39,636 nt of DNA from Dysgonamonadaceae bacterium (lineage in GTDB: Bacteria > Bacteroidota > Bacteroidia > Bacteroidales > Azobacteroidaceae): contig JAIRKO010000010.1 of assembly GCA_031260045.1 (NCBI GenBank), positions 1 to 39,636 of the forward strand. The letters run 5' to 3'. Positions 1 to 39,636 of the stretch are shown one piece after another; within the stretch, counting starts at the first letter, position 1; the number at the start of each line of letters is the position of its first letter. The notes under the pieces are model-generated. The model saw nothing but the letters and a program-made list of their open reading frames with translations. It was not told the origin of the DNA and made no database searches. The position numbers and the translations under genes are program-made.

Positions 1-475
1 GCGACTGATACGTATCTTCCGCCGAAGGGCTTGTTACCGGATTTCCCTTCCGTAATTCCCCAATCGCCGCCGTTAAATCCTTTTCGGTGATTCCGGCGTC
101 TTTCATCAGGGTCGAAACGTCGCTTTTCTCTAAAAACAAAGCGAGGATAATCGGTTCGATGGAAACATACTGGTCGCCCATTTTAGAACTGACGTCTATT
201 GCTTTCTGTAAAACGGCGTTGGTTTCGCGGCTTAAAAACGGTTCGCCGCCTGAAACTTTCGGGAACGAATCAATTGCCTTATCTATACTCGCCGCAAATT
301 GTTGCGAATTTACGCCCATTTTTTGAAACAGTAAATTCGTAATGCTCTCCGCTTCTTCCAAAATGGCTTTCGTCAGGTGGGCAGGCTCAATGGCTTGCTG
401 ATTTTTGCCGCGCGTCAGGTCGATGCTTTTCTGAACCGCGCTTTGCGCTTTTACAGTAAAATTGTTGAAATTCAT
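1..475 (-). CDS. clpB: ATP-dependent chaperone ClpB, N-terminal fragment (runs off the window)
   Basis: The minus strand from an ATG at 475 is open to the window edge and encodes about 158 residues beginning MNFNNFTVKAQSAVQKSIDL. This is the Clp N-domain of ClpB, with two repeats, each containing an HLTKAIL/SIEPIILAL-type segment near residues 30-40 and 100-110. ClpB is the cytoplasmic AAA+ disaggregase that works with DnaK to rescue heat-aggregated proteins. The nucleotide-binding domains lie outside the window, so ClpB is preferred over ClpA or ClpC on the N-domain sequence alone. A TGTCA direct repeat lies about 53 bases upstream of the start. Family assignment is firm; completeness of the gene cannot be judged. 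Confidence 0.88.
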   Translation of the reverse strand, partial: MNFNNFTVKAQSAVQKSIDLTRGKNQQAIEPAHLTKAILEEAESITNLLFQKMGVNSQQFAASIDKAIDSFPKVSGGEPFLSRETNAVLQKAIDVSSKMGDQYVSIEPIILALFLEKSDVSTLMKDAGITEKDLTAAIGELRKGNPVTSPSAEDTYQS

Positions 476-527
476 ACGGATAATATTTTTCTTAACATTG
501 TACAAAAGATTTGCCACAGGGGAAACA

Positions 528-540
528 TGACAAAATGACA
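528..540 (-). promoter_or_regulatory. TGTCA-TTT-TGTCA direct repeat upstream of clpB
   Basis: Read on the minus strand, two TGTCA boxes separated by TTT lie 53-65 bases upstream of the clpB start codon. No exact TAnnTTTG box is seen between them and the gene; ATCTTTTG at about 503-510 is the nearest approach. The position fits an activator or alternative sigma-factor site for a heat-shock gene, but this is inference from location only. Confidence 0.3.
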
Positions 541-626
541 GGTAGAAAAATCTTGGCGGATGATTAGCGGTAAAGATTTATACAGGGAAGATAGATAAAG
601 TCTTTGGTATTGAGTAAATTATTTTA

Positions 627-715
627 TTCTGGATGCTTCATCGCTTCGCAATGACGTGTGCGCTATTGAACTACACTGCGTCACCAGCGAAAGCGAAACC
701 TGAAGCAATCCAGAA
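627..715. repeat. Dispersed palindromic repeat, arms pointing outward-in
   Basis: The left arm begins TTCTGGATGCTTCATCGC and runs to CAATGACG. The right arm is its imperfect reverse complement, from CGTCACCAGCG to GAAGCAATCCAGAA. The loop is about 22 bases. The same unit occurs at 26403-26491 with the two arms in the opposite mutual orientation, so this is a genome-dispersed repeat and not only a terminator. The 476-758 gap between clpB and porZ holds nothing else that I recognise as a gene. Confidence 0.7.
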
Positions 716-758
716 AAAATAAATGAACTAATTATGAACATTTACTTATGCATAGATG

Positions 759-3122
759 TTATTGAATTACCATAATTTTCGTAACAATCCCCGAACTCCC
801 GTCGGAAGAAGCCGCAAAAACAAGGTAAATTCCGGCTTTGACGATTTCGCCGGAACGGTTGGTACAATTCCACGTACATAAACTGCCGACGGACTGCCCC
901 TGATGAATTAAGTTGCCTGCCATATCGGTAATTTTTACGGTGGAATTTTGCATCAGTCCGGTAATGGATACCTGCGTGTCGGCAGTTGGTCGCACAGGAT
1001 TTGGAAAAGCATATACGCCGGATGAACCGGCTGAAAAATCAGGCTTCCCCCACGTAACATGGCTCATGTAAGAACATAAACCAATATCCGTACCAATAAA
1101 AACTTCGCCGGTTTCGTCATTTATAGCGATGGAATTGATCCGGTTCGACAAAACAGGACTATTTGATGTATTGAAATTTTCGACATGTATTTCATTGCCA
1201 GACGGTTCAACAAGGAAAACGCCGGAATTTTCCGAGCCCAGCCATTTGCGGTTTCCCCCGTCAATCGCAATAGCGTTTATTCTTTCATTTTCAAGCAAAT
1301 AGAAAGGAGTTCCATACACATCTTCGGATATCATCCGATCACATCTTCCGTTTGCAACTTGTTGATAGGAGGAAAAGTAAATCAGTCCGTTGTCGGTTCC
1401 TACCCAAATCCTTCCGTTTGATTCTTCCGCCATACATAAATAACGGCTTGCGCCGATGTCTGTATCGTTTTGATCGAAAAATTTATCAGAACCCCCAACC
1501 ATTTTGTTGTCCGGATCCAGCACAACAATGCCCGAACCGAACTGTGCAGCATCAGGGGCGCGCCAAATATTCAACCATTTATAATTATTCCGGTCAATTA
1601 AAATCTTGTCAGGGCTTTTATTTTTCGACAAAGGATCAATATAATAATTTTCCCATTTCCCGTCTGCCGAGAATGCTACCATTCCCCTTTCAACGTCGTG
1701 GTTCACCATAAAAAGATTATTATTCCGGTCGAAAACCAATCCGGTAATTCGGGAAAAATTATCCGTTTCGGGAATTGAAGACTGAATTTTTTCGTTGGTA
1801 TTCCGATGGTTATAACGGTTTACGTATTTGTTGTCCACAAACTCATACAAGCCTTCGCCCCAACTTCCCACAAAATACCGGTTGGGGTTTTTCGGGTCGA
1901 TAACCGCCGACACAAAATCCTCACAGGCAGGAATTTCAGCGTCCCGAGCAATTTCTTTTTCATCGAAATTTGTCCATTGTCCGTTTTCATAAACCATCAA
2001 CGTACCGGCGTTGTTTAAACGGTTGGTATTTCTTCCGCCGCCGACTACCAACAGTTTACCGGCTGCAAACGTCATAGAAAAATTCATATTTCGTTTGGGG
2101 CTGTTGGGTTTGATGCGTTCACCCGTCAATTCATATTCCGCTGCATTGTCCCGCTTATCAATCGCCGCCAATCCTCCTCCATTGGGTAAACCCACCCAAT
2201 ATCGACCGGACGAATGAAAACAATCAATAGACAAGGCGTCCAAAGGCAATCGCTGCACTTGGTCGAAATCGGAATAAAGGGCAACTTCGCCCGGAGATAC
2301 AATCGCCAACTTGTTATCTATAACCGCTATCTGCCGGACATCTTTCGCCAATTCCTGAATCCATTCGGGTTGCCGCAAATAATAGGCATTACCCCAAATG
2401 TGAATGATCAGCCTGTCCTTGAAAACAAGGATTTTTTCTACCCATCGGGCATGCTCCTCTCCAGGTACAAATTCTTCAAAAAGCTGCCAGTTTTTCTTGT
2501 CCAACAGGTTTGATGAAGCGAGCGCTTGCATAATTCCCTCGTCGGTAGCCGCCAATAGGTAATCGCCCCAAAGGCACACCGATCGCGTATTTCCCAAACG
2601 GCAGTCGTCCTTGATTAACCGCCGGTCGATGTCGACAATGACAATCCCGAAAGCGGTTGATATATAAGCATATTTCCCGATTATTTCCAGATTATGGACG
2701 GTTTTATTTTGTATATAAGGATGGTCTTTGATAAAAGGAAGATTGTAAATTTCATTTTCGCCCGCAATAATATCAATGTTGGCATTGTCATAAACCAGCA
2801 CCAGCGCGTTGGATTCGCGGCTGTACGCCATATATTGAATGTTGAAATCGCTTAATCCCGTTTGGGTGGAATATAATTTCACTTCCCCATCTTCTGGATT
2901 ATAAGAAAGTAACGATCCGTCGTATGGATACAGGGAAGGGTCGGATTTCAGCGTATCGCTGTCGTAAACCGCAAAAATCAAACGGGGGGTTTCCGCAACA
3001 ATACGCGCATTATGGTAAGCCCTGTAATACGTCCATTTGCCGACTTCGGCGCGGACGCTCGCAGAAAACAAGTTTGTCAACAAACAGATAGAGATTGCTG
3101 TTTTAGTTAAGCCGTTTTTCAT
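759..3122 (-). CDS. porZ: T9SS attachment-complex protein PorZ
   Basis: This 787-residue protein has a signal peptide (about residues 1-25, ending SASVRA). It is followed by two consecutive beta-propeller regions built from repeats such as RIWVGTDNGLIYF, KWLGSENSGVFLV and EVFIGTDIGLCSY, and by a C-terminal beta-sandwich of the T9SS sorting type (about 705-787; FPNPVRP, GNLIHQG, KAGIYLVFA). Length and order match PorZ, the cell-surface component of the T9SS attachment complex (PorU, PorV, PorQ, PorZ) that handles A-LPS during cargo anchoring. The start codon lies 14 bases downstream of a strong AT-rich hairpin, and a T9SS-type cargo gene is immediately upstream. A two-component-type propeller sensor is excluded because there is no membrane helix or kinase domain. 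Confidence 0.85.
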   Translation of the reverse strand: MKNGLTKTAISICLLTNLFSASVRAEVGKWTYYRAYHNARIVAETPRLIFAVYDSDTLKSDPSLYPYDGSLLSYNPEDGEVKLYSTQTGLSDFNIQYMAYSRESNALVLVYDNANIDIIAGENEIYNLPFIKDHPYIQNKTVHNLEIIGKYAYISTAFGIVIVDIDRRLIKDDCRLGNTRSVCLWGDYLLAATDEGIMQALASSNLLDKKNWQLFEEFVPGEEHARWVEKILVFKDRLIIHIWGNAYYLRQPEWIQELAKDVRQIAVIDNKLAIVSPGEVALYSDFDQVQRLPLDALSIDCFHSSGRYWVGLPNGGGLAAIDKRDNAAEYELTGERIKPNSPKRNMNFSMTFAAGKLLVVGGGRNTNRLNNAGTLMVYENGQWTNFDEKEIARDAEIPACEDFVSAVIDPKNPNRYFVGSWGEGLYEFVDNKYVNRYNHRNTNEKIQSSIPETDNFSRITGLVFDRNNNLFMVNHDVERGMVAFSADGKWENYYIDPLSKNKSPDKILIDRNNYKWLNIWRAPDAAQFGSGIVVLDPDNKMVGGSDKFFDQNDTDIGASRYLCMAEESNGRIWVGTDNGLIYFSSYQQVANGRCDRMISEDVYGTPFYLLENERINAIAIDGGNRKWLGSENSGVFLVEPSGNEIHVENFNTSNSPVLSNRINSIAINDETGEVFIGTDIGLCSYMSHVTWGKPDFSAGSSGVYAFPNPVRPTADTQVSITGLMQNSTVKITDMAGNLIHQGQSVGSLCTWNCTNRSGEIVKAGIYLVFAASSDGSSGIVTKIMVIQ

Positions 3123-3136
3123 ATGTACATTAAATA

Positions 3137-3180
3137 ATAAACAACTTAAATTTTAAAGTTTTAAAATTTAAGTTGTTTAT
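3137..3180 (-). terminator. Perfect 20-bp AT-rich hairpin between the beta-helix gene and porZ
   Basis: Positions 3137-3156 and 3161-3180 are exact reverse complements (20 bp) around a 4-base loop. The structure lies 33 bases downstream of the beta-helix gene stop and 14 bases upstream of the porZ start on the same strand. The stem is almost wholly A/T and has no long T-tract after it on the minus strand, so a terminator or an mRNA-stabilising structure is the best guess; a protein-binding palindrome is also possible. Confidence 0.55.
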
Positions 3181-3213
3181 AAAATTTACTATTTGATAAC
3201 TTTGTTTAGTTTA

Positions 3214-4572
3214 TTAATTACCGGCGACCAATTTCTTTACCCATCCGGAATTACCTTTTATAATTACTATAGGAGCCAATGCTTCAATAGTTGATTTGCC
3301 TGCCGGCTTTTCAAACCGATTAAGAAGCACGCCTGTTGTGGTATATACCGATATTTGCTCCGATATAGGCGTGTCTATATAAATGGTTTTTCCCGACGAG
3401 TAAATTTTTACTGATTTCTCTACATTTGAAATACCCGTCCGAATTTCTAAAATAATGCTTGCATCGTCTTCTACACGTGCTATATTACTATTACTGTAGT
3501 ATACCTTTTCCCCTATTTTATTTAATACAATCTCTCCCGGAGCGTAAATACCCGTAGGCAACCACACATGAGCAACTCCCTTATCGTCTGTTTTTGCATC
3601 TTTTAGACTATAAGCAGATTTACCAACAAGGTGATAGTCGGAAAGCGAGCTATTGCCTTGCCATGCCGGACTAACACTCAACATAACAGGACGGAGTATT
3701 GTCATATTCCAGTTTGTGGGCGGATGACTAAATGTGCTTTCTATTGTGCCGCCCGTTATCTTTATGGTGGGGGCGGTAATTGGATCTCCTGCGCCTATGC
3801 CTGCTTCACTCCCTCCACTTGCAGTAATGTGTCCGCCATTAATGATTATGCTATTGCCACCGCTTATATATCTATAAGAGCCGCCTATACCTGCAAAGTT
3901 TCCTCCTTCGGCATCAATTGTACCCCCATTAATGGTTATTGTGCCTGAACTGCCATTATTAATACCTGCTCCAATACCGGAAGCCAAATCTCCTCCTTTT
4001 GCTATTATCGTGCCGCTGTTAATGGTGATATCTCCGCTTTTCCATGTACTGGATGAATTTGTAACTGACTCCGGACCAAATCCCCCGCCTATACCTGCAG
4101 CTCCTTCGCCGCCTATAGCAGTAAGCTTGCCCTCTCCGCTTATTGTTAAAGATGCGCCTTCATGTACTTCTATCGCCGCAAAGTTTTTGCCGCCCTTCAA
4201 TCGATTATCGCCTCGAAGGATAAGATTAACCGATGCGCCTTTCAGGATTCTAAATGTATGCTTCCCAGTGGTATACGTCGACGCCATGTCAATGGTTACT
4301 CCATCCAAAATAACAGTCGCTTCAATTTCGGCATTTATCTGAATCGGAGTGCCAAGTGATTCACCGCCGCTCAAATATTTATATATCCCATTTTTATTTA
4401 CTACGGATGCTTCATCCAAAACAATGGTTGTGTCTAATTCGTAATCTCCCCGAAGCGAATTACTACCGTTCGAATATTCATATATCCCGTTTGCACTTAT
4501 TATATTATTCTCCCCGATAATTTTTGGAGCGAATAACAATAATGCTACTAAAATTGTTGTTGTCTTTTTCAT
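3214..4572 (-). CDS. Secreted beta-helix protein with T9SS type A-like C-terminal domain
   Basis: The 452-residue product has a signal peptide (about 1-20). Two tandem copies of an N-terminal motif follow at about residues 28-53 and 61-90 (NGIYEYSNGSNSL and NGIYKYLSGGESL, each ending in VLD or ILD). Residues about 90-285 form Gly/Ile-rich repeats (ITINSGTI, ITINGGTI, IIINGGHI, IKITGGTI) typical of a right-handed beta-helix and reminiscent of the Cthe_2159-type carbohydrate-binding fold. The last 70 residues (SVYTTTGVLLNRF, VIIKGNSGWVKKLV) resemble a T9SS sorting domain. I infer a cell-surface, probably glycan-binding protein exported by the T9SS. No catalytic motif was seen, and the function is unproven. 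It has its own promoter. Confidence 0.75.
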   Translation of the reverse strand: MKKTTTILVALLLFAPKIIGENNIISANGIYEYSNGSNSLRGDYELDTTIVLDEASVVNKNGIYKYLSGGESLGTPIQINAEIEATVILDGVTIDMASTYTTGKHTFRILKGASVNLILRGDNRLKGGKNFAAIEVHEGASLTISGEGKLTAIGGEGAAGIGGGFGPESVTNSSSTWKSGDITINSGTIIAKGGDLASGIGAGINNGSSGTITINGGTIDAEGGNFAGIGGSYRYISGGNSIIINGGHITASGGSEAGIGAGDPITAPTIKITGGTIESTFSHPPTNWNMTILRPVMLSVSPAWQGNSSLSDYHLVGKSAYSLKDAKTDDKGVAHVWLPTGIYAPGEIVLNKIGEKVYYSNSNIARVEDDASIILEIRTGISNVEKSVKIYSSGKTIYIDTPISEQISVYTTTGVLLNRFEKPAGKSTIEALAPIVIIKGNSGWVKKLVAGN

Positions 4573-4690
4573 TATGGTTTACTATTAAAAAATTTTTATT
4601 AAATTACAATGCGCCCGCTTACAGTTGAAACGGCTATAAAACACTCGGTTTGCGGGTGCGTTATAAACTCAACGGTGCGTTTATCGCCTG

Positions 4691-4723
4691 CAAAGTTACA
4701 TAAACGAATGCATATTTTTGCAA
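4691..4723 (-). promoter_or_regulatory. Bacteroidota-type promoter of the beta-helix gene
   Basis: On the minus strand the -7 element TAACTTTG (4698-4691) matches TAnnTTTG, and TTG (4723-4721) lies 22 bases upstream as a possible -33 element. Transcription would leave a leader of roughly 110 bases. That leader contains an 8-bp GC-rich stem with one wobble pair (4611-4618 with 4652-4659) in otherwise AT-rich DNA. Confidence 0.5.
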
Positions 4724-4768
4724 TTTTATGTAATTAATTTACGCTGCATTTTACTTTTTTTTTAAGAT

Positions 4769-5362
4769 TTATAGTGTGAAATCCGTATCTAAAAACCTTT
4801 TCAATTGTTTTACCGCTTTAGCGCGATGACTGATTTCATTTTTCACCTCACCACCCATTTCCGCAAAAGTTTCCGTATACCCTTCGGGAACAAAAATCGG
4901 ATCGTATCCGAAACCGGCGTTTCCACGTGCTTCTTCGAGGAGTTTCCCTTCGACAATACCTTCAAAAAAGTATTCTTTCTCTCCGGTAATCAATGCGATG
5001 ACCGTGCGAAAACGCGCCGAACGGTCGGGCTGGTTTTCCATTTCTTTCAGCGCTTTCCGCATGTTGGCTTTCGGGTCTTTCGCTTTGCCCGCGTAACGCG
5101 CCGAATATACGCCCGGAGCATTATTCAGCGCGTTCACTTCCAAACCCGTATCATCCGCGAAACAGTCGTATCCGTAATGCGTTTTGATGTGTCGCGCTTT
5201 TAGCAGAGCATTGCCTTCCAGTGTATCTGCCGTTTCCGGAATATCTTCGCAACATCCGATTTCATTCATGGACACAATCGTGTATGAATCGCCCAGTATC
5301 GCCCGAATTTCGTCCAATTTATGCCGGTTGTTGGTGGCAAAAACTATTTTTTTATTCATCAT
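4769..5362 (-). CDS. rdgB: Non-canonical purine NTP pyrophosphatase (RdgB/HAM1)
   Basis: The 197-residue product is full length for the family. It hydrolyses dITP, dXTP and ITP to monophosphates, cleansing the nucleotide pool in the cytoplasm. Diagnostic segments are [11 protein letters not shown] at the N-terminus, [20 protein letters not shown] with the family acidic residues near 67-85, [10 protein letters not shown], and [10 protein letters not shown] at the C-terminus. The start ATG overlaps the yitT stop by one base (TAATG), which suggests translational coupling with the upstream gene. The second Met (MM) is an equally possible start. Confidence 0.95.
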
Positions 5363-6246
5363 TATTTTATTTGCAAGAATCCCTCGCCATACACGCCGAT
5401 TACCGAACTTTGGGATATAAATGCGTGCGAATCAATCTGCTTTACGATGCGGAAAATCACTACCGATTCGTTTTTCTTAGCCAGTACGACCACAACTTTC
5501 ACAGGTTTTTTAGTGTACCAGCCAACGCCGTCCAAAACGGTACAACCGCGATGTACGCCTTTAATAATGGTATCGGCAATTTCGGCGTATTTATCGGAAA
5601 AAATAAAAAACTGCACCGATTGGCGTGCACCGCTCAAAACCATATCAACCGTGTAGGACGTAACCCCCATCACAACAAGCCCGTAAACGATTTTTTCGAT
5701 ACTGTGAAAAACAAGGTAAGAGGACAAAATGATAATCACGTCGCAAATCAACAGCCCCTTGCCGACGGAAATATTCCGGTATTTATTGAGAATAAGCGCA
5801 ATAATGTCGGTTCCGCCCGTACTGCCCTTGTAAGTAAAAACCAGCCCAAGTCCCGTTCCGCACAGCACGCCGCCCAAAATACAGTTCATAAACGGTTCGC
5901 CTTTCACAAGCGGCTCTTTGAGATAAAGTTGCAGAAATGACAAAAGAGAACCGATAATCGCAACGCCGAGAATGGTTTTGAAACTGAACTTAAATCCGAA
6001 TATTTTAATGGAAAGCAGCAATAAAATGCCATTGATACAGAAATAGGTAATCCCGACCGGAATTTTCGCGCCGAAGAAAATAATTGCTGCGATGCCGGTC
6101 GTGCCGCCGGTCGTGATTTCGTTGGGCAGGAGAAAACCCGTCCAACCAAGAGAATACAATATCAGACCGGCAAGAATGATACTCTGGTCTTGTATTTCCT
6201 GTAAAACAACCGCTCGGTTGATGGTGATTTTTTTTTTGTTGTGCAT
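5362..6246 (-). CDS. YitT family membrane protein (DUF161/DUF2179)
   Basis: This is a 294-residue polytopic membrane protein with about five or six hydrophobic segments (for example [18 protein letters not shown] and [12 protein letters not shown]). A soluble C-terminal DUF2179 domain follows (about 225-294; [19 protein letters not shown]). The family is widespread and its substrate is not established. The start at 6246 (MHNKKK) is chosen because the 21 residues of the longer open frame, from 6309, are encoded by a palindromic intergenic repeat. It sits between rsgA and rdgB and is coupled to rdgB by a TAATG overlap. Confidence 0.85.
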
Positions 6247-6266
6247 GTTTTTAAGTTGTCGTCTTT

Positions 6267-6318
6267 GCGGGCTTGACCCGCATTCATTTTTCAGGGGATC
6301 CCGCGTCAAGTGCGGGAT
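6267..6318. repeat. REP-like double palindrome upstream of yitT
   Basis: There are two short inverted repeats: GCGGG-cttga-CCCGC at 6267-6281, and ATCCCGC...GCGGGAT at 6298-6318. They fill most of the 78-base gap between rsgA and yitT. The composition is that of REP-type dispersed repeats. There is no following T-tract, so a terminator role is doubtful. Confidence 0.55.
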
Positions 6319-6324
6319 GATGGG

Positions 6325-7251
6325 CTAATCTCTATATTTTCCATCCCCCTTATCATCCATCATACTCAAATAACTTCGATAACGCGATTCGCTGATATAC
6401 CGCTCCTCCAACGCTTTCCTCACGGCGCATCCGGGTTCCTTGCGATGACTGCAATTATTAAATTTACAATCGCGGGAAAACCGAAATATTTCGGGAAAAT
6501 AATGCGAAATTTCAACCCCCTCCATATCAAAAGCGCCAAAACCTTTTATGCCGGGCGTATCAATAATATAACCGCCGCCGGGCAATTCAATCATTTCGGA
6601 AAAAGTGGTCGTGTGCATCCCTTTATTATGATAATTGGAAATTTCCTGCGTTTTTTGCCGTGCCTCGGGAATCAAACGGTTGATAATGGTTGATTTTCCT
6701 ACGCCGGAATGTCCCGAAAACAGTGTGATTTTATCCTTTAACAAATCTTGCATAAAAGATAAATCCTTGTCTTCCAAAGCGGAAATCGCCCTGCACGCAT
6801 AACCTATGGTTTGATAAAGATAAATCAAAGCGTCCAAATATTCCTTGTCTTCACCGGAATAACGGTCGATTTTATTGAAAAAAATCAGGGCGGGAATCCG
6901 GTAAGCCTCTGTGGTGGCGAGGAAACGGTCGATAAATGCGGGTGTCGTTACAGGATAATTGACGGTAACAATCAGGAAAGTTTGGTCAATATTCGCCGCA
7001 ATGACATGCGACTGTTTGGATAAATTGGAAGCCTTGCGAACCATGTAGTTTTTCCGGTCTTCAATTCCGCTAATCGAAGCGGAAACGCCGGGATTTTCTT
7101 CCATCCGAACAATATCCCCAACCGCAACAGGATTGGTGCTTTTAATACCTTTTAACCGGAGGTTTCCTTTTACTTTGGCGTCAACCAAACGACCGTCTTC
7201 GGTTTTCAATCGGTACCAACTGCCTGTGTTTTTGACTACGAGCGCGTTCAT
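6325..7251 (-). CDS. rsgA: Ribosome small-subunit-dependent GTPase A
   Basis: The 308-residue product assists late maturation of the 30S subunit and hydrolyses GTP when bound to it. The domain order is an N-terminal OB fold (about 1-75), then a circularly permuted GTPase with G4 (NKID, 126-129) before G1 (GHSGVGKS, 180-187) and G3 (DTPG, 231-234). A C-terminal zinc knuckle has C262, C267, H269 and C275. All the expected motifs are intact. It starts 7 bases after the frr stop, so the two translation genes are almost certainly co-transcribed. Confidence 0.96.
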
Positions 7252-7258
7252 GCAATGA

Positions 7259-7816
7259 TCACACCGTCATTATTTCCTTTTCTTTGGCAGCCAATGCCGC
7301 GTCGATTTGTTTGATGTATTTGTCGTGGAGTTTCTTCACGGCTTCTTCGGTTTCGTTGCCGTCGTCTTCGGAAGTTCCTTGTTTTATTGCGACTTTCGCA
7401 GCGTCGATGGCGTCTCGGCGGGCGTTTCTTACGCCTATTTTAGCGCTTTCGGCTTCGGTGTGCGCCTGTTTCACCAATTGTTTGCGCCTTTCTTCCGTCA
7501 GCGGCGGAATTCCCAAACGGATAATTTCGCCGTTATTTTCCGGCGTAATACCCACATCCGAATCCAGAATTGCCTTTTCGACCGTTTTCAGCATGGTTTT
7601 TTCCCACGCCAAAACCGTAATCGTTTTTGCATCAGGCGTTGAGATGGTCGCCACATTGGACAGGGGAACCGTCGTCCCGTAATATTCCACCTTAACACCA
7701 TCCAAAATATGCGCGTTTGCTTTTCCGGCGCGAATACGGGACAGCGCATCCTCCAAATAAGTTACGGAATGAAGCATTTTCTCTTCCGCATGTTGCTCAA
7801 TGTCTTTAATAATCAT
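7259..7816 (-). CDS. frr: Ribosome recycling factor
   Basis: The 185-residue product has the family length and signatures ([54 protein letters not shown]). With EF-G it splits post-termination ribosomes in the cytoplasm. The start at 7816 (MIIKDIEQ) is chosen over an upstream in-frame start at 7837 because the latter would lie in the promoter (TATCTTTG at 7844-7837) and adds seven residues not usual in the family. First gene of the frr-rsgA group. Confidence 0.96.
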
Positions 7817-7836
7817 AGGAAATAGAATTTTGCGCA

Positions 7837-7844
7837 CAAAGATA
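7837..7844 (-). promoter_or_regulatory. -7 promoter element of frr-rsgA
   Basis: TATCTTTG on the minus strand matches the Bacteroidota TAnnTTTG box 20 bases upstream of the chosen frr start, giving a leader of about 14 bases. No convincing -33 TTTG is seen at the proper distance. Confidence 0.45.
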
Positions 7845-7924
7845 TATGAATATTTTTAAATAATGGAAAAAGAGGGGGGAAATGTGCAAAACTAAGAACT
7901 AAGAATTTTCATTATCGCAGCAGC

Positions 7925-8171
7925 CATCATCCTATATTTGCCCCGTTAAATCCCAAAGCAACAAATTTGCAGAAAAATTTAGAAGAGTAGTAAATAAAAG
8001 TTTAAGTTCAAAACAGAAACGGGGGAAGGAACAAGACTACGTTTCGTCATTGGTAGAAAGACATCGTTCGCAAAGCCAGTCCCCTTCCCCTGCTTCTATT
8101 TTAAAATCTTTTATTTATTTTCCTGCAAATTTATTGTTTTTGGATTTAACGGAGCAAATAATAGGATGACG
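7925..8171. repeat. 247-bp imperfect palindromic element (MITE-like or structured RNA)
   Basis: Left arm about 7925-8032 and right arm about 8079-8171 are long imperfect reverse complements. The outer ends pair as CATCCTATATTTGCCCCGTTAAATCC with GGATTTAACGGAGCAAATAATAGGATG, then the AAATTTGCAG region with CTGCAAATTT, and the inner ends as GGGGGAAGGAAC with GTCCCCTTCCCC. The central loop is about 46 bases. No open frame of note lies within it. It occupies most of the 437-base non-coding gap upstream of the 8254 pseudogene. No target-site duplication was found. A MITE, an IS remnant or a stable non-coding RNA would all fit. Confidence 0.65.
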
Positions 8172-8184
8172 AGTTGCAACAATT

Positions 8185-8215
8185 TTTGAGATTTCAAATT
8201 ATTGCCCTACCTTTG
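8185..8215 (+). promoter_or_regulatory. Consensus Bacteroidota promoter upstream of the AAA pseudogene
   Basis: TTTG at 8185-8188, a 19-base spacer, and TACCTTTG at 8208-8215 match TTTG-N19-TAnnTTTG fully. The pseudogene start codon follows 38 bases later, so the wreck is probably still transcribed. Confidence 0.65.
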
Positions 8216-8253
8216 CGCCTCAGTACGAATTATTATTTCAATTGAATAAAGAC

Positions 8254-8700
8254 ATGAGCAGACGCCGTTTTTTTAATACCACAGGTTCCTTGTAATCCGG
8301 AATATCATTACATGCTTCCCCCAGAAGACCGCCTTGTCGGTTCGCAGTTGCACCGTTATATAAAAGACCAGTTATACTGGGTGCTTCATGCGCCGCGACA
8401 GACAGAAAAAACTACGTTTTTGCAAAGCTGGGCGCGGGAAACGCACCTGGATGCTTTGGGAGAACGCCTCCGTGATCCGAGAATAAAATCCGTGATACAG
8501 ACGATTATTACGATACGCCCGACGCAGTCAGGGAAGAAGGACTGGAACAAATTCAGGAATATTGTGAATGTATAGACGCTTCGGCGCCCGCTTATCTGGT
8601 GATTTTCGACCGCCGTCCGAAAGCAAAAGAACTGTCGTGGGACGAAAAAATCTCGTGGACAGTCGACGAAACAAGTAATGTAACAATATTGGGATACTGA
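8254..8700 (+). pseudogene. Decayed AAA-ATPase/PD-(D/E)XK-type protein gene
   Basis: The frame from ATG 8254 gives MSRRRFFNTTG, then a one-base insertion near 8286-8290 shifts the frame. The next frame gives CNPEYHYMLPPEDRLVG and HAPRQTEKTTFLQSW. From memory of the AAA-ATPase-like family (often paired with a PDDEXK_9-type domain), the P-loop should read HAPRQTGKTTFLQ, so the Walker A glycine is replaced by Glu. At about 8437-8447 the sequence jumps to LDALGERLRDPRIKSVIQTIIT, which belongs hundreds of residues later, so most of the gene body is deleted. A second shift near 8510 leads to a C-terminal piece (EGLEQIQEY, APAYLVIFDRRPKAKE) ending at 8700. About 145 codons remain of what is normally a protein of around 500 residues. 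Confidence 0.75.
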
Positions 8701-8766
8701 TTGTTAAGAAATTAGAATTTGGGTATTCTTAATTTTATATTGGGTTTATTAAAAAATTATTTCCAT

Positions 8767-10890
8767 ATGAAAAAGTATTTATTTATTTTAGGTTTAATGT
8801 TAATGAGTTATTCTGCGTGTAAACAAAATGCAAAGTCAAATAAATTTGACAGTTCCAATCCGTTCGCTTCGGAATTTATTGATTCCCGCGGACTTCCGCC
8901 TTTCGACCTGATCAAGGCGGAACATTACCGTCCGGCATTTTTAGCCGGTATTGAACAACATGCCGCTGAAGTTGAAGCCATTGCAAATCAATCCGAAGCG
9001 CCGGATTTTGAAAATACGGTGGTTGCGCTGGACGAAAGCGGACAGTTGCTGAATCGGGTAGCCTCCGTGTTTTTTGCCATGACGAGCGCCCTTACTGACA
9101 CCGTTTTGCAGGCGATTGAAACGGAAATGTCGCCGCTGCTGACGGAACACAACGATAATATTTATTTGAACGAAAAACTATTTTCCCGCATCAAAGCCGT
9201 TTACGATGATCCGGCTTCGCACAGCCTCACTACGGAACAGAAAAGGCTGCTGGAAAAGTATTACAAAGATTTTGTCCGGTCGGGAATTGCTTTGGAAGCG
9301 TCTAAAAAGGAGCGGCTTCGGGAAATCAACAAGGAATTGGGATTGCTCAATGTCGCTTTTGGCGAAAACCTGCTTGCCGAAACAAACAATTTCCAACTAA
9401 TTATTGATAAAAAGGAAGATTTGTCGGGGCTTCCGCAAAACGAGATTGACATCGCGGGCGAAACTGCTAAGGCAAAAGGTTTGGACGGAAAATGGGTATT
9501 TACTTTGAGCAAACCGAGTTGGATGCCTTTCCTGAAATACGCCGATAACCGCGAACTGCGTGAAAACCTTTACAAAGCGATGTACAACCGCTGCAACAAC
9601 GGTAACAGCCACGACAACAAAGAGATTATTCAAAAGATTGTCAACCTGCGGCTTGAACGCGCTAATCTGTTGGGTTACAAAACGCACGCCGATTATAAAC
9701 TGGAAGAAACGATGGCAAAAACACCCGAAAACGCGCTTCGCCTGCTGTTCGATATTTGGAAACATGCTTTGCCCCAAGCCAAAAAAGAACGGGACGAATT
9801 GCAGAAACTGATTGACGGCGAAGGCGGTAAATTCAAACTCCAATCGTGGGACTGGTGGTATTACGCCGAAAAGTTGCGGCAAGAGAAATACGCTTTGAAC
9901 GAAGAGGAATTGCGTCCTTATTTCGTGCTGGAAAATGTCAGGAACGGCGCGTTTGAAGCGGCGCATAAATTATACGGCGTCTCGTTTAAGGAAATAGATA
10001 ATGTTTCGGTGTATCAAAAGGATGTGAAAGTGTTTGAAGTGAACGATTCCGACGGCTCCTACATCGGCGTTATTTATTTGGATTATTTCCCGCGTTCCGG
10101 AAAGAGAAACGGCGCATGGATGGGGAATTTTGCCGAACAAACGGTTCGCGGCGGGAAGTTTGTGCATCCGGTGGTTTACAATGTGGGTAATTTTGCTTTG
10201 CCGACGGGCGATACGCCTTCCCAGTTAGACCTTGATCAGGTGGAAACGTTGTTTCACGAATTTGGTCATGCCCTGCACGGTTTGCTTTCCCGATGCAATT
10301 ACGCAGGCATTTCAGGAACAAATGTTTACCGTGATTTTGTTGAGTTGCCCTCACAGATTAACGAGCATTGGGCGCTTCATCCCGAAGTGTTAAAAATGTA
10401 TGCCAAACATTACCAAACCGGAGCGGTAATTCCCGATTTGCTGATAGAAAAAATCAAAAAAACAGCGAATTTCAATCAAGGATTTGCGACTACGGAATTA
10501 GTTGCCGCCGCCATTCTGGATATGAAATGGCACGCCATCCAATCGCCGATAACAGTGGATGTAACGACTTTTGAAAATAACGTTTTAAACGAAATCGGAT
10601 TAATTCCCGAAATCATTGTAAGATACAAAAGTCCTTATTTCTCCCACATCTTTGACGGCGGATATTCGGCGGGATATTACAGTTATTTATGGTCGGAAGT
10701 TTTGGACGCCGACGCTTTTCAAGCCTTTGAAGAAAAGGGGATTTTCGATGCGGAAACCGCCAAATCGTTCAGGGAAAATATCCTTTCCAAAGGAGCAAGC
10801 GACGACCCAACTACGCTTTACCGCCGTTTCAGAGGCGCTGATCCCAATCCCGATTACTTGTTGAAAAACAGAGGGTTCATTAATAATTAG
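8767..10890 (+). CDS. M3 family zinc metallopeptidase lipoprotein (peptidyl-dipeptidase Dcp type)
   Basis: The 707-residue protein has a lipoprotein-like signal (MKKYLFILGLMLMSYSAC) and the M3 active-site motif HEFGH at 497-501. C-terminal M3 segments such as YAGISGTNVYRDFVELPSQ and FSHIFDGGYSAGYYSYLWSE also match. It should cleave short peptides at the cell envelope, releasing dipeptides (Dcp) or acting as an oligopeptidase. The start at 8767 is chosen because the 16 residues of the longer frame from 8719 would precede a complete signal peptide. Fifty-eight bases separate it from trpE on the same strand; shared transcription is possible but unproven. Dcp is favoured by length and the EFVDSRGLPPFD-like N-terminus. 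Confidence 0.88.
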   Translation: MKKYLFILGLMLMSYSACKQNAKSNKFDSSNPFASEFIDSRGLPPFDLIKAEHYRPAFLAGIEQHAAEVEAIANQSEAPDFENTVVALDESGQLLNRVASVFFAMTSALTDTVLQAIETEMSPLLTEHNDNIYLNEKLFSRIKAVYDDPASHSLTTEQKRLLEKYYKDFVRSGIALEASKKERLREINKELGLLNVAFGENLLAETNNFQLIIDKKEDLSGLPQNEIDIAGETAKAKGLDGKWVFTLSKPSWMPFLKYADNRELRENLYKAMYNRCNNGNSHDNKEIIQKIVNLRLERANLLGYKTHADYKLEETMAKTPENALRLLFDIWKHALPQAKKERDELQKLIDGEGGKFKLQSWDWWYYAEKLRQEKYALNEEELRPYFVLENVRNGAFEAAHKLYGVSFKEIDNVSVYQKDVKVFEVNDSDGSYIGVIYLDYFPRSGKRNGAWMGNFAEQTVRGGKFVHPVVYNVGNFALPTGDTPSQLDLDQVETLFHEFGHALHGLLSRCNYAGISGTNVYRDFVELPSQINEHWALHPEVLKMYAKHYQTGAVIPDLLIEKIKKTANFNQGFATTELVAAAILDMKWHAIQSPITVDVTTFENNVLNEIGLIPEIIVRYKSPYFSHIFDGGYSAGYYSYLWSEVLDADAFQAFEEKGIFDAETAKSFRENILSKGASDDPTTLYRRFRGADPNPDYLLKNRGFINN

Positions 10891-10932
10891 TTACAAGTTA
10901 CGAGTGGGTTTGCCGACTTGTAACTTGTAACT
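10889..10932. repeat. ACTTGTA-type inverted repeat in the peptidase-trpE spacer
   Basis: AGTTACAAGTTACGAGT (10889-10905) pairs with ACTTGTAACTTGTAACT (10915-10932) around a short loop. Related ACTTGTAAC/GTTAC words fill the trpE-trpG gap (12362-12395), and a similar palindrome sits at 20009-20060. No T-tract follows, so this is probably a genome-specific spacer repeat that also folds. Confidence 0.5.
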
Positions 10933-10948
10933 ATTAAAATATAAACGC

Positions 10949-12364
10949 ATGAAAATCTACCCATTATCAAAAACAGTCTTGGCAGACGTTCAAACGCCGG
11001 TCAGCATTTATTTGAAAATCAGGGATGTCTATCCCGAATCGGTGCTGCTGGAAAGTTCCGATTTTCACGGGAACGAAAACTCCGTTTCCTTTATTGGATT
11101 AAATCCGCTCGCGCGTTTCATCGCCGGAAAAGGTTTCGTTACAACGGAATATGAAGCGAATTCCACAAGCGAACCGGCAAAAAAAACGCCGATAAACGCA
11201 TCCGCACCGCTTGTTGAACAGCTAAACCGCTTTGTCCGCTCGTTTGAAATCGCCGAAGACAGGAACGAATCGTCGTTCAACGGTTTTTTCGGATACACCG
11301 CCTACGATGCCGTGAAATATTTTGAAGACGTCGAAACGGAAACCGGAAACCCCGACGCCTGCGATATTCCCGAAATGATTTACATTTTTTACCGCTACAT
11401 CATTGTCGTCAATCACTACAAAAACGAAATGACGGTTGTCGAAAACCGTCCGGATGGTGAAGAAAGCCGCATAGACGAAGTACTTGCGCTATTGAACAAC
11501 CGCAATTACGCTTCCTATAATTTTTCCGCTCGGGGCGATGAAACCTCCACCATCAGCGACGAAGCCTACAAGGCAATGGTGGGCAAGGGCATCGGGCATT
11601 GCCTGCGCGGCGACGTTTTCCAAATCGTGCTTTCCCGCTGTTTCGCGCAACCTTTTTCGGGCGATGATTTCAAGGTGTACCGCGCTTTGCGTTCCATCAA
11701 TCCATCGCCTTATTTGTTTTATTTTGATTTCGGTTCGTTCCGCATATTCGGTTCGAGTCCCGAAACCCACTGCAAAATATCGAAAGGACGCGCTTCCATT
11801 GACCCGATTGCCGGAACTTTCCGCAGAACCGGCGACGACGAAAAAGACAAAGCATTGGCGCAGGAGCTTTTGGAAGACCCGAAAGAAAATGCAGAACACG
11901 TCATGCTGGTCGATTTGGCGCGAAACGACCTCAGCCGGAACACCGAAAACGTGCATGTGGATTTTTACAAGGAAGTTCAGTTCTATTCCCATGTCATTCA
12001 CTTGGTTTCGAGGGTTACTGGCGACGTGAAAGCAGGCAGCAATACCGTCAAGGTCTATGCCGACACTTTTCCCGCCGGAACGCTTTCGGGAGCGCCAAAA
12101 GTTCGCGCGATGGAACTTATCCGCGACATCGAACCGCACAACCGCGGGGCTTACGGCGGATGCATCGGCTACATCGGACTGAACGGCGATTTGAATCAGG
12201 CAATTACCATCCGATCGTTTGTCAGCAAAAACAATATGCTGTATTACCAAGCCGGCGCAGGGATTGTCGCCCGTTCCAACGAGGAATCGGAATTGCAGGA
12301 AGTGAACAACAAATTGGGCGCTTTGAAAAAGGCGATCAATGCGGCGGAAAAAATTATTAATTAG
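10949..12364 (+). CDS. trpE: Anthranilate synthase component I
   Basis: This 471-residue protein is the chorismate-binding subunit that converts chorismate and ammonia to anthranilate, the first committed step of tryptophan synthesis. The N-terminal part carries LLESSDFHGNENSVSFIG, matching the LLES segment of tryptophan feedback binding. The C-terminal chorismate-binding domain shows GDVFQIVLSR, SPETHCKI, PIAGTFRRTGDDEKD, VDLARNDL, FPAGTLSGAPKVRAME and GAYGGCIGYIG. PabB is the main alternative but is unlikely given the Trp-binding segment and the trpG-trpD-trpC-trpF neighbours. Confidence 0.95.
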   Translation: MKIYPLSKTVLADVQTPVSIYLKIRDVYPESVLLESSDFHGNENSVSFIGLNPLARFIAGKGFVTTEYEANSTSEPAKKTPINASAPLVEQLNRFVRSFEIAEDRNESSFNGFFGYTAYDAVKYFEDVETETGNPDACDIPEMIYIFYRYIIVVNHYKNEMTVVENRPDGEESRIDEVLALLNNRNYASYNFSARGDETSTISDEAYKAMVGKGIGHCLRGDVFQIVLSRCFAQPFSGDDFKVYRALRSINPSPYLFYFDFGSFRIFGSSPETHCKISKGRASIDPIAGTFRRTGDDEKDKALAQELLEDPKENAEHVMLVDLARNDLSRNTENVHVDFYKEVQFYSHVIHLVSRVTGDVKAGSNTVKVYADTFPAGTLSGAPKVRAMELIRDIEPHNRGAYGGCIGYIGLNGDLNQAITIRSFVSKNNMLYYQAGAGIVARSNEESELQEVNNKLGALKKAINAAEKIIN

Positions 12365-12400
12365 TTACCGACTTGTAACTTGTAACTCGTAACTAAAAAA

Positions 12401-12991
12401 ATGAAAATCCTAATTTTCGACAACTACGACTCCTTCACCTACAACCTGCTTCATTTGGTTAAAGAAACCGGTTACAGGGATGTAGAAGTTCATCGTAACG
12501 ATAAAATAAGTTTGGATGAAGTCGAACGTTTCGATAAAATCATCCTTTCGCCCGGACCGGGAATTCCTTCCGAAGCCGGACTGTTATTGCCTCTGATTAA
12601 ACGCTATGCGCCGCACAAGAGCATACTCGGCGTTTGTTTGGGGCATCAGGCGATTGCGGAAAGTTTCGGCGGCACGCTGGTCAACCTGCGGAATGTGTAT
12701 CACGGCATCGCCACGCCCGTCAATATTGTAGCGGAACACATTATTTTTAATGGGCTTCCGAAAAACATCGTCGTCGGTCGCTACCATTCGTGGATTGCCT
12801 CGCGTAGCGGGTTTCCCGAAACGTTGCAAATCACCGCCGCCGACAGCGAAGGGGAAATCATGGCTTTGCGACACAAAACATTAGATGTGCACGGCGTGCA
12901 GTTTCATCCCGAATCAATCCTGACGCCTGAAGGGAAAATGATTTTGCGGAACTTTTTAACGTGTCCGGCGCATTCGGCTTCGCCGATTTAA
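12401..12991 (+). CDS. trpG: Anthranilate synthase component II (glutamine amidotransferase)
   Basis: This 196-residue class I glutamine amidotransferase supplies ammonia to TrpE. The catalytic triad is visible: C79 in GVCLGHQ, H169 and E171 in FHPES. The oxyanion segment LSPGPGIP is at 49-56. It lies 36 bases after trpE. TrpG and PabA are often the same protein, so it may also serve folate synthesis. It is the last trp gene before the dnd insertion; after its stop, 49 bases lead to dndC. Confidence 0.95.
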   Translation: MKILIFDNYDSFTYNLLHLVKETGYRDVEVHRNDKISLDEVERFDKIILSPGPGIPSEAGLLLPLIKRYAPHKSILGVCLGHQAIAESFGGTLVNLRNVYHGIATPVNIVAEHIIFNGLPKNIVVGRYHSWIASRSGFPETLQITAADSEGEIMALRHKTLDVHGVQFHPESILTPEGKMILRNFLTCPAHSASPI

Positions 12992-13040
12992 TTGACTACG
13001 TCAAACTTTGTTTCAAAATGTCACAAAGATAAATAATCGT

Positions 13041-14396
13041 ATGATGGATTTTATTCAAAACATAGTAGATGAAATCATTGACCAATATATGTTCGCAGAT
13101 AATACTAAGCGTCCATGGATTATTGGGTTTAGCGGTGGAAAAGATTCTACTGTGATGTTGCAGTTGGTTTGGGAAGCGCTGACGCAAATAAACAATGCAA
13201 ACAAAAACTTGCACGGTTTTGTTGGTCGCGATGTATATGTTGTTTGCAATGATACAATGGTTGAAAACCCTGTAATTACCGAATATGTCTATCGTGTTTT
13301 GGATAAAATCGAAGTTGCAGCCCGCAACCAAGATTTGCCGATAAGAGTTGTCAAAACGCTACCAAGATTGGAAGATTCCCTGTGGGTAAATATGATTGGT
13401 CGTGGCTATCCCGCTCCAAACAACGCTTTTCGCTGGTGTACGGAACGACTGAAAATCAAACCGACTTCAAGATTTATCACCGAACAGATAAATGAATTTG
13501 GCGAAGCAATTATTTTGATTGGTACGCGGATGAGTGAGAGTGCAAACCGGGCAAAATCAATGAATAAACATGCAATTCGTGGTAAGCGTTTGACGAAACA
13601 CCCGATACAGCCAAATACATATATGTATGCACCAATCAGACATTTGCAATTAGAGCAAGTTTGGTATATTATCAATACAATGGAATCGCCTTGGGGTGCA
13701 AGCAATAAGGAACTGTTTCAAATTTATGCAAATGCGAGCGCTGATGACTACGAATGTCCGGTTGTTGTAACAGACACAAAGCATAAATCTTGCGGGCAAA
13801 GTCGTTTCGGTTGTTGGATGTGTACGGTTGTAAAAGAAGATAAGTCGATGGCAGCGTTAATAATTAACAATGGTTTTGAGTGGTTGAAACCTCTTTTGGA
13901 TTTTAGGGATGAAATTGTCTTAGAGCGTAATGACATCAAAAATCGTATGCCAGTTCGCAGGAATGGAACAAAGGCTGTTAATGATATGGGATCTTACTAT
14001 CCGTTTTATCGGGCTTCTATTTTAGAGAGATTGCTGAAAACACAAAAGGAAATACAAAAAGAAAAACCTCATATAGAATTGATTACCAATCAAGAACTTA
14101 TTGCCATTCAGACAATTTGGTATCGAGATTTCGTTTTTAATTATAAAGTATCGAAAATTTATCATAACGCATATAAATCCAATTTAGATATGGACGAGCA
14201 TAATAAGAAAAAAGACAAAGAATTAGAATTGTTGAAAAATTCTTGCAAAAACAAACCGCAAAATTTTGACCTAATTCAAGAACTTTTGACCCTGCAAAGG
14301 AACAAATCGCTTTTAAATAGAAAAAGAGGGTTAAAAGATGATATTGAAACTCGCATTGAGGAATACTTAAAAAAAGAACAGGCAAATGCTGATTAA
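13041..14396 (+). CDS. dndC: DNA phosphorothioation sulfurtransferase DndC
   Basis: The 451-residue product is a PAPS-reductase-like PP-loop protein: the nucleotide-binding SGGKDS motif is at 31-36. Cysteines C133, C239, C251, C258 and C261 (CGQSRFGCWMC) fit the Fe-S site of DndC. In the Dnd system DndC activates the DNA backbone with ATP so that a non-bridging oxygen is replaced by sulfur. The ATG at 13041 (followed directly by another ATG) is preferred over a TTG at 13008. The gene is AT-rich compared with trpG and trpD, and its end overlaps dndD by 11 bases. Sulfate-reduction enzymes (CysH/CysD) are less likely because of the dndD and dndE partners. Confidence 0.9.
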   Translation: MMDFIQNIVDEIIDQYMFADNTKRPWIIGFSGGKDSTVMLQLVWEALTQINNANKNLHGFVGRDVYVVCNDTMVENPVITEYVYRVLDKIEVAARNQDLPIRVVKTLPRLEDSLWVNMIGRGYPAPNNAFRWCTERLKIKPTSRFITEQINEFGEAIILIGTRMSESANRAKSMNKHAIRGKRLTKHPIQPNTYMYAPIRHLQLEQVWYIINTMESPWGASNKELFQIYANASADDYECPVVVTDTKHKSCGQSRFGCWMCTVVKEDKSMAALIINNGFEWLKPLLDFRDEIVLERNDIKNRMPVRRNGTKAVNDMGSYYPFYRASILERLLKTQKEIQKEKPHIELITNQELIAIQTIWYRDFVFNYKVSKIYHNAYKSNLDMDEHNKKKDKELELLKNSCKNKPQNFDLIQELLTLQRNKSLLNRKRGLKDDIETRIEEYLKKEQANAD

Positions 14397-16503
14397 AGAG
14401 ATAACATTAAACAATTTCCGGATTTACAAAGGAAACAATGCGATTAACCTGCTGCCCGACAGTGAAAAGAATATTGTTGTGGTAAGCGGCAAAAATGGTT
14501 TTGGTAAAACGACATTTTTAATGTCGTTGGTATGGTGTTTGTATGGTCGGCAAATGGACAAAGTAGATGAATTGTATCAAAAAGAAATAGCGGACAAAGG
14601 TGGTTATGGTAAATATATCGGAAATACGCTAAACCGATTAGCGAAAAACGAAGGCAAAACAAAATTTTCTGTTTCAGTTACTTTTAAGGATGTAAAAATA
14701 CCCGAAATATCTTGCAATGAGGTAAAAATCACCCGGACATTTGACACAATAACGAGTACAAATGATAAAGTCGAAGTATTGATTGACGGTTTTCAAAATC
14801 AATTAATTCAGGATTTGACAACTGAAGGCAAACAGGACGGTGAAGAGATTTTTATACGCAATTTCATTTTGCCAATTGAAATTGCAAAATTTTTCTTTTT
14901 TGATGCTGAAAAAATTGTATCACTTGCCGAAATCAACTCGCCGGAACAAAGACGTATTTTGAGTAAAGCATACACAGAAGTATTAGGAATAAAGGAATAC
15001 GAAGATTTAAAAGACCTATTAGAAAACATACAGGACGAATACCGTAAAAAATCAGCCAAACCGCAAGAGCGGACAGAGTTCAATCAAATTGAAACGGACA
15101 TAAAAAACAAACAGATTAGCATTGATGAAATAGATAGTCAGATTCAAGAGTTAAATCAGGAAAAAAATGAGAAACAAAGTGAGTCTAATGAAATTCAAAT
15201 GAAGTTAGTCAAAGAAGGTAATATGATGACTTTGGAACAACTGAATGAATTGAAATCAAATGAAAAAGTGTTAAATGATAAAATCTCTAACTTGCAAACC
15301 GATTTGAAAGATTTGTTTGATTTAATTCCATTTGGTTTGGCAGGGGAAACTTTAATGGAGGTTTCCTCACAATTGGAAAACGAAAAAAATTATAAAGACA
15401 ATAAATACAAACAAGACGATGTAAAAGAAAAAACAAGACGTATACTTGATGATATTGAAAAAGAAAAGAAACTATTTAAAGGCGTAATTGAAGTTGAAAT
15501 TAGGGATTTTTATGAAGAACAAATTAAAAAATTTATAAAAAAACATTTTTTTTCAGATGTTCCTGAATTGCCTTCTATTTTCAAACAACTACACGATTTT
15601 TCGGATACACAAACAAATGAATTAAACACATTGGTTAATCATTTGAAACACACATTTAGAGATGCTTTTACTCGATTAAATGATGGTTATTTACGCTCAA
15701 AAAATGAGATTGATTCTATCAGGCGTAAAATTAGATCAGCCGAAAAAGATGCAGAAGATGAATATATTGCAAATTTAAGATCTGCAAAAAAACGATTAGA
15801 TGACCGTATATTCAGCATAGGTAAAGATATTTATGATTTGGGTGAAAAAATTGGCGGACTAAAAAATGAAATAAAAACGCTGAAACAGCGACAAGAAGAA
15901 TTACGAAAAAAGATTGACGATTCAAGCCATTATTCTGAAAAAGAGAAGAAAACACAAGAGCTTGTAACTCAATTAAAAAATTTTATCAAAGAGTTCAAAA
16001 ACGCTACCAAAAAGAAATTGGAGGATAATATTTTGAACGAATTAAATAGTTTAATGCACAAAAAGGGATTTATCCATAAAGTTGTTGTGGATATAAACCA
16101 AGCAGGCGACGATGTTGATATAAACCTTTTTGATGTGCGAAATGAAAAAATAGATAAAGGCTCTTTATCAATGGGAGAACGTCAAATGTATGCTTCGGCT
16201 CTTTTAAAATCATTAGTTGATGAATCGGATATTGAATTTCCGGTATTCATTGATTCGCCTATGCAGAAATTCGATAAAGACCACGCCGAAAATGTAATAA
16301 AGGAGTTTTATCCAAATGTTTCAAAACAAGTGATTTTATTTCCGTTAATTCATAAAGAATTGACAGAAAGCGAATTTGAGTCATTAAAACCCTATATTAG
16401 TAAAGCATACATAATTGACAACTTCAATACGGATGCTTCTAAATTTGTAGAAACAAGTCCTGAAAATTTAATTGATAAATACAACGAATTATATGCAAAT
16501 TAA
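14386..16503 (+). CDS. dndD: DNA sulfur modification ATPase DndD (SMC/Rad50-like)
   Basis: The 705-residue product has split ABC-ATPase halves around a long coiled coil. Walker A GKNGFGKT is at 35-42, coiled-coil-rich charged sequence covers about 200-570, the signature motif LSMGERQ is at 594-600, and Walker B FPVFIDSP is at 618-625. No CxxC zinc hook is seen in the coil. DndD provides the ATPase/DNA-handling function of the phosphorothioation complex. It starts inside the end of dndC and ends inside the start of dndE (11 bases each), the tight overlap expected of co-translated subunits. Composition is strikingly AT-rich relative to the flanking trp genes, indicating acquisition from elsewhere. 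Confidence 0.9.
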   Translation: MLIKEITLNNFRIYKGNNAINLLPDSEKNIVVVSGKNGFGKTTFLMSLVWCLYGRQMDKVDELYQKEIADKGGYGKYIGNTLNRLAKNEGKTKFSVSVTFKDVKIPEISCNEVKITRTFDTITSTNDKVEVLIDGFQNQLIQDLTTEGKQDGEEIFIRNFILPIEIAKFFFFDAEKIVSLAEINSPEQRRILSKAYTEVLGIKEYEDLKDLLENIQDEYRKKSAKPQERTEFNQIETDIKNKQISIDEIDSQIQELNQEKNEKQSESNEIQMKLVKEGNMMTLEQLNELKSNEKVLNDKISNLQTDLKDLFDLIPFGLAGETLMEVSSQLENEKNYKDNKYKQDDVKEKTRRILDDIEKEKKLFKGVIEVEIRDFYEEQIKKFIKKHFFSDVPELPSIFKQLHDFSDTQTNELNTLVNHLKHTFRDAFTRLNDGYLRSKNEIDSIRRKIRSAEKDAEDEYIANLRSAKKRLDDRIFSIGKDIYDLGEKIGGLKNEIKTLKQRQEELRKKIDDSSHYSEKEKKTQELVTQLKNFIKEFKNATKKKLEDNILNELNSLMHKKGFIHKVVVDINQAGDDVDINLFDVRNEKIDKGSLSMGERQMYASALLKSLVDESDIEFPVFIDSPMQKFDKDHAENVIKEFYPNVSKQVILFPLIHKELTESEFESLKPYISKAYIIDNFNTDASKFVETSPENLIDKYNELYAN

Positions 16504-18073
16504 CATTAGAACTTCGGAAGCAAATCAGGATATTGTTCGGCAACTTACTGCCAAACTTTCCGCAGGCACAAAAGAAAATGTGATTGCGCGGATTGCTTTG
16601 GGGTATTCGTTGCAGAATGGCAAAAAGTTTTCAACATCGGAATTTAACATTTATGATTCCAAAGGAAAAGAATACAAAGACCACATACTTTTTGATGAAA
16701 AATATCGAGACTTTTATATTGCCCTGATTTGCCAGCATTATGGAATTTACAAAACAGATGACAATATACCCCGTTATATCAAATTACACATTGACCATGG
16801 TTTGTTGCTAATGGATAATCTGTTTAGGAGTAATAATAATTACACATTTTTGGATTTTCTGACCGAGCACTTAGACAAAGGAATTTCAATGTTAGACACC
16901 GTAAAAGTAAGTTTAGATGCTGTAAAAAACAACAATCAAAACATCGAAAAAACGTATTTCAGCGAGCCAATAAGGTTAGTCGTGGGCAATAAAGTAGGAT
17001 TAAATGCCGATGAAATTATTCTAAACTTCAATAATACAGTAGAATATAATAATAATCATATTGCTATTGCCGGAAGTTCAGGAACAGGAAAAACACAATT
17101 TGCATTACATTTGTTGCAAGAAATTTCCGAAAAAGCAAACCACCATGTTAATTTTATTTATTTGGATTTCAAAGGATTAAAAGACGATGATTTGGTTGAA
17201 TTTCAGCCATTTTTTGAAAAAACAAAAGCACAATTTATTAATGCTCCTAAAACGTCATTTCCTGTCAATCCGTTGTCGTTTATTGATAGTATAAACGATG
17301 TAAACAAGCAAATGGGAATTGATAAATTTGTAGATATAATTTGCAAATACTCAAATATCGGTATTAAGCAGCGTGGAAAATTACGCGAAGCAACTAATGA
17401 GGCGTTCATTGCTAAACGTCCGGGCGAATACCCAAGTTTTTCTGAAATTAACGAACAACTATTGGAAATTGTTGGAGACAAACGAGATACCTTAACTGAA
17501 ATAATTGACGAATTGAGTCGTTATAATATATTTAAAGAAGACAAAAAAACAGGTAATTTTTTGAATCAAAATATTTATTTATCTTTATCTGGGAACTTGT
17601 CAAATTCAGTTCGCTTTACTTCTCTGTTCCTGATTGTAAATTACATTTACAACGTTTTTATGAATATGGAGAGTACACCAACGGAAAACGATTGTCGTGC
17701 AATGAGATATATCCTATTGATAGATGAGGCACACGTTATTTTCAAAGAAAGGAAATATCAAGATATATTGGAAAAAATATTGCGTGAAATCCGCTCAAAA
17801 GGTGTTTCGGTTGTTTTGTTATCGCAAGGCATAGAAGAATTTAATCAACCGACTTTTGACTTTTCGAGTATGTGTGAAATGTCATTTTTGTTAGATGTTA
17901 AGGATAAAACTAATGCAAAAGCAATCAATAAGTTTTTAGGTTTCAGCGATAAAGATGGAACAAAAGCATATCGCAGTTTGGAAAAAATCCAAAAAGGACA
18001 GGCGATTTCCAATATAAAAGAATTTCCGAAAGGAGAATTATTTGAAATAAAACAGTTTTACAATAGTAAATAG
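16493..18073 (+). CDS. dndE: DndE domain fused to a HerA/FtsK-like ATPase
   Basis: The 526-residue product has two parts. Residues 1-110 resemble DndE, which is normally a stand-alone protein of about 110-130 residues that binds nicked DNA (RTSEANQDIVRQL, the IARIALGYSL helix, DFYIALICQHYG, RYIKLHIDHGLLLM). Residues about 160-526 form a P-loop ATPase of the HerA/FtsK type, with Walker A GSSGTGKT at 194-201, Walker B LLIDEAH at 408-414, and a following VVLLSQG segment at 436-442 like the sensor region of HerA helicases. ATG 16493 is preferred to TTG 16472. The fusion could drive DNA translocation during modification or recruit a restriction partner; neither is shown by sequence. Confidence is high for the two domains and moderate for their joint role. 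Confidence 0.82.
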   Translation: MQINIRTSEANQDIVRQLTAKLSAGTKENVIARIALGYSLQNGKKFSTSEFNIYDSKGKEYKDHILFDEKYRDFYIALICQHYGIYKTDDNIPRYIKLHIDHGLLLMDNLFRSNNNYTFLDFLTEHLDKGISMLDTVKVSLDAVKNNNQNIEKTYFSEPIRLVVGNKVGLNADEIILNFNNTVEYNNNHIAIAGSSGTGKTQFALHLLQEISEKANHHVNFIYLDFKGLKDDDLVEFQPFFEKTKAQFINAPKTSFPVNPLSFIDSINDVNKQMGIDKFVDIICKYSNIGIKQRGKLREATNEAFIAKRPGEYPSFSEINEQLLEIVGDKRDTLTEIIDELSRYNIFKEDKKTGNFLNQNIYLSLSGNLSNSVRFTSLFLIVNYIYNVFMNMESTPTENDCRAMRYILLIDEAHVIFKERKYQDILEKILREIRSKGVSVVLLSQGIEEFNQPTFDFSSMCEMSFLLDVKDKTNAKAINKFLGFSDKDGTKAYRSLEKIQKGQAISNIKEFPKGELFEIKQFYNSK

Positions 18074-18075
18074 TT

Positions 18076-18153
18076 ATGAAACAGCAAATTAAAAATATTC
18101 CTATCTCGGAAACGTTTAAGGTTGTTGAGAAATGCATAGATTTATACCAATAA
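18076..18153 (+). CDS. 25-codon open frame directly after dndE
   Basis: An ATG two bases after the dndE stop opens a 25-residue frame (starting MKQQIKNIPISETFKVV and ending in TAA). Composition and spacing match the dnd genes, not trpD. It may be a real small peptide, or the first codons of a further dnd-associated gene whose remainder was deleted when the cassette settled in the trp operon. I do not recognise a family. The remaining 69 bases to trpD are AT-rich and show no clear promoter. Confidence 0.3.
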   Translation: MKQQIKNIPISETFKVVEKCIDLYQ

Positions 18154-18222
18154 AAAATATTTGAGAAATATGTGTGATGTTACTTTAAGCACTATGCTAT
18201 TAATTCAATTAAAAAATAAAAA

Positions 18223-19221
18223 ATGAAAGAAATCCTCAACAGACTGTTTGAACATCAATACCTAACGCGAAGCGAAGCCAAAGAAATCCTGACCAACATG
18301 GCGGAAGGCAAGTACAACGACAGTTTGATAGCCGCCTTTATCACTGTTTATTTTATGCGAAGCATCAGCGTGGACGAAATTCTCGGCTTCCGCGAAGCGC
18401 TGTTGGAAATGCGCGTAAACGTGGACGAACTAAGGGATTACAATCCCATCGACATTGTCGGCACGGGAGGCGACGGCAAAAACACGTTCAACATTTCCAC
18501 CGCCGCATGTTTTGTAACCGCCGGCGCAGGCTACAAAGTCGTGAAACACGGCAATTTCGGGGCGACTTCGGTGAGCGGGGCGTCCAACGTGATGGAAGAA
18601 CACGGCGTGAAATTCGCCAAAGACGCGGCGGTACATAAACGGTCGTTAGACGCTGCCAACATTGCCTATTTGCACGCACCGCTTTTCAATTTGGCGTTGA
18701 AAACGGTGGCGCCGGTGCGTAAAGCCTTAGGCGTTCGCACTTTCTTCAATATTTTGGGTCCGATTGTCAATCCGTTGATGCCGAAACGGCAGGTTTTGGG
18801 CGTTTATGATTTGAAAATGGCGCGTCTCTACAACTACATTTATCAGGAAAGCGGCAATGATTTTTCGATTGTTCACAGTCTCGACGGCTACGACGAAATT
18901 TCTTTGACCGATACGTTTAAAATCATCAACAAGTCGGGCGAAAACATTTATACGCCGGATAGTCTTGGGTTTAAAAAAGCCGTTCCAGAAGAGTTATTCG
19001 GAGGCAGTACGACGGCAGACGCCGCGCGGATTTTCGACAATATTCTGAACAATCGGGCTACGGATACCCAAAAAAACGTCGTGATTGCCAATGCAGCGAT
19101 AGCAATTCAAACTATTGAACCTCAATTGGATTTGCCGGAATGTGTGGCAAAGGCAAAAGAATCTCTGGAATCGGGGAAAGCCAAATGCGCTTTGGATAAA
19201 TTCTTGGAAATCAATAATTAA
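18223..19221 (+). CDS. trpD: Anthranilate phosphoribosyltransferase
   Basis: This 332-residue enzyme transfers the phosphoribosyl group from PRPP to anthranilate, the second step of the pathway. The PRPP-binding loop GTGGDGKNTFN is at 80-90, and VKHGNFGATSVSGAS follows at about 106-120. RTFFNILGPIVNP is a further family signature. It has no amidotransferase fusion, consistent with the separate trpG. It is separated from trpG by about 5.2 kb of dnd genes; its translation is followed two bases later by trpC. Its GC-richer composition matches trpE and trpG. Confidence 0.96.
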   Translation: MKEILNRLFEHQYLTRSEAKEILTNMAEGKYNDSLIAAFITVYFMRSISVDEILGFREALLEMRVNVDELRDYNPIDIVGTGGDGKNTFNISTAACFVTAGAGYKVVKHGNFGATSVSGASNVMEEHGVKFAKDAAVHKRSLDAANIAYLHAPLFNLALKTVAPVRKALGVRTFFNILGPIVNPLMPKRQVLGVYDLKMARLYNYIYQESGNDFSIVHSLDGYDEISLTDTFKIINKSGENIYTPDSLGFKKAVPEELFGGSTTADAARIFDNILNNRATDTQKNVVIANAAIAIQTIEPQLDLPECVAKAKESLESGKAKCALDKFLEINN

Positions 19222-19223
19222 AC

Positions 19224-20027
19224 GTGGAGAATATCCTGCAAACAATCTGCGACAACAAACGCTTGGAAGTCGCCCGGCAAAAAGAAGCGGCGGCGATTTC
19301 TTTTCTTGACTACATAGCGAGCTTTCAGAAAAGGGGAAAAGTCTCTTTCCGGCAGGCGTTGGCGGCATCTGCGTCGGGCGTCATTGCGGAATTTAAGCGG
19401 CGTTCCCCCTCCAAAGGATGGATTCACGCCGACGCCGATGTAACGGGCATTGTGCAGGATTACGAGGCAGCAGGGGCAGCAGCGATTTCCTGCCTGACGG
19501 ATGAACAATTTTTCGGAGGCGGATTTAAGGACTTCAAAAAAGCGCGTGCCGCAATTAGTCGTATCCCGCTGCTGCGCAAGGATTTTATCGTAGATGAATA
19601 CCAAATTTACCAGTCCAAAATAATGGGCGCTGACGTGATTTTACTGATTGCCGCCTGTTTGACAAAGGACGAAACCGTGCGTTTCGCCGCACTCGCCCAT
19701 GAATTGGACATGGAGGTTTTGCTGGAAATTCACAGCGAGGAAGAACTGCCTTACATTCATCCGCTTATCGACGTTGTCGGCGTCAACAACCGCAACCTGA
19801 AAACCTTTGCAACCGACGTCCGGCACACCATTGAACTTGCCGCTAAAATCCCCGATACATTCCTGAAAATTTCCGAAAGCGGGCTTTCCGACCCGCAAAC
19901 GGTGGTGGATTTGCGTAAAAAAGGGTTTAGCGGTTTCCTGATGGGCGAAAATTTTATGAAAACAAATCAGCCGGGGAAAACGCTAAGCGAATTTATTGGA
20001 AAAGTAAACGAGTTAACAAGTAGATAG
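19224..20027 (+). CDS. trpC: Indole-3-glycerol phosphate synthase
   Basis: This 267-residue TIM-barrel enzyme catalyses ring closure and decarboxylation of CdRP to indole-3-glycerol phosphate. Family motifs are present: AEFKRRSPSKGWI, LRKDFIVDEYQIYQSK, VGVNNRNLKTF, KISESGL and GFLMGENFM. It begins with GTG two bases after the trpD stop, so translation is probably coupled. The phosphoribosylanthranilate isomerase activity is carried by the separate downstream trpF. Confidence 0.95.
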   Translation: MENILQTICDNKRLEVARQKEAAAISFLDYIASFQKRGKVSFRQALAASASGVIAEFKRRSPSKGWIHADADVTGIVQDYEAAGAAAISCLTDEQFFGGGFKDFKKARAAISRIPLLRKDFIVDEYQIYQSKIMGADVILLIAACLTKDETVRFAALAHELDMEVLLEIHSEEELPYIHPLIDVVGVNNRNLKTFATDVRHTIELAAKIPDTFLKISESGLSDPQTVVDLRKKGFSGFLMGENFMKTNQPGKTLSEFIGKVNELTSR

Positions 20028-20060
20028 GGTAATTTGCCCCCTCGTTTACTTGTTAACTCG
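20009..20060. repeat. Inverted repeat at the trpC-trpF junction
   Basis: CGAGTTAACAAGTA (20009-20022) and TACTTGTTAACTCG (20047-20060) are perfect 14-base inverted repeats, with the left arm inside the last trpC codons. The sequence TCAACTAAAAAAAA follows on the plus strand, so the hairpin could weaken transcription into trpF. The words resemble those in the peptidase-trpE and trpE-trpG spacers. Confidence 0.5.
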
Positions 20061-20077
20061 TCAACTAAAAAAAACAC

Positions 20078-20695
20078 ATGAAAATAAAAGTTTGCGGAAT
20101 GAAATACCCTGAAAATATCAGGGAGTTGGCGCATCTTCCCATTGACATGATGGGGTTGATTTTTTACGAAAAATCGCCTCGCTATGCGGGAAATTTGCCG
20201 GCAAGCGAACTGCGGTTTGTGCCGCCGAACATTCAAAAAGTCGGCGTTTTCGTCAATGCTTCCGCAGAGGATATTGTTGCCGTAATTCGGGAATATGATT
20301 TGCAAATCGTTCAGTTGCACGGTGATGAATCGCCCGATTTTTGCAGGGAAATAAAAAAACAGGGCATAAAAGTAATCAAGGCGTTTCCCATCGAAAAAAT
20401 TACTGATTTTGAAAAATGCAATTTGTATGAAAATGCTTGCGACTATTTTCTGTTCGATACGAAAACGTCGCAATATGGCGGTTCGGGGAAAAAATTCGAC
20501 TGGGGAATACTTGCGTTGTACAACAGCGAAACGCCTTTCATTTTGAGCGGTGGCGTCAATGTGGAAGACGCGGAATCAATCCGAAAAATACGGCATCCGA
20601 AACTGTATGGCGTTGATTTGAACAGCCGGTTTGAGACGCGGGCGGGGGAAAAAGACTTGGAAAAATTGCGGGGGTTTTGTTTGGTTTTTAGGTGA
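20078..20695 (+). CDS. trpF: Phosphoribosylanthranilate isomerase
   Basis: This 205-residue TIM-barrel enzyme isomerises PRA to CdRP. Visible motifs are KVCGMKYPENI with the catalytic Cys at 6, VQLHGDES, YFLFDTK with the catalytic Asp, GGSGKKFDW, FILSGG and GVDLNSRFET. It is the last tryptophan gene in the window. Neither trpA nor trpB is seen, so tryptophan synthase must be encoded elsewhere or be absent. It converges with the PP2C gene 33 bases on. Confidence 0.95.
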   Translation: MKIKVCGMKYPENIRELAHLPIDMMGLIFYEKSPRYAGNLPASELRFVPPNIQKVGVFVNASAEDIVAVIREYDLQIVQLHGDESPDFCREIKKQGIKVIKAFPIEKITDFEKCNLYENACDYFLFDTKTSQYGGSGKKFDWGILALYNSETPFILSGGVNVEDAESIRKIRHPKLYGVDLNSRFETRAGEKDLEKLRGFCLVFR

Positions 20696-20728
20696 AATTA
20701 TATAGACCACAATCTTTCGGAAAACAAT

Positions 20729-21535
20729 TCAAACAAAAGCATAAAGGAAAGAGTTCATCACATGCTTGAAAGCGTTCATTTCCTCGATTTCATGAATAGG
20801 GATGAGGTAAGCGGAGTAGTTGTCGCGCGATTGGTTGCTGCAACGGGCTTTGATGGCGGATAGGGTTTCTTCGGGGGAAGCGTTTTTTGCAAACAGTTCG
20901 CTTAATTCGCTGTCGCTTAGCGTTTCCGTAACGCCGTCGGTACACATCAGGAAGCAGTCGTCGGCTTGAATATCGGTAATTTGCGTAATATCAATGTCCA
21001 AAGGAAGATTGGAACCTTGTATCGCTTTATAAATCACGTTTTTTTGAGGATGTTTTCCCGCGTCTTCGGGATTGATTTGTCCGGTCTTAACCATAGAATT
21101 GACGATCGAATGGTCTTCGGTTTTGAAAATAATTTTTCCCTGTCGGAATTGGTATATCCTGCTGTCGCCCGCGTGCGCAAGGTAAATTCTGTCGGCAGCC
21201 AAATATAAGAGGCATAAGGTAGTAGCCATTCCTTTCGCGTTCGGATTTTCTTTGATATACTCGTCGAAACGGATTTCCGTATACCGGATGGCTTTTTGAA
21301 TAAATTCGGGATTTATGTCATTTTCCGCATCCAGAAACGTATTGAAATAGGTTTGGATAGCATCGCAGGCGATGAGGCTCGCCGCTTCTCCTTTGTTTGA
21401 ACCGCCAACGCCGTCGCACACAAGAAAAAGCCTGTCGCTTGCCGTTCCATAATCGTCGGGATATATGGAATCTTCATTATTTAATCGTTTCCCGATTTCA
21501 CTGATTGAAAAAGGCTTTTTTATTGTTAAATACAT
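20729..21535 (-). CDS. PP2C-type serine/threonine protein phosphatase
   Basis: This 268-residue metal-dependent phosphatase has no membrane segment and should act in the cytoplasm. Metal and phosphate motifs are visible: NNEDS near 19-23, CDGVGG at 40-45, LAHAGDSRIY, MCTDGVTE, and a last motif RDNYSAYLI where DNxT is usual. The ATG at 21535 is preferred to TTG at 21544. It begins 12 bases after the FHA gene stop, so the two are expected to be co-expressed; the FHA partner suggests that the phosphatase acts on threonine phosphorylation read by that domain. No protein kinase gene is in the window. Confidence 0.92.
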   Translation of the reverse strand: MYLTIKKPFSISEIGKRLNNEDSIYPDDYGTASDRLFLVCDGVGGSNKGEAASLIACDAIQTYFNTFLDAENDINPEFIQKAIRYTEIRFDEYIKENPNAKGMATTLCLLYLAADRIYLAHAGDSRIYQFRQGKIIFKTEDHSIVNSMVKTGQINPEDAGKHPQKNVIYKAIQGSNLPLDIDITQITDIQADDCFLMCTDGVTETLSDSELSELFAKNASPEETLSAIKARCSNQSRDNYSAYLIPIHEIEEMNAFKHVMNSFLYAFV

Positions 21536-21547
21536 ACGGAACAAAAA

Positions 21548-22069
21548 TTATTCTTCAAAAATTAAGCGGGTTTGCCCTATTTGTATCTCGTCGTTATTTT
21601 TCAGAGTTATCACTTCGCCCGGCTCAATATATTTGTTGTTATATAACGTTCTGTTTGTACTTTTATTGTCATAAAGATAATAAATGAAATCACCCTTTTC
21701 GGTGTTTTTTCTTACTTCGATGCCGATATGCGTGCGGCTCATCAGTTTATCCATTGTTTCAATGGAAGTTGCGGTTTTCTGGATGGGCGATTTTCGACCG
21801 ATAATATTTACGCCTTCCAAAAGTTGAATGGTTTGTTCGGGCGTTAAATCGTTTGGCAAAACGTGGATTTTCCCTATTTTGGCGTTTTTATCATCCGAGA
21901 AAGATAAAATTACGGTTTCGGAATCATCCGCAACGCGGTTTTTCAATACATAACTTACCTGAATCGGTTGCTTGCATTTCGGGCAATTAAATACCTGAAT
22001 ATTAGCCGGAATCTTGGATTCATCAATTTTCAAACCGATATGGCAATGCGGACAACGGATGGAAATCAT
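21548..22069 (-). CDS. Zinc-ribbon/FHA domain protein
   Basis: The 173-residue product has an N-terminal zinc ribbon with C6, C9, C29 and C32 (CPHCH and CPKCK). A C-terminal FHA domain at about 90-173 shows the phosphopeptide-binding motifs GRKS, SRTH and NKSTNRT. FHA domains bind phosphothreonine, so with the adjacent PP2C phosphatase this makes a reader and eraser pair. Position in the cell is cytoplasmic since no signal or membrane segment is seen. A regulated secretion or envelope process is one possible target, but nothing here identifies it. Confidence 0.88.
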   Translation of the reverse strand: MISIRCPHCHIGLKIDESKIPANIQVFNCPKCKQPIQVSYVLKNRVADDSETVILSFSDDKNAKIGKIHVLPNDLTPEQTIQLLEGVNIIGRKSPIQKTATSIETMDKLMSRTHIGIEVRKNTEKGDFIYYLYDNKSTNRTLYNNKYIEPGEVITLKNNDEIQIGQTRLIFEE

Positions 22070-22115
22070 ATTTTCAGTTGTTTATTATTGTTAAGTCAAT
22101 ATTCATATTATTTTT

Positions 22116-22162
22116 TGCTGTTCCCGTCATCCCGCGTAAAGCTCGAGATGACGGGAACAGCA
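22116..22162. repeat. Perfect 16-bp inverted repeat upstream of the FHA gene
   Basis: TGCTGTTCCCGTCATC (22116-22131) and GATGACGGGAACAGCA (22147-22162) are exact reverse complements around a 15-base loop. It lies in the gap between the acidic-protein gene and the FHA gene. It lacks a downstream T-tract on either strand and resembles REP-type dispersed repeats. Confidence 0.6.
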
Positions 22163-22196
22163 GGCACAGCAAAGCCAAAACCCCATTGTTCATTAA

Positions 22197-22457
22197 TCAA
22201 TCATCATTCCCCGTAAAACCGGATACAAATATCGGCGTCTCATCAATCGTTACAAAATTGTCTAAACCGGTATTTTCCTCAAAATCAACCGAAATCACCT
22301 CCGCAAGTTCATCTTCGGACATGTCAATAACGATTGGGGTAAAAGGAAGATCTTCGTCAATTACCGCAAAATCGCAGTTATTTTCTTCGTTTTCCACTGC
22401 GACAAAGGCGCCGGTATCGGCAACTCGGTTATCCGGATGTGAGTCTGTATTAGCCAT
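22197..22457 (-). CDS. Small very acidic protein of unknown function
   Basis: The 86-residue product is not a family I recognise. It has a large excess of Asp and Glu (DEDLPF, MSEDELAEVISVDFEEN) and hardly any Lys or Arg. Two short TPI motifs (FTPIVID and ETPIFVSG) could serve as phosphothreonine sites for the neighbouring FHA protein, which is speculation. Its start lies inside the end of the LytTR gene (8-base overlap), supporting that it is a translated gene. No signal peptide or membrane helix is seen. Confidence 0.6.
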   Translation of the reverse strand: MANTDSHPDNRVADTGAFVAVENEENNCDFAVIDEDLPFTPIVIDMSEDELAEVISVDFEENTGLDNFVTIDETPIFVSGFTGNDD

Positions 22458-22815
22458 TTAATTCTTTTTCTAAAAGATCCTTCAATAGCTTCAACGGTTC
22501 TTTGGGGACTGTCAGTTCTTTCGCTTTTCCGTCGGCGGCTTCAAAAAGCAGTTTGTTTTTGGGCAAACTGATTTGTATGACATGGTTTTTGTTGATAATA
22601 AAACTTTTACCTACACGCAAGAGCATCGAATCGTGGTTTTGAATCTGATTTTCCAACATCTCTTCGATTTTGCCTAAATTTACGGCAAAAACAAACTGTA
22701 TCCCATTGGCTAATATCAACCTGGTATAGTTTCTTTCCGCCTCGAAATACAAAATCCGTTCGATTTTGATCCGAACCAATTCATCTCTTGTTTTGAAAAC
22801 CAAATATCTGTCCAT
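22450..22815 (-). CDS. LytTR-family DNA-binding regulator without receiver domain
   Basis: The 121-residue product is essentially a single LytTR domain (about 10-115): VRIKIERILYFEAERNYTRL, MLLRVGKSFIINKNHVIQI and NKLLFEAADGKAKELTVPKEP. LytTR proteins bind DNA direct repeats and often carry a response-regulator receiver; here there is none, so it would need another input. It overlaps the acidic-protein gene and heads the LytTR-acidic-FHA-PP2C group. An AACTAAG-type inverted repeat lies just upstream, at about 22828-22876. Confidence 0.85.
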   Translation of the reverse strand: MDRYLVFKTRDELVRIKIERILYFEAERNYTRLILANGIQFVFAVNLGKIEEMLENQIQNHDSMLLRVGKSFIINKNHVIQISLPKNKLLFEAADGKAKELTVPKEPLKLLKDLLEKELNG

Positions 22816-22827
22816 GGCTTTGAGAGT

Positions 22828-22876
22828 TAAGAACTAAGTGTTTTTTAGTTTTTAGTTCTTAACTCTTAGTTCTTAG
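22828..22876. repeat. AGTTAAGAACTAAG inverted repeat between PPDK and the LytTR gene
   Basis: GAGTTAAGAACTAAG is followed by a T-rich loop and then by AGTTCTTAACTCTTAGTTCTTAGTTA, so the region folds back on itself. It sits just after the PPDK stop codon (minus strand) and includes a T-run, so it could act as the PPDK terminator. A short copy, ACTAAGAACTAAG, also occurs at about 7890-7903. Confidence 0.45.
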
Positions 22877-25597
22877 TTATTTTTCAACGGCAGCCTGCGC
22901 CGCAGCCAACCGCGCAACAGGCACGCGGAACGGCGAACAGCTAACATAGTCCAACCCCACCTTGTGGCAGAATTTTACCGAACTCGGCTCGCCGCCATGT
23001 TCGCCGCAAATACCGCATTTCAAGTCGGGTTTGATTTCCCGCCCGCGTGTGGTGGCTAATTCTACCAATTGCCCAACGCCTTTTTGGTCAAGGACTGCAA
23101 ACGGATCTTCTTTCAGGATGCCTTTTTCGATGTACATCGGCAGGAACTTGGCAACGTCGTCGCGGCTGTAACCGAAAGTCATCTGCGTTAAGTCGTTAGT
23201 GCCGAACGAGAAAAATTCGGCGGAGGTGGCAATCCGGTGAGCCGTCAGGGCGGCGCGCGGGATTTCAATCATCGTGCCGACTTTGTAATCAATAGACATT
23301 CCTTTTTCCTTGAATACCGTTTGCGCCGTTTCGTCAATGATTTTCCGCTGCGCCAGAAATTCGTAGAGAATACCGGTCAGCGGCACCATGATTTCCGGAA
23401 TCACTTGTTTGCCTTTCGATTTCAATTCGAGCGCCGCTTCGATGATGGCGCGCGTCTGCATTTCCGTAATTTCCGGATACAGATTGCCCAAGCGGGCGCC
23501 GCGCAATCCAAGCATCGGGTTTTGTTCCAACAAACTTTCCACGCGGGCGTGAATTTCTTCGTAAGGAAGATTCATCACTTTCGCCATTTCCATTTGCCCC
23601 TTTTCGTCGTGGGGAACAAACTCATGCAAAGGCGGATCCAGCAGGCGAACAGTTACCGGCAAACCCTCCATCGCCTCAAAAATACCGGTGAAATCGGCGC
23701 GTTGCAAAGGCAACAGTTTAGATAAAGCCTTGCGGCGTCCGGTTTCGTCTTTTGCGAGAATCATTTCGCGCATGGCAATAATTTTGTCTCCCTCAAAAAA
23801 CATATGTTCGGTGCGGCAAAGACCGATTCCCTTTGCGCCGAAACTGCGGGCAACGGAAGCGTCGTGCGGCGTATCGGCGTTGGTGCGCACTTTCAGGCGG
23901 GCATGTTTGTCGGAAAGGTTCATTAGTTCGCCGAAATCGCCGCTCAATTCCGCTTCTTGGGTTTCGATTTTACCGACGTAAACCAGTCCGGTTGAGCCGT
24001 TTAGCGAAATCCAGTCCCCTTCCGTCAGGGTTTTATCATCAATGGTCATCGTTTTTTTCCGGTAATCAATCCGAATGCCATTGGCGGCTGAAACGCAGCA
24101 TTTTCCCATGCCGCGGGCAACAACAGCCGCGTGGGAAGTCATCCCGCCGCGAGCGGTCATAATCCCTTCAGCCACAGCCATACCGCGTAAATCTTCGGGA
24201 GAAGTTTCGATGCGGCAAAGGACTACTTTTTCGCCGCGTTTCACCCATTCTTCGGCGTCGTCGGCGTGGAAAACGACTTTACCCGTAGCTGCGCCCGGAG
24301 AAGCCGGCAAACCTTTGGTGATCGGTTTGGCGGAAGCCAACGCCGATTTTTTGAAAACCGGATGAAGCAGTTCGTCCAATTTTTCGGGTTCCTGACGCAA
24401 CAAGGCGGTTTTTTCGTCGATAAGCCCTTGCCTCAACATATCCATAGCGATTTTCACCATTGCCGCGCCGGTACGTTTCCCGTTGCGGGTTTGCAGCAAC
24501 CACAGTTTATTGTCTTGGATGGTAAATTCCAAATCCTGCATATCGTGGAAATAGTCTTCCAGTTTCTGTTGCGTTTCAATCAGGTGTTTGGCGCATTCCG
24601 GCATGGATTCTTCCAAAGACGGATATTTCGCTTTTCTTTCCTCTTCCGAAATACCCTGCTGGGTAGCCCACCGCCGCGAACCTTCCAAAGTGATTTGCTG
24701 CGGGGTGCGGATACCGGCAACAACGTCTTCGCCCTGCGCATTAATCAGGTATTCGCCGTTGAAAATATCTTCGCCGGTAGCGGCGTCGCGGGTGAAAGCC
24801 ACGCCGGTGGCGGAAGTTTGCCCCATGTTGCCGAACACCATCGCCTGCACATTGACGGCAGTCCCCCATTCTTCGGGGATGCGGTACATTTGGCGGTAAA
24901 GGATGGCGCGTTCGTTCATCCATGAGTCGAAAACGGCGCAAACTGCGCCCCAAAGTTGTTCCCATGGGGAATCCGGGAAATCTTTTCCCGTTTGGGATTT
25001 CACGGCTGCTTTGAATTTTACAACCAAATTTTTCAGGTCATCGACCGTTAATTCCGTATCAAGTTTCACGCCCCTGTTTTCTTTCATTTCTTCCATGATT
25101 TTTTCAAAAGGGTCGATTTCCGTTTTGGAAGCGGGTTTCATGCCCAAAACCACGTCGCCATACATTTGCACAAAACGGCGGTAAGAATCCCATGCAAAAC
25201 GGGGATTGCCCGATTTTTTGGCAACGCCTTCCACTGCGTCGTCGTTCATGCCCAAATTTAAAACGGTGTCCATCATGCCCGGCATGGAAACGCGGGCGCC
25301 CGAACGAACGGAAACCAAGCAGGGGTTAGTTTTGTCGCCAAATCCTGTGCCGGTGGCTTTTTCCACTTCTTTGACAGCGGCTTCCACTTCCGGTTTAATG
25401 AGCCGGATAACGGCATCGCGACCTAACTGGTTGTATTCCGTACAAACTTCTGTGGTGATTGTAAACCCCGGAGGCACAGGAACGCCGATTAGGTTCATTT
25501 CCGCCAAATTAGCGCCTTTTCCTCCCAACAGGTTTTTCATGTCGGCTCTGCCTTCTGCGGAACCGTTACCGAATAGGTAAATTCGTTTTTTCTCCAT
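22877..25597 (-). CDS. ppdK: Pyruvate, phosphate dikinase
   Basis: The 906-residue product interconverts PEP, AMP and PPi with pyruvate, ATP and phosphate, a central step in anaerobic Bacteroidota. The N-terminal ATP-grasp part begins FGNGSAEGRADMKNLLGGKG. The swivelling phosphohistidine domain has GGMTSHAAVVARG with the histidine at about 489, and the C-terminal PEP/pyruvate barrel has LGLRGARLG and CGICGEHGGEP with the catalytic Cys at about 864. The start at 25597 (MEKKRIYLFGNG) is chosen because the 26 extra residues of the frame from 25675 are low-complexity Lys/Tyr-rich leader sequence. Length is normal for the family. Confidence 0.96.
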   Translation of the reverse strand: MEKKRIYLFGNGSAEGRADMKNLLGGKGANLAEMNLIGVPVPPGFTITTEVCTEYNQLGRDAVIRLIKPEVEAAVKEVEKATGTGFGDKTNPCLVSVRSGARVSMPGMMDTVLNLGMNDDAVEGVAKKSGNPRFAWDSYRRFVQMYGDVVLGMKPASKTEIDPFEKIMEEMKENRGVKLDTELTVDDLKNLVVKFKAAVKSQTGKDFPDSPWEQLWGAVCAVFDSWMNERAILYRQMYRIPEEWGTAVNVQAMVFGNMGQTSATGVAFTRDAATGEDIFNGEYLINAQGEDVVAGIRTPQQITLEGSRRWATQQGISEEERKAKYPSLEESMPECAKHLIETQQKLEDYFHDMQDLEFTIQDNKLWLLQTRNGKRTGAAMVKIAMDMLRQGLIDEKTALLRQEPEKLDELLHPVFKKSALASAKPITKGLPASPGAATGKVVFHADDAEEWVKRGEKVVLCRIETSPEDLRGMAVAEGIMTARGGMTSHAAVVARGMGKCCVSAANGIRIDYRKKTMTIDDKTLTEGDWISLNGSTGLVYVGKIETQEAELSGDFGELMNLSDKHARLKVRTNADTPHDASVARSFGAKGIGLCRTEHMFFEGDKIIAMREMILAKDETGRRKALSKLLPLQRADFTGIFEAMEGLPVTVRLLDPPLHEFVPHDEKGQMEMAKVMNLPYEEIHARVESLLEQNPMLGLRGARLGNLYPEITEMQTRAIIEAALELKSKGKQVIPEIMVPLTGILYEFLAQRKIIDETAQTVFKEKGMSIDYKVGTMIEIPRAALTAHRIATSAEFFSFGTNDLTQMTFGYSRDDVAKFLPMYIEKGILKEDPFAVLDQKGVGQLVELATTRGREIKPDLKCGICGEHGGEPSSVKFCHKVGLDYVSCSPFRVPVARLAAAQAAVEK

Positions 25598-25698
25598 AAA
25601 ATAATAGTAATTTTTGTATTTTTTTAATTGTGATTTTTTCATCTTTTTTGTCCGCAGATTTACGCAAATTTTCACAGATAATCAACTCTGCGGATATA

Positions 25699-26370
25699 CT
25701 AAAACACTGGCAAATAAGCCAAGTGAATACCGGTTATCTGATTGGAAGAAGCTTGAAAAACATCAGCTCGCTTGTTGTTAAAAACATCTGCCAAACCAAA
25801 ATAATAACTTCCGCTCAGGATAAAAGAACCGATGCCGGTGCGGATTTCAATTCCCAGCGCGCCTTTCAGCCCATAGTCGAATTTGCGGTTTATCTTGTAT
25901 CCGTCGTCATAATAAGGCAAATTCGTATCTTCGTCGTTGATTATTTTTTTCTGCACTTCTTCGCCTATATTATACCGAAACTGCGGTCCCGCGTTGAAAA
26001 TGAGGCGGGCGCGTTTCCCCAGACCGAAGTAGAGATGCGCCAACAACGGGAGTTCGATATAAGCCAGCGAACGGGTGTATTCGTTGGGATGCGCATTATT
26101 CAGCGTATCTTTTTTTTCCGTCCATCCGCACAGGGAATAATTCAGTTCGCCGATAATCCCGAAATGATTTTCCGAAATGTAGCGCACCGTAAGCCCGCCC
26201 GAAGGCTGCATATAAAGTCCCTGTGGAACATAATATCCCGAATTGAACCGCATTTGCGAAAAATTTACGCCGCCATGAATACCCGCCGCCCATTCGGGTG
26301 AAAAGGCAGCGGTTTGAGCGCAGGCAAACGGAAATAAACATGAGAAAAAAACAAATGCAAGTTGTTTCAT
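25699..26370 (-). CDS. Outer-membrane beta-barrel protein (PorT-like family)
   Basis: The 223-residue product has a signal peptide (about 1-19, ending FACAQ) and a series of amphipathic beta-strands typical of the small OMP_b-brl_2 barrels: WAAGIHGGVNFSQMRF, FGIIGELNYSL, AYIELPLLAHLYFG, RLIFNAGPQFRYNIG, LGIEIRTGIGSFILSGSYYFGLADVF. The family includes the T9SS protein PorT, but most members are of unknown function and PorT itself cannot be claimed. The gene precedes ppdK by about 100 bases on the same strand. Confidence 0.78.
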   Translation of the reverse strand: MKQLAFVFFSCLFPFACAQTAAFSPEWAAGIHGGVNFSQMRFNSGYYVPQGLYMQPSGGLTVRYISENHFGIIGELNYSLCGWTEKKDTLNNAHPNEYTRSLAYIELPLLAHLYFGLGKRARLIFNAGPQFRYNIGEEVQKKIINDEDTNLPYYDDGYKINRKFDYGLKGALGIEIRTGIGSFILSGSYYFGLADVFNNKRADVFQASSNQITGIHLAYLPVF

Positions 26371-26402
26371 AACATTTATATGTGGCTTTCATATTGTCGC
26401 GG

Positions 26403-26491
26403 CGTCATTGCGAACCGCGAAGCGGTGAAGCACAATCCAGAATTATATTATGGCTCTCTGGATTGCTTCAGGCTTCGCCTTCGCAATGACG
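26403..26491. repeat. Dispersed palindromic repeat, second copy
   Basis: CGTCATTGCGAACCGCG to GCACAATCCAGA is followed by a short loop, then TCTGGATTGCTTCAGG to TCGCAATGACG. The two arms are imperfect reverse complements. The same arm sequence builds the 627-715 repeat in the opposite mutual order. It fills most of the gap between the LysM gene stop and the beta-barrel gene start; no gene is seen there. Confidence 0.7.
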
Positions 26492-26517
26492 GCTGCGATA
26501 ACCCATTTCATCTTCAA

Positions 26518-28083
26518 CTATTTGACGTTTGTTTGCGTAATGGAACGGTCGGGATTGTAACTCACCGAAAATAGGTTTGTATTGACAAACCCGCCCCCGT
26601 CATTAATTCTTTCAAAATGAAAATCCGTTTGTAAACCTTTATATTTTATGCTGTTGATTTTCGTTTCAAAATTCGTTCCGTATGTATGCACGGTTTGAAT
26701 GAAATACATTCCCGTATCGTATCCCAAAATGCCGAATTTGGGGAAGTTATCCGAAATAGTCCGACCATACCACTTAAAAAAAGTACTGTAAAAGTTTTTC
26801 ACTTCCTGATCGTTCATGTTGGCATAAAAAACGCTGAAAAAAGAGGTGTTCAAGGGGGAAAAACTGCCGGCGTATTTCGAGCCGAAAGTCTGCCAACGCG
26901 GATAGCCGAAAAGCGAAATCTTGTATTCGGAATGTTTCTTTTGAATAGTCCGCAGGGAGGAAATTATTTTTTCCACTGTTTCAGGGCTGTCGTCGTCGGG
27001 AATCAACACATTATTTTTACGCACATTCAATTCGGAAATGAAATCCGCATCGGAAAGCCGGTTTACATGCACCGTTGTGAAAGAAATTTTCTTTTTCTGC
27101 ATGTCGGAACGCAACAAGTCGATAAATTCCGACTGGTTGGACGAGCCGTTCGTCCCCGACAGCAAAATGATACGGTATTTTTTGTATTTGTCGATAAAAA
27201 AGTTTGAAGCCTTTTGATGCAAAACGGACTGGGGCGTATTTACCTGATACGACTTCGGATTGCCGGAAATCTCGCTGCTCATGGACGTAAAAGGAATCAC
27301 ATAAGGAATATTTTTGTCGTTTGAAAAGCCGGAAATAATTTTGATTTGTTCGTCCGAAAGCCCCCCAATAATCAATTGAACGTCTTGCATTTCCTTTTTT
27401 TTCAGGACATTGGAAATTTCCTTTTCGTCGGAACCGATGTCATACACTTGCAGATCGACGGAAATTCCTTTACTTTTGAGCGTTTTAAGCGCTAAAAGAA
27501 ATCCTTCGTAATATTCCACCATCCGGTCGACCACGTTTTTGTCGGTCTTGTCGTCTTTCAATCCGAAAGGCAACAAAACGGCTATGCGAACGGCTTCGAG
27601 AGATTGAGCGGAAAGTTGGGGCTGATCAAGAGTTAGAGTATCGGTTTGCGTTGTGGGGATGCGCACAACTTTTCCGATATAAAAAGTTTCTATCGACAAG
27701 CCGGGATTGGCGGCGAGAATGTCTTCGCGTTTCACCCCGTATTTGCGCGACAGAGCGTATAAAGTCTCTTTCGGCTGTATTTGATGATTGACAAAGGGTT
27801 CCGAATGTTCCGCCCTCTCAACGGCTGTGTTTTTGGGGATTTTCAAGCGTTCGCCAACCTTGATACGGGTTTCACTATTGGGGTTTAACTTGTAAATATC
27901 AGCGATTTGGACGCGATATTTGGAAGCAATGGAAAATACGGTTTGCCCGTTTTCTACCGTGTGCAGAAAATAATCGTCCTTTTCGGAAAAAAAAGTTGCT
28001 TGCGAACAAAATGCGTTCGCCGAATTTACGTTATAGAATTGCAAACAGGCAAATAGCAGAAATATAAGATAACGAGGTAACAT
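26518..28083 (-). CDS. LysM domain protein with periplasmic-binding-protein-like domain
   Basis: The 521-residue product has a signal peptide (about 1-23, MLPRYLIFLLFACLQF). Two LysM peptidoglycan-binding motifs follow at about 38-85 (HTVENGQTVFSIASKY) and 100-145 (HQIQPKETLYALSRKYG). From about 165 to the end comes a type 1 periplasmic-binding-protein fold (VRIAVLLPFGLKDDKT, LIIGGLSDEQIKIISGF, NIPYVIPFTS). Such proteins are common in Bacteroidota as cell-wall-anchored amino-acid-ABC-like sensors; the ligand is unknown. The start at 28083 is chosen because the longer frame from 28146 would run through the promoter. Confidence 0.85.
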   Translation of the reverse strand: MLPRYLIFLLFACLQFYNVNSANAFCSQATFFSEKDDYFLHTVENGQTVFSIASKYRVQIADIYKLNPNSETRIKVGERLKIPKNTAVERAEHSEPFVNHQIQPKETLYALSRKYGVKREDILAANPGLSIETFYIGKVVRIPTTQTDTLTLDQPQLSAQSLEAVRIAVLLPFGLKDDKTDKNVVDRMVEYYEGFLLALKTLKSKGISVDLQVYDIGSDEKEISNVLKKKEMQDVQLIIGGLSDEQIKIISGFSNDKNIPYVIPFTSMSSEISGNPKSYQVNTPQSVLHQKASNFFIDKYKKYRIILLSGTNGSSNQSEFIDLLRSDMQKKKISFTTVHVNRLSDADFISELNVRKNNVLIPDDDSPETVEKIISSLRTIQKKHSEYKISLFGYPRWQTFGSKYAGSFSPLNTSFFSVFYANMNDQEVKNFYSTFFKWYGRTISDNFPKFGILGYDTGMYFIQTVHTYGTNFETKINSIKYKGLQTDFHFERINDGGGFVNTNLFSVSYNPDRSITQTNVK

Positions 28084-28114
28084 AACTATTAGAATTCGAT
28101 TTAAAAATGGTTTG

Positions 28115-28122
28115 CAAAAGTA
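28115..28122 (-). promoter_or_regulatory. -7 promoter element of the LysM gene
   Basis: TACTTTTG on the minus strand matches TAnnTTTG, 32 bases upstream of the chosen start, within the 63-base divergent spacer. A -33 element is not evident. No plus-strand match for the divergent gene at 28147 was found. Confidence 0.45.
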
Positions 28123-28146
28123 ACAAAAAAATAATATAATTAACAC

Positions 28147-29442
28147 ATGACACGAAATTTACTTTTTATCACCGCCGCTTTTTTATTCTCCCCGCTTTAT
28201 GCCCAATATGAAGTAAGGGGCGGTAGCGGACGACCTTTGCAGGCGGGCAAAAACGGTCTCGCCGAAATACATTTGCTAAACGGACTTGAGGGGGCGCAAA
28301 TCAAATTCACCGCTTCGCAACCCGGCGAACATCAATGGCGACGGTACGAGAAATCAATTGACGACGCGGTTCCCGTATCCTGCATTCAAAACGAAAATGT
28401 TTCCATAATTACCGATATTTCAGACGGTTACGGATATTACGTAGAAGCGCCGATGGGAACGGGCTACGTTTGGATTGTCGATTACAGTCGCTATGTTCCC
28501 CGCATTTCCGGTTTGGCGGTAATGGAAGATGAATACAATTGCGAACGGCTGTTGCTCGTTGCCGATGCCGATGTTCCGCCTATTTATTACTATGCGAGCG
28601 GGCGGGAGAATACCTTGCAACGGGATTTTCGTTTGGCTTACAATACTTTGTCATGGAACGAGGAAGAAAAAACGTTCCAGCCTTCCGAAGCCGCATTTAC
28701 GGTACACAATTTATCGTCCGAAATAATCGTTGACAATCCCCCGCTCACAAACACGGCTTTCACGCTGAGCGACGCATTTTCCGACCATTTCGAACTTGCG
28801 CAGCCCGTCGTTTCGGAAACCTATCACGCCGTAAAAGTGGAAGCGCATTATACCGTCGAAAAAGACCGGGAATTCGGCGACAACGAAAGGCACACGCCCG
28901 ACAAAATGGAATCGTCGCCCATCGGCTATACGTTTACGGCATATGCCAACGAGCCGGTCGCCGCCTTTTACATATGGACGGTATCGAAACAGGAGCCTGC
29001 AACGGGCGCATACAGTACGATTGTCCGCTACACCGACCCCGTGCTGCGGTATACGTTTGAAAACACGGGCAACTACGAGGTGCAGCTGGAAGTGGATGGC
29101 GCCACGTCTGTCTGTGCGGATATGCCGGAAGCTATCCGCGTGTCGATCGACAGCACCCGCATCGAAATCCCCAATGCGTTCAGTCCGGGCGCTTCGCCCG
29201 GCGTTAACGACGAATTAAAAATCTCTTTCAGTTCGGTGCTTTCATTCCAAGCGTCCGTGTATAACCGCTGGGGCAACCTGCTTTACCGGTGGACGGATCC
29301 CGTTAAAGGCTGGAACGGCATGGTGGAGGGGAAATTTGTGCCGACGGGCGCTTACCTGCTTGTGGTGGAATACACGGATTCGGGCGGTAAAAAGCGGAGC
29401 AAGTCGCAGATGGTGAATGTATTGAGGGGAAATAATCGGTAG
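28147..29442 (+). CDS. Secreted protein with T9SS type B (CHU_C) sorting domain
   Basis: The 431-residue product has a signal peptide (about 1-20, ending PLYAQ). An N-terminal region contains the aromatic segment GYGYYVEAPMGTGYVWIVDY. A PKD-like module lies near 265-335 (TFENTGNYEVQLEVDG). The C-terminal gliding-motility/CHU_C domain spans about 340-431 (IPNAFSPGASPGVNDELKI, VYNRWGNLLYRW, WNGMVEGKFVPTGAYLLVVEYTD). Type B domains direct export through the T9SS, so the mature protein is probably at or outside the surface. It is divergent from the LysM gene. No catalytic motif was found. Confidence 0.82.
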   Translation: MTRNLLFITAAFLFSPLYAQYEVRGGSGRPLQAGKNGLAEIHLLNGLEGAQIKFTASQPGEHQWRRYEKSIDDAVPVSCIQNENVSIITDISDGYGYYVEAPMGTGYVWIVDYSRYVPRISGLAVMEDEYNCERLLLVADADVPPIYYYASGRENTLQRDFRLAYNTLSWNEEEKTFQPSEAAFTVHNLSSEIIVDNPPLTNTAFTLSDAFSDHFELAQPVVSETYHAVKVEAHYTVEKDREFGDNERHTPDKMESSPIGYTFTAYANEPVAAFYIWTVSKQEPATGAYSTIVRYTDPVLRYTFENTGNYEVQLEVDGATSVCADMPEAIRVSIDSTRIEIPNAFSPGASPGVNDELKISFSSVLSFQASVYNRWGNLLYRWTDPVKGWNGMVEGKFVPTGAYLLVVEYTDSGGKKRSKSQMVNVLRGNNR

Positions 29443-29466
29443 GGGCGAAAAAATCTCGCCCCTACC
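29438..29466. terminator. GGGGCGA hairpin between convergent genes
   Basis: GGTAGGGGCGA (29438-29448) and TCGCCCCTACC (29456-29466) form a perfect 11-bp stem with a 7-base loop. It overlaps the stop codon of the type B protein gene and lies just past the end of the convergent gene at 29479. It could act as a bidirectional terminator although T-runs are short. An 11-base copy of one arm occurs inside the susC signal-peptide coding region (39205-39216). Confidence 0.5.
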
Positions 29467-29478
29467 CTACCCCCGCTC

Positions 29479-32007
29479 TCAACGGTCTTTCACCACCTTC
29501 ACCGCCTCCGTCCTATCTCCGGAAAACCGCAGGATATAAACCCCTTTTCCCCATCCGGCAACCGGAACAGAGAATTTCCCGCCGGCAGGCAGCCGCCAGC
29601 TTCCCGTTTTCTGTCCCGCAACGGTATAAATCGCTACTTGCTTCATTCCTTCGGGATAGGACAATAGAAAACGATTACCCACGCAAACTGCGCTTGTTGT
29701 CGCCGTTTTCACCGCCGCGACGCTTGTTGTTCCGTAATCAGCGTCCCCTTGTTTGAACTGCAAAATCAAACTGCATCCGGGCGACTGGATGGTAATGTCG
29801 GCGCTCCGTCCCGAAATCCCGTCGGGCAGGGCGGAAACAGACACCGGCAAAGTGGCGATGCTCGCTTCGGGATCGCCGATATACTCGCCAATCGTTACCC
29901 AATCGCTCGGAACGTCGCCCGTAAACGTCCAATTATCGGGATATGTGTACTCCCACAAGTCCGGATGCCAAAAGCTGTGAATATCAAAATCGACATTTCC
30001 CCCCTCGTTCGGCGCGGCGTATTGATAAACGCCGTTGTTGGAGCGCAGGAACGGATAAGTAACGTTCATATCGAAGAGGAAAGAAGTGTAGAGCCTGTAA
30101 GAAGCAAGGCTTTTGAAAGATTTTTCACCCTCCTGTCCGGAAAAAAACAGGTAGGCGTTGTTTTCATTCCCCGTATGGAAAACGTTCTGATGCAGCACGC
30201 CCAGCGATTGAACCTTGCTGCTGGCAAAGCCGGTAAATTCAACCAAAATGGCGTCTTCTATTTCCAGATACGTCGGTTCTTCCCAGCCGCTCACAGGGTT
30301 TTCTCTCTTAAACGTAAACGGAATATTGTAATAGCGAACACCCTCTGGGTTGTCGTTTATGAAAACTGCATCGCTGCCGTAAACCGTAGAAACGGCGATG
30401 GTATCCGCCATCTGCCCGTCGACAATCCGGTGAATAATCAGTTTCAACTCCGCATCGGCATCGGCAACGACATTGGCGGCGCGTATCATCAGGGTATCGA
30501 ACACGTATTTGCGCGGCGGTTTATCGAACGCATTGCCCAAGCCAATCAGTTTCTGCGGCGCATAAAATTCGTCGCTGCCGGTTCCGAACAAATAGCCTTC
30601 GCTATTCTCCAACGTTTCCAGCGTAGGCTCGTTCCATACATTGTAATTGCCTGCATATCCGGTATATGAATTCCCGCCGGCAACCGCCCAGCCTTTCCCG
30701 TCGCACCAAATATAGCTCGAATTGTAATCGGGATTGGAAGCGTAAGCCGTCAGCACAGGCGCATCAAACTCGGTATAGGGATAGGTAATCATGGGGTCGG
30801 GATCGGTAATGTCGATGTGTTTTTGCAAATCGTCGGGGTCGCTAAAAGTCCACTTAAACGTTTCGCTGTCGACATTCCTGAAATTGTACCATTTGGCGGG
30901 TTCGTAAGCCGCGCCCAGCAGCGCGTTCGCGCCATCCCCATAAAACTGGTAATTCTGTGTAAACGTAAAGAAAAAATAGCCATCCGGACGCGTATATACT
31001 GCATGCGGATTGGGCGTTCCCACTCGGATTTCGTCCAGAAAAGCCGACGTTCCGTATCCGTTACTCGTAAAGCGGAAAGCCGTTTTCACAGACTGGTTTT
31101 TATACTTTGAAAGATTGACCTTAAAGAACTTCCAAGGGAAGGAAAGGCTGTCGAAAATGACCTGCAATTCGTCTTTCGGATAAGCAAGCGCATCGTCGCG
31201 AACGCTCCATTCCATTGTCCAATTTTCGCCGTTATCGGTAGATATGAGGACTTCGATGCGGTTGTTTTCACTGGTAAAATCCATCGTTTCGGCGTTGGAT
31301 TTATCTATATCTATAAGCAAATAAGCGGGATTGTATGCCAAATAAAAATAGAGGTTGTCGTCGTTTCCCAGCGTGAGGGCGGGCAAAAACAGCCATTCGT
31401 CCTGCGAGTTTTCGGGAATCGTGTCGCCGCTCTCCAAGTAGACGGGAGCGGAAACCATCACGTTAGCCCCGTATTTTCCGGCGGAGGCAAACAGGGAATC
31501 GACGTGCCACGTGAAATTATAATACCGCCCTTGCGCGTCGGGACCCGCATGACTGGGCGTATTTTGTTTATTTTCCTCGCTCCAGCCGTCGGGCAACCAA
31601 TCCCAATCGACGCCGTTGTAGTCTTCAAAAGTTTGATAGAGCGTATGAGTCGCCGCCGGCGCTTCCAACGGCAGCAGGTTGTCGGCGCGCGACGGAATCG
31701 GGTCGGCATAAAGCCTGCCGGATTTGACCGCCCGTCTTAGGGTTTTCCCCTGTTTTAACCGAACCAGTTCGTGTTTTGCGGCAGCCTGCACGGAAGCACG
31801 TTTCAAGCCGTCGCGCAAGGACGAAAAGTAATGCGAAGGTTGTCCCCGCAAGGCTTTTATTTCTTTTTTCTCTAAGCGCCCTACCCTCTCTTTACCGGAA
31901 GGCAACGTGGTTCCCCATTTTTCCGAAACCTGATTGTGGACGGTTTGCGCTTGTAAAGCCAAACATCCGGCAAGTAATATTGCCGCAATTGTCATTTTCT
32001 TTTTCAT
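29479..32007 (-). CDS. Secreted T9SS type A protein of the SUS-like locus (choice-of-anchor-J-like)
   Basis: The 842-residue product has a signal peptide (about 1-20, ending LALQA). A basic stretch follows at about 40-100. A jelly-roll region at about 120-335 has the choice-of-anchor-J look (YQTFEDYNGVDWDWLPDGW, DEWLFLPALTLGNDDNLYFYLAY, EVLISTDNGENWTMEW, GTSAFLDEIRVG). The middle is long and unrecognised, and the last 70 residues form a T9SS type A sorting domain (VAIYTVAGQKTG, GKGVYILRFSGD). It is the last gene of the SusC locus. It probably binds or processes the imported polymer at the surface; no peptidase or glycosidase motif was found. Confidence 0.75.
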   Translation of the reverse strand: MKKKMTIAAILLAGCLALQAQTVHNQVSEKWGTTLPSGKERVGRLEKKEIKALRGQPSHYFSSLRDGLKRASVQAAAKHELVRLKQGKTLRRAVKSGRLYADPIPSRADNLLPLEAPAATHTLYQTFEDYNGVDWDWLPDGWSEENKQNTPSHAGPDAQGRYYNFTWHVDSLFASAGKYGANVMVSAPVYLESGDTIPENSQDEWLFLPALTLGNDDNLYFYLAYNPAYLLIDIDKSNAETMDFTSENNRIEVLISTDNGENWTMEWSVRDDALAYPKDELQVIFDSLSFPWKFFKVNLSKYKNQSVKTAFRFTSNGYGTSAFLDEIRVGTPNPHAVYTRPDGYFFFTFTQNYQFYGDGANALLGAAYEPAKWYNFRNVDSETFKWTFSDPDDLQKHIDITDPDPMITYPYTEFDAPVLTAYASNPDYNSSYIWCDGKGWAVAGGNSYTGYAGNYNVWNEPTLETLENSEGYLFGTGSDEFYAPQKLIGLGNAFDKPPRKYVFDTLMIRAANVVADADAELKLIIHRIVDGQMADTIAVSTVYGSDAVFINDNPEGVRYYNIPFTFKRENPVSGWEEPTYLEIEDAILVEFTGFASSKVQSLGVLHQNVFHTGNENNAYLFFSGQEGEKSFKSLASYRLYTSFLFDMNVTYPFLRSNNGVYQYAAPNEGGNVDFDIHSFWHPDLWEYTYPDNWTFTGDVPSDWVTIGEYIGDPEASIATLPVSVSALPDGISGRSADITIQSPGCSLILQFKQGDADYGTTSVAAVKTATTSAVCVGNRFLLSYPEGMKQVAIYTVAGQKTGSWRLPAGGKFSVPVAGWGKGVYILRFSGDRTEAVKVVKDR

Positions 32008-32140
32008 GATTTTTTAATTTATTATGTATATGTAAATATTCTATTTCCATCATCCAGTTTGACGAATGACGGGTTTTTTTGGCTTCTCCGCCGATAGACA
32101 CGCTACGCAACAACGCCGCCCCATTAATCATTAACCATTA

Positions 32141-33409
32141 TTAATAAAGCGTAAGCTCAAACCGGTCGTCAGGATTCAAATCGCTCGCAAACTTAAACTT
32201 CGACAGTTGCAGCGGCGATTCGACCGTTACCGTATAACTCCCCGCACATAACGCCGATAGAAAATCACGAGCGCCGTCGTAGTTGTTTAGAAAACGTTGC
32301 CCGTTGGCGTCGGCGGCGTTCCGGTCGGTGAACCGCACGCGGTCGGCGAAACCCGCTTCCAAAGCAAGGTTTATGCCGATAGCGCCTTCATGCGGCGTTG
32401 CGGCGTTGCGCCCTTTGAACGACAGTGCAAGCCCCTGAATTCCGGGCTTATATGTTAAAACGAAACCATCAAACGCTTGGTTTTGCGTTTGATAACTTGC
32501 ATTAATCCGGGCGTAGGCGTCGGCGAATACGCCGTGCAGCGCGGCGGGCTGTACGTTCCACGAATAAGAGGAGTTCATTTCCAGACTGCTCAGGAAAAAT
32601 GCCGTCGCATCGTCGACCGAACTGCCGATGGCAGCATTTACGCCTGCGTCGGAACAAATCAGCAGGCTTCGATCGTCGTTCCACCGGAAAGTTTGCACTT
32701 TCGCGTCGCCCGCCTCAAAGGGAGCGTACAGCCTGAAACCGTCGGGAAGGGCGATATAAGCCATGTTCCGAACGGAATCCGCGCCCTCCTCGCGTATCTT
32801 GAACACGGATGTATGCCCCTCGCCGAAGGTATACGCCCGATCGCCGACGCGGAGGCGAAGCGCCGGAGAGCGCAGGGCAAACAGGGCGTTTTTCGTCGCT
32901 TCTGCGCGGCGGATGTATTCTTCGCCGTCCGTATCGTCAAGTCGCGTCAGGCATACATCGGCATTGTGCCTTTTCCCTTTCAGGCGGATGAAATCGGTGG
33001 TGAAATCGGCGATTATAAATTCAAAATCCCCCGCCGCCTCATTGAGGTCGGGGTCGGAAAATGAATGCAATACCGCGTTGTAAGTAGTGAAATGCAGCAC
33101 GGGAGCGCCTTCAACCGTCAAACCGTAGCGACTCACATGCTCCGCATACACATTGGAGGTAAAGGCATGGGACGCGCCCATCGTTACTTCATACGTGGCG
33201 TTGAAATTCATAAACAGGTTGTGTCCCGCACTCTCGCCGCCGGTTGGGAAATATTGCATTATCCAGCCCTTTCCCGGAGCGATGAGCGCAGCCTGAAACC
33301 GCTCGAAAAACGCCTGCCGCCGCTCAACCGGTTCTTGCTCGAAAACTTGGGTTTCGTTTTGGCAGGCTACCATGCTTGTTAGCAGTAGAAAACAGACTAA
33401 ATATCTCAT
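32141..33409 (-). CDS. DUF4302 family lipoprotein
   Basis: The 422-residue product has a lipoprotein signal with Cys at 16 (MRYLVCFLLLTSMVAC). It then matches the DUF4302 pattern: GKGWIMQYFPTGGESAGHN near 45-65, and later FNATYEVTMGAS, VLHFTTYNAVLHSFSDP and DFEFIIADFTTD. The family is found next to SusC/SusD pairs and is surface-anchored; biochemical function is not known. The start at 33409 is chosen over 33454 because it begins the signal peptide. It lies 41 bases after the metallohydrolase gene. Confidence 0.85.
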   Translation of the reverse strand: MRYLVCFLLLTSMVACQNETQVFEQEPVERRQAFFERFQAALIAPGKGWIMQYFPTGGESAGHNLFMNFNATYEVTMGASHAFTSNVYAEHVSRYGLTVEGAPVLHFTTYNAVLHSFSDPDLNEAAGDFEFIIADFTTDFIRLKGKRHNADVCLTRLDDTDGEEYIRRAEATKNALFALRSPALRLRVGDRAYTFGEGHTSVFKIREEGADSVRNMAYIALPDGFRLYAPFEAGDAKVQTFRWNDDRSLLICSDAGVNAAIGSSVDDATAFFLSSLEMNSSYSWNVQPAALHGVFADAYARINASYQTQNQAFDGFVLTYKPGIQGLALSFKGRNAATPHEGAIGINLALEAGFADRVRFTDRNAADANGQRFLNNYDGARDFLSALCAGSYTVTVESPLQLSKFKFASDLNPDDRFELTLY

Positions 33410-33450
33410 ATTAATTATTAATAAACAGCGATTAATGATCCTTGATTTAA

Positions 33451-34302
33451 TCATTTATCATTAACCATTATTTCAATTGCTGTCGTAATTTCCCCGCGCA
33501 ACCGCAACAAATCCACCCCATACGTATTTTTCATATAACTAACCACCGACTGCGTTTTCAAGCGAATGTATTCCTGCCCCCGAACGCTTTGTATCGAACC
33601 GATTAGTTGCTGCCATTCCTCGTCGCTGTAAGTAATATAATACGAAAGAATTTCCACAAAATCTTCAACATCGGCGGAGCGGGCGTATGCCGAAATGAAG
33701 CCCAGTTCGCGCGCCTGTTTATCGTTTAATGCCGTCCAGTCGGCGGAATAATTTCCGGTTATCCGCTGGAAATTGGGGTCGTATGGCTTGCGCTGATTCA
33801 GGATATGCCCAAATTCGTGGTGCATCGTTCGGAAATACTCGCGCAAGGTTTCTTTCTTCACCGTATTTGCCGCCAAATCAAACCAGTTGACCGTATAGAG
33901 GGTAATCGTATAGCCGTTTTTCGCCAGCCCCAACGTAACCGACCCCTGATTATAACTGCCACTACCTACCAAATTCAGTTGTCGACAGGTATAATCTTTC
34001 ATAAAATCTGCGCCCGTCTCGGCAACCTGAATGTAGGGATTTAACCAGACGTTGAGGACGGCTTGCAGGAACGGTTGCACCAGTTCTTCGCGGGGCGGGA
34101 CGGTGGTGTGTCCCGGATCCATGGCGTCGCTGTTCCAACGATATTCTACCCGAATGTTATACGGGATGCGGAATGTCGTGTCGATCCAGCGATCCAGTTC
34201 CGTTTCCGGTGCGGCGGGAGTTTCGACGCCTGAATTCGTGATTGCGTCTTCCCGGCAGGAAACGGCGAGTAGAAAAAGACATGATAAAACGAATAGTCGC
34301 AT
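33451..34302 (-). CDS. Substrate-import-associated zinc metallohydrolase lipoprotein (Mx1 type)
   Basis: The 283-residue product has a lipoprotein signal with Cys at 16 (LLAVSC) and a gluzincin-type HEFGH at 162-166 (TMHHEFGHILNQ). A downstream segment (ARELGFISAYARSADVEDFVEILSYYI) probably supplies the third zinc ligand. It matches the SusC/D-linked HExxH lipoprotein family (Peptidase_Mx1/TIGR04549) and probably trims peptides or glycoproteins before import. It starts five bases after the susD stop, so it is part of the same transcript. Confidence 0.88.
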   Translation of the reverse strand: MRLFVLSCLFLLAVSCREDAITNSGVETPAAPETELDRWIDTTFRIPYNIRVEYRWNSDAMDPGHTTVPPREELVQPFLQAVLNVWLNPYIQVAETGADFMKDYTCRQLNLVGSGSYNQGSVTLGLAKNGYTITLYTVNWFDLAANTVKKETLREYFRTMHHEFGHILNQRKPYDPNFQRITGNYSADWTALNDKQARELGFISAYARSADVEDFVEILSYYITYSDEEWQQLIGSIQSVRGQEYIRLKTQSVVSYMKNTYGVDLLRLRGEITTAIEIMVNDK

Positions 34303-34307
34303 ATAAT

Positions 34308-35885
34308 TTAATGATTAATCATTACTAATTTAAGCGAATCGGCGGGGAGATTAGGCTGCGCCGGTCTACCCGGAAAACGAATGCGCGTCGCATCCGGCGG
34401 AAAGGGAATAACGCGCCGCCGGTCGTTGGCTTCCAGCCGGACGCTTCCGCCTCCGGCAATCGCATGAACCACCGGCAAATGCATCCGCTTAATATCAAAC
34501 CAACGCTGACCTTCGGAAACAAATTCCGACGCGCGAATGTTTACCAAGCATTTCAAATAGGTTTTTTGCTTCTCATTCAAAGCGTAATGAGGCGTTATAT
34601 CCTGCGAAGCGGAAGCAGCTGCGCGTCGAATGGCGTCGTCGGTTACCTTGTGGCGGGCGGCGTCGTAATCAATCACGCGGGTAGCATAGTACAAATCCAG
34701 CCATTCGATTACCTTATCGTAACGCTCTTGCATCACCTCCGCTTCGAGCCTGTTAAACAAAGCCTCTTCGGCTACCAGCGGCGTATTCATGATATAAGGA
34801 AGTCCGTAATCGGCATTAATGCCGTCGCGCTTAAACACCTCCGCGTATTTGAAAACGCCGTAACAGCCGCTTATCGCATTGCCCGCCGCCTTGTTGATGA
34901 GCGCATAACGACCGCTGATGTCAACAGTCGTCGGATGCGGCGATCCGGCAGCCACCCGCTTGCGAATCAGCGGCAAATCCATCGTATAACGGTGATACCA
35001 CGCCCTATAAGCCGTCGAAACAGTACTGATTACAAGGAAATTGGCAGGGTTGGACGAACGGGAATAAGTCATCCCGAACACGTCGAACGATTCTTTGGAA
35101 CTCTCAATCCACTCGCGCAAAAATGCGGCGGGATTGTCTTCCAGCGCGATGCCGGCGTAACGAATCACTTCGTCCCAATCGCCCGGCAAGCCCCGATAAA
35201 GGTAATAACGGGAAATGAACGTCGCCGCCGCCTGCCGGTTGAAATGCCATTTGGGCGCATCGTGGACGGCGTCTTTAATGAGCGGAAAACCGTCCTGCAA
35301 ATCCTGTTCTATCAGGGTGTAAACTTCCTGTACCGAATGACGGGAATATTCCGCGTAGGGCGAAGTTTCCGGGCGGGTGATATACGTAATGCCGGAGGTG
35401 GAATCGGCAGCAGCCGGATGGTAATGCTCGGCAAAGAGGTTGACCAGCATAAAATGGGCGTATGCTCGGCACAGCAAGGCTTCTCCCTTCAGGGGATTTA
35501 ATTCGGTGGGGCTGTATCCGGCTGCCGACAGGTTTTCAATCGCTTCCAACGCATGATTGGCGGCGGCGATGGCTTCGTAACAGGCATACCAGTAGCCGTT
35601 TGGGGAATCCTGTTCTTCCTCGTCTACCCGTTCCCAATAATAGGCTTGCCGCAGGCTTTCGATGTCGGCGGGGGCTTGAGCGCCTGCGTCGGTCGCGTTG
35701 TCGCTCATCACTTCGGTAAACCATACCGCCGAATATTGCGGATAGGCGGAAACGAGCAGTCCGGCGATGTTGGCGGGGCTGTCTAAATCGGCGCGGTTAT
35801 CGGGGTTTTTGCTTAGGAAATCGTTGCAGGAGGTTGCCGACAAAAGGATACCGCATAGACTGGGGATTATTTTTGTTGTTTTCAT
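34308..35885 (-). CDS. SusD/RagB family nutrient-binding lipoprotein
   Basis: The 525-residue product has a lipoprotein signal with Cys at 20 (LLSATSC) and the N-terminal NDFLSKNPDNRAD typical of SusD. A TPR-rich middle (GYWYACYEAIAAANHALEAI, GEALLCRAYAHFMLVNLFAEHY) and a C-terminal segment (EGQRWFDIKRMHLP, IPFPPD) complete the family pattern. It caps the SusC barrel at the outer membrane and binds the substrate. The metallohydrolase next to it points to a peptide or protein substrate rather than a glycan. It follows susC by 23 bases. Confidence 0.93.
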   Translation of the reverse strand: MKTTKIIPSLCGILLSATSCNDFLSKNPDNRADLDSPANIAGLLVSAYPQYSAVWFTEVMSDNATDAGAQAPADIESLRQAYYWERVDEEEQDSPNGYWYACYEAIAAANHALEAIENLSAAGYSPTELNPLKGEALLCRAYAHFMLVNLFAEHYHPAAADSTSGITYITRPETSPYAEYSRHSVQEVYTLIEQDLQDGFPLIKDAVHDAPKWHFNRQAAATFISRYYLYRGLPGDWDEVIRYAGIALEDNPAAFLREWIESSKESFDVFGMTYSRSSNPANFLVISTVSTAYRAWYHRYTMDLPLIRKRVAAGSPHPTTVDISGRYALINKAAGNAISGCYGVFKYAEVFKRDGINADYGLPYIMNTPLVAEEALFNRLEAEVMQERYDKVIEWLDLYYATRVIDYDAARHKVTDDAIRRAAASASQDITPHYALNEKQKTYLKCLVNIRASEFVSEGQRWFDIKRMHLPVVHAIAGGGSVRLEANDRRRVIPFPPDATRIRFPGRPAQPNLPADSLKLVMINH

Positions 35886-35908
35886 CTGTTTTAATGATTA
35901 ATCATTTT

Positions 35909-38900
35909 TCACATTCCCACCCGAAGTGAAACCGTGAATTGGCGCGGAACAGGCATCGCCACGCCCCCGCTTCGCGAAAATTCCGGGTCTTGCCCGTTCA
36001 GCGCCTTGTCGGCATAAATCAGGCAGAGGTTTTGAATGCTTCCGCGCACTTGCAGCGAATTGCACCCGAAACGTCGGGACAACTCTTTGCCGCAATCGTA
36101 AGTGAGCGTAACGTCTTTCAGGCGAATAAAATCGCCTTTGGCAACCCGCGCCGTCGAATAGTTGTAGGCGTTGTAAGCCACCGTCAAATCGGGATTTCGG
36201 GCTAAATCATACGCCGACGGGATTGCCGGGATGGTGGTTTTCGCCTCGTCGCCGGGTTGAAACCAGCGGTTGTTCATGTCTCGCGTCATGGCGTCAATGT
36301 CCGAATATTTCGCATGAAAAGCCGGAGAGAGGCGAATTACATTCCCCGCCTGATAATTCACGAAAAACGAAAGTTTCCAGTTCCGATAGGTAAACGTGTT
36401 TTCAAAACCGCCCGTGTATTTGGGATCCAACTGCCCTTCGTATTTCAAAAAACCGGTTTCGGTGGAATTTTGGAAATTGATATAATACACTTTTTTCCCG
36501 CTTTCGTCGTAAAACATCGGGTATCCCTTTTCGTCCAATCCGGCAAACGGTATCGAAAACAGTCCGCTTTGGGAATAGCCCTCTTTTTTGCCGCCCGCCG
36601 GACCGGTGAGTTCACTGACGCTCATTTCGGATTTCAGGTTGGTGATGCGATTGGTATTGTAAGCGAACGTCAACAGGCTGCTCCACGAAAAACCGTCCTG
36701 TTTGATGTTCGCCGTATTCACCGTAAATTCGTAGCCGTTGGTTTTCATGTCCGCCAAGTTGGCGTACTTGAAATGCTGCCCGCCCACGCCGGAAGTCCTG
36801 ACCTGCCCAATCAAATCGAAGCAGTCGCGCCAATAAGCGTCGAAACTGACGCCGAAGCGGTTGCGAAACAAACCCAAATCGAAACCCGCATTGGTTTCAT
36901 ACATTTTTTCCCAAGTCAATTCCTCGTTTTCGAGGCTCGCGATGTAAATCATCACTTCGCGATCTTCCTGAAAGGGGCGATAGGTATTGTCAGCCATGTA
37001 AACCGTCATCGCCTGCGCTTTTGGCGCCGAGTTTGCCGTCAGCCCGTAAGTGCCGCGAAAACTCAGCGTGGAAATCATTTCCTGCTCCCGCATAAACGCT
37101 TCGTTCAGCACATTCCACGCCGCGCTCACATTCCACGTAGGCAGCCACCGCGCGGTATTGGATTTTCCCATTTGGTTGGTTCCTTCCATGCGCAGGGTGC
37201 CGTTGAGCGTATAAGCGCCGCGAAACGAATAAGTGCCGTTGCCGAAGAAACCCATTTGACGGGTATAGGTTTGCGAGAGACCGAAATAAGTATCGCCCGC
37301 GTCCAGCATTTTACGGATAATCCGGTAATCGGTAACGGCAATGTCGCTACCCCACAAATAGCCGTAGCCGTTGTTGTAGCGCGTCAAACGGTCGGTATTG
37401 CCGAGTTCGCCGCCCGCAAGCAGGTTGATGATGTGATTTCCGTCGGCAAACGAGCGGATATAGTTTCCGCCGGCGCGGGCGTAATAATTAAACAAAGCGT
37501 TGTCCTGCGTATTGTAAAACCCGCCTTTTCCCATCACCACCAGCGGCAGCGCGTTTGGGTCGTCGGGGTTTTGCCATAGGAAATTATTGCTGTTGATAAT
37601 CGCGGTCGATTGCGCGGAGCGGTAGGCTTCAGCCATATTGGAGGCATTGAGAATACGGTGTTCGTTGGTTGTTTTGGCGTAACGAACCGACCCCAGCGCG
37701 TTCAATTCCAGTCCGGCAACGGGTTTGAAAGACAAATCAAGTTGCAGTTTCGTGTCCAATGCGCTTAAATCCATGTAATTGTTCGCCATTTCGTGTTTGA
37801 TGTTGAAAGCGGCGTAATTTCTCCGGTAAAATTCATCGGCAGCTATCGTGCGCGACGAATTTAAGGCATAACTGAACGGGTTGATGTCAAAATCGCGGCT
37901 GTATTCCCCTTCCACCACGTTTACTTTCCGGTTCAGCGTTCCGGGCGCGGTTTGCGTGCGCAGGGAAGCGTTTCCCAAAATACCTATCGTCAAATCGGGG
38001 GTGATGTTGTAAGTCGTATTTCCGTTAAATGTAAAGCGGTTGACTTTATCGACGGCAGTCCATCCCGGATCGTGAAAATAACTGAGGGAAGTATAGTTCG
38101 AGAATTTATCCGACCCGGCGGAGATGGAAAGGGAATGTTGTTGCTGCAAGGAATTGCGAAACAGTTCGCCGAACCAGTCGGTATTCCGAAGCACCGCCTG
38201 TTGCAGGTAAATCGCTTTTTGCGCCGGCGTATTTTCGACGAGATAATTCCCGTTTTCGTCGCGCATGTCCGTCATTTGATACCATTTTGTAAAAACGCCG
38301 CCATTTTTTGCCAAAAACATATCCGAAGCAATAAAACCGCCCGCCGATTCCAGTTCCAGCAAAGCCGCCATTTGGTCTTTGGAATTAAGAATATCGTATT
38401 GGCTGTAAGCCGGCTTGGCGCGAACGGTAAACTCGCCGGTGTAGTTAACGGCAGCCGCGCCTTTCCGCCCGCGCTTGGTGGTAATCACAATCACGCCGTT
38501 CATGGCACGAGAACCGTAAATGGCTGTCGCCGACGCATCTTTTAATATTTGGAAAGTTTCAATATCGTCGGCGCTCAATCCGGCAACCGCCGAACTGATG
38601 AGCGTGGAAGCGTTGCCCGACGATAGTTCGTCGGCAGATACGTTCACCAAATCGTCCAGAATCACCCCGTCGACGACCCACAAAGGATTGGAATTTCCGT
38701 AAATGGTGGTCGCCCCGCGCACCCGCAGTTTGGGCGCAGCGCCAAAAGTACCCGAAACGTTGGTCAACTGCACGCCGGCGGCTTTCCCCTGCAACATGCG
38801 GCTTACATCCGTTACGCCGTCGATTTTCGCCTCGCTTGCCTTTACGAGCGAAGCGGAGCCGGTAAACAGTTTGCGGTCGATTTTCTGGTAGCCGGTTACC

Positions 38901-39265
38901 ACCACCTCCTCCAGCGTTTGAACGTCGACGCTCAATACAGCCTGCATATCCGGCTCAGCGCGTACTTCTTCGGTTTTCAATCCGAAATACGAAAAAACAA
39001 GTATCTGTTCCCCTTCCGGAATGGTTAACTGAAAATTGCCGTCAAAATCCGTTATCGTTCCCGTCGAAGGATTGCTTTTCAGTTTAACCGTCGCCCCGAT
39101 AAGCGGCTCCGCGTTTTCTTCCGCAACAACGCGCCCCTTAATCAACCGTTGAGCGTGCGTCGGCAAAACGACAAACAATAAAAGCAGCAGGGGAAAGACT
39201 CGCCTCGCCCCTACTGCTTTTAAAACGACGGGAAAACCCCCGACGGTTTGTTTATTTCGCATCAT
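35909..39265 (-). CDS. SusC/RagA family TonB-dependent transporter
   Basis: The 1118-residue product has a long-n-region signal peptide (ending LPTHAQ at about residue 39). A carboxypeptidase-like regulatory domain at about 42-110 follows (GRVVAEENAEPLIGATV, TITDFDGNFQLTIPEGE), then a TonB box/plug (LEEVVVTGYQKIDR, GVQLTNVSG, RGATTIYGNSNPLWVVDGV). A 22-strand barrel runs to the C-terminus. It imports the substrate captured by SusD. No anti-sigma or ECF sigma gene is adjacent in the window. The first residues are MM, so 39262 is an equally good start. Part of the n-region is encoded by a repeat-like sequence (39205-39216). Confidence 0.93.
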   Translation of the reverse strand: MMRNKQTVGGFPVVLKAVGARRVFPLLLLLFVVLPTHAQRLIKGRVVAEENAEPLIGATVKLKSNPSTGTITDFDGNFQLTIPEGEQILVFSYFGLKTEEVRAEPDMQAVLSVDVQTLEEVVVTGYQKIDRKLFTGSASLVKASEAKIDGVTDVSRMLQGKAAGVQLTNVSGTFGAAPKLRVRGATTIYGNSNPLWVVDGVILDDLVNVSADELSSGNASTLISSAVAGLSADDIETFQILKDASATAIYGSRAMNGVIVITTKRGRKGAAAVNYTGEFTVRAKPAYSQYDILNSKDQMAALLELESAGGFIASDMFLAKNGGVFTKWYQMTDMRDENGNYLVENTPAQKAIYLQQAVLRNTDWFGELFRNSLQQQHSLSISAGSDKFSNYTSLSYFHDPGWTAVDKVNRFTFNGNTTYNITPDLTIGILGNASLRTQTAPGTLNRKVNVVEGEYSRDFDINPFSYALNSSRTIAADEFYRRNYAAFNIKHEMANNYMDLSALDTKLQLDLSFKPVAGLELNALGSVRYAKTTNEHRILNASNMAEAYRSAQSTAIINSNNFLWQNPDDPNALPLVVMGKGGFYNTQDNALFNYYARAGGNYIRSFADGNHIINLLAGGELGNTDRLTRYNNGYGYLWGSDIAVTDYRIIRKMLDAGDTYFGLSQTYTRQMGFFGNGTYSFRGAYTLNGTLRMEGTNQMGKSNTARWLPTWNVSAAWNVLNEAFMREQEMISTLSFRGTYGLTANSAPKAQAMTVYMADNTYRPFQEDREVMIYIASLENEELTWEKMYETNAGFDLGLFRNRFGVSFDAYWRDCFDLIGQVRTSGVGGQHFKYANLADMKTNGYEFTVNTANIKQDGFSWSSLLTFAYNTNRITNLKSEMSVSELTGPAGGKKEGYSQSGLFSIPFAGLDEKGYPMFYDESGKKVYYINFQNSTETGFLKYEGQLDPKYTGGFENTFTYRNWKLSFFVNYQAGNVIRLSPAFHAKYSDIDAMTRDMNNRWFQPGDEAKTTIPAIPSAYDLARNPDLTVAYNAYNYSTARVAKGDFIRLKDVTLTYDCGKELSRRFGCNSLQVRGSIQNLCLIYADKALNGQDPEFSRSGGVAMPVPRQFTVSLRVGM

Positions 39266-39348
39266 TCGTTCGTTTATTCCACGACCAGTTTCAATTTTTC
39301 ACCAATAGATTACCGCGCCACATGTCGAATACATTTTGCTTGGCAGGG

Positions 39349-39356
39349 CAAAAATA
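39349..39356 (-). promoter_or_regulatory. -7 promoter element of the susC operon
   Basis: TATTTTTG on the minus strand matches TAnnTTTG, 83 bases upstream of the susC start codon. A clear -33 TTTG is not seen. It is the best candidate for the promoter of the susC-susD-metallohydrolase-DUF4302-T9SS unit. Confidence 0.4.
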
Positions 39357-39424
39357 GGTATTATTTTGTTAACATCATTTTTTTGTATCGAAAAAGTTAT
39401 TACCTGCATATATTGCAAGAGAAA

Positions 39425-39636
39425 TTAAAATATTTTCCGCACCCAGCCGGAGCAATTTTTCACGATTAAGATGCCTTTCGGCACACGGATGATTGCTTCG
39501 CTCCCTTTATACAACAACACCCCCGAAACACCATAAACCATGATGTTTTCATTGGAGGGATTGTAGAGATAATCCCCCTTGCGATAAATATCCGGCTGTT
39601 CCGAGTTCGGATGATTGATGCCGGTAGGGTTTTCCG
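39425..39636 (-). CDS. T9SS-type secreted protein, C-terminal fragment
   Basis: The minus strand from the window edge to a TAA at 39425-39427 is open and encodes about 70 residues. The last part (VYGVSGVLLYKGSEAIIRVP, then GILIVKNCSGWVRKIF) resembles a T9SS type A sorting domain and the end of the beta-helix protein at 3214-4572 (IVIIKGNSGWVKKLV). The protein is expected to be exported and surface-attached by the T9SS. The remainder lies outside the window, so its activity is unknown. Confidence 0.65.
   Translation of the reverse strand, partial: ENPTGINHPNSEQPDIYRKGDYLYNPSNENIMVYGVSGVLLYKGSEAIIRVPKGILIVKNCSGWVRKIF

Follow-up and report, generated by a model that had tools for sequence, protein, structure and literature searches.

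In the genome of a Dysgonamonadaceae bacterium (assembly GCA_031260045.1), the tryptophan operon is interrupted by three genes predicted to encode an intact DNA phosphorothioation writer, DndC-DndD-DndEi. In our opinion, this writer was probably (about 65%) spliced into the operon as part of a five-gene cassette, lost its two partner genes by deletion and is now a solitary modification module. The window, i.e., the whole analysed stretch of 39,636 nucleotides of contig JAIRKO010000010.1, contains trpE, trpG, dndC, dndD, a dndE fusion, trpD, trpC and trpF in this order, all on the plus strand. Its relevant features are as follows:

8767..10890, plus strand: M3-family peptidase gene (Pfam PF01432, 455 bits; ATG start from the ORF)
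10890..10931, plus strand: long hairpin, peptidase gene to trpE (RNA fold -27.8 kcal/mol for 10889-10948)
10949..12364, plus strand: trpE (TIGR00564, 430 bits, the best of the listed families, below the cut-off of 517.7)
12401..12991, plus strand: trpG (TIGR00566, above cut-off)
12956..13028, plus strand: left edge, comprising the final trpG residues and the spacer (local alignment)
13041..14396, plus strand: dndC (TIGR03183; alternative TTG start at 13008)
14386..16503, plus strand: dndD (TIGR03185)
16493..18073, plus strand: dndE-HerA fusion (PF08870)
18076..18153, plus strand: deletion scar, 25-residue ORF (alignment to related genome G020)
18223..19221, plus strand: trpD (TIGR01245, above cut-off; single match in this genome)
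19224..20027, plus strand: trpC (NF001377, above cut-off)
20078..20695, plus strand: trpF (NF002298, 173 bits, below the cut-off of 215; position and similarity to trpF of relatives)

The placement of dndC, dndD and the dndE fusion between trpG and trpD on one strand, given in the original prediction, was confirmed by open reading frames and profile matches. With ATG starts, its spacers of 49 bases on the left (12992-13040) and 149 bases on the right (18074-18222) and its 11-base overlaps between dndC and dndD and between dndD and dndE were also reproduced; TTG starts would give a left spacer of 16 bases and a dndD/dndE overlap of 32. The trpE gene shows 88-93% identity to trpE of the relatives G020, G008 and G017, and only one copy of trpG was found in this genome (one match at E 1e-30 or better). 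The stop codon of the peptidase gene lies 58 bases 5' of trpE, and the hairpin between them has no T tract on its 3' side. An Rfam scan of the window at gathering thresholds gave no matches.

DndC scored 423.9 bits with TIGR03183 (cut-off 290.4) and contains the PP-loop SGGKDS, cysteines C133, C239, C251, C258 and C261, invariant across 17 sequences, and 156 of the 156 otherwise invariant columns. DndD (284.1 bits with TIGR03185, cut-off 245.85) is an ABC-type ATPase with the Walker A motif GKNGFGKT and 179 of 180 invariant columns; a CxxC zinc hook was not found in it, its sole cysteines being 51 and 110. In PADLOC, its top score belongs to PbeC (910.8 bits), and DndD obtained 318 bits. The dndE product exceeded the cut-off of Pfam PF08870 (73.4 bits, cut-off 25) and was below that of TIGR03184 (39.4 vs 71.85 bits). 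Its DndE domain occupies about 16505-16825 and a HerA/DndH-type ATPase about 16925-18019, with the Walker A motif at about 17072-17095; it scored 83.1 bits against DndH, matched the structures of DptH (7es4_A, E 1.6e-12) and DndE (7x4e_A, E 9.7e-4) and retained 136 of 137 invariant columns. Judged by these domains, the fusion belongs to the known DndEi form, in which a DndE domain is joined to an ATPase/helicase domain. Members of the cysteine desulfurase family PF00266 were found in the genome (three with 492, 486 and 118 bits, the other seven weaker), none of them in the cassette. The predicted DndC-DndD-DndEi writer is presumably enzymatically active.

Judged by their divergence from G020, the dnd genes are under purifying selection, with dN/dS values of 0.052, 0.049 and 0.028 for dndC, dndD and dndE and of 0.06-0.11 for four trp genes. 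On the branch leading to the window the corresponding dnd values are 0.078, 0.119 and 0.045, and no overall relaxation relative to the G020 branch was detected (P 0.37). A mild excess of amino-acid changes in dndD on this branch (39:78 vs 21:82; P 0.035 without correction for the three genes tested) could mark early decay.

The set had been considered an insertion into the trp operon, and a comparison of the trpG-trpD junction in relatives had been proposed. The uninterrupted state was indeed found: in 21 of the 25 family genomes compared, the trpG and trpD matches are 8-218 bases apart, which leaves no room for a gene. These 25 are the genomes with trpG and trpD on one contig; 4 with the genes on different contigs, 6 with one gene and 10 with neither were excluded. 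A full-length close match to the cassette was found in 2 of 45 family genomes; in 7 more the matches, ATPase or DndE-like, were all weaker. Apart from the present genome, a close copy was found in the family only in G020, of the same genus, where the cassette is placed elsewhere in the genome, which also supports an insertion. In agreement with the original prediction, no integrase or transposase domain was found in the 19 other ORFs of the window (Pfam, E 1e-4), and neither an att site nor a target-site duplication was found at the edges, the longest direct repeat being 6 bases (shuffle mean 6.5). At 80% coverage, DndEi was found in none of 72,556 plasmid or 50,697 phage records (partial matches: 13 plasmid records, 3 phage records), and viral contigs yielded no relative.

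The higher AT content of the dnd genes, noted earlier, was evident from their GC of 0.367, 0.310 and 0.321 vs 0.437-0.494 in the trp genes, and from GC3 values of 0.27-0.34 and 0.50-0.58, respectively. Composition as a sign of recent transfer was rejected, the cassette being AT-rich in 16 of 16 loci measured and below its own flanks in 15 of them. The recent date of transfer was not borne out by dS either: values to G020 are 0.75-0.97 for the cassette and 0.75-1.21 for the trp genes. That the cassette has at some point spread horizontally within the Bacteroidota is supported by the tree and by protein identities, since DndE is 86% identical to that of Flavobacterium and 69% to that of Dysgonomonas, with trpD in the opposite order (54% and 64%). 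Some of the high DndE identity to Flavobacterium is due to the slow evolution of this protein, so it is the reversed order of the two genera that carries the argument for transfer, not the percentage by itself.

Homology between the window and the G020 cassette starts 6-12 bases 5' of the dndC ATG (local alignment), and in G020 the cassette runs on with a ParB-like gene and then a second gene. In the window, the 25-residue ORF resembles the beginning of the ParB-like gene over its first 10 codons (8 of 10 residues) and the terminal part of the second G020 gene over the next 12 codons (12 of 12). About 1.95 kb is missing relative to G020; gene coordinates for this comparison were taken from locus L067. 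This scar lies inside the 149-base right spacer and had been overlooked. The dndEi gene is followed by the same partner pair in 6 of 23 loci. Solitary dndCDEi sets with no co-directed gene directly behind them were found at three other loci (L077, L086, L087), and L079 contains what may be a leftover of the beginning of the ParB-like gene, so the loss of partners may be a repeated event.

Homologues of the partner genes were not found in the 81.6% complete genome by searches that had no positive control. The GmrSD_N domain (PF03235, DUF262), which SspE presumably carries, was not found there either (control positive in 8 of 14), and a search with TIGR03238 (dnd_assoc_3), which we take to be dndF, was empty both in this genome and in the control genomes. 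The partner genes could sit on missing DNA because the assembly is fragmented (57 contigs). The ParB-like protein gave a weak match to a ParB structure (E 0.0073) and weak Pfam matches below cut-offs, and its first half matched PADLOC PD-Lambda-5_A. Pfam and PDB profile searches with the second partner yielded nothing usable; its assignment as a nuclease was not borne out, the AlphaFold model being poor (pLDDT 61.8) and Foldseek giving nothing under E 0.001. As this protein has no identifiable domain, its restriction role is a guess. We infer that restriction was the task of the lost pair, and the remaining cassette looks like an orphan writer. Of the defence module originally proposed, the Dnd genes were supported by profiles, and the defence role is doubtful, with the partner pair deleted and neither its homologues nor GmrSD_N found in the incomplete genome.

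The following scheme may be suggested. The cassette would have arrived as five genes, dndC, dndD, dndEi, the ParB-like gene and the second partner gene, and a deletion of about 1.95 kb, probably after the insertion, would have removed the last two and left the scar ORF, so that a solitary modification module remains. A cysteine desulfurase encoded elsewhere would load sulfur onto DndC, DndD and the DndE domain would search the DNA for a short motif, the HerA-type ATPase joined to DndE would open or translocate the DNA, and DndC would place sulfur in its backbone. The present role of the mark, in a cell having no restriction partner, would probably be that of an epigenetic or protective tag and not of self/non-self immunity.

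Tryptophan-responsive transcription of the cassette, proposed earlier, was examined as leader-type control. Of 13 relatives, 4 (G008, G017, G029 and G034, all close) have a Trp-rich leader peptide with a terminator immediately 5' of trpE, and the other 9, like the window, have no leader within 300 bases of trpE. The window trpE has neither the leader peptide nor the terminator of the four close relatives, and the exact pattern is also absent across the genome; the proposal was therefore not borne out. The missing leader had been overlooked. The consensus of the Bacteroidota -7 box is TAnnTTTG. Its exact form is absent in the window in 300 bases before trpE, 120 before dndC and 150 before trpD. 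Of the dndC loci and trpD genes examined elsewhere, 8 of 19 and 6 of 13, respectively, are preceded by an exact box, which is expected by shuffling in 1-17% of cases for each stretch; the absence in the window is weak evidence, as 11 of the 19 dndC loci have no box either and four start positions are approximate. Most likely, the dnd genes are transcribed only within the predicted trp message.

Several other explanations may be considered. It is quite unlikely that the cassette represents a defence module that arrived recently and is controlled by tryptophan: its AT-richness against the operon, patchy spread in the family and cross-order DndE similarity are in agreement with recent arrival, but the low GC is common to all measured loci, the trp genes show an equal dS to G020, the leader and attenuator of the four close relatives are missing, and the partner genes are deleted. 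A decaying relic without partners, kept only as stops or deletions could be polar on trpDCF, is a doubtful explanation as well. The three dnd frames are open and retain nearly all invariant residues, the overall dN/dS of the window branch is low and solitary sets exist at three other loci, which is opposed to decay, despite the deletion scar, the replacement excess in dndD and the possible remnant in L079.

An artificial junction, created by misassembly of the metagenome bin, is very improbable. The bin is fragmented, and no related genome or named locus was found to share the junction; however, trpG, trpD and dndEi are each present in a single copy in the bin, which argues against a chimeric assembly, the cassette and the trp genes are equally distant from G020, as the species' own DNA should be, and the cassette edges coincide with gene ends. 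The solitary writer derived from a five-gene cassette thus remains our preferred explanation.

By domain make-up, the window set is similar to the DndEi-type DNA phosphorothioation cluster of Bacteroidota, reportedly described by Zheng et al. in 2016 (J Biol Chem 291:1492), which comprises dndC, dndD and dndE with an extra helicase-like domain. Unlike that cluster, it sits inside trpEG-DCF and its downstream partner pair is deleted. The top PADLOC name of the window ATPase, PbeC, refers to the PbeABCD system, reportedly from Xiong 2019 (PMC6459918), but this ATPase has no CxxC hook, DndC is present, and a PbeA-like nuclease-helicase was not found among the window ORFs scanned. Defence islands of E. 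coli, the topic of PMC10121019, are said to be hotspots between core genes. They are similar in that the same chromosomal site carries various defence genes from one related genome to another; the window case differs in concerning a biosynthetic operon, in which no integrase domain was found and no significant excess over a control operon was seen.

Several strains of Bacteroidales have a "rare dndEi" according to a passage of PMC7464106. Sections of the article by Rakesh, Aravind and Krishnan (2024; PMC10853773) describe Dnd modification modules whose linked nucleases vary, often without DndFGH, and also the PbeABCD / CxC ABC-ATPase system. As in these modules, the window has a core ABC ATPase and DndE with DndC, and partners differ between loci. 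The term "DndEi" is absent from the text of that article, and its abstract and sections 12, 13, 14 and 16 mention neither a DndE-HerA fusion nor a trp location. The window provides a natural example of a backbone-modifying set that joined a housekeeping operon and lost its downstream partners, and a test case for the question of whether phosphorothioate marks serve outside restriction.

Other genes, some of them defence-like, interrupt the trp operon in relatives. Gene-size inserts (limit of 300 bases, chosen after the gaps were known) occur at 4 of 25 trpG-trpD and 2 of 26 hisG-hisD junctions; a trp-specific hotspot was not established, the excess over the his control not being significant (P 0.42). 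The his count omitted 7 of 33 hisD loci without an upstream hisG, including G040 with hisD at a contig end. Among the papers listed by a literature search, none was relevant to NsnA, NsnB or PD-Lambda-5. It may tentatively be supposed that biosynthetic operons of this genus, trp above all, repeatedly capture anti-phage or DNA-modifying sets without an integrase, some of which then lose the restriction half and persist as solitary epigenetic writers; by such capture, defence and epigenetic genes would ride on amino-acid operon transcripts. In G001, of the same genus, trpD and trpC flank NsnABC, the gaps being a few bases long, which suggests that biosynthetic operons can capture defence genes without mobile machinery and, if true, would change where defence genes are sought and how the control of their expression is viewed.

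The interrupted tryptophan operon is located on contig 53 of an assembly of 1.99 Mb (57 contigs, 81.6% complete). Three genes were found there between the end of trpG at 12991 and the start of trpD at 18223, all on the same strand, followed by a short scar:

13041..14396, + strand, dndC
14386..16503, + strand, dndD
16493..18073, + strand, dndE fused to a HerA-type ATPase
18076..18153, scar of two partner genes

The spacers of 49 and 149 bases and the 11-base overlaps, as well as the low GC content of the dnd genes, had all been indicated in the original prediction and were confirmed, the distances being valid for ATG starts. In the longest ORF of the fusion, the DndE domain (PF08870, residues 12–118) precedes the ATPase, whose closest resemblance is to the C-terminal domain of DndH/DptH (E 1.6e-12 against the solved structure 7es4_A). 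The architecture is that of DndEi, whose helicase activity Zheng and co-workers reportedly described in 2016 (cited in PMC7464106).

The genes are well preserved. Of the columns that are otherwise invariant in alignments with 16 to 20 other sequences, the window retains all 156 in dndC, 179 of 180 in dndD and 136 of 137 in dndE. Against G020, a genome of the same genus, dN/dS (Nei-Gojobori) was 0.052, 0.049 and 0.028, respectively, and 0.06–0.11 for trpE, trpG, trpD and trpC. On the window branch, with changes assigned by parsimony and locus L079 as the outgroup, it was 0.078 for dndC, 0.119 for dndD and 0.045 for dndE; compared with the G020 branch, it was raised in dndD alone (P 0.035, uncorrected), and the three genes together showed no significant difference (P 0.37). 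In our opinion, the cassette is a real and intact writer of known kind, which stands in a new place and has lost the partner genes downstream of it by deletion.

A search for trpG and trpD covered 45 family genomes, 25 of which carry both on the same contig; in the others, the genes are on different contigs (4), only one is present (6) or neither is (10). An uninterrupted junction was found in 21 of the 25, with the two matches 8–218 bases apart and no room for a gene. Genes occupy the gap in the window, G017, G020 and G028. As a control, hisG-hisD was inspected in 33 fetched loci, with both genes in 26, two of them interrupted (G006 and G043).

Genes found in or beside other trp and his operons of the family
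G017, trpG-trpD gap, opposite strand: radical SAM protein and methyltransferase
G020, trpG-trpD gap: UvrD-like helicase
G028, trpG-trpD gap: VTT-domain protein
G001, locus L135 (contig 309), 2362–5374, same strand as trp: three-gene defence system NsnA, NsnB and NsnC between trpD and trpC, few-base gaps on both sides (PADLOC; E 1.5e-122, 2.1e-110, 1.4e-114)
G029, locus L129, 1–2944, convergent to trpG: two DNA methyltransferase ORFs beyond a 375-residue protein without assigned identity, near the contig end
G034, about 2.7 kb from trpG: type IIG restriction-methyltransferase gene, behind two acyl-group enzymes
G006, hisG-hisD: GNAT acetyltransferase
G043, hisG-hisD: 235-residue protein without assigned identity and methyltransferase
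G043, locus L184, 5269–5898: Bro-N domain gene following hisD, before the next his gene

The frequencies 4/25 and 2/26 do not differ significantly; interrupted operons may thus be a general feature of the family, and the data do not establish a hotspot specific to trp. The his inserts observed do not, by their domain names, belong to defence systems.

Only one other genome of the 45, G020, has a close copy of the cassette (DndE identity 94%), at a different genomic place; weaker DndE matches were found in seven more, among them G016 (most of the length, 26% identity). In the 23 dndEi loci of named genomes, the locus DNA examined contained no trp match. Literature searches, which left most subscription journals outside, gave no report on dndC together with trpD or on phage defense and insertion in the trp operon; among the matches listed, no title on phosphorothioate or dnd and the tryptophan operon concerned this location, and a looser search listed no matching paper with the phrase tryptophan operon.

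Directly behind dndEi, G020 carries a 364-residue ParB-like gene and then an overlapping 332-residue gene. The 149-base spacer of the window opens with an ATG and ten codons resembling the ParB-like gene (8/10 residues) and continues as the 3' end of the second gene up to its stop (12/12 residues in its final codons); since it joins the start of one to the end of the other, about 1.95 kb was lost relative to G020. Homology to the G020 cassette begins 6–12 bases before the dndC ATG and stops a few bases past the stop of the second gene; these edges, together with the scar, indicate that the incoming piece had the gene boundaries of a five-gene cassette. The same pair stands behind dndEi in 6 of the 23 loci (L067, which is that of G020, L068, L070, L073, L075 and L078), and elsewhere dndEi is followed by other co-directed genes or by none, several of these loci being cut by contig ends. 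In L079 (DndE 91% identical), a short stretch like the ParB-like start follows dndEi, with nothing further, which suggests a second partner loss, a weaker case than the window scar. Neither partner gene gave a homologue in the window's 81.6% complete genome, a search without positive control that proves little.

The original prediction of a recent transfer was not supported. The dS values to G020 (dndC 0.97, dndD 0.75, dndE 0.91) match those of the trp genes (trpE 0.94, trpG 0.75, trpD 1.18, trpC 1.21), so the cassette is about as diverged as the species, although values near 1 are imprecise; moreover, all 16 loci measured have an AT-rich cassette, with GC below the flanks in 15. The degree of divergence fits presence of the cassette in the common ancestor of the window species and G020 and its later relocation; separate transfers, with the divergence matching by chance, are possible. 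The sequence kinships support an exchange between orders at some point in the past, since their ranking is reversed: Dysgonomonas sp. 25 and Flavobacterium macrobrachii are 64% and 54% identical to the window in trpD (with matches in 9 of 15 genomes covered by this comparison), but 69% and 86% in DndE. The DndE tree places Flavobacterium beside the window's clade with support that is not strong (83/84), and Dysgonomonas away from it.

The proposed tryptophan-responsive control was not borne out either. In the 300 bases before trpE, four of 13 relatives (G008, G017, G029 and G034), with trpE 89–93% identical to that of the window, have a short ORF with WWWR or WRWR, followed by a terminator (-17 to -19 kcal/mol). 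The window lacks these, as do the other nine relatives, including G020. Loci with such a leader and a strong terminator upstream of trpE are L047, L058, L128 and L129, the last being that of G029. Rfam was run on the window alone and gave nothing at gathering thresholds. The leader pattern matches 8 of the 45 genomes, lying further upstream of trpE in G028 and G035, and gives no match in the window's own genome; it misses the leader of G017, so its absence is no proof. In the window, 58 bases separate the end of the M3 peptidase gene from trpE, and this gap contains a strong hairpin that no T tract follows; within 7700–11000, no Trp-rich leader was found, and the only terminator-like hairpin with a T run lies inside the peptidase gene. 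The Bacteroidota -7 box, TAnnTTTG, precedes dndC at 8 of the 19 other loci and trpD in 6 of 13 relatives, including G017 and G020, each of which has an insert of its own; it is absent from the 120 bases before dndC and the 150 bases before trpD in the window. We infer that a single transcript begins upstream of trpE and extends to the end of trpF. In G025, the same leader pattern was seen about 120 bases before trpD (locus L167, contig 66, about 17751–17788), and trpDCF may have an attenuator of its own there.

Remnants were also noticed. Between the ribosome recycling factor and M3 peptidase genes of the window (8250–8700) there is a frame-broken remnant which, by eye, looks like pieces of an ATPase gene. 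Shortened dndCDEi cassettes occur in L089 (1788–2753), where a dndC-like beginning extends nearly to the dndE end, and in L081 (7584–11317), with no dndD match reported between dndC and dndE. Fragments that resemble the DndEi ATPase domain and are interrupted by many stops are present at about 8465–9062 of L063, from the 1.2 Mb genome G002 of the same genus.
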